Shown: one piece after another, positions 1 to 63,640 of the stretch
Position numbering within the stretch: the first letter of the stretch is position 1
Layout: each line of letters opens with the position of its first letter
From: Methanomicrobiaceae archaeon
Lineage (GTDB): Archaea > Halobacteriota > Methanomicrobia > Methanomicrobiales > Methanomicrobiaceae
Reading direction: 5' to 3'
DNA length: 63,640 bases
NCBI GenBank assembly: GCA_029762625.1
Contig: JARVGI010000011.1
Coordinates: forward strand, 1-63,640
Program-made: the position numbers and the translations under genes
Notes under the pieces: model-generated
Seen by the model: only the letters and a program-made list of their open reading frames with translations
What the model was told of the DNA's origin: nothing
The model's database searches: none

Positions 1-273
1 AGGTACTGCACCGTGTGCGGCGGGGTCGTCCCGCAGGGTATCGATATCCGCACCATCAGCGTGGATGGCAAGGAGACGGGCATCCACCACCTGGACCGGA
101 TCCTCGACGACGTTGCGGCGCTCGGTCTCCGGGATCCCGCACGCATCGGCGAGGAGCTCCTCACGCGGGTGCGGGCCTGCAATTACGTGCCCATGAAAAA
201 AGCCGACGCCTACCGGGAGGCCCTCCTGCGGGAGTACCGGGACCGGGCCGCAGAAGGCGGCGGGGGCGATTGA
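1..273 (+). CDS. Small CxxC protein, 5' end cut by the window
   Basis: The frame is open from the first base, so the gene begins upstream; about 90 residues are visible. It starts with a C-T-V-C-G-G zinc- or metal-binding knuckle, followed by a helical region with the segment G-K-E-T-G-I-H-H-L-D-R-I-L and a Lys/Arg-rich C-terminus. Short proteins of this kind are widespread in methanogens and are often given an unhelpful automatic name (NAC family transcription factor); no function is established. It is followed after one base by another small Cys-rich protein, so the two probably form an operon. Confidence 0.7.
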   Translation, partial: RYCTVCGGVVPQGIDIRTISVDGKETGIHHLDRILDDVAALGLRDPARIGEELLTRVRACNYVPMKKADAYREALLREYRDRAAEGGGGD

Positions 274-274
274 G

Positions 275-502
275 ATGTTCTCCCGCTGCCCCGGTGCCGC
301 CAACCTGCGGACCCCCACCCTGACCATCAAGACGTGCCCGCAGTGCGGGGCGGAGGTGGAGATCTTTTCCAACGACATCACGGTGACATGCGGCACCTGC
401 GGTTTTGTCATCTACAACGATGTCAACTCCTGCATCAAATGGTGCCGGTACGCCGAGCAGTGCGTGGGGCCGGAACTCTACCGGAAGTTACGACACGAGT
501 AA
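275..502 (+). CDS. Small zinc-ribbon protein
   Basis: 75 residues with two Cys pairs, C-P-Q-C-G near residue 21 and C-G-T-C-G near residue 39, forming a likely four-Cys zinc ribbon. A further Cys cluster follows at the C-terminus (S-C-I-K-W-C-R-Y-A-E-Q-C). Similar short proteins or C-terminal domains occur in methanogens, sometimes labelled phosphohydrolase, although no HD domain is present here. The ATG lies one base after the stop of the preceding gene, which suggests translational coupling. Confidence 0.65.
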   Translation: MFSRCPGAANLRTPTLTIKTCPQCGAEVEIFSNDITVTCGTCGFVIYNDVNSCIKWCRYAEQCVGPELYRKLRHE

Positions 503-733
503 TGCCGGGGAGGGCTGGTTTCCGGGGAGCAGGCGGGGCACGGGACCGCCCGCTCATTCCCGGGACAGGACGCATGTAGCTGAACCGTCACCCCGGTGTA
601 CAGTAATTCCCGGTTCCCGTCAAAATATGAAGCTATCTTCAACGAACCGGGGGAACGGAGGAACCGCACTCGATCTCCCCTCCTCCCCGGGAGGAGATCC
701 TGCACCCGGGGTTCTGCCGGAGAGGGCAAAGAC

Positions 734-1021
734 TTACTTTTCCTCCTCCTGTTCGCGCTTGAGCCGGCGGTACTCCTCCTCGGCCATCCGCGTAACATAG
801 GCCTGCCCGCGGAAGACGCTGATGAAATGGGCGGCGATGCCGATGCCCCAGCCGAAGGTGATGAAGATAAACCAGGGAAAGGTCCCGGGCCCGCCTGTCG
901 CCCACCATATGGCGATTAAAAAGAGGTTCACCGCGAGATAGACGACGAAATGGGTGTAAAACCCGGCTTTCTCCTCGGCAGTCTCCCTCGCCAGCTTCCT
1001 GAGGTCCTCATCCGTCGGCAT
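734..1021 (-). CDS. 2TM domain membrane protein
   Basis: About 95 residues. A charged N-terminus (residues 1-18) is followed by two hydrophobic helices around residues 22-42 and 49-70, then a basic/acidic coiled tail. This is the 2TM domain pattern (PF13239-like); the function is unknown. A GTG nine bases upstream would also open the frame, but the GGTGAG just before the ATG at 1021 favours the ATG. It appears monocistronic. Confidence 0.7.
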   Translation of the reverse strand: MPTDEDLRKLARETAEEKAGFYTHFVVYLAVNLFLIAIWWATGGPGTFPWFIFITFGWGIGIAAHFISVFRGQAYVTRMAEEEYRRLKREQEEEK

Positions 1022-1125
1022 TGTTCTCACCGGATCCCGCAGATCAACAATCAGGACGCACCTAGATAAACCTCCCGGTCAGGCAGGTCGTCCGCACCCC
1101 ATCCCCGTGCGGGCACCCGCCTCTC

Positions 1126-1653
1126 TCACCCCTTCTCCAGCACCTCGATCGCCCTGCCGGCGCGGGCCTGCAAAAGGCCGCTTTCGTGCTCACGGAATGG
1201 CCAGATGGCACCCACGATGCGCGGCTTACTCGTCGGCACCCGCATGCCGATACGGGTGAGGCTGACGATGGACCAGCTCTGCACGAAGAGGTTGTCGTCC
1301 TCGGCGAGGAGATGTTCGAGGGTGCCGATGACCCTGTCGAGATCCTCCTTTTCGATGGGAATTTCCCCGAGGAGCATGGCCATGTGCAGGCGGACCATGG
1401 GGACCGGGTCGGAGCGGGCGGAGCGGGTGATGGGGGGGACGGAGCCGGCGAGCAGCCCCGGTTCTGCAGCGGCGATGCGCTCCAACGCGTGGGAGGTTTT
1501 GGCGAGAGTGATGTCTTCCAGGCTCTGCAGCCCTTCGACGAGCAGGGGGAGGCGCTCGTGGTGGGCGAGGATCTCCCCGACCACCACTTCGGCATCCTTT
1601 GCGCTGGTGGGGTCCCGGGTAATCCGCCGAAGCACGATGTTGTCACGAGGCAT
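1126..1653 (-). CDS. HEAT-repeat protein, copy 1
   Basis: An all-helical protein whose segments (for example T-S-H-A-L-E-R-I-A and V-R-L-H-M-A-M-L-L-G) match HEAT/armadillo-type repeats, a scaffold for protein contacts. It is clearly paralogous to the protein at 5368-5880: both share the blocks L-P-L-L-x-E-G, T-S-H-A-x-E-R-I-A and S-D-P-V-P-x-V-R. I chose the ATG at 1653 because it aligns with the start of that paralog and codon use before it is less typical. An in-frame ATG at 1764 sits about 29 bases from a TATA element and could be a leaderless start instead. Partner unknown. Confidence 0.65.
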   Translation of the reverse strand: MPRDNIVLRRITRDPTSAKDAEVVVGEILAHHERLPLLVEGLQSLEDITLAKTSHALERIAAAEPGLLAGSVPPITRSARSDPVPMVRLHMAMLLGEIPIEKEDLDRVIGTLEHLLAEDDNLFVQSWSIVSLTRIGMRVPTSKPRIVGAIWPFREHESGLLQARAGRAIEVLEKG

Positions 1654-1778
1654 GGAGAGACCGGAACCGTGCGACACCAGAAAGATTGGGAGGCGCATGC
1701 GCACCGCGCCCCTGCGCTCACCGGCAAACCCCGCAATCACCCATTTCGTTCCGCCAATGATCATCCTTCTCGAAACGC

Positions 1779-1797
1779 TTATATTTCAATTATATAA
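1779..1797. promoter_or_regulatory. AT-rich promoter between divergent genes
   Basis: A TTATATAA element at 1790-1797 and a second AT-rich block at 1779-1788 lie between the divergent HEAT gene and the methyltransferase/ATP-grasp gene. The symmetric TATA could serve either strand. On the minus strand the start site would fall near 1768, on the plus strand near 1820. Confidence 0.45.
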
Positions 1798-1898
1798 CGT
1801 ATTCATAAGCAAATTTCTTTCAAATTTGAAATTAAGCGGTAAAAAATTGACCAAATTGAACTCGATTAGGAAAACAACGCCAGAAGCGATGATGGTTG

Positions 1899-3881
1899 AT
1901 GAAACAGGACCAGAATTCAAAAAAACCTTCAAATAGCCACAGAAAACCGAATCGGGGGCAAATAGCTCTCGGGCCGGTCAGGAGGCTGGAGGAGCATGTG
2001 CAGCCGGAATGGTGGCGGGATATTTTTTCCCCCCTCTACCTGAAAACCGACGGCGACGTGGTGGATGATGCGGCGATCACCGCGGGGGAGGTCACCCACC
2101 TCTGCGGTGTGCTGGACCCCGCTCCCGAAGTCCACATCCTGGACTGCTGCTGCGGGCAGGGGCGCCATACCCTTGAGCTTGCCCGCCGGGGGTATGCGGT
2201 GGAGGGACTGGACCGCTCCCACTACCTCATCCAGAAGGCCCGGGCCGCGGCCCGCAGGGAGGGGCTCCCGGTGCGCTTCCGGGAGGGGGATGCCAAGCAG
2301 CTGCCCTACCGCCCCGACACCTTCGACGTGGTGGCCGTGCTGGGCAACAGCTTCGGCTATTTCGAAACGGTGCAGGAGGACCTGCAGGTGCTGAACGGGA
2401 TCCGGCGGGTGCTCAAACCCTACGGTAAAATCGCGCTCGATCTCGCCGACGGGGGCTACCTGCGGGAGTATTTCCAGCCCCGATCATGGGAGTGGATCGA
2501 CACGAGGCTCTTCGTCTGCCGCGAGCGGGAGATCTCCGTGGACGGGCAGCGGCTGGTCTCAAGGGAGGTGATCTGCGACATCGAGAAGGGGGTGATCGCC
2601 GACCAGTTCTACGCCGAGCGGCTCTATACGAAGGAACGGATCACCGGTCTGCTGGAGAAGGCGGGGTTCTCCGACGTTGCCGTCCACGCCTGCGAGAGCC
2701 GCTCCACCCGCAACCAGGACCTGGGGATGATGGCGAGACGGTTCCTGGTGAGCGGGGTGGTGAAAAAGGCATGGACCCCGGTAAAACAGCGGGCGGCGGC
2801 GCGGACCCGCCACGTCGCCGTGCTCATGGGCGACCCCCGGAAACCCGATCCGGTCAAACCCGACGGGACGTTCGACGAGGACGACTTCTCCACCATCGAT
2901 CAGCTCAAGGCAGCCCTCGCGGGCCTGAAAGGATACCACTTCTCCTTCCTCGACAACCACGACACCCTGGTCGCCGACCTGCAGCGCCTGCGGCCGAAGT
3001 GCGACTACGTGTTTAACCTCTGCGACGAGGGGTATGCCAACGACGCCCTCAAGGAGCTCCACGTGCCCGCCCTCCTCGAGATACTCCAGATCCCCTCCAC
3101 GGGGGCGGGGCCGCAGGCGCTTGCCAAGTGCTACGACAAGTCCCTGGTGCGGGGGATCGCCCGGGAGCTGGGGGTGCCCGTTCCCCGGGGGATCTTCGTC
3201 CACCCCTGGGAACGGGTCTACGATGTGCCCTTCGGCTTTCCGGTGATCATCAAGCCCAACTGCGGCGACTCGTCCGTCGGCATCACCCAGAAGAGCGTGG
3301 CCTGGACGGCCGAGGAGCTGAGCAACGCCATCCTCACCATCCGCTCCCAGCTGGGAAGCGACGTCTCATTGCTGGTGGAGGAGTTCTGCACCGGCAACGA
3401 CCTCACCGTCGGGATCATCGGCAACCCTCCCGCGCCCTGCACCGTGCTCCCGGTGATCGAGGAGGACTACTCCTCCCTCCCGCCCGGGCTGCCCAGGATC
3501 TGCGGCTACGAGGCCAAGTGGATCCCCGAGTCCCCGTACTGGAAACTCTCCTCGAAGCCCGCGGATATCCCCCCCGAGACGGAGAAACTGATGATCCGCT
3601 GCTCCCTGCTCCTCTTCGAGCGGATGGGGTGCCGGGATTACTGCCGCTTCGACTGGCGGCTCGACGCCGGGGGCGAGCCCCGGCTTCTGGAGGTCAACCC
3701 CAACCCGGGCTGGTGCTGGGACGGTCACCTTGCCAAGATGGCAAAGTTCTCCGGGATCTCCTATACCGGCATGCTGGGAATGATCCTTGCCGCTGCGGAG
3801 GAGCGCCTGGGTATGGCTCCCGCAGTGGCACTGGCGGTGGGTGCGGAGCGGGTGCCGGTGGAGGCGGACTTACTCCCCTGA
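1899..3881 (+). CDS. Class I SAM methyltransferase fused to a D-Ala-D-Ala-ligase-like ATP-grasp domain
   Basis: About 660 residues. Residues ~35-290 are a Rossmann methyltransferase: motif I C-G-Q-G-R-H near residue 85, an acidic D-R-S loop, and a G-D-A-K-Q-L-P-Y segment. From about residue 303 an ATP-grasp enzyme of the D-Ala-D-Ala ligase type begins (H-V-A-V-L-M-G-D-P), with G-A-G-P-Q-A-L-A-K-C-Y-D-K near 402, I-I-K-P-N-C-G-D-S-S-V-G-I near 448, V-E-E-F near 491 and the Mg-binding E-V-N-P-N-P-G near 597. Such ligases join two amino or acyl groups via an acyl phosphate. Archaea lack peptidoglycan, so the product is probably a small peptide-like or amide metabolite that is also methylated; this is inference. 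The TTG at 1896 is possible, but the ATG at 1899 follows a GGT-type site. Confidence 0.8.
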   Translation: MKQDQNSKKPSNSHRKPNRGQIALGPVRRLEEHVQPEWWRDIFSPLYLKTDGDVVDDAAITAGEVTHLCGVLDPAPEVHILDCCCGQGRHTLELARRGYAVEGLDRSHYLIQKARAAARREGLPVRFREGDAKQLPYRPDTFDVVAVLGNSFGYFETVQEDLQVLNGIRRVLKPYGKIALDLADGGYLREYFQPRSWEWIDTRLFVCREREISVDGQRLVSREVICDIEKGVIADQFYAERLYTKERITGLLEKAGFSDVAVHACESRSTRNQDLGMMARRFLVSGVVKKAWTPVKQRAAARTRHVAVLMGDPRKPDPVKPDGTFDEDDFSTIDQLKAALAGLKGYHFSFLDNHDTLVADLQRLRPKCDYVFNLCDEGYANDALKELHVPALLEILQIPSTGAGPQALAKCYDKSLVRGIARELGVPVPRGIFVHPWERVYDVPFGFPVIIKPNCGDSSVGITQKSVAWTAEELSNAILTIRSQLGSDVSLLVEEFCTGNDLTVGIIGNPPAPCTVLPVIEEDYSSLPPGLPRICGYEAKWIPESPYWKLSSKPADIPPETEKLMIRCSLLLFERMGCRDYCRFDWRLDAGGEPRLLEVNPNPGWCWDGHLAKMAKFSGISYTGMLGMILAAAEERLGMAPAVALAVGAERVPVEADLLP

Positions 3882-4221
3882 GTGCGGCAGGTCCCCCGGG
3901 CACCCGGAAACGGGGGGTGCGGGAGGGGCCGTTCGCCTCCCGGCAGGGGGGTCAGCTGCGCTTTCCCCGTGACGGAAAAAAACCTCACAAAATAGCCCTG
4001 ATATAAAAAATAACGCCTATATTTAGTCAAATTTGATATTTAGCGCCTATAAAGCACCCATATGCAATTTGCTCATAAATACTCATCCCAATCCCGATTT
4101 TACAAAATAGACACAATCAGATACGATTTTCAAATCCCATACACTTCCCGATCCGGGATTCAGCGATAATCGATATGCAAAAGCTTTATATCTCGAATAT
4201 ACGACCTTTTTTATTCAAACA
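3882..4221. other. AT-rich intergenic region with a TATA promoter and a direct repeat
   Basis: No gene is supported. The first ~100 bases are GC-rich; the remainder is strikingly AT-rich. A direct repeat, A-A/G-CGCCTATA, occurs at 4012-4021 and 4042-4051, thirty bases apart. The promoter of the following transporter is at the right end. Confidence 0.5.
4183..4192 (+). promoter_or_regulatory. TATA box of the DMT transporter gene
   Basis: GCTTTATATC is centred about 35 bases before the ATG at 4222, giving a predicted start site near 4214 and a very short leader. No Shine-Dalgarno site precedes the ATG, as expected for a near-leaderless archaeal transcript. Confidence 0.55.
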
Positions 4222-5247
4222 ATGGGATCAGATCACTCCATATCCGTATTCTTCGCCATATCGGCGGCGTTTGTATTCGCCGTGAGCATCCCCTACTCCA
4301 GGTGCATGCTGGGAGGCGTGACCCCGCTCATGCTCGCCGGGCTGCTCTACCTCGGGGCCGGGGCGGGGATGGCCGGGGTGCTGGGCGCGGCAGCTGCCGC
4401 CCGCAGGCCCTTCCTGGGCCCGGCCATCTCCCGGGGCGATCTGCCCTGGCTCGCGGGCTCGGTGATCATCGGATCGGTGATCGGTCCCGTCCTCCTGCTG
4501 TGGAGCCTTGAACGGACGACCGGCACCACCGCCTCCATGCTCCTCTCCTTCGAGGCGGTCGCCGCCGCCCTCATTGCCTGCCTGGTCTTCGGGGAGCTGA
4601 TCGGCCGCCGGGTCTGGGCGGCCCTCGGGTGCATCACCGCCGCCTGCCTGGCCCTCTCCTACGCCCCGGGAAGCGAGACCGGGATCTCGCCAGGCGCCCT
4701 TGGGGTGCTCGCCGTCGCGGTGCTCTGGGGATTTGCGGCCAGCATCAACCGCCGCCTCTCCCGTTGCGAACCGGGAAGGGTGGTGGTGGTGAAATGCCTC
4801 GCCGCGGGCCTTGCCATGCTGGGGGCTGCCACGTTTGCCGGCGAAGCGCTCCCGGCCACCGGCATCGTCCTGGCGGTGCTCTGCATCGGGTTCGTGGCCT
4901 ACGGGCTCTCCAACCTCTTCCTCCTGCGGGCGTTGCGGGGGCTGGGAGCCGCTCGCACATCCTCCATCTACGGGATCTACCCCCTGCTGGGCTTCCTGCT
5001 CTCCGTGACCCTGCTGGGGGAGGTGCCGGACCCGGTCGCCTTCGCCGCCCTGCCGGCCATGGCCGCCGGCGTCGTCCTGATCATCACCGAGAGCGGTACC
5101 GGGACGCCCGCGCCCCGTCCCGTCCGCTTCCCCCGCCTGCCAGCGCTGCCGCGGGCCCTGCTGCTCCTGCATCTCCCCGGCTTCTCTCACGGCTGCGCTG
5201 CGGCCGGCGATCCACCCTCCCAGGGAGAGGACGGCACAGTAGTGTGA
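4222..5247 (+). CDS. DMT superfamily (EamA) transporter
   Basis: 341 residues with about ten hydrophobic helices through residue ~295, arranged as two EamA halves; each half ends with a G-A-A-x-T-S/L-L-S-type helix. This is the drug/metabolite transporter superfamily in the cytoplasmic membrane; substrate unknown. It is a paralog of the transporter at 21903, but the His-rich tail of that protein is replaced here by a Pro/Arg-rich segment of roughly 45 residues ending G-E-D-G-T-V-V. That tail looks non-conserved and could come from a frameshift or read-through beyond the ancestral stop. Confidence 0.8.
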   Translation: MGSDHSISVFFAISAAFVFAVSIPYSRCMLGGVTPLMLAGLLYLGAGAGMAGVLGAAAAARRPFLGPAISRGDLPWLAGSVIIGSVIGPVLLLWSLERTTGTTASMLLSFEAVAAALIACLVFGELIGRRVWAALGCITAACLALSYAPGSETGISPGALGVLAVAVLWGFAASINRRLSRCEPGRVVVVKCLAAGLAMLGAATFAGEALPATGIVLAVLCIGFVAYGLSNLFLLRALRGLGAARTSSIYGIYPLLGFLLSVTLLGEVPDPVAFAALPAMAAGVVLIITESGTGTPAPRPVRFPRLPALPRALLLLHLPGFSHGCAAAGDPPSQGEDGTVV

Positions 5248-5367
5248 GGATCGCGGGGCGCGGTCGCCGCTATGCCAGGCCGCTTCAATTCTCATACAGC
5301 ACGTCGGGCCTGTGTGACAGGAAACAAAGGCGCCTGCCATCGCTCCTGAACGCGTGAAAAATCGGAT

Positions 5368-5880
5368 TCAGTCGAGGATATCGAGCGAACGGCTCGCCCG
5401 CACCCGGACGATGGCGCTGGGGTCGTCGGCCAGCGGGCGGATCCCGGCGGCGATGGCCTCTTTGCGGTCCGGGTTGCGCCACGCGATGTCGGTGAGGCTG
5501 ACGATCGCCCAGCGGCGGACGAGAACGCTCCTGTCATGGAGCATCGCCAGCAGGACAGACACGTCCGCCTCCGGATCCCCGCCCGCGTAGGGGATGCATC
5601 CCAGGATCACGGCGTAGCGCCAGCGGACCACGGGCACGGGATCGCTGCCGGCAAGCTCGATGAACCGTGCGGTGAGGGGGCGCACCAGTTCGGGGTCGGC
5701 GCAGGCGATCCGCTCCATGGCATGAGAGGTGCGGGCCCGGATACGCCCATCGGGATGGCCCATCCCCTCGGCAAGCAGGGGGAGGAGCGACGGCGTCGAG
5801 AGGACGTCGGCGGCAACCTCGCCGCAGGCGCCTTCCATTCGGATATCCTCCGCATCCAGGCGCTCAAGCAGTGTATTCAT
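5368..5880 (-). CDS. HEAT-repeat protein, copy 2
   Basis: 170 residues, helical repeats with T-S-H-A-M-E-R-I-A, S-D-P-V-P-V-V-R-W and V-R-R-W-A-I-V-S-L-T-D-I-A blocks. Paralog of the gene at 1126-1653. The open frame extends further upstream, but the ATG at 5880 follows TTGAGGGC and lies five bases after the stop of the lipoprotein gene, so the two are almost certainly cotranscribed. It may be a scaffold for that membrane protein; this is inference. Confidence 0.7.
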   Translation of the reverse strand: MNTLLERLDAEDIRMEGACGEVAADVLSTPSLLPLLAEGMGHPDGRIRARTSHAMERIACADPELVRPLTARFIELAGSDPVPVVRWRYAVILGCIPYAGGDPEADVSVLLAMLHDRSVLVRRWAIVSLTDIAWRNPDRKEAIAAGIRPLADDPSAIVRVRASRSLDILD

Positions 5881-5884
5881 GCCC

Positions 5885-6589
5885 TCAACCACGGCGGCGA
5901 ACCTGCCCGGCACGCGCAACGCCGCAGCACAGGATGCACACTGCGGCGATAGCAATCCAGCATGAAAAGCCCGGTACACCCCGGGCGGGAGCCGCAGACT
6001 TCGCGAAAAGCACGGTGCCCAGCATGTCCGCGCCGGAGAGATGCCATTCTGCGGTGGCGCCTTCAACAGCATCGGCATTGGAGTCCACGATCGCACCGGG
6101 CATCACAAGGTAGTAATTGACGACGAATGCCGTCGCCGTGCCCGACGCAAACGGATCCTCTCCTCCTATCTTCGAACCACTCCTGCCGTCACCGATGACA
6201 TGCCGGTAGACGAGGTGCTCGCCCTCGCGGGCGACCTGGACGCCCGCAAGCTGGTCTGCAGAAAGGTCGCTTTGTGCGGAAAACGTCATGAAGACCTCAC
6301 CGCCAATCCATTGCTCGTCGTAGGCAACCGGGGCGGTATCCGCACCCGGCAGAAGCCCCCGCTCTTCGATCATCGCCCTCACTGTCGCATACCCCTCCTG
6401 GTGTGCCGATTCCTCGAGAAGCACGTAGTTGTCCTGGCTGGTGGTCACCTCAAGGCGGTAGTGGCTGATGGTTCCGTCGGCGTCCACGGTGGTATACATA
6501 TCAGCGGTCAGGCAGCCGGCAAGGCAAACCGCCACGGCGCAGAGGCCGACGAGAACACCGATCAGGTGTGCTGGTTGTGATGCATGCAT
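5885..6589 (-). CDS. Membrane-anchored lipoprotein of unknown function
   Basis: 234 residues. An N-terminal signal sequence ends in the lipobox L-A-G-C near residue 26, and a second hydrophobic helix with a C-I-L-C-C motif lies near residues 205-225, followed by a basic stop-transfer tail. The protein is therefore anchored at both ends, with the middle (about 175 residues) outside the membrane. No domain is recognised. The downstream HEAT-repeat gene starts immediately after it. Confidence 0.65.
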   Translation of the reverse strand: MHASQPAHLIGVLVGLCAVAVCLAGCLTADMYTTVDADGTISHYRLEVTTSQDNYVLLEESAHQEGYATVRAMIEERGLLPGADTAPVAYDEQWIGGEVFMTFSAQSDLSADQLAGVQVAREGEHLVYRHVIGDGRSGSKIGGEDPFASGTATAFVVNYYLVMPGAIVDSNADAVEGATAEWHLSGADMLGTVLFAKSAAPARGVPGFSCWIAIAAVCILCCGVARAGQVRRRG

Positions 6590-6711
6590 AAATCTCCCTG
6601 ATCATCCTCTCCCCACACAAAACAAAAGAATTCCGATTTTTCTGCGATGAACCGGTGGAATATGGCGTAATAATGGAAATGACCACAGGGAATCCCGGGC
6701 AGCGTACACGC

Positions 6712-7227
6712 TCAGGCTGCCGCCGGTATCCCCAGCAATGCGGGAAGGGCACGGCCCCAGGTGCGGATCCGCTCCCAGTTGCGATTGTCCTTCACCCGGT
6801 CCCTGCCCCCGAGGCGGACGAAGAAACCGACGACCGGGATGCGCCCGGGATCGAACCTCCCCCCGAAATGGGCCACGTCCAGCAGGTCGACGCGCGATTT
6901 CACCCCTTCCAGCGCTTTGTTGGCGTTCCTGATGTCATCGGGCCCGGGGTCGCCGAGGCTCGATCCGGAGACAAAGGCGGCGACCGGTTTTCCTCTCAGG
7001 GCCTTCTCGTGGCGTTCGACGAATTTCGGCATATCTTTCAGCAGGTTCCCGGCGTAGAGGGGGGCGCCGACGACCACACCGGCGTAGAGGGAGACGTCGG
7101 CCACGGTCCCCGCGGGGCGGACGTCCGCCTCGACGCCTTCCTCGCGCACGGCCTCCGCAAGAGCCTCGGCGATCTCTTTCGTGGCCCCCTGCCGTGAAGC
7201 ATAAGCGATCAGGATCTTTTCGGGCAT
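6712..7227 (-). CDS. Flavodoxin domain protein (HemG-like)
   Basis: 171 residues. The N-terminus I-L-I-A-Y-A-S-R-Q-G-A-T-K-E-I is the FMN phosphate-binding loop of flavodoxins; G-A-P-L-Y-A-G-N near residue 60 and A-F-V-S-G-S-S-L-G near 92 fit the flavodoxin_5 (HemG-type) family. It probably carries out FMN-dependent electron transfer in the cytoplasm; HemG-type protoporphyrinogen oxidation is unlikely in a methanogen and should not be assumed. The frame is open to 7446, but the sequence before the ATG at 7227 is low-complexity Pro/Ser and not flavodoxin-like. Confidence 0.8.
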   Translation of the reverse strand: MPEKILIAYASRQGATKEIAEALAEAVREEGVEADVRPAGTVADVSLYAGVVVGAPLYAGNLLKDMPKFVERHEKALRGKPVAAFVSGSSLGDPGPDDIRNANKALEGVKSRVDLLDVAHFGGRFDPGRIPVVGFFVRLGGRDRVKDNRNWERIRTWGRALPALLGIPAAA

Positions 7228-7327
7228 GGGCAATTCGACAGGGTATGGGCGTAACGGCTTATCAAAGGATAGGCTTGCGGGGCGGCGGGCGTGAGAACTG
7301 CTCGGGTGACGGGGGAGGAAAAAAGGA

Positions 7328-7855
7328 TTAGTTCCACCGGCCGCCACGCAGCAGCACCGCAACGGCACCGAGGGCGGCCAGGGGGAGGAGGAGAAGGGAG
7401 GCCGCCGCAGGGGTGGATGCAGGATCTGCCGGTGCATCGGCGCCAATCCCGCCCTCGCGGCCAGCCGGTTCGATCGTCAGATCGGGCTCACGGAAGGAGA
7501 GGTCCATCAGGGCGGTGACCTCCATCTCCGTTCCATCGGGCAGCACGCAGACCGCACATGAGTCGGCATAGATCCCCGCACACGTCCCGGGATCGGCCAC
7601 CGTCCGGGTCTCGTAGCCCATCAGGGCACAGTAGCCTGCTTCCCGGCCCGCGGTGCCCTGCAGGAACTGCCAGGCGTCCACGGGCTGGTTGCCGGGGAGA
7701 AGACAGACGCCAATCTGGCCGGCATCGGTCTCATCCACCGCATAGGTGTAGTTGAGGGCGGTGCAGTAGACCGCCGCCGGGTTCATCAGTGCCGAAACGG
7801 CAAGGGGGAGCAGGGCTGCGCAGAGGATCGCTGCGCAGAGGAGCCGGCGCATCAT
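7328..7855 (-). CDS. Secreted, C-terminally anchored DUF333 protein
   Basis: 175 residues. A signal peptide (residues 1-22) is followed by two related Cys-containing units: N-P-A-A-V-Y-C with C-L-L-P-G-N near 29-55, and A-G-Y-C-A-L with C-V-L-P-D-G-T near 74-108. Each resembles the DUF333 domain (PF03891, sometimes called putative hemolysin). An Ala/Pro linker leads to a C-terminal transmembrane helix (~150-168) and an R-G-G-R tail. The start codon directly follows the stop of the protease gene, with GGGTGG inside that gene as ribosome site, so the two are translationally coupled. It could be a surface partner or inhibitor of the protease; inference. Confidence 0.75.
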   Translation of the reverse strand: MMRRLLCAAILCAALLPLAVSALMNPAAVYCTALNYTYAVDETDAGQIGVCLLPGNQPVDAWQFLQGTAGREAGYCALMGYETRTVADPGTCAGIYADSCAVCVLPDGTEMEVTALMDLSFREPDLTIEPAGREGGIGADAPADPASTPAAASLLLLPLAALGAVAVLLRGGRWN

Positions 7856-9304
7856 CTACGCCACCCCCCGGACAGAGTAGGCCCAATCGAGGAATTCCTG
7901 GCCGATCTTGCTCTGGTAGCCGATCAGGCCGTAGCCCCCGTCCTGCCACCCGCCTCCCCAGCTGTTCTTCACGATCCAGCTATTCTGGGCGTCATCCCAT
8001 CCGGTGAGCACCACGCAGTGCCACCACTCGCCTGAACAGACGGCGAGGGGGCCGTGGCAGAGGAGGTTGCGCTTCAGCTGGTCCCTGGTGCCGGTAGAGG
8101 AGGCGTAACTGTCGATGGTCCAGACCGCATGGTTGTACGTGCAGACCCCGCAGGTCTGGGGCGATGAGCAGTGGCCGGCGAAGTTGCAGACAAGTTTCTG
8201 GTGGTTGGGATCTTCGGGCTTCGGATCGGGTTCGTTGTGCACGCAGTTCGTGGAGGTATAGGGGAAGCAGCTCTCCTCCACCACCCCGTCAACCTTCAGG
8301 TGGTCGAGCACCGATTTGATGTTCCCGCCCATGCAGGACCCCACGCCGGTAAAGCACGGGGAGACGTACTGCTGCTCGGCGAGGTTGAGGTTGAGCAGGG
8401 CGTTGTGCTCCAGGTTGTAGACGGCCTCCATGGCCCCCAGGGGCGCATGGGCGTAGCAGGAGCCGCAGGCCGCCTGGTCACGCACCGGCGTCAGCCAGTT
8501 CCGGCCCTTCCAGTTGCGGTAGTCGAAGGACGCCGGGAGGCCGGGGGCGGTGCAGGGGTTGCAGGAGACCGGGCAGGTGCCGCCGCAGTCCACATCCTCC
8601 TCGGCGCCGCCCCTCACCCCGTCATCGCAGTCGCAGGCATCCCCGAGGCCGTCATTGTCGCTATCGGCCTGGTCCGGGTTGAACACGGTGGGGCAGTTGT
8701 CGCAGGCATCCCCCACGCCGTCCGGGTTGGGGACGGGCGCACAGGCCTGGGTGTTGATGTCCGCCTGGATGCAGTGCATCTTCATCTCGCTGTCCTCCTG
8801 GCCCGGGTTCGCCACCGTGGGGCAGTTGTCAAGGATATCCGGGAAGCCGTCCCCGTCGGTATCCTGGAGCTTGGGGATGAGCGTCGTGGGGGTGGGCACC
8901 GGGGCGTAGGTGAAGGCGGGCGTGGGCGTCACCAGGACCAGGTCCGGGGTGATGAGCGTGGGCACCGGGGTTGGAGTGGCCGTGGCGGTCGGGGTGGGCG
9001 TCACCACAATCCGGGTGGGAACGACGAACGTGGGCAACTGCCGGACCGGGCCGAAGCAGTACTGGGGGATCAGGGTGCCGCGGTCGATGGCAAGGTAGCC
9101 ACAGACCGAGTCGTTACACCGGTAGTAGCCATCCCGCCCGTATTTCTCGATGGCCGCCTCTTCCCGCATGCACTCGCAGGGGGCTATGCACGTGTCAAAG
9201 GCCCCGGCGGCCCCCGGAAGGGCGATCAGGAGCAGGAGCGCGATCGGGAGGAGACGGTGGCGGGCAGGGTGGTGCCACCATTGTGGTCGGGAAATGTTGC
9301 GCAT
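7856..9304 (-). CDS. Secreted papain-family (C1A) cysteine protease with thrombospondin type 3 repeats
   Basis: 482 residues. Signal peptide at ~17-35; a Cys-containing region to ~85; a Thr/Pro-rich linker at ~88-145; Asp-rich calcium-binding type 3 repeats at ~147-225 (D-T-D-G-D-G, D-S-D-N-D-G); then a C1A peptidase domain at ~255-482. The catalytic residues are visible: Cys in Q-A-A-C-G-S-C-Y near 282, His in W-W-H-C-V-V-L near 429 and Asn in V-K-N-S-W-G-G-G near 445. It should cut proteins outside the cell and be stabilised by calcium. I chose the ATG at 9304 rather than the GTG at 9319 because GAGGTG lies at the right distance before it. Operon with the DUF333 gene downstream. Confidence 0.9.
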
Positions 9305-9352
9305 AAAGGTACACCTCACAGAACAGTTGACTAGAGTAAACGATGGCGGGAA

Positions 9353-9361
9353 TGTATAAAC
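9353..9361 (-). promoter_or_regulatory. TATA box of the protease/DUF333 operon
   Basis: On the minus strand CGTTTATACA gives a predicted start near 9331 and a leader of about 27 bases that contains the GAGGTG ribosome site. Confidence 0.5.
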
Positions 9362-9673
9362 GGATTGTGATTTGATCCCGAAACGGAATGCACTGGGGGC
9401 TCGAAGGAGGCAGCGGTCCGCCCCGAGGCGGGTTTTTCCCGAACCGGCTGCTATGCGGCGGCAAGGGAGAGGGTGAAGAGGAAGAACCGCCCGGGGACGA
9501 CGAAGAGGCCCGGTGCCGGGGAGGGGACGTCCGGCATGGAGGCGGGGGTCACCCGCAGGCCGCCGGGGGGGGTTCGGGGGCGGAGAATGCCACGGGCGCG
9601 ACCCCTGGTGCTGGCAGTGCCGCCTGCGGAGCGACCATTTTTTGCGTGATGCTGACCAGATACCTCCTCATCA
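9362..9673. other. Intergenic region without a supported gene
   Basis: GC-rich, purine-strand-biased sequence. Open frames cross it on both strands, but none has a start site, recognisable domain or consistent codon use. A 28-codon minus-strand frame ending in a hydrophobic [12 protein letters not shown] segment (9449-9536) could be the remnant of a membrane-anchor tail; this is weak. Confidence 0.3.
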
Positions 9674-9979
9674 ATGACCCGATATCGTGCAGAAGACGTG
9701 CGCGCCGCCGCCGCTGTCCTCGGCCTTGGCGACAGGGCGAGTTATATGGAGATCAGGGAGCGCTACAGCCTTTTGCTCAAACGCTGGCACCCGGACCGGG
9801 GAAGCGGCGATCCTGCCACATGCCACGAGATGACCATCCGCATCGTGGCGGCCTACCGTATCCTGCACGACTACTGCACGAACTACGAGTTCTCCTTTGC
9901 CGAAGAGGACATCAGGCGGCAGAAGTCTGCCCGGGAGATCTGGGAGGAGCGGTTCGGCGATGACCCCATCTGGCACTAG
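9674..9979 (+). CDS. J-domain (DnaJ-like) protein
   Basis: 101 residues, essentially a single J domain. Helix II carries Y-S-L-L-L-K-R-W and is followed by the diagnostic H-P-D tripeptide at about residues 39-41, then helix III with A-A-Y-R-I-L-H-D-Y. H-P-D is what stimulates Hsp70 ATPase. There is no Gly/Phe region, zinc domain or C-terminal substrate domain, so it is a minimal J protein, not a DnaJ. The following methyltransferase gene overlaps its 3' end by 20 bases. Confidence 0.8.
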   Translation: MTRYRAEDVRAAAAVLGLGDRASYMEIRERYSLLLKRWHPDRGSGDPATCHEMTIRIVAAYRILHDYCTNYEFSFAEEDIRRQKSAREIWEERFGDDPIWH

Positions 9980-10553
9980 ATCGCGAGAAGCATTCGACCG
10001 CCATGCCGGGGCGTACGACCACTGGTTTGCCGCCCACCCCCGGGTCTACGCGGAGGAGGTCGCGCTGCTGCGCCGGATGCTGCCGCATTTCTCACACGGC
10101 GTCGAGATCGGGGCGGGCACCGGGCGCATGGCCCTCCCGCTGGGCATCCCCCTCGGGCTGGAGCCCGCGCCTGCCATGGGGCAGATTGCACACCGCCGCG
10201 GCATGGAGGTGCTGAAGGGCGTGGCGGAGCGCCTCCCCTTCTGCGGCGCCTCGTTCGATCTGGTGCTGATGGCAACAGCCATCTCCTTTTTCCAGGATGT
10301 TCCGGCGGCGTTTGCCGAGGTGATGCGGGTACTCGTGCCGGGCGGCAGCCTGCTGCTGGCCTTCATCGACCGCGAGGGGGAACTCGGGAGGAGGTATGCC
10401 GCCGAACGGCGGACCTCGAGGTTTTTCGGCGACGCCCGCTTTTTCTCGGAGGCCGAGGTGCAGGCCATGCTGGAGGGGGCTGGATTTTTGATTGCGGCGA
10501 TTGAAGGGCTCGAATGCGGCTACGTGGCGTGCAGGGCGGAAAAATGGGGCTGA
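9960..10553 (+). CDS. Class I SAM-dependent methyltransferase
   Basis: 197 residues of the UbiE/Methyltransf_11 type. It has an R-E-A-F-D-R-H-A-G-A-Y-D-H-W start, motif I as E-I-G-A-G-T-G-R near residue 49, an acidic-loop region L-E-P, and the post-motif F-D-L-V-L-M-A-T-A-I-S-F near 97, followed by V-L-V-P-G-G. The substrate is unknown. The ATG lies inside the end of the J-domain gene with GGAG about ten bases before it, so expression is probably coupled. Confidence 0.8.
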   Translation: MTPSGTRSREAFDRHAGAYDHWFAAHPRVYAEEVALLRRMLPHFSHGVEIGAGTGRMALPLGIPLGLEPAPAMGQIAHRRGMEVLKGVAERLPFCGASFDLVLMATAISFFQDVPAAFAEVMRVLVPGGSLLLAFIDREGELGRRYAAERRTSRFFGDARFFSEAEVQAMLEGAGFLIAAIEGLECGYVACRAEKWG

Positions 10554-10626
10554 GAGAGCCGGTGCCCCGCATCCATGGATGGGCACGACCGTCAGGTATT
10601 TACGGCAGGATGGGCCACCCCCTTCC

Positions 10627-10911
10627 ATGGACGAGACCGCAGGGCTCATCGGACTGAAGGTCCGCTACCCGAGCACCGGCACGGAGGGGACGATCGAGCA
10701 GGTTGCCGAGATCGAGGGGCACCTGTTCGTGGGCCTCGATTCCACCCACCTCTTCTACCGCATCGACCAGGTCATCCCGGTGGAGAAATTCAGGGAACGG
10801 CGCGAAGGTATCAGACAGAGCATCGATGAGATCCTCGAAAAAGAGGACATCAGTTCCTCAGACGAGATCCAGGAGGCGTTCCGCCGCTGGGACGGCGAGT
10901 GCGGCGGATAA
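10627..10911 (+). CDS. DUF2098 family protein
   Basis: 94 residues. The N-terminal part has a small beta-rich fold with V-R-Y-P-S-T-G-T-E-G-T-I and L-D-S-T-H-L-F-Y, as in the DUF2098 family of methanogens; the C-terminal third is a charged helix. The function is unknown. The frame extends upstream, but the ATG at 10627 matches the family start. A hairpin and T-run overlap its stop codon. Confidence 0.65.
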   Translation: MDETAGLIGLKVRYPSTGTEGTIEQVAEIEGHLFVGLDSTHLFYRIDQVIPVEKFRERREGIRQSIDEILEKEDISSSDEIQEAFRRWDGECGG

Positions 10912-10922
10912 CACCTTTTTTT
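10881..10922 (+). terminator. Intrinsic-type terminator after the DUF2098 gene
   Basis: Inverted repeat CCGCCGC (10881-10887) / GCGGCGG (10901-10907) spans the stop codon and is followed by a run of seven T at 10916-10922. Confidence 0.6.
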
Positions 10923-11310
10923 CGCGAACGCACCCGGGCAGCCCGGGAGTGCCCACGTGCACCCGCTCGAGGTGCGCCTGTGCCGCGGCCAGGCGTGCAG
11001 CCACCGTGTGGGCCGGCGGCGTGACAGGCAGGGCAAAGGGAAACTGCGGCTCCAGCGACCCGCCGAACACAAAGACGCAGCGTACCTGCGAGCGGCGCGC
11101 AGCACCGCACCGGATCGTCTCCGCAATCGCCGGCGCGCCGGCCACCTGCGTGTGCAGGGCGTTTGGGCAGGAGCGGCAGTCGAAATTGCAGCCATGGAAA
11201 AAGACCGCCAGGTTACAGCCCTCCTCGCGGGAGCCGGGGCAGAACCCACGCTGCGCAGCAGGTGGTGCAGAGGGGATCGCTACGAGCGCGGAAGCAGGCG
11301 GCGGAGGCAT
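10915..11310 (-). pseudogene. Remnant of a radical SAM (PflA-type activating enzyme-like) gene
   Basis: The minus frame encodes C-N-L-A-V-F-F-H-G-C-N-F-D-C-R-S-C-P-N, the C-x3-C-x2-C iron-sulfur loop of radical SAM proteins in its usual context, then V-F-V-F-G-G, resembling the F-G-G-D-P-T-P-Q block of this family. After Q-F-P-F-A-L the match stops and the frame moves within about 15 residues to A-Q-A-H-L-E-R-V-H-V-G, which resembles the normal C-terminal end (R-V-H-V-G-N). Roughly the middle half of the barrel and the N-terminal region are missing, so the product cannot be active. The 3' part runs into a T-rich terminator. It looks like an old in-frame internal deletion. Confidence 0.55.
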
Positions 11311-11377
11311 CGTGGGTGGACGACCACCCCTCGCGCAGGATAGCCTTTATGCCGGTCGAGGGAAGAAGAGAGGAACA

Positions 11378-12058
11378 ATGCACAGCGAGCACCGGCAGAC
11401 CACGCTCCAGGATCTGGAGCGGCCCGAACGCTACGACGACCTGCTGCGGTGCTGCCTGCCCAACTACGCCGTCTTCTTCGGGACCGCCGCCGAGTACCTC
11501 CCCGCCGGGGAGGTGGATATCCTGGAGCTGGGCAGCGGCACCGGCTGGCTCACCCGCACCCTCATTGAGGCCAACCCCGGCGCAGCGATCACCGCCATCG
11601 ACCGCAACCCGGCGATGATCGCCCTTGCCCACCGGAAGCCCGGACTCGACGCGGTCACCTTTGTCGAGGCGGATATCAGGGCGCCGTGGCCCGCCGAAGC
11701 CTTCGACATCATCGCCGCGACACAGGTTCTATTCGCCCTCTCCATCCCCGAACAGGAGGAGATCCTCCGCCGGAGCGCGGCGGCGCTGCGGGCGGGAGGA
11801 AGGCTCATCGTGGGTGACGCCTTTCTCCCCGAGACCGCATGGGAAGAGGGGATCTACCGCGGGCACTGGCGGGAGTACATGGTGGAGAGCGGCGTGCCGC
11901 GGGAGGAGGCCGACGCCATGATCGCGTCCAGGGACGATATCCTGCACCAGATCCCCACGCTGGCGGTGTTCCGGGACATGCTCACCAGCGCAGGATTTTC
12001 CCGGGTCCTCGTCCCGTACTGGTACGAACTCTACGCCGTGGTGGTGGCGTTCGTCTAA
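11378..12058 (+). CDS. Class I SAM-dependent methyltransferase
   Basis: 226 residues. Motif I is I-L-E-L-G-S-G-T-G-W-L-T near residue 50, the acidic loop is I-D-R-N-P near 75, and motif II is E-A-D-I-R-A-P near 101; a Tyr-rich C-terminus follows. The overall pattern is close to CmoA/UbiE-type enzymes, but the substrate is unknown. GAGAGG precedes the ATG. Its stop overlaps the stop of the convergent phosphoribosyltransferase gene by four bases. Confidence 0.8.
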   Translation: MHSEHRQTTLQDLERPERYDDLLRCCLPNYAVFFGTAAEYLPAGEVDILELGSGTGWLTRTLIEANPGAAITAIDRNPAMIALAHRKPGLDAVTFVEADIRAPWPAEAFDIIAATQVLFALSIPEQEEILRRSAAALRAGGRLIVGDAFLPETAWEEGIYRGHWREYMVESGVPREEADAMIASRDDILHQIPTLAVFRDMLTSAGFSRVLVPYWYELYAVVVAFV

Positions 12059-12720
12059 TCCGGGTCCTGCACCGCCCGGTAGAGCGACCCCACCTGCTCG
12101 GCCTCTCCCATGGCCACCAGGTCCTCGAGGGCCGCCCGCAGGTCATCATCGGCAACCCGGATTGCGAACCGGGCGGCGAGCTTTGCCTTGATCTCTTCAA
12201 AAAATTGTGTTTTTGAGCCCATGACCCGCCCGGCGAACCCCACCAGGTCCTCGTGCACTGCCCAGGGATAGATGATCCACGACCACCCGGTCAGGAACTC
12301 TGCGAAGTAATCGGGGGTGTGCCGCGAGGTGTTTTTGTGCTGGAGGACCGCGGTGCGCACCTCGGCGGGACCGAGTGAGGCGACGTGATCCACCGTAACG
12401 GCCAGGGTGTCGCCGGTATCGGTGACGTCGTCGACGATGAGCACGGAACGATCCCTGATGTCCACGGCAAGGGGGAAGCGGACCACCACCTCCTCTTTCT
12501 TATGGGCGGCAATGCCCCAGTGTTCCACCTTGATGCTGGTGAGCATGTCGTGGAGGAGGGAGTCGCAGACCACGCGGGCGGGCACATAGCCGCCGCGGCC
12601 GATGGCGATGACGAGGTCGGGGTGGTAGCCGTCCGCCCTGATAACGCCGGCGAGCTGCCGGGCAAGGCGAGCCGACTCCTCCCAGCTCACCAGCGTGCAG
12701 GGAAAGGATTCGCGGAGCAT
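12055..12720 (-). CDS. Phosphoribosyltransferase (purine PRTase-like)
   Basis: 221 residues. The PRPP-binding motif is clear: V-L-I-V-D-D-V-T-D-T-G-D-T-L at about 91-104. An upstream I-A-I-G-R-G-G-Y-V-P-A loop near 38-48 provides the flexible cis-peptide loop typical of the COG2236/Gpt-like group. It probably transfers phosphoribose from PRPP to a purine base for salvage; the base preference cannot be read. The C-terminal ~75 residues form an extra helical domain. Convergent overlap with the methyltransferase gene. Confidence 0.8.
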   Translation of the reverse strand: MLRESFPCTLVSWEESARLARQLAGVIRADGYHPDLVIAIGRGGYVPARVVCDSLLHDMLTSIKVEHWGIAAHKKEEVVVRFPLAVDIRDRSVLIVDDVTDTGDTLAVTVDHVASLGPAEVRTAVLQHKNTSRHTPDYFAEFLTGWSWIIYPWAVHEDLVGFAGRVMGSKTQFFEEIKAKLAARFAIRVADDDLRAALEDLVAMGEAEQVGSLYRAVQDPD

Positions 12721-12778
12721 GGATGGGTCACTGATCGAGGTGTGGGGTCAGCGCATGGATAAAGGAGATGGTTTGGAT

Positions 12779-13183
12779 TCACGCCGGCGGGGGGAGCAGC
12801 ACCTTGACGAAGGGGCTCCTGTGGAGCACGCAGCCGAAAAACTCCTCCCGCTTCCCCACCTCGACGATCTCGACCGGAAACGGCTCCGCCTCAATCCGGG
12901 CGGCGAAACCGGGGTCATGCTCCGTCATGACGGCCAGAAAGCGGATCAGGCGCATGAACGGCCGTCCGAGATCAGGCACCATGTCAAAATCCCGCAGGTC
13001 ATCGGTAAGCGTGGAGTGCCGGGCGAGGTCGGGGTCGAAATAGACATAGACCTCGAGGCTGCAGTCGCGTTCCGGCGGGACGAGGGTGCGCAGGTCCACC
13101 ATCCTGCCGGGGGCAAGGCCCAGCTGATCGACTACCGCTGCAGCCGGCGGAGAGGCTGCTTCTGCATCATGGTCAGGCATCAT
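12779..13183 (-). CDS. Conserved hypothetical protein
   Basis: 134 residues, mixed alpha/beta, with no recognised domain. The N-terminus is low-complexity (Ala/Pro), then come charged segments such as V-P-P-E-R-D-C-S-L-E-V-Y-V-Y-F-D-P-D and V-G-K-R-E-E-F-F-G-C, and a C-terminal strand with three prolines. The frame continues far upstream, antisense to nothing convincing, so the ATG pair at 13178-13183 is taken as the start. An AT-rich CTATAAATT lies only about 12 bases before it, which leaves the promoter position unclear. Confidence 0.55.
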   Translation of the reverse strand: MMPDHDAEAASPPAAAVVDQLGLAPGRMVDLRTLVPPERDCSLEVYVYFDPDLARHSTLTDDLRDFDMVPDLGRPFMRLIRFLAVMTEHDPGFAARIEAEPFPVEIVEVGKREEFFGCVLHRSPFVKVLLPPPA

Positions 13184-13287
13184 AGTCCAGAATTTATAGT
13201 TGGCCGCAAGGCGATAAAATGATTGCAGGGTGCAGTCGTGCAGGGGCGCGGCGGGTCGCCGGCCTTCCCGCCGGAAAAGCGGAGGGA

Positions 13288-14532
13288 TCAGGAGGAGGGG
13301 GAAGGCGGCCGCAGCAGGGTGTAGGCCACGGCAAACCCGATCGCTGCCAGGACCGCCACGTAGGCAAAGACGCCCAGGTACCCCCCCGTCGTGGTCTTGA
13401 TGAATCCCGCCAGCTGGGGGCCGGCGATGGCACCCGCGCCGTAGGCGAGAAAGACCACCCCGTAGCAGCGCGGGTAGTCGCAGGTGCCGAAGAACCGGCC
13501 GGTGGCCGCAGGAGCGATGGCCAGCCAGCCCCCCAGGCACCCCCACAGGACGGCGAAGGCGACGATGTAGGTGATCTGGCCGGGCAGCAGCCACAGGGCG
13601 AGGGCCGCCCCGGCGATGAGCACAAACGAAAACAGGGCGGTGTTCCGGGGGTCCAGCCGGTCGGTGAGCGCCCCGAAGACCGGCCGGCCGCCCCCGTTGA
13701 AGATGGCGAAGAAGCCCACGAGCACGGTGGCGAACGCCGGGGCTATCCCCAGCTCGGTGCCCACCGGCTTGGCGATGGAGATTGCCATCAGCCCCGCAAG
13801 GCAGCCGATGAAGTAGCAGACCCAGAGGCCGTAGAAGGCCGGCGTCCTGACCATCTGCCCGCGGTTGCACTCGCACGCCATCCTGCCCTCCATCGCCGCC
13901 TGCACCCACCCCGCCGGCCGCCAGTCCGCGGGCGGAAAGGTGAGGGGAAGGGCGAGGAGGGCTATCAGCAGCAGGAAGGCAATACCGAAGATACGGAAGG
14001 TGGCCATCACCCCTGACGCCGCGATGAGCAGGCCGGCAATATTGGCCGTCAGGAAGGCGGAGAAGCCGAACCCCAGAACGGTCAGTCCCACCGCCAGCCC
14101 CCGGCGGTCCGGGAACCAGCGGGCGGACACGGCAACCGGCACCCCGTAGGCGATGCCCACTCCCGCACCGCCCACGACGCCGTAGACCACGTACAGCATC
14201 TCCACCGAGCCTGCCATGGAGGCGAGCAGCCATCCGAGGCCGGTCAGCACCCCGCCCACGACCGTCGTCTTCCGCGGCCCCCACTCATCGATGTATTTGC
14301 CGGCAAGCGGCATGGCGAGGGCAAACACGGCCAGGAAGACGGAGAAGGGCATGAGCACCTCGTTGGCCGAAACTTCCCGGCCCAGCTCCCCGGAAAAGTG
14401 GGCGGCCAGGGGGCCTACGAACACGCTCCACGAGTAGATGCTGCCCAGGCAGAGGTTGATGAGCATGCCGAGGGCGACGAGCACCCAGCGCCCCCGCTCC
14501 GCGGGCATCCCGAACAGGCGCAGCTCCTGCAT
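13288..14532 (-). CDS. OFA (oxalate/formate antiporter) family MFS transporter
   Basis: 414 residues with twelve predicted membrane helices. The N-terminus has the family signature N-L-C-L-G-S-I-Y-S-W-S-V-F, and the loop between helices 2 and 3 has G-K-Y-I-D-E-W-G-P-R, a variant of the MFS G-x-x-x-D-x-x-G-R motif. OFA members move small mono- and dicarboxylates. The gene follows acetyl-CoA synthetase after about 30 bases on the same strand, so an acetate (or formate) carrier feeding that enzyme is the likely role; the substrate is inferred from context. Confidence 0.85.
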   Translation of the reverse strand: MQELRLFGMPAERGRWVLVALGMLINLCLGSIYSWSVFVGPLAAHFSGELGREVSANEVLMPFSVFLAVFALAMPLAGKYIDEWGPRKTTVVGGVLTGLGWLLASMAGSVEMLYVVYGVVGGAGVGIAYGVPVAVSARWFPDRRGLAVGLTVLGFGFSAFLTANIAGLLIAASGVMATFRIFGIAFLLLIALLALPLTFPPADWRPAGWVQAAMEGRMACECNRGQMVRTPAFYGLWVCYFIGCLAGLMAISIAKPVGTELGIAPAFATVLVGFFAIFNGGGRPVFGALTDRLDPRNTALFSFVLIAGAALALWLLPGQITYIVAFAVLWGCLGGWLAIAPAATGRFFGTCDYPRCYGVVFLAYGAGAIAGPQLAGFIKTTTGGYLGVFAYVAVLAAIGFAVAYTLLRPPSPSS

Positions 14533-14562
14533 TGTATCGCTCCGAAAAGTATCGGGAGGGGG

Positions 14563-16455
14563 TCACTCCTCCAGCGTGGAGATATCCCCGGGGTCGATGC
14601 CCATCTCCTTCGCTTTCAGCACGCGCCGCATGATCTTGCCGCTCCGGGTCTTGGGCAGGCTCTGGACGAACTCGATCTCGGAGGGCATGGCGATGGGGCC
14701 GATGCTCATCCGCACGTGGTAGGTCAGATCGGTCTTGAGCTTCTCGGACGGCTCGTAGCCGAGGCGGAGGATGACGAAGGCCTTGACCGCCTGCCCCTTG
14801 ACCGGGTCCGGCTTGCCGATGACCGCCGCCTCGGCCACCGCCTCGTGGGAGACGAGGGCGCTCTCCACCTCGGCGGTGCCCAGGTTGTGGCCCGCCACGA
14901 TAATGATATCGTCCGCCCGCCCCAGCACCATGATGTAGCCGTCCTCGTCCTTCACGGCGAGGTCGCCGGCGGTGTAGCAGGAATTGATGGTGTTCCAGTA
15001 CTGCTGGTAGCGCTCGTCGTTGTTGTAGACCGTGCGCATCATGGCGGGCCAGGGCTCCTTGATCACCAGCAGGCCCCCGATGCCGGGGGGCACCGGGTTG
15101 CCCTCCCGGTCCACCACGTCGGCCACCACCCCGGGGATGGGCCGCCCGGCAAACCCGGGCTTCATGGGCTCGCCCACCAGGGTGGTGATCATGTGCATCC
15201 CGGTCTCGGTCTGCCACCACGTGTCCACCACCGGACAGGCGGAGCTGCCGATAACCCGGTAGTACCACTCGAAGGCCTCGGGGTTGAGGGGCTCGCCCAC
15301 CGACCCGATGATGCGCAGCGATTCCAGGTTGGCGGCTGCGGGCCATTCGTCCCCGAACTTCATGAACATGCGGATGGCGGTGGGGGCGGTGTAGAAGATC
15401 GTCACTCCGAAATCCTCGACGATCCGCCACCACACCCCCGGGTCGGGGTAGTCGGGCACCGTTTCGGTGATGAGCACCGTGGCGCCCGCGGCGAGCGGGC
15501 CGTAGACGATGTAACTGTGGCCGGTGATCCAGCCGGGATCGGCGGTGCACCAGAGGACGTCGTTCTCCTTCAGGTCGAAGATGTACTTCGTGGTATAGTA
15601 CGTACCCACCATGTAGCCGCCGCAGGTGTGCACGATGCCCTTGGGCGGGCCGGTGGTGCCGCTGGTGTAGAGGATAAAGAGGGGATCCTCGGCATCCATT
15701 ACCTCCGGTTCGCAGGCCAGCCCGGCGCCCTTCATGAGCTCGTGGAAATCGACCTCCATCTCCGAGTAGAGCTCGAGGTGGGGACTCGCGCGCCGGAGAA
15801 CGACGATGCGCTCCACACTGGGGGCGTTGACCACCGCTTCGTCCACGATGGTCTTGAGGGCCACCCGTTTGCCCCGCCGGTAGCCGACATCGGCGGTGAT
15901 CACGATTTTGGCGTTCGCGTCCCTGATGCGTGCATTGAGGGCGGATGCCCCGAACCCGCCGTAGACGACCGTGTGCACCGCCCCGATGCGGGCGCAGGCC
16001 AGGATGGCGACGATGTGCTCGGGCACGAGCGGCATGTAGATGCAGACCGCATCGCCCCTGCCCACACCCATGCCCTTGAGGGCGTTGGCAAACCGCATCA
16101 CCTGACGGTGGAGCTGGCGGTAGGTGAGCACCCGCTCGTTCCCGTCCTCCTCGCCCCGCCATATCAGGGCGACCTTGTTCCGTCGGTCGCCGAGGGCGTG
16201 GCGGTCAAGGCAGTTTGCGGTGATGTTGAGTTTGGCATCGACAAACCACCGTGCATAGGGGTTGTTCCACTCCCGCACCTTCTCCCAGGGCCGGAACCAC
16301 TCCAGCTCACCGGCGATATCCGCCCAGAAGGCCTCCGGGTCGTCGAGGAACCGCTGGTAGGCGGTCTCCCAGTCGCCCATCCTGGCCCCCTCCCGGTAGG
16401 AGGGATCCGGGTGGTAGACCGTTGTCTCCAGTTTCACGTCGAATGTCGCGGCCAT
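14563..16455 (-). CDS. acs: Acetyl-CoA synthetase (AMP-forming)
   Basis: 630 residues, typical length. Visible ANL-superfamily motifs are Y-T-S-G-T-T-G-P-P-K-G near 263 (AMP/ATP loop), W-W-Q-T-E-T-G near 408 and S-G-K-I-M-R-R near 605, whose Lys is the catalytic and acetylation-regulated residue. It turns acetate, ATP and CoA into acetyl-CoA, the carbon-assimilation step on which many Methanomicrobiales depend. The ATG at 16455 is chosen over 16470 because GGAGGTG precedes it at ideal distance, inside the longer frame. Likely operon with the OFA transporter; divergent from an HTH-PAS regulator. Confidence 0.95.
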   Translation of the reverse strand: MAATFDVKLETTVYHPDPSYREGARMGDWETAYQRFLDDPEAFWADIAGELEWFRPWEKVREWNNPYARWFVDAKLNITANCLDRHALGDRRNKVALIWRGEEDGNERVLTYRQLHRQVMRFANALKGMGVGRGDAVCIYMPLVPEHIVAILACARIGAVHTVVYGGFGASALNARIRDANAKIVITADVGYRRGKRVALKTIVDEAVVNAPSVERIVVLRRASPHLELYSEMEVDFHELMKGAGLACEPEVMDAEDPLFILYTSGTTGPPKGIVHTCGGYMVGTYYTTKYIFDLKENDVLWCTADPGWITGHSYIVYGPLAAGATVLITETVPDYPDPGVWWRIVEDFGVTIFYTAPTAIRMFMKFGDEWPAAANLESLRIIGSVGEPLNPEAFEWYYRVIGSSACPVVDTWWQTETGMHMITTLVGEPMKPGFAGRPIPGVVADVVDREGNPVPPGIGGLLVIKEPWPAMMRTVYNNDERYQQYWNTINSCYTAGDLAVKDEDGYIMVLGRADDIIIVAGHNLGTAEVESALVSHEAVAEAAVIGKPDPVKGQAVKAFVILRLGYEPSEKLKTDLTYHVRMSIGPIAMPSEIEFVQSLPKTRSGKIMRRVLKAKEMGIDPGDISTLEE

Positions 16456-16519
16456 TACGACCACCTCCATGCGCCGGCATCATACGGTGCTCCAGCCCGG
16501 AAGCAGGAGGAGTACTCCA

Positions 16520-16597
16520 TGTAGTGCATATACCCTGCGGTTTCGTGATAGATCGTGATAAATATTCAGTCTGCACAACATCTATGCAGTGCATACC
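16520..16597. promoter_or_regulatory. Divergent regulatory region with repeated operator-like sites
   Basis: Between acs and the HTH-PAS regulator, the sequence TGTAGTGCATA(TA)CC occurs at 16520-16533 and as TGCAGTGCATACC at 16585-16597. A second repeat, TCGTGATA, occurs twice at 16543-16550 and 16553-16560, ten bases apart, i.e. one helical turn. GGTATATGCAC on the minus strand (16525-16534) can serve as the TATA box of acs, so the first repeat would cover that promoter. Confidence 0.5.
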
Positions 16598-16618
16598 AGA
16601 GGGGAACGCGGACCGCCC

Positions 16619-18004
16619 ATGCCCGCCCGGTTCAAAGATGCGATCGCCATCAGGGAACTGCTCAAAAACCACCCGCGGGGGTTGAGCATCACCGAGATCG
16701 CCGACACCCTGCGCCTGCACCGCAACACGGCGGCCAAGTACCTGGAGATGCTCAGGCTGAAGGGAGAGGTGGACCGCAAGCAGATCGGCACGGCGAAGAT
16801 CTATTATCCCGTCCAGCGGATGCCCGTCGTTGCCCTGCTCACCTTCTGCCGCCGCCCTGCCGTCATTCTCAACACACGCCTCGAGGTGACCATGGTGAAC
16901 GCCAACGCTCTTGCCTTCCTCGGCTGCCCCCTCGAGGTGCTCTACGGGGAGGGGATCGAAGACCTCCCCTACCCCCTCTTTTCGGACGAGGGGTTCATCG
17001 CACGGTGCCGTGACGCCGTGCGCGGCACGCCGGCGCACTTTCCCCGGCAGACCCCTATCGGGGGCACACGCCTGCACCTGCACATCCACCTCATCCCCAC
17101 GGTCTTCGACACCGGCCGGGACGGCTGCGCCATCGTGATCGAGGACGAAACCCCTGCAATGACGGCAGCGGCGGAGCGGGACGCATGGCGGGAGCGCTAC
17201 GCCGCCCTTGCCCGCGACCAGACCGAGTGGATCCTCCACATCCGGCCCGATATGACGATTTCGTTTGCCAACGAGGCGTACTGCCGGCATAGCGGGCGGA
17301 CGGAGGAGGAGCTGATCGGCTCCGGCTTCCTCTCCCTGGTGGCGCTGGAGGGGAGAGTTGCGGTGAAGCGGCACCTTGCCTCCCTCGCCCCGGAGACGCC
17401 CGCGCCATCCCTCGACCTGCGCACCATCCGCCCCGACGGAACCCTTGACTGGGAACGGTGGGCGTTTTCAGGCATCGTCGGGCCTGGCGGGGCGATCACC
17501 GGCTACCATGCGATCGGGCTGGACATCACCCACCTGCGGCACTGCGAAGAGCAGCTCGAGCAGTACCACCGCAATGTGGAGACCCTCATCGAGAAGCGGA
17601 CGGGGGAGATCCAGGAGGCGAACAGGACCCTCTTGCGGGTGATCGCCGAGAAGGAGGAGGTGGAGCGGGAGTTGCTCTTCACCCGGTTCGCCTTCGATCA
17701 CGCGTCCGATTCCATCCTGCTCTTTGACCACCGGGGCCGGATCTACCGGGCAAACCGCACCGCCGCCGACCTTCTCGGGTATACCCCCGACGAACTCAAC
17801 CAGATCAGCGTCTACGACGTCAACCCCTCCATCACCCGCTCCCGGTGGGAGGAGATGTGGCGCGGCGCCCTGCCGGGGAAGCGGGAGCGGACAACCGCCA
17901 TCCACAGGAAAAAAGACGGGACTGTCTTTGCCGTGGAGGTTTCGAGGACCTTTGCCCAGTTCGGCGACCGGATGTACTTCTGCTCCATCGCCCGCGAGCA
18001 ATGA
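16619..18004 (+). CDS. Winged-helix transcriptional regulator with PAS domains
   Basis: 461 residues. Residues 1-55 form a winged helix (S-I-T-E-I-A-D-T-L-R-L-H-R-N-T-A-A-K-Y-L). This is followed by a PAS-like domain (~70-180), a second PAS (~195-310), a coiled coil (~310-355) and a third PAS (~360-461). There is no histidine kinase domain, so it probably senses a ligand or redox state and binds DNA directly. It is divergent from acs and is the natural candidate to control the acs/OFA operon. The start is taken at the ATG 16619; a GTG at 16589 is also in frame. Confidence 0.75.
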   Translation: MPARFKDAIAIRELLKNHPRGLSITEIADTLRLHRNTAAKYLEMLRLKGEVDRKQIGTAKIYYPVQRMPVVALLTFCRRPAVILNTRLEVTMVNANALAFLGCPLEVLYGEGIEDLPYPLFSDEGFIARCRDAVRGTPAHFPRQTPIGGTRLHLHIHLIPTVFDTGRDGCAIVIEDETPAMTAAAERDAWRERYAALARDQTEWILHIRPDMTISFANEAYCRHSGRTEEELIGSGFLSLVALEGRVAVKRHLASLAPETPAPSLDLRTIRPDGTLDWERWAFSGIVGPGGAITGYHAIGLDITHLRHCEEQLEQYHRNVETLIEKRTGEIQEANRTLLRVIAEKEEVERELLFTRFAFDHASDSILLFDHRGRIYRANRTAADLLGYTPDELNQISVYDVNPSITRSRWEEMWRGALPGKRERTTAIHRKKDGTVFAVEVSRTFAQFGDRMYFCSIAREQ

Positions 18005-18033
18005 CGATCCGGCATCGGGCAATGCAACCGTTT

Positions 18034-18043
18034 TTTATATAAG
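18034..18043 (+). promoter_or_regulatory. TATA box of the YegP-like gene
   Basis: TTTATATAAG lies about 36 bases before the ATG at 18075. AGGGTGA at 18062-18068 is a good ribosome site six bases before the start. Confidence 0.6.
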
Positions 18044-18074
18044 TATTCCCATTTTTTCCTCAGGGTGACGAAGA

Positions 18075-18272
18075 ATGGTCGGAAAATTCGAGGTCTACCA
18101 CGACAGGGCAGGAGACTATCGCTTCAGGCTGAAGGCGGCGAACGGCGAGATCATCGCGGTCAGTCAGGGCTACAAATCACATGCGGCATGCATCAAGGGC
18201 ATCGAGAGCGTGAAGGCGAACGCGGCAAAGGCCCCGGTGGAAGAGCTGGCTGAGGCGGAAACCTCATCCTGA
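18075..18272 (+). CDS. YegP family (DUF1508) protein
   Basis: 65 residues, a single DUF1508 unit: F-E-V-Y-H-D-R-A-G-D-Y-R-F-R-L-K-A-A-N-G-E-I-I followed by S-Q-G-Y and C-I-K-G-I-E-S-V-K. Its length matches the single-repeat form of the family. The function is poorly known; it is often linked to stress. It is monocistronic, with its own promoter. Confidence 0.8.
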   Translation: MVGKFEVYHDRAGDYRFRLKAANGEIIAVSQGYKSHAACIKGIESVKANAAKAPVEELAEAETSS

Positions 18273-18464
18273 CCGCAGGAAGACCCCCGGCGGGGTATAC
18301 CACCCCACAGAGCCCGTATTCATGCGGAGCTTTGCCCATGACCATTTCAATGCGTTGATATTGCCTGCGCACCTTTAACATCTGTAGAGAGCTTCGGATC
18401 CGGATCCAGATGAATATCCACAACCTATACAATTTTTCCCAGTGTTCGGCAGGAGGGCGGCAGG

Positions 18465-19193
18465 GTGCGGATTGATTTTCATGTCCACACCAGCCGTTCG
18501 CCCGACGGACTCCATTCACTCCGCGAGACCGTGAAACACGCGAAAAGGATCGGGCTCGACGGTATCGCCATCACCGACCATGCCCGCCTCCTCTCCCGCC
18601 GGGAAGCCCGCAGCCTGACCCGGGAGTTCGGCATCCTGGTCATCCCCGGCATCGAGGGAGGGCACATGGCGCTCGATCGCCACTGGATCGCCCTCGCCAT
18701 CGACATAATCCCCGCCACCGTCGGGATCGCCGGGGTGCTCGCCCATATCGCCGGCGAGGGCGGGCTCTCCATCGCCCCCCACCCCCACTCCTGCACCGGC
18801 TACAACAACTACGCCCGCCTCGGCTTCGACGCCGTGGAGGCCTTCAACGGCACCGACCGCCTGAGCAACAGCATGATCAGGAACACCGCCGGGCTGCCGG
18901 AGACGGGGGGCAGCGACGCCCACGCCACCTACATGCTCGGCTACACCTGGACGGAGATGGAACGATGCGCCACGGTCGAGGAGGCCGTGGAAATGGTCAG
19001 GCGGGGAAGGTGCCGCCCGGCGGGCACCCTCATCCCGGCCCACAAGAAGATGCAGTTCTACGGGCGGGCATTCGTCCGCTACACCACCGGGCGGCCCCAG
19101 CTGATGTGGAAATCAATGCAGTCCTCGTTCGCCGCGCCTCCGAATGCGGCTGCGACCGGGGAGGAATGCAATGCGGCGCTCCTCGACGAGTGA
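18465..19193 (+). CDS. PHP-domain phosphoesterase
   Basis: 242 residues. Metal-ligand motifs of the PHP fold are present: D-F-H-V-H-T-S near residues 4-10, I-T-D-H-A near 36-40, and later A-P-H-P-H-S, then G-S-D-A-H near 148-152. Such enzymes hydrolyse phosphoesters using two or three metal ions; the substrate is unknown. The start is GTG, supported by AGGAGG at 18451-18456. The C-terminal ~45 residues, beyond the PHP core, are Ala/Glu-rich. Confidence 0.85.
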   Translation: MRIDFHVHTSRSPDGLHSLRETVKHAKRIGLDGIAITDHARLLSRREARSLTREFGILVIPGIEGGHMALDRHWIALAIDIIPATVGIAGVLAHIAGEGGLSIAPHPHSCTGYNNYARLGFDAVEAFNGTDRLSNSMIRNTAGLPETGGSDAHATYMLGYTWTEMERCATVEEAVEMVRRGRCRPAGTLIPAHKKMQFYGRAFVRYTTGRPQLMWKSMQSSFAAPPNAAATGEECNAALLDE

Positions 19194-19203
19194 CGCACCC
19201 CGG

Positions 19204-19515
19204 TCAGGCCTCCGCTTCCCGCCGCAGGGCCTCCAGCACGAAGCCCTCGAGGCCCCCCGTCTGGTCCGATTCCAGCACCTCCATATCCCCCGCCGGCCAG
19301 TGGATCCGCCAGATCCGGTGCGGCGCCTCGGGAAGGGTGATGTAGGCCCTTCCCACGCGCTCTTCGCCGGCTGTGCGCGTGAACCGCACGTCCCACATAC
19401 CCCTTGAGTCGCCCACGTAGACCGACCACCCCGGGTGCTCCTGCTCGAATTCCTGCACGCGGCTTCGCGCGAGCGAGCCCACCATCGCATCATCGTCAAG
19501 GTCGTATTCCGCCAT
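19204..19515 (-). CDS. Hypothetical protein
   Basis: 103 residues, acidic, no recognised domain; alternating hydrophobics (W-S-V-Y-V-G-D, W-D-V-R-F, R-I-W-R-I-H-W) suggest a small beta-rich fold. GAGGTGA lies just before the ATG. It is convergent with the PHP gene and divergent from dph6. Confidence 0.6.
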   Translation of the reverse strand: MAEYDLDDDAMVGSLARSRVQEFEQEHPGWSVYVGDSRGMWDVRFTRTAGEERVGRAYITLPEAPHRIWRIHWPAGDMEVLESDQTGGLEGFVLEALRREAEA

Positions 19516-19625
19516 CCATTCACCTCACCGGCGCACCCCCTGCATCGGGCCCGATCCCCTAAAGAGCCTTCGGCCCGATCCCCTCCAGTTATGGCGGAGG
19601 AACGCCCATCTATCCGGGAGAGACC

Positions 19626-20306
19626 ATGAGGCTCGGGGTGCTGTGCTCGGGGGGGAAGGACTCCCTCTTCGCCTGCTGGCGGGCGATGCAGAAGGAGGAG
19701 GTTGCCTGCCTGATCACGGTCGTCTCCCGCAACCCCGAGAGCTACATGTTCCACACCCCCAACATCCGCCTTGCCGCACTGCAGGCGGACGCGGCAGGGC
19801 TGCCCCTGGTGGAGGTGGTGACGGCAGGCGTCGAGGAGGCCGAGCTCGACGACCTGGCCCGGGCGATCGGGATCGCCGTTGCCGACTACGACATCGAGGG
19901 GGTGGTCTCGGGGGCGATCCTCTCCGTCTACCAGGCCGCCCGCATCCAGCGCATCTGCCACACGCTCGGCCTCTGGTGCTTCAACCCCCTCTGGCACACC
20001 GACCAGCAGGCCTACATGGAGGCGCTGGTGGATGCAGGCTTCGGGGTGCTCGTCTCGGGCGTCTTTTCCGAGCCCTTCGACGAGCGCTGGTTAGGGAGGG
20101 TGATCGACCGGGCGGCGATCGACGACCTGCGCACCTTCGCCCGGACGCACCGCATCTCCCTCACCGGGGAGGGCGGCGAACTGGAGACCTTCGTCTTCGA
20201 CGCCCCCTTCTTCTCCCGCCGCATCGAGGTCGTGGATGCGGCGGTATCGTACAGGAATTTCCGCGGCACCTACCGGATCAGGAACGCGCGGCTGGTGGAA
20301 AAATGA
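19626..20306 (+). CDS. dph6: Diphthine-ammonia ligase
   Basis: 226 residues. The N-terminal P-loop C-S-G-G-K-D-S near residues 8-14 binds ATP and is typical of the PP-loop amidation family; D-Y-D-I-E-G-V-V-S-G-A-I near 90 and T-G-E-G-G-E-L-E-T near 180 are Dph6 signatures. It performs the last step of diphthamide synthesis, amidating diphthine on translation elongation factor 2. Length matches archaeal Dph6. The stop codon overlaps the next start as ATGA. Confidence 0.9.
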   Translation: MRLGVLCSGGKDSLFACWRAMQKEEVACLITVVSRNPESYMFHTPNIRLAALQADAAGLPLVEVVTAGVEEAELDDLARAIGIAVADYDIEGVVSGAILSVYQAARIQRICHTLGLWCFNPLWHTDQQAYMEALVDAGFGVLVSGVFSEPFDERWLGRVIDRAAIDDLRTFARTHRISLTGEGGELETFVFDAPFFSRRIEVVDAAVSYRNFRGTYRIRNARLVEK

Positions 20307-20863
20307 TCCTCGTCGTCGACCTCTGTTACCGGCCCGGCTCCCTCTCGGCCTACGAGTTCGTCGACCCCATCACTGCAATCGTCAGGGGGTCGGGGCGGGA
20401 CGTGCGCACCTGCCATTATGCGCAGGTGGATGCCGCACTGGCGGGGGCGGCGGAGGCGGTCATCCTCTGCGGCACCGCCCTCCGGGACCAGGGGTATGCC
20501 GGTCATCCGGACCGCTTCGCCTGGATCCGGGGGTGCGCGCGGCCCGTCTTCGGCATCTGCGCGGGGCTCCAGGTGATCGGGCGGGCCTTCGGGGGCAGCC
20601 TCGCGGCGTGCACCGAGATCGGGATGACCCCGGTGCGGGTGGTCCGCGACGACCCTCTCTTTGCGGACAGGGCACACTTCGAGGCCTACACGCTGCACAG
20701 CATCGCCCTCGACCCGCCAGCGGAGCTCGAGGTGCTCGCCGTCTCCGGCGCGTGCGTGCAGGCGGTGCGCCACCGCACGCGCCCCATCGGCGGCGTGCTG
20801 TTCCACCCTGAGGTCCGCAATCCCTGGATCGTGGAGAGGTTTCTGGAGTGTTCGCTGCAGTAG
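20303..20863 (+). CDS. Class I glutamine amidotransferase
   Basis: 186 residues. The nucleophile elbow is G-I-C-A-G-L-Q near residues 88-94, and the catalytic His/Glu pair is in F-H-P-E-V near 167-171, so the triad is intact. The protein is a stand-alone glutaminase domain related to the GuaA/PabA type. Its ATG overlaps the dph6 stop (ATGA), giving strong coupling. Dph6 uses free ammonium, so this subunit could supply ammonia from glutamine; that is inference from the arrangement. Confidence 0.8.
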   Translation: MILVVDLCYRPGSLSAYEFVDPITAIVRGSGRDVRTCHYAQVDAALAGAAEAVILCGTALRDQGYAGHPDRFAWIRGCARPVFGICAGLQVIGRAFGGSLAACTEIGMTPVRVVRDDPLFADRAHFEAYTLHSIALDPPAELEVLAVSGACVQAVRHRTRPIGGVLFHPEVRNPWIVERFLECSLQ

Positions 20864-20912
20864 AGAAGGCAGAACCGGCAGCGGGGCATGAAGGAGCCCC
20901 GTATGCAAAAGG

Positions 20913-20922
20913 GTTATATTTT
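20913..20922 (+). promoter_or_regulatory. TATA box of the first amino-acid binding protein gene
   Basis: GTTATATTTT is centred about 26 bases before the ATG at 20943, so the transcript should begin at or next to the start codon (leaderless). Confidence 0.55.
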
Positions 20923-20942
20923 ACGCTCTTCAATTCTTGCGC

Positions 20943-21725
20943 ATGAACCGAAAAACACTTTTTGTGGTTCTTGTGTGTGTGTGTGTTCTGGCGGCCGCCT
21001 TCGCGGGCTGCACGGATACGAGCGAGCCGGACGGCGGCGTCCCGGCAGCGACCTACGTGGTCGGCATCGACGTGCCCTACCCGCCGTTCTCCATGATCGA
21101 CTCGCAGGGCAACGCCATCGGCTTCGATGTCGAGTCCATGCAGTGGATCGCCGAGGACCAGGGCTTCGAGGTGAAATTCCAGCAGGTCGCCTGGGACGGC
21201 ATCATCCCCGCCCTGCAGGCGGGCAACATCGACATCATCTACTCCGGCATGACCATCACCCCCGAGCGTGCCGAGAAGGTCGCCTTCTCCGACCCCTACT
21301 GGGTGGTAAACCAGGATGTGGTGGCGAAAGAGGGCGCTGAGATTACGCTCGAGCAGGTGCTCGCCGGCGAGGCGGCCATCGGCACCCAGCGCGGCTGCAC
21401 GGCGGCGATGTGGGTGGAGGAGAACCTCATCGCGACCGGGATGATGGACGAAGAGGATCTCAGGACCTACGACAACACCCCTCTCGCCGTCGACGACATG
21501 ATGAGCGGCCGCATCGACGTGGTCATGTATGACGACCTGGTGCTCAAGGACATCGTCGCGGGCAAGGCGGTAACCGCGATCGGGTTCGTGGAGACCAGAG
21601 AAGAGTTCGGCATTGCCGTGCGCAAAGACGACACCGAGCTCCTGGCACAGATCAACGCCGGGCTCGCCAACCTGCAGGCCGACCCCGCCTGGGAAGAGCT
21701 GCAGGACAAATACGGCATGAGATAG
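20943..21725 (+). CDS. Polar amino-acid ABC transporter substrate-binding lipoprotein 1
   Basis: 260 residues. A lipoprotein signal sequence ends F-A-G-C near residue 24; the mature part is a family 3 solute-binding protein (V-G-I-D-V-P-Y-P-P-F, G-F-D-V-E-S-M, W-D-G-I-I-P-A-L-Q-A-G, M-T-I-T-P-E-R). It captures an amino acid outside the cell. It is closely related to the protein at 25734, whose operon holds the only permeases and ATPase nearby, so it probably shares them. The signal peptide is encoded across a (TG)7 run. A TTG at 20937 is an unlikely alternative start. Confidence 0.9.
   Translation: MNRKTLFVVLVCVCVLAAAFAGCTDTSEPDGGVPAATYVVGIDVPYPPFSMIDSQGNAIGFDVESMQWIAEDQGFEVKFQQVAWDGIIPALQAGNIDIIYSGMTITPERAEKVAFSDPYWVVNQDVVAKEGAEITLEQVLAGEAAIGTQRGCTAAMWVEENLIATGMMDEEDLRTYDNTPLAVDDMMSGRIDVVMYDDLVLKDIVAGKAVTAIGFVETREEFGIAVRKDDTELLAQINAGLANLQADPAWEELQDKYGMR
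20972..20986. repeat. TG dinucleotide run inside the signal-peptide codons
   Basis: Fifteen bases of alternating T and G encode the V-C-V-C-V part of the signal sequence. Slippage by one unit would shift the reading frame. Confidence 0.7.
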
Positions 21726-21741
21726 ACGCCATGCACCGGGA

Positions 21742-21771
21742 GGCGGGCAGTCCCGCCCCCCCTCATTTTTT
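21742..21771 (+). terminator. Terminator of binding protein gene 1
   Basis: GGCGGG (21742-21747) and CCCGCC (21752-21757) form a perfect stem with a four-base loop; six T follow at 21766-21771. Confidence 0.65.
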
Positions 21772-21902
21772 CGCGCCTTCCCGGCGCGCCATACAGCTTC
21801 GGGCCGACGGAGAGGTAGGGCCCGGACGGCACGAACCAATCATGACGGATTGATGGATTTATCGTCTCGTCGGGCGACCACTATGGACATCTCGCGGCGC
21901 AT

Positions 21903-22988
21903 ATGGAATACGGGGACAAAAAACCGGTCATCTACGCGATACTGATCGCCATGCTCTTCGGGGGCACGGCGCCGGTGGCGAAACTGCTGCTGGAGGAGAC
22001 GGCACCGCTCACCCTCGCCGCCCTGCTCTACATCGGCAGCGGCGCCGGGCTGCTCCTCTACTACGGGACCGGCTGGCTCCGGGGGCGGGACCGCAACCAC
22101 GCGGAGGCGTCCCTGAAGAAAAGCGATCTCCCCTGGATTGCCGGGGTCATCCTCTTCGGTGGCATCCTTGCCCCCGTCGTCCTGATGTACAGCATGCAGG
22201 CCACTCCCGCCATGACCGCGGCGATGCTCCTCAACTTCGAGCCCGTGGCCACCACCATCTTCGCCGCCGTCATCTTTCGCGAGCACGTCGGCGGCAAAGT
22301 CTGGGTGGCGCTCTCCCTCATCACCGGCGCCTGCCTCCTGCTGGCCTGGGAGCCGGGGGCGGCCTTCGGCGTCTCCCTCGCCGCGGTGGGCATCCTGCTC
22401 ACCTGCACCTTCTGGGCGCTGGACAATAACATCAGCCAGAAGCTCGCCGGAAAAGACCCGCTGGCGACCGTGATTCTCAAGGGGATAGGCGCGGGGGCGA
22501 TTGTCCTCGGCGTCGCCCTGCTGCTGGGCCAGCCCCTGCCACCCGTGGACGTGGCGTTCGCCGCCATGACGCTCGGGTTTGTCTCCTACGGCGGGCTGAC
22601 GAGCGTGCTCTTTCTCTTCGCCCTGCGGGGGATCGGGACGGCACGGACGGGGGCATACCTCGCCATGGCCCCGCTCTTCGGGGTGGCCTTTTCCGTGCTG
22701 CTCCTCGCCGAGCAGCCGGATCTCATGTTCGGCCTTGCAGTGCCGCTCATGGCCCTCGGCGCTCTGCTGCTCATCTCCGAGGAGCACAGCCACCACCACC
22801 ACCACCCGGCAGGGGTGCACGAGCACCGCCACCGCCACGACGACGGCCACCACGACCACGACCACAGCCCCGGCGACCCTGCGCCCGACGCCCGGGGCTA
22901 CCACTCCCACACCCACCGCCACGAGGAGGTCGTCCACGAGCACCCCCACAAGCCCGACATCCACCACCGCCACGGCCACGGGCGGTGA
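21903..22988 (+). CDS. DMT superfamily (EamA) transporter with His-rich tail
   Basis: 361 residues. Ten membrane helices up to about residue 293 form two EamA halves. The last ~68 residues are hydrophilic and contain about 25 histidines in H-x-H and H-H runs, a likely cytoplasmic metal-binding or metal-sensing tail. This suggests transport of a divalent metal or of a metal chelate, as in other His-tailed carriers, but EamA proteins also carry organic metabolites. It is a paralog of the transporter at 4222, which lacks the tail. It lies within the amino-acid ABC cluster. Confidence 0.85.
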   Translation: MEYGDKKPVIYAILIAMLFGGTAPVAKLLLEETAPLTLAALLYIGSGAGLLLYYGTGWLRGRDRNHAEASLKKSDLPWIAGVILFGGILAPVVLMYSMQATPAMTAAMLLNFEPVATTIFAAVIFREHVGGKVWVALSLITGACLLLAWEPGAAFGVSLAAVGILLTCTFWALDNNISQKLAGKDPLATVILKGIGAGAIVLGVALLLGQPLPPVDVAFAAMTLGFVSYGGLTSVLFLFALRGIGTARTGAYLAMAPLFGVAFSVLLLAEQPDLMFGLAVPLMALGALLLISEEHSHHHHHPAGVHEHRHRHDDGHHDHDHSPGDPAPDARGYHSHTHRHEEVVHEHPHKPDIHHRHGHGR

Positions 22989-22996
22989 ACATGGAC

Positions 22997-23434
22997 TCAG
23001 GGGAATTTATGACGGGGAATGGCGTCCTCGTGGAGGTTGTCCGCCATCGTCCAGAACCAGGCCTCGCCGCGGCCGACCCGCATGACCGCCAGGTACTCGG
23101 CGGGGTCGTCCCCCAGTTCTTTCAGAAAAGGCCGCTGCTCCAGAAGACAGTTCCTGAGATGCGCATCCTCGAGAAACTCAACCTCCCCCGTCACCCGGAG
23201 CATCGTCCCGCCGCCCTGCTCGGGGGGGTTGAAATCATAGAAGGCGAGCTCGACCTTCGGGTTGGTCAGCAATTGCCCGTAGACCTGCTTTAAGGTCGCG
23301 GTATGGAAATAGAACCCGTCCTTGTCCGCATACCACATGAGAAAATACCGCACCCGGGGCTGGTCGCCATCCGCGGTGGCGAAGGCGCAGACCGGGTTGC
23401 GGTTGGCAAAATCAACCACATCGGCAAACGACAT
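22997..23434 (-). CDS. Pyridoxamine 5'-phosphate oxidase-like flavin-binding protein
   Basis: 145 residues, the split-barrel fold of this family: V-C-A-F-A-T-A-D-G-D-Q-P-R-V-R near 14-28 and M-W-Y-A-D-K-D-G-F-Y-F-H-T-A near 33-46, then M-L-R-V-T-G-E-V near 77. Members bind FMN or F420; which one cannot be told here. The ATG at 23434 follows GAGGAT; the longer frame to 23470 lacks such support. Convergent with the DMT gene. Confidence 0.75.
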   Translation of the reverse strand: MSFADVVDFANRNPVCAFATADGDQPRVRYFLMWYADKDGFYFHTATLKQVYGQLLTNPKVELAFYDFNPPEQGGGTMLRVTGEVEFLEDAHLRNCLLEQRPFLKELGDDPAEYLAVMRVGRGEAWFWTMADNLHEDAIPRHKFP

Positions 23435-23485
23435 TGCATATCCTCGCACGGCGGTGGGAGGGAGGAACAATAAACCTGTCGGCGC

Positions 23486-24154
23486 CTATCCGCGTATCAT
23501 CCCGGGAACGGCGTACTTCTTCTCGATGGCGTTGACTGCCAGCGTGGTGAGCGTTACCAGGAAGAGATAGACCACGCCGACCGCCATGAAGGTCTCGGTG
23601 TAGGTGAAATACTTGGTGGCCACCAGTTTGCCCGCCCCGGAGAGCTCGATGACCGTGATCATGTAGGCCAGCGAGGAGTACTTGATCAGGTAGATCCACT
23701 CGTTGGAGAGGCCGGGCAACGCCCTCCGGATCGCCTGGGGCAGGACGATCGTCCGCACCGCCTGCAAGCGGGTCATCCCCAGCGCCTGGGCGGCGATCAT
23801 CTGGCCGTCCTTGACCGAGAGCATGGCCCCCCGGATGTACTCCGAGTTGTAGGCGCCGTTGCAGAGGATGAAGCCGAACACCGACGCGGTGAACGCAGAA
23901 AAGACGATGCCGATGGAGGGCAGCCCAAAGTAGAGGATGAAGAGCAGCAGCAGCAGGGGGCAGCCCTTGACGAAATAGACCAGGACCTTGCAGAGAAACC
24001 GCGTGACCGGACCGCCGTACTGCCTGCCCACCGCGACCCCCACGCCCAGCACGAACCCGAACGGGGCGGCGAGCAGGATCAGCTGCAGGGTGATGATGAG
24101 CCCTTTCTGCAGCGCCGGGAGGAGAATGTCGGTCAAAAAGGCGATCTGGTCCAT
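23486..24154 (-). CDS. Amino-acid ABC transporter permease A
   Basis: 222 residues with five or so helices and the His/Glu/Gln-type permease loop: A-A-Q-A-L-G-M-T-R-L-Q-A-V-R-T-I-V-L-P-Q-A near 122-142, the ATPase contact (EAA motif). It is the last gene of an operon (binding protein, permease B, ATPase, permease A). Two different permeases next to one ATPase suggest a heteromeric channel. GGAGATTG precedes the start. Confidence 0.9.
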   Translation of the reverse strand: MDQIAFLTDILLPALQKGLIITLQLILLAAPFGFVLGVGVAVGRQYGGPVTRFLCKVLVYFVKGCPLLLLLFILYFGLPSIGIVFSAFTASVFGFILCNGAYNSEYIRGAMLSVKDGQMIAAQALGMTRLQAVRTIVLPQAIRRALPGLSNEWIYLIKYSSLAYMITVIELSGAGKLVATKYFTYTETFMAVGVVYLFLVTLTTLAVNAIEKKYAVPGMIRG

Positions 24155-24161
24155 ATACGTT

Positions 24162-24917
24162 TCAATCTCCGTTGTACTCGAGGAACTGGCCGATGAAGTT
24201 CTTGACGCGGCTGTACTGCGGGTCGTTGAGCAGGACACCGGGCGCACCCTGCTCGGCGATAACGCCGTGCTCCATGAAGAGGATGCGGTTGGCCACGTTG
24301 CAGGCAAAGCCCATCTCGTGCGTCACCACGAGCATGGTCATGCCCTGCTGGGCGAGCGTGCGCATCACCTCCAGCACCTCGCGGGTGAGCTCGGGGTCGA
24401 GGGCCGAGGTGGGCTCGTCGAAGAGGATGACGTCGGGGTCCATGGCGAGCGCCCGGGCGATGGAGACCCGCTGGGCCTGCCCGCCGGAGAGCTCTGCCGG
24501 GTAATGGCCCGCCCAGTCCTCCATCCCCACCTGGCGCAGTTCTGCGAGCGCTTTTTCCCGCGCCTCCTCCTTGCTCATGCCCTTCACCCTGATCAGTGCC
24601 ACCTCGACGTTTTTGAGGGCCGTGAGGTGGTCGAAGAGGAAAAAGTTCTGGAAGACCATGCCGATCCGCTGGCGGAAATAGTTGATCCGTTTGCCGGAAT
24701 TGGTCACCTCCTCCCCGTGCAGCCACACCCGGCCCCGGTCAGGAGGGGTCAGCTGGTTGATGCAGCGCAACAGCGTGCTCTTGCCCGTCCCCGACGATCC
24801 GATGAATACCAGGGTCTCGCCCTTTTTCACCTCGAAGGAGACGCCGCGCAGCACTTCGTTTGCACCGAACGCCTTGTGGATGTCCTCCACCTTCAGAATA
24901 TACTCGTCTGTGTGCAT
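24162..24917 (-). CDS. Amino-acid ABC transporter ATP-binding protein
   Basis: 251 residues, all nucleotide-binding motifs intact: Walker A G-S-S-G-T-G-K-S-T near 39-47, signature L-S-G-G-Q near 142, Walker B with D-E-P-T-S-A-L-D near 167 and the switch His in V-T-H-E near 199. GlnQ/HisP type. It energises the two flanking permeases and is the only ATPase of the cluster. It starts directly after permease B. Confidence 0.95.
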   Translation of the reverse strand: MHTDEYILKVEDIHKAFGANEVLRGVSFEVKKGETLVFIGSSGTGKSTLLRCINQLTPPDRGRVWLHGEEVTNSGKRINYFRQRIGMVFQNFFLFDHLTALKNVEVALIRVKGMSKEEAREKALAELRQVGMEDWAGHYPAELSGGQAQRVSIARALAMDPDVILFDEPTSALDPELTREVLEVMRTLAQQGMTMLVVTHEMGFACNVANRILFMEHGVIAEQGAPGVLLNDPQYSRVKNFIGQFLEYNGD

Positions 24918-25592
24918 CTACATCGCTCCGCTGCCAAACCCGGGAATGGCGATTTTCCGCTCGATCATATGCAGCACCTTCATGCCCCCGTAGTTCATCA
25001 GGATGAAAATGCCCGCCGCCGCCAGGTAGATCGGCATGGTCACGTACGTCTGCGCGACGATCTGCGAGGCCCGCGTCAGGAGCTCCGCCACGCCGATGGC
25101 GTAGCAGACTGCAGAATCGGTCAGGATATTGGGGTATTCGTTGGACCACCCGGGAAGCGCAATGCGCATCGACTGGGGCAGGATGATCGAACGGACGGCG
25201 CACAATCGGTCCATGCCCAGCGACTGGGCGGCGACCATCTGCCCTTCTCCCACCGACTGGATGGCCCCCCGGAAGATCTGCGACTGGTAGGCCGCCCCGC
25301 GCAGGCCCAGCACGACGGCACCCACCACGAACGCGGACAGGTCGAAACCGAGACCAGGGAAGATGCCGAAATAAAAGAGGAAGAGCAGCACCAGGATGGG
25401 CAGGCCCCGGAAGAACCAGACATAGATGCCGATGGGCACCCGTACAAGACGCGACCCGTAGACCTGGCCCAGCGCCATGGGAAGGCCGATAATCACGCCG
25501 AGGCCCAGCGAGCTGAGCACCAGGCCGAAGGTGACGCCGATGCCCCTGAGCAGGTAGGGAAACCAGTCGAGGAGGATGGATATGAGCTCCAT
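24918..25592 (-). CDS. Amino-acid ABC transporter permease B
   Basis: 224 residues, HisM/GlnP family with an N-terminal helix, and the EAA loop A-A-Q-S-L-G-M-D-R-L-C-A-V-R-S-I-I-L-P-Q near 120-139. It is a paralog of permease A with the same Q-S-L-G-M/Q-A-L-G-M core. It abuts the ATPase gene and follows the binding protein gene after about 140 bases that contain a second AT-rich promoter-like element (25687-25697). Confidence 0.9.
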   Translation of the reverse strand: MELISILLDWFPYLLRGIGVTFGLVLSSLGLGVIIGLPMALGQVYGSRLVRVPIGIYVWFFRGLPILVLLFLFYFGIFPGLGFDLSAFVVGAVVLGLRGAAYQSQIFRGAIQSVGEGQMVAAQSLGMDRLCAVRSIILPQSMRIALPGWSNEYPNILTDSAVCYAIGVAELLTRASQIVAQTYVTMPIYLAAAGIFILMNYGGMKVLHMIERKIAIPGFGSGAM

Positions 25593-25733
25593 GAATCAGT
25601 TCCTGAATATTGAGGGGATGCAGCAGGTCTGCTCCAGTGCACCAACAACAGACCGCTCTGGGGTATAGAGATTCTCCGAAGGAAAGGAAATAAAAGTTGT
25701 TAATTCATTCCCTTTCAAAAAATGAGGGGCCGT

Positions 25734-26516
25734 TCAGGCAAGCCCGTACTTTTCCTTGAGTTCTTCCCAGGACGGGTCGGCCTGCAGGTTGGCGAGGCCT
25801 TCGTTGATCATGCCGAGCAGTTCGGTATCGCCCTTGCGTACGGCAACGCCATAGTTCTCGCCGGTGTCGATCTCGCCGATGATCTCAACGGGTTTGTCGG
25901 CGATGGCGTCCTCCATGGGAGGCCGGTCGTACATGGCCGCATCGATACGCCTGTTGACGAGATCGGTGATCACGAGGGGGAAGCTGTCGTAGGTGTTGAG
26001 ATCCCCTTCGTCCATCATCCCGGTATCGATGAGGTTCTCCTCAACCCAGAACGCTGCCGTGGTGCCCCGCTGGGCGCCGATCACCAGTGTTCCTGCATGG
26101 AGATCGTCCATGGTGATGGTGGAACCCTCATAGACGGCGACCGCCTGGTTGATCGTCCAGTAGGGGTTGGAGAAGTCAACCTTTTCGGCGCGCTCCTCGG
26201 TAATGGTCATCCCTGAATAGATCAGGTCGATCTTTCCTGCCTGCAGGGCGGGGATGATGCCGTCCCACGCCGTGGGCTGGAAGGTGACCTCGAATCCCTG
26301 GTCTTCGGCGATCCACTGCATGGATTCCACGTCAAAGCCGACGGCGTTGCCCTGGGAATCCAGGTAGGAATACGGGGGGTACTCCGCATCGATGCCCACG
26401 ACATACGTCTGTGTCTCGACGCCGCCGTCAGGCTCGCTCGTGTCAGTGCACCCTGCAAACGCGATTGCCAGAACCGCACACACACACACTAATGCACATA
26501 TTACTCTGTTGTCCAT
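25734..26516 (-). CDS. Polar amino-acid ABC transporter substrate-binding lipoprotein 2
   Basis: 260 residues, the same length as and strongly similar to the protein at 20943 (same F-A-G-C-T-D-T-S-E-P-D-G-G lipid-attachment region, V-E-S-M-Q-W-I-A-E-D-Q, W-D-G-I-I-P-A-L-Q-A-G). Residues differ in the pocket region (V-D-F-S-N-P-Y-W-T-I-N-Q-A versus V-A-F-S-D-P-Y-W-V-V-N-Q-D), so specificity may differ. It heads the permease/ATPase operon. The signal sequence is again encoded by a CA/TG run, and the gene is predicted to be leaderless. Confidence 0.9.
   Translation of the reverse strand: MDNRVICALVCVCAVLAIAFAGCTDTSEPDGGVETQTYVVGIDAEYPPYSYLDSQGNAVGFDVESMQWIAEDQGFEVTFQPTAWDGIIPALQAGKIDLIYSGMTITEERAEKVDFSNPYWTINQAVAVYEGSTITMDDLHAGTLVIGAQRGTTAAFWVEENLIDTGMMDEGDLNTYDSFPLVITDLVNRRIDAAMYDRPPMEDAIADKPVEIIGEIDTGENYGVAVRKGDTELLGMINEGLANLQADPSWEELKEKYGLA
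26477..26489. repeat. CA dinucleotide run inside the signal-peptide codons
   Basis: Thirteen alternating bases encode V-C-V-C in the signal sequence of binding protein 2, at the same place as the run in binding protein 1. Confidence 0.7.
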
Positions 26517-26537
26517 CGTCTGATTTTTCGGGGTGGA

Positions 26538-26548
26538 GATATATAGCA
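26538..26548 (-). promoter_or_regulatory. TATA box of the amino-acid ABC operon
   Basis: GCTATATATC on the minus strand predicts a start near 26518, two bases from the ATG at 26516. Confidence 0.6.
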
Positions 26549-26712
26549 GTTATGAAACGACCCGGAAACAGTCGCGATTGGAAAAAAGATTGTTGCAACG
26601 AAATGTGCAGGAAAACCGGATGTGTGCCCCGGGACAGTGGCGATGGGGGGTTTGATGGGGGAGTACCGCTTACAGGTGAATAGCCATCCATCTTCCGCCC
26701 GGAGTGTGCACC

Positions 26713-27639
26713 GTGACCGACTTTTTCCTCGTCGCCGACCGGATCCTGATCCTCACCCTGCTCATCGCCGCAGGCTACGCCTCGCTGCGCACCGGCATCC
26801 TCACCCACCGGTCGTTGAAAAGCCTCTCCTCGTTTTTGATCAACGTCACCCTGCCCGCCCTGATCCTGGTCTCCCTGCAGGTGCCCGTCTCCGGGGCGCT
26901 TATCAGCGGCGCCGGCGAGATCGCGGCGCTCTCGCTGGTATACTACGCCCTCTCGCTCGCCATCGCCGCCGCGGTGCTGCACGCCCTCGGGACCCGCGCC
27001 GGCGAACGAGGGGTGTTCGCCTTCGCCCTGGTCTTTCCGAACGTCGGCTTCATGGGATTCCCGGTCATCGAAACGCTCTACGGCAGTGAAGCGCTCTTCT
27101 ATGCGGTGATCTGCAACCTGGTCTTCAACGTGCTGGTCTTTTCGGTGGGCATCATGATGATGACCGGCGGCGCGGGGGGACGGGGAGGATTTGAGCCCGG
27201 GATGCTGCTCAACGCGGGCATCGCCGCATCCCTGCTGGGGCTGGCGCTCTTTTTGCTCTCGGTGCGGATCCCCTCCCCCCTCATCGAGGCACTGGAGCTG
27301 CTCGGGGGGATCACCACCCCGCTGGCCATGGTCGTGGTGGGGGCGCTGCTGGCCACCTTCCCGGCGCGCCGGATGGTGGAGGACTGGCGGATCGGGGTCG
27401 CCGCCGCGGTCCGCCTGCTGGTCATCCCCCTCGCGGCCTGGCTGGCGCTGCGGCCTTTCGCCGGGGACGGGCTCGCCTTCGCCGTGCTCATCACCCTCGC
27501 CGCCATGCCCACCGCCGCCAACACCGTCATCTTCGCCGAGGAGTACGACGCCGACGCCCTGCTGGCCTCCCGGATCGTCTTCGTCACCACCATGAGCTCG
27601 GTGGTCACCATCCCCCTCCTGACCGGGCTGCTCTTCTGA
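26713..27639 (+). CDS. AEC (auxin efflux carrier) family transporter
   Basis: 308 residues, about ten helices in two five-helix halves, with the family features L-P-A-L-I-L near 47, F-P-N-V-G-F-M-G-F-P near 106 and A-A-M-P-T-A-A-N-T near 263 just before the last helices. AEC members export or import organic acids such as malate; the substrate is not evident. The start is GTG at 26713 with GGAGTG before it; GTG 26704 is also in frame. A hairpin terminator follows. Confidence 0.85.
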   Translation: MTDFFLVADRILILTLLIAAGYASLRTGILTHRSLKSLSSFLINVTLPALILVSLQVPVSGALISGAGEIAALSLVYYALSLAIAAAVLHALGTRAGERGVFAFALVFPNVGFMGFPVIETLYGSEALFYAVICNLVFNVLVFSVGIMMMTGGAGGRGGFEPGMLLNAGIAASLLGLALFLLSVRIPSPLIEALELLGGITTPLAMVVVGALLATFPARRMVEDWRIGVAAAVRLLVIPLAAWLALRPFAGDGLAFAVLITLAAMPTAANTVIFAEEYDADALLASRIVFVTTMSSVVTIPLLTGLLF

Positions 27640-27641
27640 GC

Positions 27642-27665
27642 GGGCAAAGCGGCGGGTTTTTGCCC
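27642..27665 (+). terminator. Terminator after the AEC transporter gene
   Basis: GGGCAAA (27642-27648) pairs with TTTGCCC (27659-27665); the right arm itself begins with a run of five T. Confidence 0.45.
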
Positions 27666-27687
27666 TGCGCCATAGATGGAGAGATCA

Positions 27688-28902
27688 ATGACGGAGGCGG
27701 AGGTGCTGCGGCGCACCGAGATCGAGGGGGGGTACCTCCTCACCCTGGAGCGGGAGGATTTCTCCCGCATCTATCCCGGCATGGTGCGCTACACGGTGCG
27801 GGTGCGCTCGGGGGGGAAGACCCGGGCGGCGTTTCGCACCAACACCTACGAGTATACGCCGGGGATGCCGCTCGATGCCCGGGAGTCGGCCCGCGAGACC
27901 TTTGAGGAGTGGGCGCGGGAGCTCGCCGCGGACCCCGGGGCGTTCATCGGCGCCCGGCAGCCGCCTCCGCGGGTGGGGTCGGCGATCCCGGTCACCGACG
28001 TGCTGGTCATCCAGGGCAGCCCCCGGGCGGGCGGCAACTGCAGCATCATGGCCGACCTCGCGGCCTCGGCGGCCCGGGAGGCGGACAGGACGGCGCAGGT
28101 CATCTTTCCCGACGACCTCTATATCCGCCCCTGCATCGGCTGCTACTGGTGCTATAACTTCGCGCAGTGCACCTTCGACGACGACATGGAGGGGGTCATC
28201 GCCGCCATCAGGGGCGCCCGGCTCATCGTCGTCTGCACCCCGGTCTACACCGACACGGTGCCGGCGGCCCTCAAGATGGTCATCGACCGCTGCCAGGCCT
28301 ACCACGCCGAGCGGGCCCTCTTCGGCGGGCCGGAGGGCCAGACGGGGCTGCTGCTGGCGGTGGCCGGGCGCACCGGCGAGGAGAACTTCCGGTGCGTCCG
28401 CACCGTGGTGCGGGATTTCTTCCGCAACCTGGGCATCGGGCCCTGCGGCGAGGTGCTCGCCGGGGGTATGGACCGGGCGCGGGACGTGCGCACCCTGCCC
28501 GGGATCGAACGCCGGGTGCGTGCGGCGGTGACGGCCTGCCTGAAGAGCGATGGAGGAGAGACAGCGATAGCAACCTTATCCGGCCTTCCCCCGGCGAAGG
28601 AATATATGGTGGGACAGGCACATCACTGCTCTATGGTGGACAGGGAGAAGCAGGTGGCACTGATGGCGCGGGTGGAGGATCTCTTCAACCTCACCGATGC
28701 AGACCAGGTGCGGGAGATCGAGCGCAAGCTCACCGAATTCGGGTTCGTGGAGAAGGGAGCGGACCCGGCGGCGATCGCCATGGAGCATGCCGACCTCGAG
28801 CTCTTCATCGAGATCGAGCTCGACGAGGAGGGAAGGGTGCACGGCTACGAGCTGCTCCCCTTCGACGAGCTCGCAAAAAAGCAGGAGCGGTTCCGCTGGT
28901 AG
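27688..28902 (+). CDS. Three-part iron-sulfur flavoprotein
   Basis: 404 residues. Residues ~1-105 are a domain I do not recognise, with Y-T-V-R-V-R-S-G-G-K-T and E-Y-T-P-G-M. Residues ~110-280 are an NADPH-dependent FMN reductase-like flavodoxin fold: I-Q-G-S-P-R-A-G-G-N-C-S near 112, then the compact cluster C-I-G-C-Y-W-C-Y-N-F-A-Q-C near 150 that binds a 4Fe-4S cluster in archaeal Isf proteins. Residues ~290-404 are helical with A-H-H-C-S-M-V-D. It is probably a redox enzyme moving electrons from a ferredoxin to FMN; the role of the flanking domains is unknown. The ATG at 27688 follows GGAGAG and is preferred to 27676. Confidence 0.8.
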   Translation: MTEAEVLRRTEIEGGYLLTLEREDFSRIYPGMVRYTVRVRSGGKTRAAFRTNTYEYTPGMPLDARESARETFEEWARELAADPGAFIGARQPPPRVGSAIPVTDVLVIQGSPRAGGNCSIMADLAASAAREADRTAQVIFPDDLYIRPCIGCYWCYNFAQCTFDDDMEGVIAAIRGARLIVVCTPVYTDTVPAALKMVIDRCQAYHAERALFGGPEGQTGLLLAVAGRTGEENFRCVRTVVRDFFRNLGIGPCGEVLAGGMDRARDVRTLPGIERRVRAAVTACLKSDGGETAIATLSGLPPAKEYMVGQAHHCSMVDREKQVALMARVEDLFNLTDADQVREIERKLTEFGFVEKGADPAAIAMEHADLELFIEIELDEEGRVHGYELLPFDELAKKQERFRW

Positions 28903-29001
28903 GGGGCCGGGTTTTCGTCCGCTTCACCCCGCCTGTTCGGAGCAGCCCCCTCCCCGGTGCACATCGCCGGCCCTGCCGGGGCTTTGGGGGCCGCACGGCG
29001 C

Positions 29002-29433
29002 TCACCCAAGCGCGAACTGCACCGCGGTCGGGTACTTCCGGCCGATGGCGTAGGCGATGGCCCGGCCCACCCAGAGCCTGCCCTCGTGCATCCGCCGCAG
29101 TTCGGAGAGGTCGCCGAGGGCCTGCAGCGCCTGCACGGCCACCTCGTCATTGAGGTAACAACTCCCCGGCACATCGGGGGAGAACCGGAAGGTGATGGGC
29201 AGGCGCAGCCGCCGGTGCAGGACGGGAGGCACGTTTTCGCCGAAGCGATCGATCACCGCTTTGTCGAAGCGGTAGGGCTCCCCGGCCCTGGTGACCGCCT
29301 GCGGTTCCTCCTCGGCGAGCAGCACGGAGAGTCGTTTTCTCTCCTCCACCAGCCCCTGCCGCAAGCGGGCCGCCTCGATCCCCATCCACCGCCGGAAGAC
29401 CGATTCCTCATCGATGCGCGGCCGCCATGACAT
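29002..29433 (-). CDS. UPF0216 (DUF61) family protein
   Basis: 143 residues. Blocks typical of this archaeal family are visible: F-R-R-W-M-G-I-E near the N-terminus, R-K-R-L-S-V-L-L-A-E-E-E-P near 34, then L-R-L-P-I-T-F near 75 and a C-terminal G-R-K-Y-P. Its function is unknown. It lies alone between two plus-strand genes. Confidence 0.75.
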   Translation of the reverse strand: MSWRPRIDEESVFRRWMGIEAARLRQGLVEERKRLSVLLAEEEPQAVTRAGEPYRFDKAVIDRFGENVPPVLHRRLRLPITFRFSPDVPGSCYLNDEVAVQALQALGDLSELRRMHEGRLWVGRAIAYAIGRKYPTAVQFALG

Positions 29434-29583
29434 GGTGCGTGGGTGTGGTGCGGTGGAGCGGTTAATGGTTGCGGCGGGGCATGATGCCCTGCGCCGGACT
29501 TCCGCAACGGTCCCGGGGTGAATACCCCCGCCACCACCACCCCAACATTTTTACCAGATTGTTGAATACAAAGTAGTATACTT

Positions 29584-31020
29584 ATGTCTCAACAAATGTT
29601 TGTTGACCGGGACCGAGAACTGCAGTTTCTCGTGGACCGGTATCATTCTCCGGTGCCGGAATGCCTGGTCCTCTACGGGAGGCGGCGGGTGGGGAAGACC
29701 ACACTCCTTGCCCGGTTTCTGCAGGACGTGCCGGGATTTTATTTTCTGGCCACGGAAGAGGGGACCGCAAGCAACATCCGGGATTTTTCCCGTTATGCGG
29801 GGGACTATCTGGATGACCCGGATTTCGAGCGGAGCACCTACCCGGACTGGCCGGCAGTGATCAGGGTACTGGTCCGGCACCGGAACTTCTCTCCGCCCGG
29901 CGGGGGCAAAGTGGTCATCGTCATCGATGAATTCCCCTACCTCATCGCCAGGGACCGGGCCACCCCCTCGCTCTTCCAGAAGGTCTGGGACACGGTGCTT
30001 GCGGAGGAGCAGGTGGTGCTGGTGCTCTCGGGCTCGTCGGTGAGCGCCATGGAGACGGATGTGCTCGGCTACAGAAGCCCGCTCTACGGCAGAAGGACCG
30101 GGCAGTGGCAGCTCGAGCCCATCCCCTACCCCTATCTCCGGGAATTCCTCCCATATGACGAGGAGCACCTTGTCATCGCCTGGTGCGTGCTCGGGGGGAT
30201 TCCCGCCTACCTCCGGATGTTCCGGCCCGATCGCTCCCTCTGGGAGAACGTGGAGGAGCAGATGCTCAGCAAGGGAGCATACCTGTATCCGGAAGCAGAA
30301 CTCCTGATGCAGTACGAGTTCCGGGAAACGGGGAATTACATGGCGATTCTCCGCGCCCTGGTGGCCGGGCATACCACTCTATCTGCGCTCTGCCAGAAGA
30401 CCGGGCTCGACAAAAGCATGGCCTCCAAGTACCTCGCGGTCCTCTCCCGCATGCATCTCGTCAAGGACGAGGTGCCGGTGACGGCACACGCGGGCTACCG
30501 GAGGAGGCACTACCGGCTGACCGATCCGTACCTGGCCTTCTGGTTCCGCTTCGTGTATCCCCACCGGTCGGAGACCGAGACCGGGCAGAGCTACGAGGTA
30601 CTCTCCTCTGTCCGAAACGAAATCGCCCCCTATTGCGGGCGGATGTTCGAACTCCTCTGCGAAGACATGGTGCGCAGTGGCATCCTCTTTCCGGATTTTT
30701 CCCGTTCACGGCTGGGGCGGTGGTGGCACAAGGAGACAGAGATCGACCTCGTGGGGCTGGACGAGAACTCGGGAACTGCACTCTTCTGCGAGTGCAAATG
30801 GTCCGTCCTCACCAACCGCCAGGCACGGGCCGTCCTCGCGGCGCTGCAGGAAAAGGCACATGAGGTCCGATGGCGAAACGGGGAGCGAAAAGAACGGTTT
30901 GCCCTGGTGGCAAAGCGGATCGAAGGGAAAGATCAGTTGATCCGGGAAGGCTATCTGGTCGGCGACCTTGAGGATATTGCGGAATCTTCCAGAGAATATC
31001 TGGCTATACAGGGGGGGTGA
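29584..31020 (+). CDS. Archaeal AAA-type ATPase with DUF234 nuclease-like domain
   Basis: 478 residues. Walker A is G-R-R-R-V-G-K-T-T near 32-40 and Walker B V-I-V-I-D-E-F-P-Y near 112. A winged helix follows (L-S-A-L-C-Q-K-T-G-L-D-K-S near 270), then a C-terminal DUF234 domain with E-I-D-L-V-G near 388 and C-E-C-K-W near 405, the D...ExK pattern of PD-(D/E)XK nucleases. Such genes are multi-copy in archaea and their targets are unknown; several resemble selfish or defence modules. GC content of the 5' flank is lower than in neighbouring genes. A short inverted repeat AAGTA-gta-TACTT abuts the start. Confidence 0.85.
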   Translation: MSQQMFVDRDRELQFLVDRYHSPVPECLVLYGRRRVGKTTLLARFLQDVPGFYFLATEEGTASNIRDFSRYAGDYLDDPDFERSTYPDWPAVIRVLVRHRNFSPPGGGKVVIVIDEFPYLIARDRATPSLFQKVWDTVLAEEQVVLVLSGSSVSAMETDVLGYRSPLYGRRTGQWQLEPIPYPYLREFLPYDEEHLVIAWCVLGGIPAYLRMFRPDRSLWENVEEQMLSKGAYLYPEAELLMQYEFRETGNYMAILRALVAGHTTLSALCQKTGLDKSMASKYLAVLSRMHLVKDEVPVTAHAGYRRRHYRLTDPYLAFWFRFVYPHRSETETGQSYEVLSSVRNEIAPYCGRMFELLCEDMVRSGILFPDFSRSRLGRWWHKETEIDLVGLDENSGTALFCECKWSVLTNRQARAVLAALQEKAHEVRWRNGERKERFALVAKRIEGKDQLIREGYLVGDLEDIAESSREYLAIQGG

Positions 31021-31109
31021 AGGAAAGATACCCCGGAGGCTGGCCCCCTCGATCCCCATCCACCGCGGCGGCATACCCTTAAGGACGATTGCCTGCAGAG
31101 AGAGGATCA

Positions 31110-31565
31110 ATGCCCGTAAAACCTGCGTCGCCCGGCACCATCCACACCATAGGCACCGCCGCCCGCAGCCCGCAAGCGTTCCTCGCCCTCCTCGAGGCGT
31201 TCGGCATCGAGGTGCTCGTGGACGTGCGATCCGTCCCGGCGAGCCGTTTCGAACATTTCTCCCGGGAGAACCTCGCCGCGCTCTGCCGGGGCCGGGGCGT
31301 CGACTACCGGTGGATGGGCGAGAGCCTGGGCGGTCTTCGTGAAGGAGGCTACGAGGCCCATATGGCGACGCCCGCCTTCCTGCAGGGCATCGAGCGGCTG
31401 GAGGAGCTCGCCCGCGAGCGCGTTTGCGCCCTCTGCTGCGCCGAGCGCCTCCCCTGGCGGTGCCACCGCTGGCGGATCGCCGGCTTTCTGGAGCGGCGGG
31501 GCTGGCGGGTGCTGCACATCATCGACGAGGGCAGCGCGGTGCGCCACGCCGGGCTGCCCCTGTAG
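31110..31565 (+). CDS. DUF488 family protein
   Basis: 151 residues. Family motifs are H-T-I-G-T-A-A-R-S near residue 12, V-D-V-R-S-V-P-A-S-R near 37, Y-R-W-M-G-E-S-L-G-G near 66 and C-A-E-R-L-P-W-R-C-H-R near 110. The function is not known; the Cys/His cluster suggests metal or nucleotide binding. AGAGAGGATCA precedes the ATG. Convergent with the flavoprotein gene downstream. Confidence 0.85.
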   Translation: MPVKPASPGTIHTIGTAARSPQAFLALLEAFGIEVLVDVRSVPASRFEHFSRENLAALCRGRGVDYRWMGESLGGLREGGYEAHMATPAFLQGIERLEELARERVCALCCAERLPWRCHRWRIAGFLERRGWRVLHIIDEGSAVRHAGLPL

Positions 31566-31571
31566 GGATTC

Positions 31572-32147
31572 TCATTCGTGGATCGTTTTGAGCAGCCAGG
31601 CCATGTTCTCGCCGAGACGGCGCATGGTGGCCATCCCCTCCTCGTCCTCCTCCACCTCGCCGGGCGCAAGTCCCATGCCGAGGTTCCAGTACGAGGAGCC
31701 CACGGTGACCATCTCGCTGATGCCGAAGAGGTGGTTGATGGAGTCGAGAGCGTGGACGGCACCCGCCCGCCGGACTGCCACCACCCCCGCCCCCACCTTG
31801 CGGGCAAGCAGCCCCCCGCTGGCCCCGCACACGAACCCGGCGCGGTCGATGAGCGCCTTGGTCTCGGGGGTGATGTCGGCGTAGTAGGTGGGCGAGCCGA
31901 TCAGAATCCCGTCGGCGGCGGCCATTTTTTCGATGCAGTCGTTGATAATGTCAGTTTCGATAACGCACCGGCCGTCCCGGTTCTCCCTGCACTGCATGCA
32001 GGCGGTGCAGCCGCGGATTGCCCGCCCACCGACCTGCACGGCCTCCGTCTCGATGCCCTCCTTTTCCAGCGCCCCGCAGACTTCCGCCAGCAGGCGGGCG
32101 GTGTTGCCCTCGCTGCGGGGGCTCCCGTTGAATGCCACGACCTTCAT
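31572..32147 (-). CDS. Iron-sulfur flavoprotein (flavodoxin family)
   Basis: 191 residues. The FMN loop is [11 protein letters not shown] near 5-15. A C-T-A-C-M-Q-C-x7-C cluster near 47-61 is the compact 4Fe-4S motif of methanogen Isf proteins, and G-S-P-T-Y-Y-A-D near 84 contacts the flavin. It is probably an electron-transfer protein between ferredoxin and an oxygen- or redox-stress acceptor. It precedes a VOC gene on the same strand in the opposite order (VOC upstream), so the two are likely cotranscribed. Confidence 0.85.
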
Positions 32148-32174
32148 GGAACGGCTCCTCCGTCGCGGGCGAGG

Positions 32175-32546
32175 CTATACCCCCTCCGCTTCCTCCTCCC
32201 AGACCCCGAAGGGGTTGCCCTCGGTGTCCGTGCAGACGGCAAGGAAGCCGAACCCGGGCACCGCCGTCCTCGGCATCGTGATGCTCCCACCGAGCGCCTC
32301 CACCTGTGCGAGGGTGGCATCGAGGTCGGCAACCCCGACGTAGTTCATACTGCGCTGCCCGGGATCACCCCGTTTGCCCAGACCCCCGCCGATTCCCGGC
32401 GAGCCGTCAAGGGCGGCAGTCTCGATCAGGGAGTCGTCGTACGGGCCCCCGGATTTTTCGAATTTCCATCCGAAGAGTTCACGGTAGAACGCCATCGCCC
32501 TGCGGGTGTCGTCCGCGGGGAGGTCGAAGTGGACAATGGTCGCCAT
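32175..32546 (-). CDS. VOC (glyoxalase/bleomycin-resistance) superfamily protein
   Basis: 123 residues. Two beta-alpha-beta-beta-beta modules: H-F-D-L-P-A-D-D near residue 6 (metal-ligand His), and a C-terminal D-T-E-G-N-P-F-G-V-W-E near 108 with the second-module signature. The CFP30-type subfamily is the closest in pattern. Substrate unknown. AGGTGA precedes the ATG. It sits 27 bases upstream of the flavoprotein gene. Confidence 0.8.
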   Translation of the reverse strand: MATIVHFDLPADDTRRAMAFYRELFGWKFEKSGGPYDDSLIETAALDGSPGIGGGLGKRGDPGQRSMNYVGVADLDATLAQVEALGGSITMPRTAVPGFGFLAVCTDTEGNPFGVWEEEAEGV

Positions 32547-32647
32547 TCGATTGTCACCTGATGAGGAGTGGCGCCGGGGCGTAATGAGGGTTTGCCCCGC
32601 CGGGCCGGACACACCTTTTTATCCAGAGCCGCCAAAGATCCCCATCA

Positions 32648-32968
32648 ATGAGCGATAACGAAGGGCATTTTGAGAAAGGGCGCTGGGTCGAGGGGGAGCC
32701 CCCGCAACCCGACGAACCGGAGCCCGCTGTCGAAGGGCCGGAAGCAGCCGCCGACGCGCCCGAGACGGAGCGCCTCATCGGCGAAGCATCCCAATCAGTG
32801 CACCGGGCCATCGAGGACGTCATCCGCGCCGGACGCCATCTCTTCGGCACCCAGGAAGGCCGGGAACACATCGAAAAGAAGGTGCGCAAGGCCGGCGACG
32901 AGCTGGAGAAGGCCATCGACGACGTGGCCGAGGCCGCCCGGCAGACACTGGAAAAGCGGAAGAAATAA
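32648..32968 (+). CDS. Hypothetical helical protein
   Basis: 106 residues: an acidic, Pro/Glu-rich N-terminal third and a charged amphipathic helix or coiled coil from ~42 to the basic end K-R-K-K. No known domain. A CTTTTTATCC element centred near 32619 predicts a start almost at the ATG (leaderless). It may be a DNA- or membrane-associated accessory protein, but nothing in the sequence proves that. Confidence 0.6.
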   Translation: MSDNEGHFEKGRWVEGEPPQPDEPEPAVEGPEAAADAPETERLIGEASQSVHRAIEDVIRAGRHLFGTQEGREHIEKKVRKAGDELEKAIDDVAEAARQTLEKRKK

Positions 32969-33066
32969 CTCATTTTTCAGCATTCTCCGCTGATTCAAGC
33001 GCCGGAGGTCAGGCCTGCCGCTGACACGACGACACACGCTCTCCGGACCAAATACTGGCCGCCCTT

Positions 33067-33585
33067 TCACGGTGCCGGCTTGAGGAAGAACCGCCACTTG
33101 CAGTACATAGCCGGCGGATGGGGATCCGGGGGGGCAAAGAGGCATTCCACGCCGATCCGCTCGTCGATTTCCTGCGCAAAAGTCGTGAATTCGGCGCGGT
33201 GCATCTCCCTGCAGACATATTCTCCCAGACCCCGGCGCAGCCTCGCCTCCTGCGTGGGGCAGGAGGGCACGGAGATGATGACCTCATCCTCTCCCTCCTC
33301 GATCTCATAGCCCACGATTATGGCCCACGGGAAGAGCCGCTGGACCTTCACGAACCCTTCCAGCCCTTTTTCCGTGATGCCGAACCGCTCCGCCAGATCC
33401 CGTGCGGCCATGGAAGCGACACGCCCCCATACCCGTTCATTCACTGCTTCCGCGGTTTCCTGCCCGAATTGCTCTGCAATATAGATACACCAGAACGCGT
33501 CCACCACCCGGTAGTGCCACAGCAGGAATGCAAGGTACTCCCGGATCTCCACGGAGGTCATCCCGTCAAAGATCTCAGTATTCAT
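33067..33585 (-). CDS. DUF6125 family protein
   Basis: 172 residues. It shares the pattern of a family common in methanogens and anaerobes: an N-terminal helical part with [14 protein letters not shown][10 protein letters not shown] near 44, a middle [12 protein letters not shown], and a C-terminal [12 protein letters not shown] with Y-C-K-W-R-F. The conserved Cys and His suggest metal or hydrolase activity, but no function is proven. The ATG at 33585 has GGGAG five bases upstream; 33597 with AGGTGA is equally plausible. Confidence 0.65.
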
Positions 33586-33693
33586 GGTAGCTCCCATGCG
33601 CATCACCTCTCCCGAACCGCGCTGCTTGGCCGTTTTTCTCCACCCTCTACTGCCCCGGCCCTCATGAATCCCGGATCAGGCCGGGGATGGCGG

Positions 33694-34509
33694 CTATCCA
33701 AGGGCCACGTCGAGCACCATCATGACCGTAAACCCGGCGATCACTCCCATCGTGGCCAGCTCGGGGTTGCCCTGCGCCTCGGGGATGACCTCCTCGGCCA
33801 CCACGAAGATCATGGCCCCGGCGGCGAAGGCGAGGGCGAAAGGAAGGACCGGTTCGGCGAGGATGACCGCCGCCGCCCCGACGACCGCCGCCACCGGTTC
33901 GACCACCCCCGAGAGCTGGCCGAACCAGAAGCTCCTGGCACGCGAGAACCCCTCCCGCCGCAGGGGCATGGCGACCGCCATTCCTTCGGGGAGGTTCTGG
34001 ATGCCGATGCCCACCGCGAGCCCGATGGCCCCGGCGAGGGTCGCCGCGGGGTGGGCGGCGGCGAGGGCCCCGAAGGCCACCCCCACGGCGAGCCCTTCGG
34101 GAATGTTGTGGGTGGTGATGGCCAGGATCAGCATGATGCTGCTCTTCCCGGGAAGCCCCTCTCCCGCCGGATGGTTGCCGCCCACCTCGCCTGTGTGGAG
34201 ATAGGGCAGCAGCCACTCGATGACGCGCATCCCGGCGCCCCCGGCGAGAAAGCCCACCGCCGCCGGCAGCCACGCCGGCACCCCGCTCCCGGCGGCCATC
34301 TCGATCGAGGGGGCGAGCAGCGACCAGTAGCTGGCGGCGATCATCACCCCGGCGGCGAACCCGAGCATGGCGTCCAGCACCCGCCGGTCCACCCCCCGGG
34401 AGAGAAAAACCGTCGCCGCCCCGAGGGCGGTGAGGCTCCACGTGAAGCAGCCGGCCAGGAGCGCCTGCGTGAGGGGGCCCAGCGCGGCAAAGAGGGTCAT
34501 CAGGGACAT
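33694..34509 (-). CDS. ZIP family metal transporter
   Basis: 271 residues, eight helices. The metal path residues are visible: H-N-I-P-E-G near 133-138 in helix 4, Q-N-L-P-E-G near 170-175 in helix 5, and A-E-E-V-I-P-E near 239. It carries zinc or another divalent metal such as iron into the cytoplasm. The first helix is preceded by only a few residues. The gene stands alone upstream (in its own direction) of nothing recognisable. Confidence 0.9.
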   Translation of the reverse strand: MSLMTLFAALGPLTQALLAGCFTWSLTALGAATVFLSRGVDRRVLDAMLGFAAGVMIAASYWSLLAPSIEMAAGSGVPAWLPAAVGFLAGGAGMRVIEWLLPYLHTGEVGGNHPAGEGLPGKSSIMLILAITTHNIPEGLAVGVAFGALAAAHPAATLAGAIGLAVGIGIQNLPEGMAVAMPLRREGFSRARSFWFGQLSGVVEPVAAVVGAAAVILAEPVLPFALAFAAGAMIFVVAEEVIPEAQGNPELATMGVIAGFTVMMVLDVALG

Positions 34510-34615
34510 GCAGCAGCATCCTTCTATGGAACCCTGATTGGTTGGTTCACCTTAAAAAAGAGAGAGACCGACAGCACCCCGCCCGGGGAGGAGGCGGAAT
34601 ACACCCTCCCCGTTG

Positions 34616-35167
34616 TTAGCGCAGGAACTTGGAGACGAACGGCGACGTCTCGCCTCTCCGCAGGAAATGCCCGGAGGGGCCTTCGCCGAGGAACTCCGAG
34701 AACCAGGACTCGTGCTCGATCTCCTCGTTGAGGATGGACGCCGCGAGCTCGTAGGTGCGGGGGTCCTTGCCCGCGGTTATCGCGCAGATCTCCGTGTACC
34801 CGCGGACGGCGCAGCGTTCCGCATCCACCAGCACCTGGAGAATCGCGTTGACATCGCGCGGGTCGGCGGGGAGTTTGGCCGGGGGACAGGCGGATATATT
34901 GTGGAACTCCACCATGTCGTCCGGGAGCTTGCCGCCGAGTTCATAGATCCGGGGCACCAGCGCTTCGAAGTGGTTGCGGTCCTCGATGCGGGCGGTCTCC
35001 GCGATCTCCTTGACGGTCTCCCCATCGAGGCCGATGAGGTTGAACCGCAGGGTGGTGTAGTAATAGTAGGTCGTCAGTTCGGCCGATGCATTTTTTACGA
35101 GCAGATCAAGCAATTTATCGACATCGACACCTGCTTTTTCCACCATTTCACGTGCTACTTTTGCCAT
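34616..35167 (-). CDS. dps: Dps-like ferritin (DNA protection during starvation)
   Basis: 183 residues. A four-helix ferritin-like protein with di-iron ligands in helices: S-A-E-L-T-T-Y-Y-Y-Y near 28, I-E-D-R-N-H-F near 61, A-E-R-C-A-V-R-G near 117, and N-E-E-I-E-H-E near 147. Two Cys residues (S-A-C-P-P and E-R-C) match the archaeal DPSL branch. It oxidises Fe(II) with peroxide and stores iron. A perfect palindrome lies at its promoter. GGAG precedes the ATG. Confidence 0.9.
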   Translation of the reverse strand: MAKVAREMVEKAGVDVDKLLDLLVKNASAELTTYYYYTTLRFNLIGLDGETVKEIAETARIEDRNHFEALVPRIYELGGKLPDDMVEFHNISACPPAKLPADPRDVNAILQVLVDAERCAVRGYTEICAITAGKDPRTYELAASILNEEIEHESWFSEFLGEGPSGHFLRRGETSPFVSKFLR

Positions 35168-35180
35168 GTGATCATCTCCC

Positions 35181-35215
35181 TGTCACTGTAGTGACATATG
35201 ATGAGGAATATAATT
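35181..35215 (-). promoter_or_regulatory. Promoter and 16-base palindromic operator of the Dps-like gene
   Basis: The minus-strand TATA AATTATATTCC is at 35205-35215, predicting a start near 35184. TGTCACTGTAGTGACA at 35181-35196 is a perfect inverted repeat with a two-base centre and covers that start, the classic place for an archaeal repressor of the DtxR or MarR type. Confidence 0.6.
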
Positions 35216-35336
35216 CATTCGCAATAAGCGTTCCCGCAGGCCTGCCGGGGACCCCCTGCAGGAGCCGGCCGGCCCCTGCGGGTAGATTTTTCAGGTTTTA
35301 CGCTGAAACTGCGTTTCAAGGGGAACGAGTGCAGGA

Positions 35337-36365
35337 ATGTGGGTGATCGTTGTTATCACGGTCGCGCTGGCGCTGGGGTTCACCTTTACCAACGGGTTTC
35401 AGGACGCGGCTTCCATCGCCGCCACGTTCATCGCCTCCCGCTCGGCCACGCCCCGGCGCGGCATCCTCCTGGTGGCGGGGATGTGCCTGCTGGGGGCACT
35501 GCTGGGGGGCAGCGCCGTGGCCTTCACCCTCTCGGGGCTGCTCACCATCCAGTCCGGTGCGCAGGTGCTCGTGGTGCTGCTGGCCGCCCTTGCCGGTGCA
35601 ACCATCTGGAACACCGTGACCTGGAAGTACGGGCTGCCCTCGTCGTCCACCCACGCCCTCATCGGGGGCCTGGTCGGGGCGGGCCTCGCCGCCGCGGGGC
35701 CGGACAGCATCTACTGGGGCGTGGAGGAGCTGCTGGCGCCGCCCCACGCGCTGGGGGGGTTGACGAAGGTGCTTGCGTTCCTGGTCATCTCGGTGGCCAT
35801 CGGCTTTGCGGGCAGCTTTCTGCTGCAGAAGGCCGGCGACCTTGCGCTCCGCAACGCCCACCGCAGCATCAACACCTCCATCGTACGCCTCAACTGGGCG
35901 GCAGCGGCCCTGATGGCCTTTTCCAACGGGGCCAACGATGCACAGAAGCAGCTCGGGATCATCGCCCTCGTGCTCTTCTCCGCCGGGGAGATCGCCGCCG
36001 TCGAGGTGCCCCTGTGGGCGCGGGCGGCCGCCGCCCTGCTGCTGGCGCTGGGGACGGTCTGCGGCGGCTGGCGCATCATGAACACCTTGGGAAACCGGAT
36101 CTTCACGATCGAACCCATCCACTCGTTCAATTCGCAGGTCTTTTCCGGGGTGTCGCTGGCGGTCTCCACCCTCGCCGGCGCCCCGGTCTCGTCGACCCAC
36201 ATCATCTGCACCTCGGTGCTCGGCGTGGGATCCGCGGCGAACCCCAAAAAGGTGCGCTGGTCGGTGGGCAGGGACATCGTCCTCGCCATGGCGGGCACGA
36301 TCCCCGCAACAATGCTCATCGCCGGCGCCATCTACTGCACCATCGCACCATGTACAGGAGTGTGA
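35337..36365 (+). CDS. pit: PiT family inorganic phosphate transporter
   Basis: 342 residues, about ten helices, with both PiT signature regions: N-G-F-Q-D-A-A-S near 21 and F-S-N-G-A-N-D-A-Q near 198, the second being the canonical G-A-N-D-A. It imports phosphate with a cation (often H+ or Na+). It is followed eight bases later by a PhoU-like partner, the usual low-affinity phosphate arrangement. Confidence 0.9.
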   Translation: MWVIVVITVALALGFTFTNGFQDAASIAATFIASRSATPRRGILLVAGMCLLGALLGGSAVAFTLSGLLTIQSGAQVLVVLLAALAGATIWNTVTWKYGLPSSSTHALIGGLVGAGLAAAGPDSIYWGVEELLAPPHALGGLTKVLAFLVISVAIGFAGSFLLQKAGDLALRNAHRSINTSIVRLNWAAAALMAFSNGANDAQKQLGIIALVLFSAGEIAAVEVPLWARAAAALLLALGTVCGGWRIMNTLGNRIFTIEPIHSFNSQVFSGVSLAVSTLAGAPVSSTHIICTSVLGVGSAANPKKVRWSVGRDIVLAMAGTIPATMLIAGAIYCTIAPCTGV

Positions 36366-36372
36366 TCGAGCC

Positions 36373-37023
36373 ATGGACAGGGATACAGGACACCAGGATA
36401 CGCGGAGGCGGGGAGTATTCGACGTCATCTTCCCCCGCGAGTACGATTTCGAGCAGATGTTGGAAACGCAGGCCGGAGGGACGCTTGAAGGCGTGGAAAC
36501 GTTTGTCCGCTGGCTGCACAGCACACCGCTCGAGGAACCGTCAGCGCTGGAGCATATCGAGGAAGAGGTGGATGCCATGCGCCATGACATGGAGGACAAG
36601 CTGATCAGTTCGTTTTCCACCCCCTTCGACCGGCAGGACATCTACAGCCTGTCGCGGCAGATGGATTACATACTCAACTTCTCCGAAGAGACCGCCCGGG
36701 AGATGTATGCCTTCGGGGTGAGCCCTGACCTCCCCATACTGGACATGGCGGGGGCCCTGCTGCGGGGGACACGGTGCATGGCCCGGGGCGTGGCAATCAT
36801 GCATACCGACCGGAAAAAGATGGAAAGGACGATCCGGGAGGCACGGCGGGCCATGCGGGAGATCGAGGAGATCTATATTACCAGCATGGCCGAACTGCTC
36901 CATACCGACGATGCCATGAACGCCCTGCGCAAACGGGAGGTCTACCACCACCTGCGGGATGCGGGCAGGGCGCTGCGCAATTCGGTGGACATCCTCCATA
37001 CGGCCGTGGTGGGGCGGATGTGA
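36373..37023 (+). CDS. PhoU-like (DUF47) regulator of the phosphate transporter
   Basis: 216 residues, all helical. I-E-E-E-V-D-A-M-R-H-D-M near 60 and S-T-P-F-D-R-Q-D-I near 76 are typical of DUF47/PhoU-like proteins, with acidic/metal-ligand pairs on one face. Its position after pit, and the family known as Pit accessory proteins, suggest control of phosphate transport. The protein is soluble. Confidence 0.85.
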   Translation: MDRDTGHQDTRRRGVFDVIFPREYDFEQMLETQAGGTLEGVETFVRWLHSTPLEEPSALEHIEEEVDAMRHDMEDKLISSFSTPFDRQDIYSLSRQMDYILNFSEETAREMYAFGVSPDLPILDMAGALLRGTRCMARGVAIMHTDRKKMERTIREARRAMREIEEIYITSMAELLHTDDAMNALRKREVYHHLRDAGRALRNSVDILHTAVVGRM

Positions 37024-37169
37024 AACCGGGCGGCGGTCCACCCCCGCTGGCGGCATGCTCCGCCGGGACGCAGGGCACCGAGCAGTTCGCGTTCATCGGC
37101 ACCGCTGGCCCCCTCGTCCACCACCGCTCCCGGAGCATCATCGAGCACCAGAAAGGGTGACGGGGCCGG

Positions 37170-37176
37170 AAAAAAT
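37170..37176 (-). terminator. Poly-T end of the MMPL gene
   Basis: On the minus strand CATTTTTTCC lies just beyond the stop codon, with only weak flanking dyad symmetry; archaeal T-tract termination is possible. Confidence 0.35.
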
Positions 37177-37180
37177 GGGG

Positions 37181-39418
37181 TTATTCGCCGGCGGCGGCGG
37201 GCTGCGGAGAGTCGGTGCCGCCCGCCCGGTACATGAGCGAGATCACCGCCGGCATGATGCAGATGGCCCCGGTCAGGGAGAAGGCCACCGTGATCACCGT
37301 GACCAGGCCGAAATTGGAGACAATGTTGAAGGTCGAGAGGAGGAGTGCCGAGAACCCGAAGACCGTGGTCATCCCGGAGACGGTGATGGCCGTGCCGATC
37401 TTCTGCACGCTCACCCGGATCGCCTCGTAGATGTCCAGCCCCTGTGCCAGCTCCTCCTCGCAGCGCTCCATGATCAGGATGGTGTACTCCGAGGCCACCC
37501 CGATGCTCATCGAACCCAGCACGGCCGTGAGGGGGCTGTAGTCGAGCCCGAAGAGGTACATGATCGCTCCGTTCCACCCCACGATGAAAACGATGGGGAT
37601 GAGCGGCGAGACGGCCCTGAATTTGCGGTAGACCAGCAGCAGGAAGCCCAGGATGAAGGCGAAGCCGGTGAGGGTCATCGTGGTCTTGGACGCCCTGATA
37701 TCGTCCATGACCGCGGCGAACATCTCCATCTGCCCGGTGACGTGGGCGGTGACCCCCACCGGCGGCTTGTTCCACGCAAGGTCCCGCACCAGGTCCTCGA
37801 CAAAGGAGCGGGAGGCCTCCATCTCCAGGTTCACCGTGAAGAACTCCATCACCGCCTCGGTGTTGCCGTTGAGGTAGCGGTCACGGGTCTCCTGCGGGAT
37901 GCGCTCCATGACCGCGGCGACCTCGGCACTGGTTGCGGGCACTGTTCCGCCGTTGTACTGGACGAGGAGGGTGGCGATGCTCGCCACGCCGGTGATCCGG
38001 GTATCCCGCATCTTGTACTCCCCGAAGTCGTGGAGCCATGCCAGGGTTGCGGGGTCAAGGACATTCTCCGCGGCGATGATTACGGGAATGGACGAGGTCG
38101 ACCCCATGGTCCGGGTGACCTTCTTCATATTCAGCATTGCCGGCATATCCGAGGGCACGAAGGTCTCCTCGTCGGCATTGACCGGCACGTGTGCATCGAG
38201 CTGCAGCCCGGTGAGGGCAATGACGCCGCAGAACAGGATCACGGGCAGGGGGTGCTTTGCGATGACGTAGGCGATCCTGCCCAGCAGGGTGTCGTATTTG
38301 TCGATGAGCGAACTGCTGCTCCGGCCGGCGCGTCGCTGCTTCGGGCGGTAGCGGGTGAGGAGGGCAAATGTCGGCACGATGACCAGCGCGGCGATATAGC
38401 AGCAGACCACCCCGATGGTGCAGGTGATCCCGAAATCGGCCACCATGGGGATGGGAGCGAAGAGCATGGCGATAAAGCCCATCGAGGTCGCTCCCATGGC
38501 GATGAGGACGGAGGGGCCCGTCTGCGCCACGGCGGTGGTGACCGCCTGCCCGAGGTCGGCATCACGGATCGCCTCGTCGAGGCGGGAGTGGAACTGGATG
38601 GCGTAATCGATCCCGATGCCGATCAGCACAGGAAAGGCGCCGATCACCGTCATGCTGATGGGTATCCCGAATATGCCCATGAACCCGAATGTCAGGACCA
38701 GGCCGACCGCCACCACCGCCACCGGCAGGAGCGGAGAGCGGACGTGGGAGAAGAGCAGCAGCACCGCCAGCACCATGAGCAGCATGGCGGCGCCGATAAG
38801 CGTGCCCATCGATGCCTGCATCTCCTCCATCATCTCCATCTGGAATGCGGGCGATCCCGAGAGGGTCACGCTGAGGCCGGGCGGGGGATCGGTGATGCGG
38901 AGCAGCGATCTGAGGTTGGTGAGCACCTGGTTCTGGACGTCCGTGGAGACACCGGGCTCGAGCGTGATGGCGGAAATGGTCATCATCTGCGAGGGGAGGT
39001 AGCGTTCCAGCATCTCCGGCGGGGCGCTTTCCCGGATCCGGTAGATGTCGGCCTTCGAGGCCGGGAGCACACCCCCGTTTGCCTGCTTCATCAGGGTGGC
39101 GATCCCGTTCACGCTCCCGATGTACCGCTCGTTGCGGATATCCTCCTCGAGCATGTCGATGTAGGCCAGCACCGCCGGGTTGGTGACGTCATCCGCCTCG
39201 AAGATGATCATGACGGCGTCGGAGCCGTAGGTGTTCGTGTAGTGGGCGAGGAGCGCCCCCCGGGTGGTGCTCTTGTCGAGGTAGGTGTCGGTGCCGGTCT
39301 CCATGGAGAGCATCGTCGTGCCGAAGAGGGCAAGGACGAAGACGGCGGCGACCACGCCGGCGACGGTGTACGGGTGGCGGTTGATGGTGCGGGCGAGCTG
39401 TTCGAATACTGGTTTCAT
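37181..39418 (-). CDS. RND/MMPL superfamily exporter
   Basis: 745 residues. Two halves, each one helix, a large external domain and five further helices: helix at ~17-36, loop ~40-205, helices to ~345, helix near 390, loop ~410-580, helices to ~730. G-I-G-I-D-Y-A-I-Q-F near 263 and G-V-A-S-E-Y-T-I-L near 638 are the MMPL cores with the intramembrane acidic residue. Archaeal members (COG1033) are thought to export lipids or hydrophobic molecules. The start ATG 39418 has AGGAGTGATC before it; the frame stays open upstream in a non-homologous stretch. Confidence 0.85.
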   Translation of the reverse strand: MKPVFEQLARTINRHPYTVAGVVAAVFVLALFGTTMLSMETGTDTYLDKSTTRGALLAHYTNTYGSDAVMIIFEADDVTNPAVLAYIDMLEEDIRNERYIGSVNGIATLMKQANGGVLPASKADIYRIRESAPPEMLERYLPSQMMTISAITLEPGVSTDVQNQVLTNLRSLLRITDPPPGLSVTLSGSPAFQMEMMEEMQASMGTLIGAAMLLMVLAVLLLFSHVRSPLLPVAVVAVGLVLTFGFMGIFGIPISMTVIGAFPVLIGIGIDYAIQFHSRLDEAIRDADLGQAVTTAVAQTGPSVLIAMGATSMGFIAMLFAPIPMVADFGITCTIGVVCCYIAALVIVPTFALLTRYRPKQRRAGRSSSSLIDKYDTLLGRIAYVIAKHPLPVILFCGVIALTGLQLDAHVPVNADEETFVPSDMPAMLNMKKVTRTMGSTSSIPVIIAAENVLDPATLAWLHDFGEYKMRDTRITGVASIATLLVQYNGGTVPATSAEVAAVMERIPQETRDRYLNGNTEAVMEFFTVNLEMEASRSFVEDLVRDLAWNKPPVGVTAHVTGQMEMFAAVMDDIRASKTTMTLTGFAFILGFLLLVYRKFRAVSPLIPIVFIVGWNGAIMYLFGLDYSPLTAVLGSMSIGVASEYTILIMERCEEELAQGLDIYEAIRVSVQKIGTAITVSGMTTVFGFSALLLSTFNIVSNFGLVTVITVAFSLTGAICIMPAVISLMYRAGGTDSPQPAAAGE

Positions 39419-39426
39419 GCGGGCGA

Positions 39427-39771
39427 TCACTCCTGTGGGACCATGGCACGGTGCGGTCCGTTGTACTCGCCGGTGACGGCGGCCGCTCCTGTACAGGCAA
39501 TGGCCCTGTCCGTTCTCCCGTCGGTGGCGATCCCGGAGTCCCGGGCGGCCCGCATGACCGCCGCAGCGTCCTCCGCCATCGCCATGCGGTGGAGGAGTTC
39601 CACTGCTCTGCGCTCGCGGAGCGGCGGGGCGATGCCGGATTCCTTCCATATCCTGCCGGTCTGCCACCGGATTGCCAGGGGTGCATCGCCGAACGGGGTA
39701 CCGGGCGGGTGCAGGCGGCCGGTACGGTTCGCACACGCGATGCAGCAAGGGTCGAAATGCGGTAGATTCAT
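39427..39771 (-). CDS. Small Cys-containing protein preceding the MMPL gene
   Basis: 114 residues with an N-terminal C-C-I-A-C cluster near residues 9-13 and a Met/Ala-rich helix near 65-85 (H-R-M-A-M-A-E-D-A-A-A-V-M). No domain recognised. It starts at the ATG 39771, and its stop is eight bases from the MMPL start, so it would form an operon with that exporter. It could be a small partner; low confidence in the reality of the start. Confidence 0.4.
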   Translation of the reverse strand: MNLPHFDPCCIACANRTGRLHPPGTPFGDAPLAIRWQTGRIWKESGIAPPLRERRAVELLHRMAMAEDAAAVMRAARDSGIATDGRTDRAIACTGAAAVTGEYNGPHRAMVPQE

Positions 39772-39915
39772 AGAGGTCCCCGGGAGTTTGCAGGAAAGGT
39801 GGATGCTGCCCGCACATAATACTGATGCACCGTTCCCGGGGACCACCCATGCCCGGAACAGTTTCTCCCCGCAGGCAGAGCTCCTTTTCCCACCGGCGAT
39901 CCAGAGTATTATCCA

Positions 39916-41085
39916 ATGTTCGCCGGGAAGGGATCGTACCTGGAGCAGCTCACCGCGGGAGTGAAGATGCAGTCGGCGCCGGTGGGAAGGGAACTGGAGG
40001 GGAGCTCCCCGCCGTCGGTTTTCATCGGGCGGTGGAACTACCCGAAGGTGCTCGCCGGCCCCATGGTGGCGCCGGTCAGGGGGGACACGCGGGTCATGGA
40101 TACCCCCGAGGCCTGGATCCCCGCACGAACCACCCAGGAGGAGATCATCGGCTACCGCCTGCAGCTGGTGCGGGGGACGAGGGCGGTGGGGGTGCGGGAC
40201 GTGGAGGACCGGTTCGTGGCCAAACTGCAGGAGATCGCCCTGTCCTCGTCATCACGGGACGCCGAAGCCTCCTTTGCCCGCACCCCGCAGGGGGTGGCGT
40301 TCTCCGAGGAGTCCGTACCCCACGGCCCCAGCGCCGCCATCGAGCGGTTCGACGTCGCCGGGGGGGCATGGGACCGCCGCCTCGAGCGGGTCTTTCATGA
40401 CACCGATCTATCGGCCTCGGAAGCCGTGACGGACCTCCACCGGGCGGGCCTGCCCTTCTCGCAGATCCAGAAGGCGCTTTCGGTGGGGGCGATGGGCACG
40501 GGCAGGGCGCGGAGACTCGTCCCCACCCGCTGGTCCATCACCGCCTGCGACACCACCATCGGCGACCGCCTGCAGGCGGAAGTGCGCCGCAACCCGGTCA
40601 TCGATTGTGTCCGCGTTCACGAGTTCGACAGCCTGCACAACCACTATGCGGTGCTGCTGCTGCCCACCGGGTGGCAGTACGAGTGGCTGGAGGCGTTCCT
40701 CCATATCCTGGGCAGGGAAGAGCTGGTCTTTGCCGACCACGAGGGGTTCCGGGGCAAAAAGGAGTACTCGCAGGTGGGCGGCTGCTTCTACTCCTGCAGG
40801 ATGGCGGTGCTGGAGGGCCTCGCCCGCGAGGGGGTGCAGGCGGGGGCCATCGTCCTGCGGGAGGCGTCCCGCGGCTACGTGCCCCTCGGCGTCTTCAACG
40901 TGCGGGAGAACGTGCGCAGCGCCATGCAGCAGACGGCGATGGAGTTCGAGGATGTCCCCTCGGCCCTCGCGTCCGTTGCGGAGCGCCTGCAGCTGCCCCT
41001 CTCCCGCTTCGAGGGGGAGAGCGCCCTGCTGCGGGACATCGCGCGGGGCAGGGGGCAGACCACGCTCGGTGCGTTCTGCCGGTAA
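39916..41085 (+). CDS. nre: Nre family archaeal DNA repair protein
   Basis: 389 residues. S-S-P-P-S-V-F-I-G-R near 30 and Y-P-K-V-x-A-G-P-M near 42 are the Nre signature, followed by C-D-T-T-I-G-D near 213 and a conserved Y-Y-like core. The very C-terminus Q-T-T-L-G-A-F-C is a PCNA-interacting (PIP) box variant. Nre proteins act with PCNA in mitomycin-type DNA damage repair in haloarchaea. A zinc-ribbon N-terminus present in some family members is absent; the frame upstream meets a stop without a further ATG. Confidence 0.85.
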   Translation: MFAGKGSYLEQLTAGVKMQSAPVGRELEGSSPPSVFIGRWNYPKVLAGPMVAPVRGDTRVMDTPEAWIPARTTQEEIIGYRLQLVRGTRAVGVRDVEDRFVAKLQEIALSSSSRDAEASFARTPQGVAFSEESVPHGPSAAIERFDVAGGAWDRRLERVFHDTDLSASEAVTDLHRAGLPFSQIQKALSVGAMGTGRARRLVPTRWSITACDTTIGDRLQAEVRRNPVIDCVRVHEFDSLHNHYAVLLLPTGWQYEWLEAFLHILGREELVFADHEGFRGKKEYSQVGGCFYSCRMAVLEGLAREGVQAGAIVLREASRGYVPLGVFNVRENVRSAMQQTAMEFEDVPSALASVAERLQLPLSRFEGESALLRDIARGRGQTTLGAFCR

Positions 41086-41128
41086 GTCCGCACAAACCTT
41101 TATGCCCTCCCTCCCGCAGGAGTGACCC

Positions 41129-41956
41129 ATGGCACCGGCAACGCAGACCCCACCCCACCCTCCCGAGAACGTGGATATCTCCGTGCAACACGTGGTCCTC
41201 GTCCTCTCCGGCAAGGGCGGCGTGGGCAAGAGCACGGTGGCGGCGAACCTGGCGCTCGCCTTCTCCAACCACGGCTACCAGACAGGGCTCCTCGACCTGG
41301 ATATCCACGGCCCCGACATCCCCAAGATGCTGGGCATCGAGGAGGCGCACCTGGCCTCCTACGACCAGAAGCATATCGAGCCGGTGCAGGTGACCGGGAC
41401 GCTCGGCGTGGTCTCGATGGCCTTTCTGCTGCCGGAGAAGTCCACCCCGGTGATCTGGCGGGGCCCGATGAAGATGGGAGCCATCCGCCAGTTCCTCGAG
41501 GACGTCAACTGGGGCGACCTCGACTACCTGGTCGTGGATCTGCCCCCCGGCACCGGCGACGAGGCGCTGACCATCGCCCAGCTCGCCCCCAACATCGCCG
41601 GGGTGGTGGTGGTGACCACCCCGCAGGAGGTGGCCATCCTGGACATCTCCAAGGCGGTGCGCTTCGTCCAGGAGATCGGGCTGCCCGTGATCGGGATCGT
41701 GGAGAACATGAGCGGGCTGACCTGCCCCCACTGCGGGGAGGCGATCGACCTCTTCGGCGCCGGCGGGGGCGAGCGCGCGGCACAGGACCTGGACGTCCCC
41801 TTCCTCGGGTCCATCCCCCTCGACCCGGAGATGCGGAAAGCCGCCGACGAGGGACGGCCGTATATCCTCCGGTCCGGCGCGGGCACCGAGAACCCCACCT
41901 GGAAGAAGTTCGACGAGGTGATGGAGAACCTGATCCGGGTCATCGAGGGGAGGTGA
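41129..41956 (+). CDS. mrp: Mrp/ApbC family ATPase (iron-sulfur carrier)
   Basis: 275 residues. The deviant Walker A motif G-K-G-G-V-G-K-S-T is near 29-37, Walker B-like V-D-L-P-P-G-T-G-D near 137, and C-P-H-C at ~198-201 is the Cys pair that holds a bridging 4Fe-4S cluster at the dimer interface. It delivers iron-sulfur clusters to apo-proteins. AT-rich CCTTTATG about 30 bases upstream is the probable promoter. The 3' end overlaps the convergent YhfC gene by 17 bases. Confidence 0.9.
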   Translation: MAPATQTPPHPPENVDISVQHVVLVLSGKGGVGKSTVAANLALAFSNHGYQTGLLDLDIHGPDIPKMLGIEEAHLASYDQKHIEPVQVTGTLGVVSMAFLLPEKSTPVIWRGPMKMGAIRQFLEDVNWGDLDYLVVDLPPGTGDEALTIAQLAPNIAGVVVVTTPQEVAILDISKAVRFVQEIGLPVIGIVENMSGLTCPHCGEAIDLFGAGGGERAAQDLDVPFLGSIPLDPEMRKAADEGRPYILRSGAGTENPTWKKFDEVMENLIRVIEGR

Positions 41957-42746
41957 AGGTCGCCCCCTGGCCGAGCCGCCGCCATTCCCGGTGCAGGTAG
42001 ACGAACGCAGGGGCGGCGAAGAGGGCGAGGGCCAGCTCGGCGGCCAGGACCCCCGTCATATGCCCGACGTACACCACCGCGGCGTCCACGGCGGCATGCC
42101 AGAGGATTGCTGCGACCAGCAGCACGTGGCGCCGGGTGACGACCGCGGCGAGCACCAGCACCGACCATGCGATGTGCAGGGTGATGGTCATCATCCGCTC
42201 GAACAGGCCGGGAAGGATATCGAGGGGCGAGAGGGCGAGGAGCGCCTCGACCTGCGCCAGTGCCGCGGGGTCGTCGGGGATGCCCGCCAGTTCGGGGGGC
42301 AGCGCGGAGAGGACGATATAACTGACCATGCTGGAGAAGACGAGCAGGGCGACGATGATGCTCTCCACCCCGCCCCACCCGGCCCCGAAGAGGAACCCGT
42401 GCTCCCGGGAGCGCGCGTACCCCTTCCGGGGGAACCAGTACCGGTAGAGGAGATAGCGCCCCACCTCCTCGAAGATCCCGGCGAGCAGGCCCAGGTAGAC
42501 GGCCAGGAGGGCGATAACCGCCGCCTGGCTGCCGACGGTTTCCTGCAGCCACAGGACGAGGGGGCCCTGGGTGAGCAGCACCAGCGGCGTGTGCAGGACC
42601 TGCACGGCGACGAAGCCGGCGGCCCCGAGCAGGAAGATACGCCATGAGGCGCCGAAGCGCCGGATGAGCCAGTAGCCCAGCCCCAGGGGGACGAGGATCT
42701 CGGCGAGGACCACGACGACGAAGGTGGCGACCACGAGGAGGTTCAT
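41940..42746 (-). CDS. YhfC family intramembrane metalloprotease-like protein
   Basis: 268 residues with about eight helices. F-E-E-V-G-R-Y near 91-97 and a later W-H-A-A-V-D near 226 provide the Glu-Glu and His typical of YhfC/CPBP-like membrane proteases. The substrate is unknown. The ATG at 42746 follows a purine-rich GGCGAGA. It is convergent with mrp, whose end it overlaps. Confidence 0.75.
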   Translation of the reverse strand: MNLLVVATFVVVVLAEILVPLGLGYWLIRRFGASWRIFLLGAAGFVAVQVLHTPLVLLTQGPLVLWLQETVGSQAAVIALLAVYLGLLAGIFEEVGRYLLYRYWFPRKGYARSREHGFLFGAGWGGVESIIVALLVFSSMVSYIVLSALPPELAGIPDDPAALAQVEALLALSPLDILPGLFERMMTITLHIAWSVLVLAAVVTRRHVLLVAAILWHAAVDAAVVYVGHMTGVLAAELALALFAAPAFVYLHREWRRLGQGATFTSPR

Positions 42747-42843
42747 GGCGAAAATCTCGCCCCGGCAGGGGAAATAGATATGCGCCGGGCCGGCGCCGAT
42801 GCGGATGAATACCTTTTTAGTGCGGGTGCCGCAACCACCTTTT

Positions 42844-43245
42844 ATGTATACACCCGAAGACTCCGCACGCTTTTTCTCGGCCGATGCCTTCGCCCGGGAG
42901 ATGGGAGTGGAGCTGGTCATGGTCGCCCCGGGCCGGGCGCGGGTAAAAATGGAGGTCGGCGAGCGGCACCTCAACAGCCACGGGACGGTGCACGGGGGAG
43001 CTCTCTTCACCCTCGCCGACACCGCCTTCGCCCTCGCCTCCAACTCCCACGGCGTCCTGGCGGCGGCCATCAACGCCCATATCTCCTACATGAAGGCCGC
43101 ACTGCGGGGGACACTCACCGCTGATGCCGAGGAGTTTGCCTTAAACCCGAAACTGGCCTCCTACACCGTCCAGATCACCGATGATGACGGCGAGCGGATC
43201 GCCATCTTCCAGGGAATGGTCTACCGCAAAACCCCGCGGCAATGA
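42844..43245 (+). CDS. PaaI family hotdog thioesterase
   Basis: 133 residues. The motif H-L-N-S-H-G-T-V-H-G-G-A-L-F-T-L-A-D near 39-57, with the catalytic Asp, defines the PaaI group of hotdog thioesterases, which hydrolyse acyl- or phenylacetyl-CoA-type thioesters. I take the ATG at 42844, which matches family length; an AT-rich element (42810-42819) about 30 bases earlier predicts a nearly leaderless transcript. The frame is open upstream but lacks homology. Confidence 0.85.
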   Translation: MYTPEDSARFFSADAFAREMGVELVMVAPGRARVKMEVGERHLNSHGTVHGGALFTLADTAFALASNSHGVLAAAINAHISYMKAALRGTLTADAEEFALNPKLASYTVQITDDDGERIAIFQGMVYRKTPRQ

Positions 43246-43295
43246 GGGCGACCCGGTGCGGATGGACGAACCGCGCTCCTGCCGGATGATGCCTG

Positions 43296-44453
43296 ATGCG
43301 ACGGCATGATCCGTGGATCGCGGCCCTCGCAATCTGTCTCGTGCTCGCCGCAGGCTGCACGGGAGGGGAGCCCCCGGCAAACGAGACTGACACGGCGGTC
43401 GCCATCGCCCTCGCCGACCCGGAGGTCCGAGACGCCATCGACGCAGACGCCGGCGACTACGAGATCGTGGAGGTTGCGCAGGGGACGTATCAATCGGCAG
43501 ACTATGCGGCGACGAACCCCGTCGTGACGTTCCGGCTGCACGGCCAGCGCTCGCTGTACCGGGTGGTCGTCGATGTCGGGAACGCCACAGTGGCCGCGGC
43601 ATACTGGCAGTACGTCAAAGAACCGATCCCCTGCATGGAGACGGGGCCGCCGGAGGTTTTCTCCACGCTCGAGGATGCCGCGGAGGCTGCCGGCTTCGCG
43701 TGTCCGCTTGCTGCCCTCTCCTCCGTGCCAGAAGGATACGGGTTTTCCGCCGTGCGGGTGTATGGGGATCCGTGCCCCCGGCGCGAGGTCGCCTATGCCA
43801 ACCGGACTGACCGGCTGCTGCTCGTCCAGACCTGTGCAGGCGACCCTCCCTACGCCTTCGCCATCTCGATGCCGGAGTACCGAGAGGTCGGCGTCAACGG
43901 CCTCCCTGCCGTGCTGGTGAGAGGGATCGGCGAGAACCAGGTCTCGTGGAGCAGCGAAAACGCCGACTTCTGGCTCCGGGGAACCGTCGATGAGGAAGAA
44001 CTGCTCGCCGCCGCATCCTCGACAGAACCCTTTGCAACGCCCACGCCGGCGCCGATCCCGTCCGCATCGGAGGTCCCGAAACCCGGCATCTCCCGTTTCG
44101 GTACGCCCCGCATTCTCTGGCCGGATGAGATCACCGTGACGGCGGGCACCACCAGTACCGGCGAAATCGTGACCGAATCGCGCGAGAAGGGCTACGGGAG
44201 GGTCCACCTTCGCATCCGCTCACGGGTGACCGAGCACGCCACGCTGGCCCGCACCCTGCCCATGCCGGAGGAGATGGAGATCTCGGTCGCTCCTCCGGAT
44301 TTCAGGGCCTACCCGGGAGAGACGTACTATGCAACGGTCACGGTGAACACGACGCCCGCCACTCCGCCGGGGCGATACGTGCTACAGTTTCACGAGATTT
44401 TCGAGGGATCGTTCTACGGCGGCGGCTGGTTCGACGTGATCGTGACGGAGTAG
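43296..44453 (+). CDS. Surface lipoprotein with DUF4367-like region
   Basis: 385 residues. Signal and lipobox L-A-A-G-C near residue 21; a central part with V-P-E-G-Y-G-F and V-x-V-Y-G-D resembling DUF4367 domains; a Pro/Thr-rich linker near 245-265; and a C-terminal beta-sandwich-like half (Y-P-G-E-T-Y-Y-A-T-V-T-V) of the kind found in archaeal surface proteins. It is probably lipid-anchored outside the cell. Function unknown. A 58-codon ORF follows. Confidence 0.7.
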   Translation: MRRHDPWIAALAICLVLAAGCTGGEPPANETDTAVAIALADPEVRDAIDADAGDYEIVEVAQGTYQSADYAATNPVVTFRLHGQRSLYRVVVDVGNATVAAAYWQYVKEPIPCMETGPPEVFSTLEDAAEAAGFACPLAALSSVPEGYGFSAVRVYGDPCPRREVAYANRTDRLLLVQTCAGDPPYAFAISMPEYREVGVNGLPAVLVRGIGENQVSWSSENADFWLRGTVDEEELLAAASSTEPFATPTPAPIPSASEVPKPGISRFGTPRILWPDEITVTAGTTSTGEIVTESREKGYGRVHLRIRSRVTEHATLARTLPMPEEMEISVAPPDFRAYPGETYYATVTVNTTPATPPGRYVLQFHEIFEGSFYGGGWFDVIVTE

Positions 44454-44464
44454 GGAGCGCGAGA

Positions 44465-44641
44465 ATGCGCGAACCAGGCCTGCGCTCTCTGCGGGCGTTC
44501 GGCCTGCCACCCCGCCAGATGCGGCGCTCGGTCTCGCCTGACGACCTGCGCAGCCTCGCCGAAACCCGGGGATTTACTGTGGACGAGGCCGTGCTCATCC
44601 GCAACCGGGTGAACGCCATCTACTTCAAAGCGATGAAATGA
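44465..44641 (+). CDS. Small helical protein (58 residues)
   Basis: 58 residues, basic, mostly helical: S-V-S-P-D-D-L-R-S-L-A-E-T-R-G-F-T-V-D-E-A and N-R-V-N-A-I-Y-F-K-A-M-K. Codon use is coding-like, and GGGAG lies seven bases before the ATG, right after the lipoprotein gene. No domain known. It may be a small cytoplasmic partner or regulator. Confidence 0.5.
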   Translation: MREPGLRSLRAFGLPPRQMRRSVSPDDLRSLAETRGFTVDEAVLIRNRVNAIYFKAMK

Positions 44642-44662
44642 ACGGGCCACGCGCAGGGTGCC

Positions 44663-44694
44663 AAAAAAAGTGAGTGAGTACCCCGTGCACGGGG
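44663..44694 (-). terminator. Terminator of the glycine betaine binding protein gene
   Basis: On the minus strand the perfect dyad CCCCGTGCACGGGG (44681-44694) is followed by TACTCACTCAC and seven T (44663-44669). Confidence 0.6.
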
Positions 44695-44704
44695 ATTTCG
44701 GGGC

Positions 44705-45583
44705 TCAGGCGTTGCCGAGCCAGACGTCGACCTTGTCGCGGTTGTTCTCGATCCAGTCCGCCGCCGCCTCTTCATCCGTGAGGCCATCCTGGTCGACCTT
44801 GTACATCACGTATTCCATGTCTGCAGGTTCCCAGTGGAACCGCTCCAGGATGCCATACGCCCCCGGATTGTCCTCTTCGAGGCCGAAGCGGGCGATGGTG
44901 GCGATGTACTCCTCCGGGCCGTAGAGCAGCTCGGGGTCGTCGAGGTACGTGATATCCCAGCGGGTGAACGCCCAGTGCGGCGTCCACAGGGTGACCACGA
45001 TCCATTCTTCGTTCTGGACGGCGCCCTTCAGCTCGGCGAGCATGCCCACCTCGCTGCCGGTGACCACTTCATACCCCTCGAGGTCGTAGACGTCCAGGCC
45101 CTCCTCGCTCATGCGGACGGTGCCGGAGCCCGGCTCGATGGAGATGATCATGCCATCGAACTCGTCGACATACTCGGGGAGGTCTGCGATGGAGTCCACC
45201 GGCACGTAACTCGGTACCACCATACCAATCCGCGTGCCCTCCATGTTGTAGCCGAGGGTCTCGAACCGGTCACCGTACTTTGCCATGTACTGCTCGTGGC
45301 AGCTGGGCACCCAGGCGTCGAGGTAGCAGTCCAGGCTGCCGTCGGCAACGCCCTGGAAGACCACGCCGATATCGACGAACTTCATTTCCACGTTATACCC
45401 TCCCTCTTCCAGCACATCTTTCACCACGTACCCGGATGCATAGGCGGTTCCCCACGGCCCGATCCCGATCACCACCGTCTCGGCGGAGGGCGCGACCTCC
45501 TGTCCGGTACAGCCCGCGGCAAGCAGGCATCCCGAAAGAACCACACACACCACGAGTAATGTCTTCATTCCCTGAAAATTCAT
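44705..45583 (-). CDS. Glycine betaine/proline ABC transporter substrate-binding lipoprotein
   Basis: 292 residues. Lipoprotein signal with L-A-A-G-C near residue 25. The mature protein has I-G-P-W-G-T-A near 43, V-D-I-G-V-V-F-Q-G-V-A-D-G near 71-83, then D-A-W-V-P-S and T-L-W-T-P-H-W near 210, aromatic residues that form the cage for quaternary amines in OpuAC/ProX proteins. No permease or ATPase is adjacent in this window, so it is an orphan here. ATG 45568 is an alternative start. The signal-peptide codons contain another short CA run. Confidence 0.85.
   Translation of the reverse strand: MNFQGMKTLLVVCVVLSGCLLAAGCTGQEVAPSAETVVIGIGPWGTAYASGYVVKDVLEEGGYNVEMKFVDIGVVFQGVADGSLDCYLDAWVPSCHEQYMAKYGDRFETLGYNMEGTRIGMVVPSYVPVDSIADLPEYVDEFDGMIISIEPGSGTVRMSEEGLDVYDLEGYEVVTGSEVGMLAELKGAVQNEEWIVVTLWTPHWAFTRWDITYLDDPELLYGPEEYIATIARFGLEEDNPGAYGILERFHWEPADMEYVMYKVDQDGLTDEEAAADWIENNRDKVDVWLGNA
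45542..45550. repeat. CA dinucleotide run in signal-peptide codons
   Basis: Nine alternating bases encode V-C-V in the signal peptide of the glycine betaine binding protein. Confidence 0.55.
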
Positions 45584-45677
45584 ACATTCACAACCAAATA
45601 AAATCCTTTTTGCAAAAACGGCAGCCACATCGTGAAGATATCTGCCAGATATACACTCCAACAGGTATTGATGAAAA

Positions 45678-45687
45678 GCATATATAG
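45678..45687 (-). promoter_or_regulatory. Probable promoter of the glycine betaine binding protein gene
   Basis: CTATATATGC on the minus strand predicts a start near 45656 and a leader of about 70 bases, unusually long for this window, which leaves room for post-transcriptional control. Confidence 0.4.
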
Positions 45688-45721
45688 ATTACCAATCATC
45701 ATACCTCCCCCAAAATCAAAT

Positions 45722-45732
45722 TGTGTGTGTGT
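45722..45732. repeat. TG dinucleotide run in intergenic DNA
   Basis: Eleven alternating bases upstream of the glycine betaine binding protein gene. Confidence 0.5.
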
Positions 45733-45969
45733 TTTGACCCCAAATCCAAAATATGTGCAGATTGTGTACAGCAAATACGGATTAAACTTCGGATAAGTTA
45801 TGAAAATGAAATACACGCACACATTCGCAATTTATGTTAAATTCGCGTGGATATTATCAATATATCCCGTATTTATTCGATTATTCAAAATTAATCCGGG
45901 ATTGGCCGGGTAATCCGGCACAGAATTGCAAATGATCGCCCGTCGGCAGATAATAGACATCATGGAGAT

Positions 45970-46143
45970 ATGACCAATCCTCCCCGCACCGGCTGCCTTA
46001 TCTGCGGCCGCGATCTCGTGTACCCGGATTCGCCCGAGGAGATGACATGCTGCCACGCGGTAGCGGGGATGAGGGGCGCCGCTACAGGGGCAGCCCCAGC
46101 AGCGCAAAGATCCCCATCATCTTCAGGCCCATGTAGACCATAA
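45970..46143 (+). pseudogene. Remnant of a DUF5714-type zinc-binding protein
   Basis: The 57-codon frame begins with T-G-C-L-I-C-G-R-D-L-V-Y and continues to E-E-M-T-C-C-H-A. The start of methanogen DUF5714 proteins has this C-x2-C-G-x-x-L-x-Y pattern; normally the M-T-C is followed by a second C-x2-C and, after a gap, a C-x-x-C-H. Here M-T-C runs straight into C-H-A, as if the piece between was lost, and the rest is antisense to the TSUP gene. GGAG precedes the ATG. Confidence 0.5.
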
Positions 46144-46912
46144 CGGCGATGAAGACCAGCTTGAGCTGCTTCCCGGGGAGGCGGTGGGCCGCCCGCACAC
46201 CCACCTGGGCCATGATGATGCTGGTGCCGGCGAGGAGCGCCCACTGCAGCAGGTTGACGTAGCCCAGCGAGAAGGGGGGGAGACCGGCGACGCCCCACCC
46301 GTTGATAATGTAGGCAACCGTCCCCCCGAGGGCGGTGAAGATCATCAGCCCGGTCGACGTGCCCACGGCGTTGTGCATCCGAAAGTGCAGGGCGAGCACC
46401 ATCACCGGGATGAGGAGCACCCCGCCCCCGATGCCGATGATGCCGGAGATGATGCCCAGCGGGATGCCCCAGAGGAGGAAGGTGAGCGTATCATCGACCG
46501 GCTCCTGCCCGACGGCGGGCGGCTTTGCGGTGAGCATGCGGATGGCGCCGAGGAAGATGGCAAGGCCGAAGAGGGTGGTGAGGTAGGCGCCGGGGATGAG
46601 GGTGGCGATAGAGCCGCCCAGCAGCGCCCCGACAAATCCGGCGGCCCCCATGGCAATCGCGGCCTTCCAGACGACGGCGCCCTTCCTGTGGTGGCCCCAG
46701 GCGCCGGACATCGCCGTGGGCAGCACCACGGCAAGGTTGGTCCCGAACGCCACCAGGACGGCGGTCCCGGTATCGTAGCCCATCGAGGATAGCACCCAGA
46801 ACTGGACCGGGACCATGATAAAGCAGCCGCCGACGCCGAGCAGCCCGCCGGCAAAGCCCACAACGATGCCGGTGGCCAGCAGGACGAGAATATAGATGAT
46901 TTCTATGGTCAT
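46082..46912 (-). CDS. TSUP family (TauE/SafE) membrane transporter
   Basis: 276 residues, about eight helices. Two family signatures, G-L-L-G-V-G-G-C-F near 25-33 and G-I-I-G-I-G-G-G-V near 152-160, mark the repeated halves. TSUP proteins carry sulfite, sulfolactate, sulfoacetate or other organosulfur/organic anions; the specific substrate is unclear. The ATG at 46912 fits the family N-terminus; upstream frame is non-homologous. It runs over the DUF5714 remnant on the other strand. Confidence 0.85.
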   Translation of the reverse strand: MTIEIIYILVLLATGIVVGFAGGLLGVGGCFIMVPVQFWVLSSMGYDTGTAVLVAFGTNLAVVLPTAMSGAWGHHRKGAVVWKAAIAMGAAGFVGALLGGSIATLIPGAYLTTLFGLAIFLGAIRMLTAKPPAVGQEPVDDTLTFLLWGIPLGIISGIIGIGGGVLLIPVMVLALHFRMHNAVGTSTGLMIFTALGGTVAYIINGWGVAGLPPFSLGYVNLLQWALLAGTSIIMAQVGVRAAHRLPGKQLKLVFIAVMVYMGLKMMGIFALLGLPL

Positions 46913-47160
46913 TGCACAAAAACACCCTATTTCAATTCCATTCGAATTATTCGACGCGGGCCGCCGATAAACGTTATCTTTCCGGCACACAGGACTTCCG
47001 TCCGCCGCCTGGCCCGTGCCCGGGGAGTGCCGGATCGGAACGCTCCCGCCACCGCTCCGTGGCGAGCCACGCACAGTTCAGGGCTGCCCCGGCGGCGGTG
47101 CGGTGCCGCCGATCCCCTTAATATGGATGCAGGGCAAGGGGGACGATCGGTGTCTGTGCA

Positions 47161-47595
47161 ATGGCGCTGAAAGAGAAGATCCTTGAGGTGATGGGAGGGG
47201 TGCACGTCGGGGCGGTGGCCACCGTCGACCAGGGCAGGCCCGCGGTGCGGTTCATGGCCCTGCGGGGCCAGGACGACCTCACCCTCGTGGGAGCGACGAT
47301 GAAGGGCTCCCGCAAGGTGCAGCAGATCAGCAAAAGCCCCGACGTGGCCATCTCCATCTGGTCGTGCGGCGAGTACACCGATCCCTACGTGGTGATCCGG
47401 GCAACGGGGGAGGTGCACGAGGACCGGGCGACCAGGCAGAAGTTCTGGAACGAGCAGTGGGCGCAGTACTTCCAGTCGGTGGACAACCCCGAGTTCGTGG
47501 TGCTCACCTTCGTGCCCACGACCATCGAGTACACCGACCCGACCGCCGGCACCATGGAGGTCTGGGAGAGGGAGGCGATGGTGGCTGCCCGCTGA
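47161..47595 (+). CDS. Pyridoxamine 5'-phosphate oxidase-like (general stress) flavin-binding protein
   Basis: 144 residues, split beta-barrel. G-A-V-A-T-V-D-Q-G-R-P-A-V-R near 17-30 and S-R-K-V-Q-Q-I near 50 are typical; V-V-I-R-A-T-G-E-V near 76-84 completes the barrel. It binds FMN or F420 and is likely a reductase. It is a distant relative of the protein at 22997. A TTAATATGG element lies about 40 bases upstream. Confidence 0.75.
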   Translation: MALKEKILEVMGGVHVGAVATVDQGRPAVRFMALRGQDDLTLVGATMKGSRKVQQISKSPDVAISIWSCGEYTDPYVVIRATGEVHEDRATRQKFWNEQWAQYFQSVDNPEFVVLTFVPTTIEYTDPTAGTMEVWEREAMVAAR

Positions 47596-47761
47596 AATGG
47601 CCGGTCACCATACCGTGTTCGAACAGCACCCCATTTTTTCACCCCCGGAGGGCAGGTGCTCGCCACGCCCGCCGGGTGCCTTGCCCCGCGACCACGCGGT
47701 GAGCAAAAGGTTCCCTGCACGCCCACATTGATTAACAGTAGTGGTAATCACCAGAAGGCTA

Positions 47762-47770
47762 TTTTATATA
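47762..47770 (+). promoter_or_regulatory. TATA box of the repeat-protein gene
   Basis: TTTTATATA predicts a start near 47792. This lies downstream of the ATG at 47785 and so supports translation from the ATG at 47809, which has GGTGATC in front of it. Confidence 0.6.
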
Positions 47771-47808
47771 CCAGTATTTCCGATATGCAGACAAAGGACG
47801 GTGATCGA

Positions 47809-49356
47809 ATGGCATGGGACGACGTAGTATTTGGCACCCTCACCGGGGGGCTGTACAATCTCGGGAAAACCGCGTACAAAGCGGGGAAAGCGGCAGACCA
47901 GGCAGGGGACGCGGTCGAGGAGATCGCGGACAGCGTGGGCGAGGCGCTCAGCATCATGGGCGAGACCTTCACCGAGCTGGCAGACGATCTGGGCTCCTTT
48001 ATCAATGAACTGGAGGATCTCCTCACCACCGAGCGGGTGGTACCCCGGAGCGACGACGAACTCTGGGACGAGGAACTCACCCGCCTGAACCTCCTCCGGC
48101 AGATGCAGGCGGAGCTGACCGAAGAGCTGGCATCGTTCGGCGAGATCCAGGCCCCCGCCACGTGGTGGGACTGGCTCTCCTTCGACTGGGGGGAATACAA
48201 GGAGTACATGAAGGTGCTCGGCAGGCTCAACGTGGTCAACACCGCCATCAGGGAGATCCTCTACCAGGAACCGGGCGTGATCCCGGCGGCGATCTATGAC
48301 TTCAAGGAGGTCCTCGCGCGGTTCAATACGATGGAACAGCCCCGTATCGAGGCCATCATGGATGCCACCGAGGATTCCATGGAGACGGCCGGGGATATCC
48401 TCACCGAGGTGCACAAGCTCTTCGTGGTCACCCGGTGGAAACCGGCCGGCGATCTCTCCCCCGCACAGCAGGGCGAGCTGGACCGCCTGGAGGCTGCGAA
48501 GTCCGTCTACGATGTGCTGATCGACAGAAATCTGCATATTGCCGAGCAGCTGCGCGGCCCCCTCGTCAGGGTGCACCCGGAGGAGTTCATGCTTCCCGCC
48601 GCAGCGCCGCGGGCCTGGAAAGCGGACATCCTCGCATCGACGGTGGTGGGGACGGCCAGGGACACCGGGGCGGTGCACAAACCCGTGGCACCAGGCATCC
48701 CCGCGGCGGAGGCATACGCCGGAGCGGTGGAGAGGGGGCGTGCCGCGAAGGCGGGCATCAGCACAAACAAACCCGCAACAGTTCTGCACGCGCCACTGCT
48801 CGCCGGAATCGTGAAGGAGAAAGCCCTCGTCACGCGGCCGGTGGCCGAGACCCTGGGGTTATTGACCAGGAACGCGGAGATCAGCGCCTACCTCGGTAGC
48901 CACACCACGGTCACCGGAAGGATCCGCTACCTCGAGCGGGAGCGGCACAAGATCGAGAAGGCCATCGCCCGGATCACGTGGGTGAAGGTCGAGGAGCCCG
49001 GCGTGATCCCCCTGACGCTGGACGAGGTGCACAGGACGATCGCCCGGTTCCGGGCCGAGGAGCAGCCCCGCCTGGAAACAACGATGGATTGCGTCAATGC
49101 CGCCCTCGCGAGGTTCACTGCCGAAGAGCAGCCGCGGATCGAGACGATCCTGGACAGCGTGAACGAAACGGTGTCCGAGTCACAGAAAATCCTCGAAAAT
49201 GTCAACGAATCGCTGGATAAATCCCAGGGGTGGCTCGATTTTCTCGCCGCCTACCGCACGCCCATCCTGGTGATCTGCGGCATCGGCGGCGTGCTGGTCT
49301 TCGCCATCATGGCAGCGCTCCTCGTGGTGCTGGTGAAACTGGCGATCACCTTATAA
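47809..49356 (+). CDS. Coiled-coil membrane protein with internal repeats
   Basis: 515 residues. An Ala/Gly-rich helix with phasin-like heptads occupies ~10-75; an aromatic patch W-W-D-W-L-S-F-D-W lies near 119-127. The motif E-P-G-V-I-P occurs near 164 and 394. The motif A-R-F-x3-E-Q-P-R-I/L-E occurs three times, near residues 176, 417 and 438, always in long helices. A single membrane helix ends the chain (~485-512), with almost nothing after it, so it is tail-anchored. No family is recognised. Similar tail-anchored coiled-coil shapes act in membrane fusion or scaffolding, but no such claim can be made here. Confidence 0.75.
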   Translation: MAWDDVVFGTLTGGLYNLGKTAYKAGKAADQAGDAVEEIADSVGEALSIMGETFTELADDLGSFINELEDLLTTERVVPRSDDELWDEELTRLNLLRQMQAELTEELASFGEIQAPATWWDWLSFDWGEYKEYMKVLGRLNVVNTAIREILYQEPGVIPAAIYDFKEVLARFNTMEQPRIEAIMDATEDSMETAGDILTEVHKLFVVTRWKPAGDLSPAQQGELDRLEAAKSVYDVLIDRNLHIAEQLRGPLVRVHPEEFMLPAAAPRAWKADILASTVVGTARDTGAVHKPVAPGIPAAEAYAGAVERGRAAKAGISTNKPATVLHAPLLAGIVKEKALVTRPVAETLGLLTRNAEISAYLGSHTTVTGRIRYLERERHKIEKAIARITWVKVEEPGVIPLTLDEVHRTIARFRAEEQPRLETTMDCVNAALARFTAEEQPRIETILDSVNETVSESQKILENVNESLDKSQGWLDFLAAYRTPILVICGIGGVLVFAIMAALLVVLVKLAITL

Positions 49357-49499
49357 CGAGGGCTTTTTGCACCGGCCCTCCCGCTTTCATGGTGCGGAGC
49401 TGCGGCGCCGGTGAACGGTGCGGGCGCCGGCACCACACCTGTCATCCGGCAGGAAGGCCAGGGAGCACCATTATCCGGCTCCGGCGTGAACAGGACCCT

Positions 49500-50222
49500 A
49501 TGATCAGCGAGGACGTGATCGCCGGCATCCGCCGGGACCTCGCCGCTCGCGCCGACGAAAAGACGAGAGACGGCGCGGGCCTGTTCTTCAAGGAGGAGGT
49601 GCACTTCCACGGCGTGAAAAGCGGCGCGGTCCGGGCCATTGCCCGGGAGTATTTCCCCCGGGGTTGGGAGAAGGCGGCGGTCTGGTCCCTCTGCGAGGAG
49701 CTGCTGCGGTCGGGCTACCTGGAAGAGTCAGGGATCGCCTGCGACTGGGCGGAACGGCTGAAACAGGCCTTCGAACCGGAGGACTTCGCGGTGTTTGAGC
49801 GCTGGCTGCACACCTATGTCTCCAACTGGGCGGTATGCGACTCGCTCTGCAATCACGCCGTCGGGTCGTTTCTGGAGATGTATCCCGGATACCTTCCCCG
49901 CCTGGAGGTCTGGGCCCGTTCGGAGAACCGCTGGGTGCGGCGGGGCGCGGCGGTCTCGCTGGTGCTGCCCGCCCGGAAGGGCATGTTTCTCGCTGAGGTC
50001 GTTGCGATTGCCGACCTCCTGCTCACGGATCCCGACGACCTGGTGCAGAAAGGCTACGGCTGGATGCTGAAAGAGGCGGGCAGAGCGCACCCGGATGAGG
50101 TGTTTTCGTTCGTGATGGCCCGCAGACAGCAGATGCCCCGCACAGCGCTGCGCGCTGCCGTCGAGAAGTTCCCCGCGGACCGGCGAGCGCAGGCCACGGC
50201 GAAGGATGCGGGCAGAGGATAA
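49500..50222 (+). CDS. AlkD-like DNA alkylation repair protein
   Basis: 240 residues of helical ALK/HEAT repeats. G-V-K-S-G-A-V-R-A-I-A near 39, W-A-V-C-D-S-L-C near 113 and W-V-R-R-G-A-A-V-S near 148 are AlkD-family blocks; the W/D pair in W-x-x-C-D binds damaged DNA. It would remove N3- or N7-alkylpurines. The ATG at 49500 is preferred; the frame is open for another 90 codons upstream without homology. The next gene begins just after its stop. Confidence 0.85.
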   Translation: MISEDVIAGIRRDLAARADEKTRDGAGLFFKEEVHFHGVKSGAVRAIAREYFPRGWEKAAVWSLCEELLRSGYLEESGIACDWAERLKQAFEPEDFAVFERWLHTYVSNWAVCDSLCNHAVGSFLEMYPGYLPRLEVWARSENRWVRRGAAVSLVLPARKGMFLAEVVAIADLLLTDPDDLVQKGYGWMLKEAGRAHPDEVFSFVMARRQQMPRTALRAAVEKFPADRRAQATAKDAGRG

Positions 50223-50271
50223 CCTTATCACCGACGAGCGCCACCGGGAAGCATACGGAGGAATGGATGCG

Positions 50272-50658
50272 ATGAACGAGTTTATCGATGTCGGTGCCGC
50301 GGATATGCTGGCGGACGGCGCCATGGCGACGGTGCAGGCAGGAGAGCGCGAGGTCCTCCTCGCCCGGGTGGGCGATCGCTACTATGCCGCCGAATCGCGC
50401 TGCCCCCACATGCGGGGGGAGCTGGCGAAGGGTACCCTGGAGGGGACCATCGTCACCTGCCCCGTCCACCACAGCCGCTTCGACCTTGCAGACGGCCGCG
50501 TGGTCCGCTGGACGGACTGGCCGGGGATCCTCGTCTCCATGGCAAAGGTCATCCAGCCCCCCCGCCCGCTCGCCGTCTACGAGGTGAAGGTGGAGGATGG
50601 CAGGGTTCTTGTCGGCAGTGCGCACCCGCGGCCCCGGGAGCCGGTGGCGGCACAGTGA
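50272..50658 (+). CDS. Rieske [2Fe-2S] ferredoxin-like protein
   Basis: 128 residues. The two Rieske boxes are C-P-H-M near 44-47 and C-P-V-H-H-S-R-F near 64-71, giving the two Cys and two His cluster ligands. Soluble, so it is a Rieske ferredoxin-type electron carrier or the isolated domain of an oxygenase/nitrite reductase. GGAGGA lies nine bases before the ATG at 50272; ATG 50263 is too close to it. Confidence 0.85.
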   Translation: MNEFIDVGAADMLADGAMATVQAGEREVLLARVGDRYYAAESRCPHMRGELAKGTLEGTIVTCPVHHSRFDLADGRVVRWTDWPGILVSMAKVIQPPRPLAVYEVKVEDGRVLVGSAHPRPREPVAAQ

Positions 50659-50722
50659 GCGGGGCGGGACGAACGGACGGCGGTGCCTGTAGGTGAACAC
50701 TGTGGATAATCACTAATAGATA

Positions 50723-50754
50723 ATTATAAATATACGTATGAGAAACCCATACGT
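50723..50754 (+). promoter_or_regulatory. Orphan TATA promoter with perfect inverted repeat
   Basis: ATTATAAATATA (50723-50734) predicts a start near 50755. ACGTATG (50734-50740) and CATACGT (50748-50754) form a perfect seven-base dyad between the TATA box and the start, an operator-like layout, but no ORF follows at a sensible distance. Confidence 0.45.
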
Positions 50755-50763
50755 TGCCGCACG

Positions 50764-50773
50764 CACACACACA
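50764..50773. repeat. CA dinucleotide run
   Basis: Ten alternating bases just after the predicted start of the orphan transcript. Confidence 0.5.
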
Positions 50774-51033
50774 TCCAGCACAGAATACCGCCGAAAGAGC
50801 GCCCCGTCCCACCTGCGCACACACGAAGGGCATACCACCTCATACCGGGACGCTCTGCGGCACCAGAGCCACGCAAGGCAGCCCCTCCCCAGGATACACG
50901 CCACCCTGCCCGCGGGTCACCGCACCTCCTCCGCGGGGAGATGACGTGCCCGGCGAAGCGGGGACGGGGCGGCCATTTCCCCGCATACGAGGGGGGCAGG
51001 GCGGCACCCCCCCAAAATCCATCTCTCTTCTCC

Positions 51034-51051
51034 GGCGGTCCCCGGACCGCC
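51034..51051 (-). terminator. Perfect hairpin after the DUF3795 gene
   Basis: GGCGGTCC-CC-GGACCGCC is an eight-base perfect dyad about 14 bases past the DUF3795 stop on the minus strand; only a short T-tract follows, so its role as terminator is likely but not proven. Confidence 0.45.
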
Positions 51052-51064
51052 TGCAGTACATATA

Positions 51065-51478
51065 CTAGTGCCCGTGCCGGGAGTGCCCGGCATTGCACGA
51101 TGAGCAGCGGCCCGTCTGCACGCAGACGAACCCGCCGCACCGCGTGCACCGCCACCGCTGCTCCTGCTCCTCGAGAAACCATGCCATTCCGTTCGCACGG
51201 ATCCTGCGCAGGTTGTTGATCATGCTCATCCCGTACTGCTCGCGGGAGCGCCGGTCGAGCCGCTCCAGGCGGTCGCAGGGAAAGTCCGCGCACTCGAAGC
51301 AGAAGGCGACCTCATGGTTTCGCAGCCGCCGGCAGGCCTTTTTTAAGGCCGTGCAGCGTTTGTCTTTCGCCCGGCACCCCTCGCAGACGGCGGGGCGCCC
51401 CGGATGGGCGATCCATGCCAGGTTCTTGCTGCAGAGGGCGCAATTCATGCCACAGGGGGCGATGAGGTGGGGTTCCAT
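51065..51478 (-). CDS. DUF3795 family protein
   Basis: 137 residues rich in Cys. The family start A-P-C-G-M-N-C-A-L-C near 8-16 is followed by C-E-G-C-R near 32, C-F-E-C-A-D-F-P-C near 60-68, and a C-terminal C-T-R-C-G-G with C-S-S-C near 110-128. These should bind zinc or iron-sulfur clusters. Function unknown; common in anaerobes. A CTATACCC element at 51515-51522 (minus strand) is a plausible promoter. Confidence 0.85.
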   Translation of the reverse strand: MEPHLIAPCGMNCALCSKNLAWIAHPGRPAVCEGCRAKDKRCTALKKACRRLRNHEVAFCFECADFPCDRLERLDRRSREQYGMSMINNLRRIRANGMAWFLEEQEQRWRCTRCGGFVCVQTGRCSSCNAGHSRHGH

Positions 51479-51644
51479 GCCGGTGATGGGAGCAGGCCTC
51501 CGGGTGCGTTGCGCGGGTATAGGCAGTGACCCCTGAAATGGTTGGCGGTCGGGATCGCATCCTGCCCTCCGATCCGACGACTGCGGTTCCCGGCGGCACC
51601 TTGATGCGATCGGAGCGCTTTGCAGGCCCGAAAACGGAGCAAGT

Positions 51645-51654
51645 CATATATAAT
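51645..51654 (+). promoter_or_regulatory. TATA box of the mini-ORF operon
   Basis: CATATATAAT predicts a start near 51676, next to the ATG at 51679, so the first ORF would be leaderless. Confidence 0.6.
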
Positions 51655-51678
51655 AGCATGTATATCACTAGCAATATA

Positions 51679-51795
51679 ATGACGCCGAACAGAAACGACG
51701 GGGATGAGGTGGCGGTCCGTGCCGCCCGCCCGGCGGTCAGCGATCTGCAGGTCTCCCCCTCCGCCATCGTCCCGAACCGGGGGACGGCCACATGA
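51679..51795 (+). CDS. Leaderless mini-ORF (38 residues)
   Basis: 38 codons, M-T-P-N-R-N-D-G-D-E and then an Ala/Val/Pro-rich stretch ending N-R-G-T-A-T. Its ATG sits at the predicted transcription start, and its stop overlaps the next start as ATGA. It is either a small protein or a leader peptide whose translation opens the next gene. No homology recognised. Confidence 0.5.
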   Translation: MTPNRNDGDEVAVRAARPAVSDLQVSPSAIVPNRGTAT

Positions 51796-52289
51796 GCTGG
51801 CTGGACCAGGAGGAGATATACCTCTTCAACGGGCTCATCTACCAGTACCTCCTGGATTATCCCCGGGATCACCCCGTCGGGGTCACGGCGAGGGAGCTGC
51901 GAGAGCACTACGGGCTTTCCCCCAGGAACTCCTACAAATTCGCGGCCGTCCTCTGCAAACACCCACGGCTCTTCTACCTGATCGGCCAGGAGTGCGAGGA
52001 CGGCGATGGACAGGGGAGCCACTTCCCGCAGATCCGCTACTACATCAGCCTGAAAAACCTAAAAAACCGGCCAATTCAGCCACCGCGAATCAGATCGCAC
52101 GCTGATTCTACCAGGTTGCCGGGAGCCTGCAGGGGGGTGACACGCACCGTTCCCTTCTCCCCCCGCACCCAGGGCTCAATACGGAGCGGTGCCCAATCGG
52201 GGACGAGAGTACCATGGACGAGATCACCATCATCGACGTGCCGGCGCAGACAGTGCTCGGGATACGGAGAACCGGGCACTACCGGCTGA
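51792..52289 (+). CDS. Unknown protein with a helical N-terminal domain
   Basis: 165 residues as an open frame. Residues 1-95 look like real protein: D-Q-E-E-I-Y-L-F-N-G-L-I-Y-Q-Y, then T-A-R-E-L-R-E-H-Y-G-L-S-P-R-N-S-Y-K, a winged-helix-like pattern. From about residue 97 the sequence becomes Arg/Ser/Pro-rich and overlaps the GyrI-like gene, which suggests that the true protein ends near there. At C-C-T-A-A-A-A-A-A (about 52060-52068) a shift of one base would give a stop at 52103-52105. The start overlaps the mini-ORF. Confidence 0.5.
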   Translation: MSWLDQEEIYLFNGLIYQYLLDYPRDHPVGVTARELREHYGLSPRNSYKFAAVLCKHPRLFYLIGQECEDGDGQGSHFPQIRYYISLKNLKNRPIQPPRIRSHADSTRLPGACRGVTRTVPFSPRTQGSIRSGAQSGTRVPWTRSPSSTCRRRQCSGYGEPGTTG

Positions 52290-52681
52290 TTGCCGAGCTC
52301 CTGCCCGAGATCGCCATCTATGCGATGGAGCAGGGCATCCCTCTCGGCATGCCCGTCTTTATCATGCACGAGAGCAGCGCCGAGGAGGCGATGGCCGCGG
52401 ACCGGGAAGGAACGGCCGACGTGGAGGTGGCCTTTCCGGTGCCGGAAGGCACCGCACCCGGCCCGGGAATGCAGGTGTATGCGCTTCCCGGCGGCAGGAT
52501 GGCCCGGACCTTCCACCGGGGCCCCTACGGGGAGTCCGAGACCACCTACCTGAACCTGTTCGCGTGGCTGGAGGAGCGGGGGCTTGCCATCGCCGGGCCC
52601 ATGCGGGAGGTGTACCACAACGACCCGCGGGAGGTCGCCCCCGAGGAGATCCTGACCGAGATCCTGGCCCCGGTCGCCTGA
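52214..52681 (+). CDS. GyrI-like/AraC effector-binding domain protein
   Basis: 155 residues. The fold of the bacterial GyrI/SOUL-like effector-binding domain is suggested by V-P-A-Q-T-V-L-G-I-R-R-T-G near 9-21, G-M-Q-V-Y-A-L-P-G-G near 84 and the conserved R-G-P-Y-G-E near 102-107, with the acidic pocket residue. It probably binds a small hydrophobic or cationic ligand. There is no DNA-binding domain. A hairpin and T-run end the gene. Confidence 0.8.
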   Translation: MDEITIIDVPAQTVLGIRRTGHYRLIAELLPEIAIYAMEQGIPLGMPVFIMHESSAEEAMAADREGTADVEVAFPVPEGTAPGPGMQVYALPGGRMARTFHRGPYGESETTYLNLFAWLEERGLAIAGPMREVYHNDPREVAPEEILTEILAPVA

Positions 52682-52693
52682 CCACCTTTTTTT
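52672..52693 (+). terminator. Terminator after the GyrI-like gene
   Basis: GGTC (52672-52675) and GACC (52680-52683) form a short stem around the stop codon; seven T follow at 52687-52693. Confidence 0.5.
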
Positions 52694-52939
52694 CTCAGAA
52701 TGAACACCCCCGGGGTGCGGGTGCACCCATCCCCCCCTTCCCCTACCTGCCGGTTCCGGACCCCCGGGCGGACCCAGGAAATAATGGCCGATTGTATATT
52801 CTCCCCGCAATTCAATGCCCAATGGACGTGGCTCCAGAGCTCCCAGTTTATCTTCCTAAATTAATAAATAATCCATTTATGGAAGTATTTTATTCTCCTC
52901 CACAAATAGTCTCTGTATTCGATCAAGAGGGGACGCTTT

Positions 52940-55900
52940 ATGATCCGCGTGCTGCTCGTCGACGATGAGCCGATGTTTCTCACGGCATCCAGGATTTTTC
53001 TGGAAAAAGACCCGGAAATCCGGTGCGAAACCGCAGGATCCGCCTCCGAGGCATTGATGCGGATGGAGGAGGGGGAGTTCGATGCCATCGTCTCCGACTA
53101 CGATATGCCCGGCATGGAGGGCATCGCATTTCTGAGGAGGGTCCGCGCAACCATCCCCAATATGCCCTTCATTCTCCTCACCGGCAGGGGGCGCGAGGAG
53201 GTGGTCATCGAGGCGCTGAACAGCGGGGTCGATTTCTACCTCCAGAAAGGATTCGAACCCAGGATCCTCTATGCGGAACTGCGGCACAAAATCCGCCGGG
53301 CGGTGGAGCGCAAGCGCACGGCCGATGCCCTGCGGGAGAGCGAGGAGAAGTTCCGGACGCTGTTCACCTCGATGAACGAAGCCTTCTCTCTCTGCGAGAT
53401 CCTCTGCGATGAGGAGGGGAGGCCCGGTGACATCAGGATCCTGGAGGCGAACCCCGCCTGGGAGAAGGAGACCGGCCTCTCCCGGGACCAGTATCTGGAC
53501 AGGAGGTTCCAGGAGGTCTTACCCGGCATCGAGCCCTACTGGATCGAGCGGTATGGCCGGGTGGCACTCACCGGCGAACCCGCCCATTTTGAAGACTACA
53601 ACCACAACACCGGGAGGTTCTACGACGTCTTTGCCTTCAGCCCTTCCCCGGGCCGGTTCGCCACCTTCCTCCACAACACCACCGAACGGAAACAGGCGGA
53701 ACACGAGCTCTTGGCCCTCAAGGGACAACTGGAAACCGAGATAGAGGATTTGAACACCCTCCGCTCCCTGAGCCTGCGCTATATTACGGGCGACGATTTC
53801 AGGGCACTCCTCCAGGAGATCCTGGAGGCCGCCATTGCCCTCACCGGCGCGGACAAGGGGACGTTGCAGCTCCTCGATCCCGCCACGGGTATGCTGACGG
53901 TTGTCGCCCAGAAGCACTTCGATCCCCCCTTCCTGGAGTTCTTCGCGCGGGTGGGCCCGGAGGATGCTGCGGCGTGCGGGGCCGCCCTGGAACGGGGAGA
54001 ACGGGTGGTGGTGGAGGATATCGCCAACAGTCCCGTCTTCGATCCCGGGTCCGCGGAGATGTTGCGGGAGGAGGGCATCCGCGCCGTGCAGTCCACCCCG
54101 CTGGTGAGCCGGGAGGGCCGGATGCTGGGCATCCTCTCCACCCACTTCCGCGAGATCCACGCCCACGCGGAACGCGAACTGCGGCTCGTCGATATCCTGG
54201 CCCGGCAGGCTGCGGATATGATCGCGCGCACAATGGCCGAGGAGGCCCTTCGGAAGAGCGAGGAGCGGCTGCAGCTGGCGCAGAAGGCGGGTAATGTGGG
54301 GGTGTTCGACTGGAACCTCGAAACCAATGAGACGATATTGTCATCGGAAATGCAGGCGCTGTTCGGCTTTCCCCCGGGACCGTTCACGTTCCGGGATTGG
54401 GCCCGGCTGGTGCTCTCCGAGGATTTCGAGCGGGTGACCACGTTCTTCCAGGAATGGTTCCAATCCGGCCGCCTCGAAGATTCCTGGGAGTACCGCTTCG
54501 TCCGCAGTGACGGATCGCTGCGCTGGATGGAGGCCAAAGGCACCATCCTGCGCGGCCCCGAGGGGCAGCCCCTGCGCATGATCGGCACCAACCTGGATAT
54601 CACCGACCATAAACTCGCCGAGCATGCCCTGAAGGAGAGCGAAGAGCGCTACAGGACGCTTCTGGAGTCCACGGCCGACAGCGTCTACGTCCTGGATCAT
54701 GAGTTTCGCAACGTGCTCGTCAACGAGGCGGCGACGCGGTTTGTGCAGATGCCGAAGGAGAGATTGCTGGGAAACAAACTCACCGACCTGTTTCCGGGGA
54801 TAGAGGAGACCGCGTTCTTCAAGGTGTTCCGGCGGGTGATGGAGACGCGCCAGGCGGAGACCGTCGAGGCGGAGTTCGTCTTTCCGGGCGGGCGCAGGGG
54901 ATGGTACGAAGTGCAGGTGGATCCCGTGCCGGAGGGGATTCTCTGCATCTCCCGGGACATCACCGCGCGCAAGCAGGCGGAGGAGGACCTGCGGGAGAGC
55001 AAGGAGAAGTACCGGCAGTTCTTCGAGCAGGATCTGACCGGGGATTTCATCACCACCGAAGACGGCTGGATCCTCACCTGCAACCCCACGTTCGTGGAAA
55101 TCTTTGGCTTCGGCTCCCTCGACGAGGCCCTGCACACCAATATCGTCGAGACCTACCCCTCCCCGGAGGACCGGAACGCGTTCATGGACCTCCTCAAACG
55201 GGAGAGAAACCTCACCAACCTCCGCAGGACCAGGACGCGGCGGGACGGCTCGCCCATCACCGTGGTGGAGAACGTGGTGGGACGGTTCGATGCACACGGG
55301 AACCTGATCGATATCCTGAGCTACCTCTATGACGATTCTGAGCGCAACGCGGCCGAAGAAGCCCTCAAAGAGGCGAATACCAAGCTCAACCTGCTCACCA
55401 GCATCACCCGCCACGACATTCTCAACCAGGTGACCGCGCTGAAGGCATTCCACATCCTCATCGAGGAGCAGGCCCACTCCAACCCCGAAGTACAGGAGAT
55501 GGTGGCGCAGGTGCAGTGCATCGCCGACACCATCCGCCGCCAGATCACGTTCACCGGCGACTACCAGCACATGGGCGAGAAGGATCCCGAGTGGCAGCAC
55601 GTGGCATGGGTGGTGGCGCGGGCGGCAGAGAGCGTCCGCATCAACGGCACCCGGCTGGCGGTGGACACCGGATCCCTGGAGGTCTTCGCCGATCCCATGC
55701 TGGAGAAGGTCTTCTACAACCTTCTCGACAACGCCATGGCGCACGGAAACGGGGTCACCGAGATCAGCGTGCGGTTCTGTGACCACGCGGACGGCGGCAC
55801 GCTCGTGATCGAGGATGACGGCACCGGGGTGCCCGCCGCCATGAAGGAGGAGATCTTCGAGAAGGGCGTGGGCACCATCACCGGCTACGGCCTCTTTCTG

Positions 55901-56023
55901 GCCAGGGAAATTCTCGGGATCACCGGCATGGCCATCCGGGAGACCGGCGAGGAGGGGGAGGGGGCCCGCTTCGAGATCGCCATCCAGGGGGATCGGTGGC
56001 GGGTTTCAGGGGCCGACACCTGA
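52940..56023 (+). CDS. Receiver-PAS-GAF-PAS histidine kinase 1
   Basis: 1027 residues. Receiver domain at ~1-118 with acidic pair V-D-D-E near 8, phospho-acceptor S-D-Y-D near 51, T-G-R-G near 79 and Lys in L-Q-K-G near 102; then PAS (~127-245), GAF (~275-430) and three PAS domains (~440-560, 567-680, 690-805). The kinase part follows: R-H-D-I-L-N-Q near 824 (phospho-His), N-A-M-A-H near 933, D-D-G-T-G-V near 959 and G-Y-G-L-F near 982. No membrane helices, so it is a soluble sensor. The receiver at the N-terminus suggests it is controlled by another kinase. GAGGGG precedes the ATG. Confidence 0.9.
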   Translation: MIRVLLVDDEPMFLTASRIFLEKDPEIRCETAGSASEALMRMEEGEFDAIVSDYDMPGMEGIAFLRRVRATIPNMPFILLTGRGREEVVIEALNSGVDFYLQKGFEPRILYAELRHKIRRAVERKRTADALRESEEKFRTLFTSMNEAFSLCEILCDEEGRPGDIRILEANPAWEKETGLSRDQYLDRRFQEVLPGIEPYWIERYGRVALTGEPAHFEDYNHNTGRFYDVFAFSPSPGRFATFLHNTTERKQAEHELLALKGQLETEIEDLNTLRSLSLRYITGDDFRALLQEILEAAIALTGADKGTLQLLDPATGMLTVVAQKHFDPPFLEFFARVGPEDAAACGAALERGERVVVEDIANSPVFDPGSAEMLREEGIRAVQSTPLVSREGRMLGILSTHFREIHAHAERELRLVDILARQAADMIARTMAEEALRKSEERLQLAQKAGNVGVFDWNLETNETILSSEMQALFGFPPGPFTFRDWARLVLSEDFERVTTFFQEWFQSGRLEDSWEYRFVRSDGSLRWMEAKGTILRGPEGQPLRMIGTNLDITDHKLAEHALKESEERYRTLLESTADSVYVLDHEFRNVLVNEAATRFVQMPKERLLGNKLTDLFPGIEETAFFKVFRRVMETRQAETVEAEFVFPGGRRGWYEVQVDPVPEGILCISRDITARKQAEEDLRESKEKYRQFFEQDLTGDFITTEDGWILTCNPTFVEIFGFGSLDEALHTNIVETYPSPEDRNAFMDLLKRERNLTNLRRTRTRRDGSPITVVENVVGRFDAHGNLIDILSYLYDDSERNAAEEALKEANTKLNLLTSITRHDILNQVTALKAFHILIEEQAHSNPEVQEMVAQVQCIADTIRRQITFTGDYQHMGEKDPEWQHVAWVVARAAESVRINGTRLAVDTGSLEVFADPMLEKVFYNLLDNAMAHGNGVTEISVRFCDHADGGTLVIEDDGTGVPAAMKEEIFEKGVGTITGYGLFLAREILGITGMAIRETGEEGEGARFEIAIQGDRWRVSGADT

Positions 56024-56051
56024 TCCTTCCCGGGAGGGGAGATCCGCTCCC

Positions 56052-56903
56052 CTAGCCCAGCCGGTAGTGGACCGTCCACTGGGTCTTTCTTAAGAACTCG
56101 CTGTGCCGGAAGAGCCGGAGCCACCCGAGTTTGGGCTCCTCGGCGTCGAAGTAGGACCATTCGTCCAGCAGCCGGATCCCGGGGTGCCACTCCTCCGGCT
56201 CCCTGCCGTCCCGGATCCCGGAGCGGAAGACGGCATCCTCCCCCATATGGAGCTCCCGCCGCAGCTTGAACTGCATCATCGCGCGCAGCGGCTCCCGCAC
56301 CCATACCGCATTGACCACCTCGCAGACCAGTTCGGAGCCGGGGAACTCCTCCGCCAGGGTCACAAACAGCCCCTTCACCGCCTCGGCCTCCAGGTACATG
56401 AACACCCCCTCGGCGAGGAAGAGGAGGGGGCCCTCATGCGCCTGCAGGCGGGGGATCCAATCCTTCTCGAGGACTGATGCGGCGATCAGGCGGTAGCGGT
56501 CGGTCTCCTCGAAGAATTCCCGTTTGAGGGCGATCACCTCGGGCAGGTCGAGGTCGTAGAAGATCACCTCCCCGTTGTCGATCCGCAGGAACCGGGAGTC
56601 GAGCCCGCAGCCGATGTTCACCACCACGCCGCCGGGCGATCCGGCCAAAAACTCCCGCACGTAGTCGTCGTAGCGCCGGGCCCTGAGGGCGATATGCACC
56701 ACCAGCCGGGGATCGAGCGTACCCTGCACGAGGGTGCGTACGAGCGGATTCTCCGATCCGGCGAATTTCATGCTCAGCGTGCGGGCGATCCCCACGGCCT
56801 TCGGGTCGGAGAGCACCGGATCTGCCGACTGCGTCTCCTGCGCATGGGCATAGAGGGTGATGAGCGAGGTGGCGGCGACGTCGCCGAGTTCGGGTGCGGA
56901 CAT
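56052..56903 (-). CDS. LCM-type (leucine carboxyl methyltransferase-like) SAM methyltransferase
   Basis: 283 residues. V-V-N-I-G-C-G-L-D-S-R-F near 86-97 is motif I of this family, followed by Y-D-L-D-L-P-E-V near 108 and A-E-G-V-F-M-Y-L near 157. Members methylate carboxyl or hydroxyl groups of various substrates (e.g. PP2A C-terminal Leu in eukaryotes, polyketide-type metabolites in prokaryotes). ATG 56903 follows GGAGAATC; GTG 56930 is also in frame. Convergent with the kinase gene, with about 30 bases between. Confidence 0.85.
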   Translation of the reverse strand: MSAPELGDVAATSLITLYAHAQETQSADPVLSDPKAVGIARTLSMKFAGSENPLVRTLVQGTLDPRLVVHIALRARRYDDYVREFLAGSPGGVVVNIGCGLDSRFLRIDNGEVIFYDLDLPEVIALKREFFEETDRYRLIAASVLEKDWIPRLQAHEGPLLFLAEGVFMYLEAEAVKGLFVTLAEEFPGSELVCEVVNAVWVREPLRAMMQFKLRRELHMGEDAVFRSGIRDGREPEEWHPGIRLLDEWSYFDAEEPKLGWLRLFRHSEFLRKTQWTVHYRLG

Positions 56904-57047
56904 TCCTGATTCTCCGTGTGCGGGTCTCACCGCACATCTGCTACAGGAACGATCGTGTGCAGGTCCTCATCAACCCTTCCCTCGCGATGTCTCCCCGTCC
57001 GATAGTCCACGGAAACCCCTAACACCCCCCGCTTCCTACAGGATCGT

Positions 57048-58238
57048 ATGCACACCCGGGTCCCCTCACGCGAGCTGGAAGGCCGCATGCGCCGGTTCAG
57101 AGCCCTGATGGATGCACGGAATCCTGACTGGGAGATGGCCGCCTTCTTCGGCAAGATCAACCTCTACTATTTCACCGGCACCATGCAGGACGGCATAGTG
57201 CTGATCCCCCGCGACGACGAGGCGGTGTTCTGGGTCCGCAGGAGCTATGCACGGGCGCGAGAGGAGTCCTTCTTTTTGCAGATACGGCAGATGGAGAGCT
57301 TCCGGGATGCGGCGGCCGCCACCCCCCATATCCCCGGCACCGTCCACCTCGAGACCGAACTGGTGCCTATCGCCCTGCTCGACCGGTTCAGGAAGCACTT
57401 CCCCTTCCGGGAGGTGCGGCCCCTCGATGCGGCGATCGCCGAGGTGCGGGCCGTGAAGAGCGCCTACGAACTCTCGTGCATGGAGAAGGCCGGCAACATC
57501 CACCGCCACGTGCTCGAGGGCTGCGTGCCCGACCTGCTCGGCGAGGGCATCAACGAGGCCGCGTTCGCCGCCCGGCTGTACGAGGTCCTGATAGAGCATG
57601 GCCACCACGGAGTCGCCCGCTTCGGCATGTTCGACACGGAGATCCGTGTCGGGCAGATCGCCTTCGGGGAGAACTCGCTCTCCCCAACCTGCTTCAACGG
57701 CCCCGGCGGCAGCCGCGGGCTGTGCCCCGCCGTGCCCCTGCTCGGGGACCGGGAGCGGAAGCTCAGGCGCGGGGACCTGGTCTTCGTGGACATCGGGTGC
57801 GGGGTGGAGGGCTACCACACCGACAAGACCATGACCTACGTCTTCAGGGGGGAACTCCCCTACGAGGCCGTGGAGAGCCACGAGCGCTGCCTGGCCGTCC
57901 AGCACGAAATGGCGGCGATGCTCAGGCCCGGGGTGGCCCCGTCGGCGATCTACGAGACGATCATGGAGAACCTGACCCCGGAATTTCGTGAGAATTTCAT
58001 GGGGTTCGGCGACCGCAGGGTCAAATTCCTGGGCCACGGCGTAGGCCTGGTGATCGACGAGCTGCCGGTCATCGCCGCGGGGTTCGATGCCCCCCTGCAG
58101 GAGGGGATGGTGTTCGCGCTCGAGCCCAAGAAGGGCATCGCCGGGGTGGGCATGGTGGGGGTGGAGAACACCTTCGCGGTCACCCCGCAGGGTGGCCGGA
58201 GCCTGACCGGCGACCATCCCGGGCTGATGCCGGTCTAG
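57048..58238 (+). CDS. M24 family metallopeptidase (Xaa-Pro aminopeptidase-like)
   Basis: 396 residues. N-terminal creatinase-like domain (~20-140) and a C-terminal pita-bread domain with metal ligands in V-D-I-G-C-G near 247 (Asp), H-T-D-K-T near 257 (Asp), G-H-G-V-G-L near 331 (His), L-E-P-K-K-G near 360 (Glu) and V-E-N-T-F near 371 (Glu). It should remove an N-terminal residue before proline, with two metals. It lies 12 bases before rsgA and is probably in the same operon. Confidence 0.9.
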   Translation: MHTRVPSRELEGRMRRFRALMDARNPDWEMAAFFGKINLYYFTGTMQDGIVLIPRDDEAVFWVRRSYARAREESFFLQIRQMESFRDAAAATPHIPGTVHLETELVPIALLDRFRKHFPFREVRPLDAAIAEVRAVKSAYELSCMEKAGNIHRHVLEGCVPDLLGEGINEAAFAARLYEVLIEHGHHGVARFGMFDTEIRVGQIAFGENSLSPTCFNGPGGSRGLCPAVPLLGDRERKLRRGDLVFVDIGCGVEGYHTDKTMTYVFRGELPYEAVESHERCLAVQHEMAAMLRPGVAPSAIYETIMENLTPEFRENFMGFGDRRVKFLGHGVGLVIDELPVIAAGFDAPLQEGMVFALEPKKGIAGVGMVGVENTFAVTPQGGRSLTGDHPGLMPV

Positions 58239-58250
58239 CGAGGGGAGAGT

Positions 58251-59333
58251 ATGACATCGCGTGAACAACCAGGACCCTCCCCGCTCCGGAACCTCGGCGG
58301 GAACGAAGTGCAGGAGGCGGCATTCGCCCGGTATGCCGGCCCCTATCTCGCCGGTCGGGTCTCCAGCCGGCACCGGACGGCCTTCGACGTGCTCATCCCG
58401 GGCGGATCCGTCCGGGTGGGGATGTCGGGTGCGCTCCGCCGCCTGGGCAGGGCGCCGGCGGTGGGGGACTTCGTGGTCCTCCTCGACCAGCCGGAGACCG
58501 GGACCCGCATGATCGTGGACATCCTGCCCCGGCGCACCGTCTTCTCCCGCGGGGCTCCGGGCGAGGACGGGGAGGCGCAGGTAATCGCCGCCAACATCGA
58601 CACCGTGTTCATCGTCACCGCGGCCGGTGCCGATTTCAACCTGCGGCGGCTGGAGCGCTACCTGGCCGTCGTCCATGCCTCAGGGGCGGAGCCGGTGATC
58701 CTGATCAACAAGGCGGACCTGGCCGATGATCCGGATGCGCTGCGGGCCAGGGCATCGGCCGTCGCAGGCGGGGTGCCGGTGCTGGCGGTCAGCGCCCTGC
58801 AGGGCGAAGGGATGATCCGGCTGGCGGAGTTCCTGCGGCCCGGGAGCACGGTGGCCCTCATAGGCTCCTCGGGGGTGGGAAAATCCACGCTCCTCAATGC
58901 CCTCCTGCCCGACGCCCTGCAGGAGACGAGCGAGGTGCGGGCGCATGACGGCAAGGGGCGGCACACCACCAGCGTGCGCCAGCTCTTCGTGCTCCCCGGG
59001 GGGGCCATGGTGATCGACAACCCCGGGCTGCGGGAGATCCAGCTCCACAGCGCCGCGGCGGGCATCGAGGAGACCTTCGCCGACGTCATCGAGCTCGCCT
59101 GCGGCTGCCGCTACCCTGACTGCCGGCACGAGGGCGAGCCCGGCTGTGCGGTCCGGGCGGCGGTGGAGGAAGGGGTCCTCCCCGGGGAGCGGCTGATGAG
59201 CTACCTGCGGCTGGTGCGGGAGGCCGAGTTCCAGGCCGAGAAAACGGTGATCGGGCTGAAACGGATGGAGAAGAAGAAGTGGAAGGGAATTGGCGCCGAG
59301 GCCCGGCGGTTCCGCGACAAAGGAGAGCACTGA
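58251..59333 (+). CDS. rsgA: Ribosome small subunit-dependent GTPase A
   Basis: 360 residues. OB-fold region at ~30-100, then a circularly permuted GTPase: G4 N-K-A-D-L near 152-156 comes before G1 G-S-S-G-V-G-K-S-T near 205-213 and G3 D-N-P-G near 256-259. A C-terminal zinc cluster C-G-C-R-Y-P-D-C-R-H near 285-294 and a later Cys completes the fold. RsgA helps mature the 30S subunit in bacteria and is unusual in archaea, so this gene was probably acquired. The C-terminus is rich in Lys. Confidence 0.95.
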   Translation: MTSREQPGPSPLRNLGGNEVQEAAFARYAGPYLAGRVSSRHRTAFDVLIPGGSVRVGMSGALRRLGRAPAVGDFVVLLDQPETGTRMIVDILPRRTVFSRGAPGEDGEAQVIAANIDTVFIVTAAGADFNLRRLERYLAVVHASGAEPVILINKADLADDPDALRARASAVAGGVPVLAVSALQGEGMIRLAEFLRPGSTVALIGSSGVGKSTLLNALLPDALQETSEVRAHDGKGRHTTSVRQLFVLPGGAMVIDNPGLREIQLHSAAAGIEETFADVIELACGCRYPDCRHEGEPGCAVRAAVEEGVLPGERLMSYLRLVREAEFQAEKTVIGLKRMEKKKWKGIGAEARRFRDKGEH

Positions 59334-59483
59334 GGAGGCAAACACGGCACCGGGGGTTACAACTCGGCCCGTCGGGGGCCGTGCGGCACCGCCATCCCGG
59401 ATAGTCGTGCACTCATCTCTGCAGCAGTGCCGCGATGTTAATGCGTATGCCCGCCGATATGAATGCAGGAGAGAAAAGATACC

Positions 59484-59651
59484 ATGGCCCGCCAGGAGAA
59501 TATTGGGTACGCAGCCGCCGTTGCGGGAGGGGCCGGCGTGGGGCTGCTGCTGGGCAGCGAGTTCCCGGGCACCGCCACCACCCTGCTGGGCGCGGCACTG
59601 GCGATCATCGCCATCGCCGCGATCGCGCTCCTCTCGTTTTGGAAACCCTGA
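59484..59651 (+). CDS. Small membrane protein
   Basis: 55 residues: a short polar start, then a Gly/Ala-rich helix with small-residue zipper spacing (G-G-A-G-V-G-L-L-L-G near 16-25) and a second Ile/Ala-rich helix at the C-terminus. Probably two membrane passes. The ATG 59463 is also in frame; GGAG lies about 12 bases before the ATG at 59484. Confidence 0.5.
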   Translation: MARQENIGYAAAVAGGAGVGLLLGSEFPGTATTLLGAALAIIAIAAIALLSFWKP

Positions 59652-59809
59652 CCATCGAGAGCCCGGGATCGATTTCGGCCGGGCCCTCCTTTCATCAGGC
59701 CGTCCATCGGTGCGCCACCCCACGCTCCCGATCCTTTGCTCGTTAAAAATTTTCCTACAAAGATAATTGATAGATAAAAAATAATTGAAATATACTAACA
59801 CTCGCCGGG

Positions 59810-62800
59810 GTGGTCCAATTTCTTCATGTCTTACTTGTGGATAAGGAAGAGCTGCTTCTCTCTGTGGCAAAAACGTTTCTGGAGCGTGCCGGGGATATCA
59901 CCGTGGAGACCGCCCGTTCGGTGGAGGAGGCGATGCGGAAACTTGCCTCATTGGAATTCGATGCCATCGTCGCCGATTACGAGATCCCCCCGCAGAGCGG
60001 GCTTGCGTTCCTCCGTGCCGTCCGCCGGAAAGGCCTGGACACACCGTTTCTCATCTTCACCAACAGAGGCGACGAAGGGGCCATGATCAAGGCAATCACC
60101 TGCGGTGCCGATGAGTACCTGCAGAAAGGAGGAAACCCGATGGCGGAATTTGCCGAACTCGCCCACCGGATTCGCTCCGTGGTGGCCCAAAAAACGATCC
60201 TGAAAAACCTGCACGATGCCAGGGAAACGATGGAATCCATCAGAGGCCTTATGCAGACGGTGAGAATCCCGCTGGTGGTCCTCGATGAGAGCCTCCGGGT
60301 AATCGATGCCAATCCCCCCCTGTATACCACATTCCACCTCACCCCGGAAGGCATGGTGGGTCTCCCCCTCTCCCGCGCGGGCAACGAGGAGTGGAACATC
60401 CCCGACCTGCACGCCGCTCTCGCCGCGGTCCTTTGCGAAAATCACGCGATAGAGAACCTTGAGATCGAACATGCGTTCACTGCGGCCGGCAGAAAGACCA
60501 TGCTCCTGAACGCCCGGGAACTGGTCCGCCCTGCGGGGGGATCCCGCATGATCCTGCTCTCGATCGAAGATATCACTGCGATACGGCAGAAAGAACGGGA
60601 GATCCGCGAATCAGAGCGTCGGATGACCGATATCATCAATTTCCTGCCCGATGCGACATTTGCGATCGACGAACAGAGAAGGGTTATCGCCTGGAACGAG
60701 GCGATGGAGACGCTGACCGGGATGACCGCACAGACCATGATGGGGCAGGGGAACTACGAATATGCACTGCCATTCTACCAGAGCCGGAGGCCGATTCTCA
60801 TCGATATGGTCACCGAACCGGACGAGGTGATCAGGCACTTCTACCCCACCGCGGCGCGGGAGGGGCACGGCATCACCGCAGAGACGGTGATGACCAGGCC
60901 CGGAAGGACGCAATCCGTGCTCTGGGCCAAGGCCACGCCGCTCTATACCGACTGCGGAGCGCCGGCGGGCGCTGTCGAATCTATCCGTGACATCACCGCC
61001 TGGAGGGAAGCGGAGGATGCCCTCCGGGGAAGCGAGCAGCGGTTCAGGGAGCTGGCCGATTTGTTGCCGGTCACTCTGTTCGAAGCGGATGCAGATTGTA
61101 TGTTCACCTTTGTCAACCAGAACGCGTACGAAACGTTTGGCTACACCCAGGAGGATCTCCAGTGCGGGGTGCCTGTGGCCCAGGCCGTCGTGCCGGAGGA
61201 GAGAGCGCGGGCACAGCACAATATCGAGGCCTGCTTTTCCGGGCGCACGAACCGCGGCAATGAGTATACCGCCGTGCGCAAGGACGGGACCACCTTCCCG
61301 GTGACCATCTACTCCGCGCCCATCGTGCACGGCGATACCGTCGTCGGGTTTCGCGGGGTCGTCGTGGACATCACCGAACAGAAGCAGGCGAGGGAGGCGC
61401 TCAGACGGTCGGAACAGCGCATGGCCGATATCATCAATTTCCTGCCCGATGCAACATTCGCGATCGACCGGGAGGGCGTGGTGCTGGCCTGGAACCGGGC
61501 GATGGAGGAGTTGACCGGGATTCGCGCGGCCGAGATGGTGGGAACGGGCGGGTATGCGTATGCCCATCCGTTCTACAAGCGGCGCAGGCCGATCCTGATC
61601 GACCTGGTGTTCCAGCCGGATGAGGTGATCGAGCGCTACTACGCCGATGTCCGGCGGGAGGGGCAGGCCCTCATGGCGGAGACCTGCACCCGGCTGCCGG
61701 ACGGCACGGATGCGTACCTCTGGGGCAAGGCAACGCCCCTCTACGACGAAGAGGGGGAGTTCGTGGGGAGTATCGAGTCCATCCGGAATATCACCGAACT
61801 GCGGGAGACGGAGAAGGTGCTCAAGGAGAGCGAGGACCGGTACCGCGCCATCTTCGAGAACAGCGGCACCGCCATGGCCATCATCGAAGAGGACGGCACG
61901 ATCTCCCTCGCCAATGCAGAATCTGAAAACCTCTTCGGGTACCCCCGAAAAGAGGCGGAGCACCTGATGAAATGGGATGCATTCATCCCCGACCATGAGA
62001 GAGCACGGCTGAGGGCATATGTCACGGGGCGAGACGCCGAATCCGCATCCTTCCCCCGCCAGTTTGAATCCGAGGTGGTGGACCGGCGGGGAACAATCAA
62101 GCACGGTCTTTTTACCGTGGATCGCATTCCGGGTACGCGCCGCCTTATCATCTCGGTGATGGATATCACCGCCCGCAAGCGGGACCGGGAAAAGATCAAC
62201 CACCTCAACCGGGTGATGGGGGCAATCCGGGACGTCACCAGGACCATCACCCGCGAATCGAACCGGTCCCGGATGATCCAGGGCATCTGCGACACCCTCA
62301 TCGATGCCCGCGGCTACGTGGGAGCCTGCATCGCCCTCGTCGACCAGGATCGCACCGTGACCGATGCGGCAACGGCGGGGGTGATAGAAGCACTCCTGCC
62401 CTTCCTGGCGATGGAAGGCGATGCCATGCTGCCGGAGAACCTGAACCGGGTGCTCGATTCCCGGGGGGTGTTCCTCCGCACCGTGGAGACTCAGCCGTTT
62501 GCGGCACCGGCACCCGGCTCCCCGGGGCAGGAGTGGAAGGCGATGAGCACCCGGCTGGAGCACCAGGGGCATCTCTACGGGCTGCTCAAAGTGGTGGTGC
62601 CCCGGGAGATCCCGCTCGACGAGGAGGAAACGGCAATCTTTACAGAGCTCGCCGAAGACATCGCCTACGCCCTCTACAATGCCGATCTGGAGGAGGAGCA
62701 CCACTACCACGACGCCCTGAAGATGGCCAACAACAAGCTGAACCTTCTCTCCGGCATCACCCGCCACGACATCCTCAACCAGACCACGGGCATGGCGGGC

Positions 62801-63385
62801 TTGCTCGCCCTGCTGCAAGAGCGCCTCCCGGAGGATACCGCCGCACAGGAATTCATGGGCCATCTCAAACGATCGGTCGAGACGATCCGGCGGCAGATCT
62901 CGTTTACCCGCGACTACGAGAACCTGGGGATGGTGGCTCCCGAATGGTTTGCCGTGGAATCGCTGGTGCAGGTGGCGGCGGCCACGGCGAACCTGGGAGA
63001 GGTCCGCCTCGGGGTTACCACCGGGCCGGTGGAGGTCTTTGCCGACCCCATGCTGGAGATGGTCTTCGTCAACCTGATCGACAACGCCCTGCGCCACGGC
63101 GGTTCCCTCACCGCCATCCGGGTATCCTGCGAACCGCAGGACCGGGGGTGCCGTATCGTGATCGAGGACGACGGGGCGGGCGTCCTCCCCGAGATGAAGG
63201 ACGTCATCTTCGAGAAAGGGGTGGGCACCAACACCGGCTACGGCCTGTTCCTGGTGCGGGAGATCCTGGGCATCACCGGGATGAGCATCCAGGAGACGGG
63301 AACCCACGGCGAGGGGGCCCGGTTCGAGATCCTCGTGCCGGCGGGGAGATGGCGGATGCATCGCTCGAAACGTGAGGGGGCCTGA
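59810..63385 (+). CDS. Receiver-PAS-GAF histidine kinase 2
   Basis: 1191 residues. Receiver at ~1-120 (the usual acidic pair is only V-D-K-E near 10; phospho-acceptor A-D-Y-E near 54; T near 82; Lys in L-Q-K-G near 104), then PAS domains at ~140-265, 268-400, 405-525, 530-665 and 670-790, a GAF domain at ~800-960 and a kinase core: R-H-D-I-L-N-Q near 985, N-A-L-R-H near 1091, D-D-G-A-G-V near 1122 and G-Y-G-L-F near 1143. The PAS at 268-400 and at 530-665 are near copies (I-I-N-F-L-P-D-A-T-F-A-I-D, R-R-P-I-L-I-D). GTG start after an AT-rich region; no good ribosome site. Confidence 0.9.
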   Translation: MVQFLHVLLVDKEELLLSVAKTFLERAGDITVETARSVEEAMRKLASLEFDAIVADYEIPPQSGLAFLRAVRRKGLDTPFLIFTNRGDEGAMIKAITCGADEYLQKGGNPMAEFAELAHRIRSVVAQKTILKNLHDARETMESIRGLMQTVRIPLVVLDESLRVIDANPPLYTTFHLTPEGMVGLPLSRAGNEEWNIPDLHAALAAVLCENHAIENLEIEHAFTAAGRKTMLLNARELVRPAGGSRMILLSIEDITAIRQKEREIRESERRMTDIINFLPDATFAIDEQRRVIAWNEAMETLTGMTAQTMMGQGNYEYALPFYQSRRPILIDMVTEPDEVIRHFYPTAAREGHGITAETVMTRPGRTQSVLWAKATPLYTDCGAPAGAVESIRDITAWREAEDALRGSEQRFRELADLLPVTLFEADADCMFTFVNQNAYETFGYTQEDLQCGVPVAQAVVPEERARAQHNIEACFSGRTNRGNEYTAVRKDGTTFPVTIYSAPIVHGDTVVGFRGVVVDITEQKQAREALRRSEQRMADIINFLPDATFAIDREGVVLAWNRAMEELTGIRAAEMVGTGGYAYAHPFYKRRRPILIDLVFQPDEVIERYYADVRREGQALMAETCTRLPDGTDAYLWGKATPLYDEEGEFVGSIESIRNITELRETEKVLKESEDRYRAIFENSGTAMAIIEEDGTISLANAESENLFGYPRKEAEHLMKWDAFIPDHERARLRAYVTGRDAESASFPRQFESEVVDRRGTIKHGLFTVDRIPGTRRLIISVMDITARKRDREKINHLNRVMGAIRDVTRTITRESNRSRMIQGICDTLIDARGYVGACIALVDQDRTVTDAATAGVIEALLPFLAMEGDAMLPENLNRVLDSRGVFLRTVETQPFAAPAPGSPGQEWKAMSTRLEHQGHLYGLLKVVVPREIPLDEEETAIFTELAEDIAYALYNADLEEEHHYHDALKMANNKLNLLSGITRHDILNQTTGMAGLLALLQERLPEDTAAQEFMGHLKRSVETIRRQISFTRDYENLGMVAPEWFAVESLVQVAAATANLGEVRLGVTTGPVEVFADPMLEMVFVNLIDNALRHGGSLTAIRVSCEPQDRGCRIVIEDDGAGVLPEMKDVIFEKGVGTNTGYGLFLVREILGITGMSIQETGTHGEGARFEILVPAGRWRMHRSKREGA

Positions 63386-63519
63386 CCGCGGGAGGTGCCG
63401 GGAAACCGGGCATACCCCCGGGCCTTTTCACTCCGCGCCTGCGAAAGACCGGGCGTCTTCACAGAATGCCTGTCGCGTTTCCGGGGGGTAGTGCCCGGAT
63501 CCACGAGGTTTCCCTGATC

Positions 63520-63547
63520 GTTCACGGACTGTGAACATTTTGTTCAC
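63520..63547. repeat. Three alternating half-sites at eleven-base spacing
   Basis: GTTCAC (63520), GTGAAC (63531) and GTTCAC (63542) are spaced exactly eleven bases start to start, each pair being a perfect inverted repeat with a five-base centre. Confidence 0.6.
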
Positions 63548-63575
63548 GATCCGCGACCATCCGGGTCCATATCCC

Positions 63576-63600
63576 AAAAAAAGAGAGGGGAGATGTCCCC
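63576..63600 (-). terminator. Terminator of the minus-strand gene at the window end
   Basis: On the minus strand the dyad GGGGA-CATC-TCCCC (63587-63600) is followed by TCTC and seven T (63576-63582), directly after a TGA stop. Confidence 0.65.
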
Positions 63601-63640
63601 TCACGCCAGGGCCGGGACGGTGTCCGCCCAGGTCTCCACC
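63601..63640 (-). CDS. 3' end of an unidentified gene, cut by the window
   Basis: The frame E-T-W-A-D-T-V-P-A-L-A ends in TGA at 63601-63603, with a terminator directly beyond it. The rest of the gene lies outside the window, so no identification is possible. Confidence 0.4.
   Translation of the reverse strand, partial: VETWADTVPALA

Follow-up and report, generated by a model that had tools for sequence, protein, structure and literature searches.

A methyltransferase–ATP-grasp ligase fusion in a methanogen and its relatives across bacteria and archaea

What a single polypeptide that joins a methyltransferase to an enzyme resembling D-alanine-D-alanine ligase (Ddl) might make in a methanogen is the question raised by the locus described here. 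A preliminary description of the DNA presented the protein as a ligase of cell-wall type whose host has no peptidoglycan, and proposed two activities for it, the formation of an amide or ester bond and the methylation of either substrate or product. Because bacteria of many phyla carry the same fusion, the peptidoglycan argument is uninformative, and the pocket of the ligase is not that of Ddl. The core of the proposal, bond formation and methylation by one polypeptide, stands as the best-supported reading, with the exception of the ester, for which no specific support emerged.

Architecture of the fusion gene

In the window, that is, the whole analysed stretch of 63,640 nucleotides, the fusion is encoded on the forward strand by a single open frame of 660 aa that begins with ATG and contains no internal stop, and it is a single-copy gene in a methanogen genome that is 99.8% complete. 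The features of the gene are:

1899..3881, + strand: coding sequence of the methyltransferase / ATP-grasp ligase fusion (P0001), 660 aa, with full-length homologues
1899..1967, + strand: basic N-terminal tail, residues 1-23, probably disordered
1956..2786, + strand: class I SAM-methyltransferase half, residues 20-296, NmbA-like
2004..2048, + strand: conserved segment PEWWRDIFSPLYLKT, residues 36-50, matched by an N-terminal stretch of NmbA that lies outside the common SAM core
2133..2168, + strand: SAM motif I HILDCCCGQGRH, residues 79-90
2343..2363, + strand: GNSFGYF, residues 149-155; its Y and F are the counterparts of NmbA Y134/F135, proposed SAM adenine contacts
2766..2807, + strand: inter-domain linker, with low model confidence at residues 296-300
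2808..3818, + strand: ATP-grasp ligase half, residues 304-640, Ddl fold
3252..3281, + strand: KPNCGDSSVG; K452 corresponds to Ddl K144, and S458/S459 to Ddl S150/S151
3510..3521, + strand: EAKW; K540 corresponds to Ddl K215, and W541 stands in place of the substrate-site Y216
3690..3728, + strand: EVNPNPGWCWDGH; Mg ligands E598 and N600 are kept, and G609/H610 stand for Ddl S281/L282, in an alignment uncertain by one residue

Both domains are intact, as the preliminary description had claimed: the one open frame contains two Pfam domains that exceed their cut-offs (Methyltransf_25 at residues 80-176, 5e-20; Dala_Dala_lig_C at residues 445-629, 1e-21, 77.6 bits against a gathering score of 24), and the quoted motifs are found at residues 81-90 (LDCCCGQGRH), 452-461 (KPNCGDSSVG) and 598-604 (EVNPNPG). 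An alignment of 55 family members has 117 invariant columns, distributed over both halves, and the 22 residues preceding LGP are consistently basic across the family, with a mean net charge of +4.25. Relative to the nearest clean relative (L033), the two halves have dN/dS values of 0.12 and 0.16, which indicates that both are under similar purifying selection and excludes a pseudogene; the corresponding comparison with L034 is void, the contig of the latter being frameshifted. A third domain in long members of the family was also considered and rejected, the additional length consisting only of low-complexity tails or over-extended reading frames. Judged from its sequence, the fusion is probably a conserved, bifunctional and active enzyme. 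The full-length AlphaFold model has a pLDDT of 85.7 and a pTM of 0.56, and only loosely constrains the relative placement of the two active sites.

Distribution, inheritance and genomic context

At least 581 relatives are present in public genome contigs, and the best 80 of these align over essentially the whole protein at 59-97% identity. Carriers among these 80 belong to roughly 20 bacterial and archaeal phyla, the archaea including Methanomicrobiales, Methanosarcinaceae, Methanophagales, Asgard archaea and Jordarchaeia, and the bacteria Planctomycetota, Thermodesulfobacteriota and other deltaproteobacteria, Atribacterota, Chloroflexota, Thermotogota, Aminicenantes, Zixibacteria, Cloacimonadota and others. 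Closest among the matches listed are Methanoculleus-type Methanomicrobiales (L034, 97%; L033, 89%), and cultivable Methanosarcinaceae are included, with Methanolobus among the named carriers. Most carriers are metagenome bins, and some taxon labels may be wrong; the copy labelled 'Nitrosotalea' (L084), for instance, has an identical counterpart in a genome from the phylum of the window. Near full-length open reading frames occur at 106 loci. Within the window's phylum 81 of 393 sampled genomes have a match, some ligase-only matches being counted in, and within its class the methyltransferase half is found in 56 of 199 genomes; in these 56 carriers the methyltransferase and the ligase lie in one frame, bar a few partial, contig-edge or broken copies. 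Many bacteria and archaea retain the fusion, with a sequence identity of about 60%, and it is universal within the family, which rules out an assembly join of two genes. The sequencing error for which the preliminary description had allowed is thus not the source of the fused frame. A description of this methyltransferase–Ddl-type ligase architecture was not found in the literature searched, although Iyer et al. (2009) may have mentioned it in their survey of ATP-grasp enzymes.

Several copies depart from the common form. In two deltaproteobacterial copies (L055, 2143-2418; L072, 8007-8282) the N-terminal segment, comprising the basic tail and LGP..DWWRNIFNHLYLK, is apparently duplicated. Broken copies occur in two relatives (L138, G121:C2; L139, G003:C1), the lesions being an in-frame stop and the absence of a stretch in one case, and a split frame in the other. 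One further relative (G368:C1) has three copies (L122, L123 and L124), of which two, at a distance of 18.7 kb from each other, score identically and one is incomplete; this suggests a segmental duplication or an assembly effect.

A quick tree, in which archaea and bacteria are interleaved with 9 archaea/bacteria changes, hinted at transfer between the domains. However, the tree improves by 34 log units when the archaea are kept as one group, and one archaeal clade is not rejected by the AU test, so that inter-domain transfer is not established. At lower rank, the patchy presence within the class and the broken copies, as read from sequence, show losses or transfers, and they suggest that the gene is dispensable.

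The observation that the gene has no pathway neighbours proved correct for the window and extends to the family as a whole. No neighbours are conserved across phyla, since clustering of flanking open reading frames yields lineage synteny only and a Pfam scan of 153 neighbours finds any one family in at most four members. Shared flanking genes, such as those for an ABC transporter and DNA polymerase IV, reflect the synteny of close relatives, and the EamA transporter gene that lies next downstream of the fusion, 340 bp away on the same strand, is not recurrent as a neighbour. This lack of conserved neighbours would fit an enzyme for which common metabolites suffice. Among plasmid and phage records there is no match that reaches 80% coverage of the query and, with respect to a role in defence, the sole PADLOC match (mad2) spans just the generic SAM core.

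Two paralogous repeat-like proteins (window 1126-1764 and 5368-6096, both on the reverse strand; 37% identity over 134 aa, 3e-23) flank the fusion gene and its neighbour, the first of them lacking a Pfam match. Farther along, at 7856-9319 on the reverse strand, is what appears by eye to be a secreted papain-like cysteine protease (GSCYAHA, NSWG) of a methanogen, its protease part preceded by aspartate-rich repeats of a calcium-binding type.

The ligase half and its nearest relatives

The C-terminal half is, by sequence and by model, a ligase of the ATP-grasp superfamily. Structure prediction bore out the kinship to the Ddl fold, with matches to Ddl structures in a fold search at 18-27% identity and a TM-score (target) of about 0.8, and comparison of the pockets by residue alignment revealed differences. 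The roles of the residues of DdlB are established. In alignment with the E. coli enzyme, K97, K144, S150, S151, E180, K215, R255, D257, E270, N272 and G276 are kept, and those that serve ATP and Mg binding and phosphoryl transfer (K97, K144, E180, K215, R255, D257, E270 and N272) are retained in 54 or 55 of the 55 members, so that the missing catalytic residue envisaged in the preliminary description was not encountered. Only S150, however, is kept from the D-Ala pocket set of H63, S150, Y216, S281 and L282; the other four give way to E377, W541, G609 and H610, each of them invariant across the family, with the S281/L282 position possibly off by one residue owing to an insertion. The region of Ddl E15, to which the first D-Ala binds, has an insertion and an acidic cluster, F325 being placed there by an unreliable alignment.

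The fusion therefore shares with the Ddl and VanA D-Ala-D-X ligases (PF07478; TIGR01205; PRK01372) the fold and the residues for ATP, Mg and the acyl phosphate, but it differs from them in its pocket and scores under the curated Ddl cut-offs (114.6 versus 243 bits for PRK01372; 103.4 versus 245.65 bits for TIGR01205). Matches to Dala_Dala_lig_C are found in 14 of 14 control genomes, archaea included. The pocket changes and the failed cut-offs argue that this half is not a D-Ala-D-Ala ligase, and it is most likely, from its sequence, an ATP-dependent carboxylate-amine ligase of another kind. That it might be a genuine D-Ala-D-Ala (or D-Ala-D-Lac) ligase to which a methyltransferase has been added is hardly credible, for although the Ddl fold and the intact ATP site would suit such an enzyme, the scores lie far under the cut-offs and four pocket residues have been exchanged for other invariant ones. 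Such genes should thus not be annotated as D-alanine ligases by homology alone.

The H63-to-E and Y216-to-W replacements recur in the nearest ligases outside the fusion family. Ddl-like ligases in aminomutase/GNAT operons (L113-L115, L120 and L121) share EAKW with the fusion, are about 29-38% identical to its ligase half, and have glutamate, or aspartate in one case, at the H63 position. Unlike the fusion, they are without a methyltransferase, are fused to or lie beside a GNAT or aminomutase, and are organized in operons, an association that points to amino-acid chemistry. The apparent operon (L113 8059-11730, L114 7818-11489 and L115 6884-10558, also L120 and L121) combines one or two Ddl-like EAKW ligases with a GNAT acetyltransferase and a radical SAM enzyme of the lysine-2,3-aminomutase type. 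Its fusions vary (ligase-GNAT, aminomutase-ligase), and its sequence suggests a route to an acetylated beta-amino-acid peptide. Other Ddl-like ligases are fused to an S58-family peptidase domain (L116 7453-9570) or to an M20-like peptidase domain, the latter adjoining a gamma-glutamyltranspeptidase gene (L117 5922-9714).

Lysine aminomutase genes are found in 31 of the 56 carriers in the window's class versus 55 of the 143 non-carriers (p = 0.04, kinship uncorrected), a weak association. In the window's genome itself a GNAT-like gene lies downstream of a lysine-2,3-aminomutase-type gene (L125 681-2829, G000:C21), an arrangement that is ablAB-like, so the organism probably has a way of making N-acetyl-beta-lysine that does not involve the fusion.

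The methyltransferase half and the predicted reaction

The N-terminal half is, on its motifs and its modelled fold, a class I SAM-methyltransferase: SAM motif I and the acidic residue of motif II are invariant (55 of 55), and a model of this half (pLDDT 90.9) matches methyltransferase folds. Its best solved relative by sequence is PDB 9RI2 (5e-27, the next methyltransferase scoring 2e-13), identified by fold search as the bacillithiol N-methyltransferase NmbA, and the NmbA profile match extends past the common SAM core to cover residues 37-265. The reaction of NmbA is the N-methylation of bacillithiol at its cysteine amine (PMC12719100; PMC6282198), and no archaea were found with the bacillithiol/NmbA pathway (PMC12719100). 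The Chlorobaculum tepidum enzyme has the SFGYF motif in common with the fusion, but it stands alone and works with BshA/B/C, whereas the fusion carries a ligase and is about 26% identical to it, under the threshold of 35% identity or more that was used in the network of the NmbA paper (PMC12719100). BshC is absent from the window's genome, and bacillithiol itself is thus an unlikely substrate there. Among the other fold neighbours are glycine/sarcosine N-methyltransferases and the peptide N-terminal methyltransferase CypM, together with several C- or O-methyltransferases. The GSMT of Methanohalophilus (PDB 5HII and relatives) shares the class I N-methyltransferase fold, with a TM-score (query) of 0.65-0.69, and itself acts on an amino acid; it differs from the fusion in lacking a ligase domain and in its sequence (about 20% identity). 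Because of the kinship to NmbA and the N-methyltransferases among the fold neighbours, the best guess, by analogy, is that the methylated atom would be the nitrogen of an amino-acid amine.

An even chance is given to the reading that the fusion is a self-sufficient two-step enzyme, which would form an amide between common amino-acid-like substrates and N-methylate an amine. The C-terminal ATP-grasp half would phosphorylate a carboxylate with ATP and join the resulting acyl phosphate to an amine, creating an amide (dipeptide-like) bond, and the N-terminal half would transfer the methyl group of SAM to the amine of one amino-acid-like substrate or of the ligated product. Both sites would act on the same molecule, and the outcome would be a small N-methylated peptide-like metabolite whose precursors are available in most cells. 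Counting against this reading are the low identity to NmbA, the C- and O-methyltransferases among the fold neighbours, the loosely constrained placement of the two sites in the model, and a basic tail that could suit a macromolecular partner.

A low-molecular-weight thiol synthase, in which the ligase would attach cysteine to an amine and the methyltransferase would N-methylate the cysteine amine, so that organisms lacking bacillithiol would have a redox buffer resembling N-methyl-bacillithiol, is unlikely. NmbA is the nearest solved methyltransferase and its match reaches past the SAM core, and in a genome without BshC such a thiol would need another cysteine ligase; yet the sequence carries no sign of cysteine specificity, the kinship to NmbA is distant, and the nearest outside ligases are tied to aminomutase and acetyltransferase genes. 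Slightly less probable is an action on a macromolecule, in which a protein or RNA would receive both an amino acid and a methyl group from the fusion, guided to it by the N-terminal tail. Some ATP-grasp enzymes do modify proteins (cf. PMC4431377). The consistently basic tail and the very strong cross-phylum conservation would suit a conserved macromolecular target, but Ddl-type ATP-grasp enzymes and NmbA-type methyltransferases work on small molecules, no linkage to translation genes exists among the scanned neighbours, and the patchy presence in one class and the broken copies suggest a dispensable gene. Somewhat less probable again is a role, as distinct from a mechanism, in making a methylated compatible solute, an amide product that would accumulate under salt or ammonia stress. 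The beta-lysine-type genes beside the nearest outside ligases recall N-acetyl-beta-lysine synthesis, and the betaine-forming GSMT is among the fold neighbours; against this, the aminomutase association is weak, the window's genome already has its own aminomutase and adjoining acetyltransferase, and many carriers among the matches listed are, by their record titles, groundwater organisms.

The two-step amide and N-methylation reading can tentatively be taken further, to a one-gene synthase of an undescribed, widely shared cofactor-like small molecule, for example an N-methylated cysteinyl or other aminoacyl amide, in archaea and bacteria. Such a synthase might even have been inherited from an early split, since a single archaeal clade of the family is not rejected. 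The fusion appears to require just common substrates, ATP and SAM, and its retention without partners over two domains of life points to a metabolite, common to both, that has yet to be charted.
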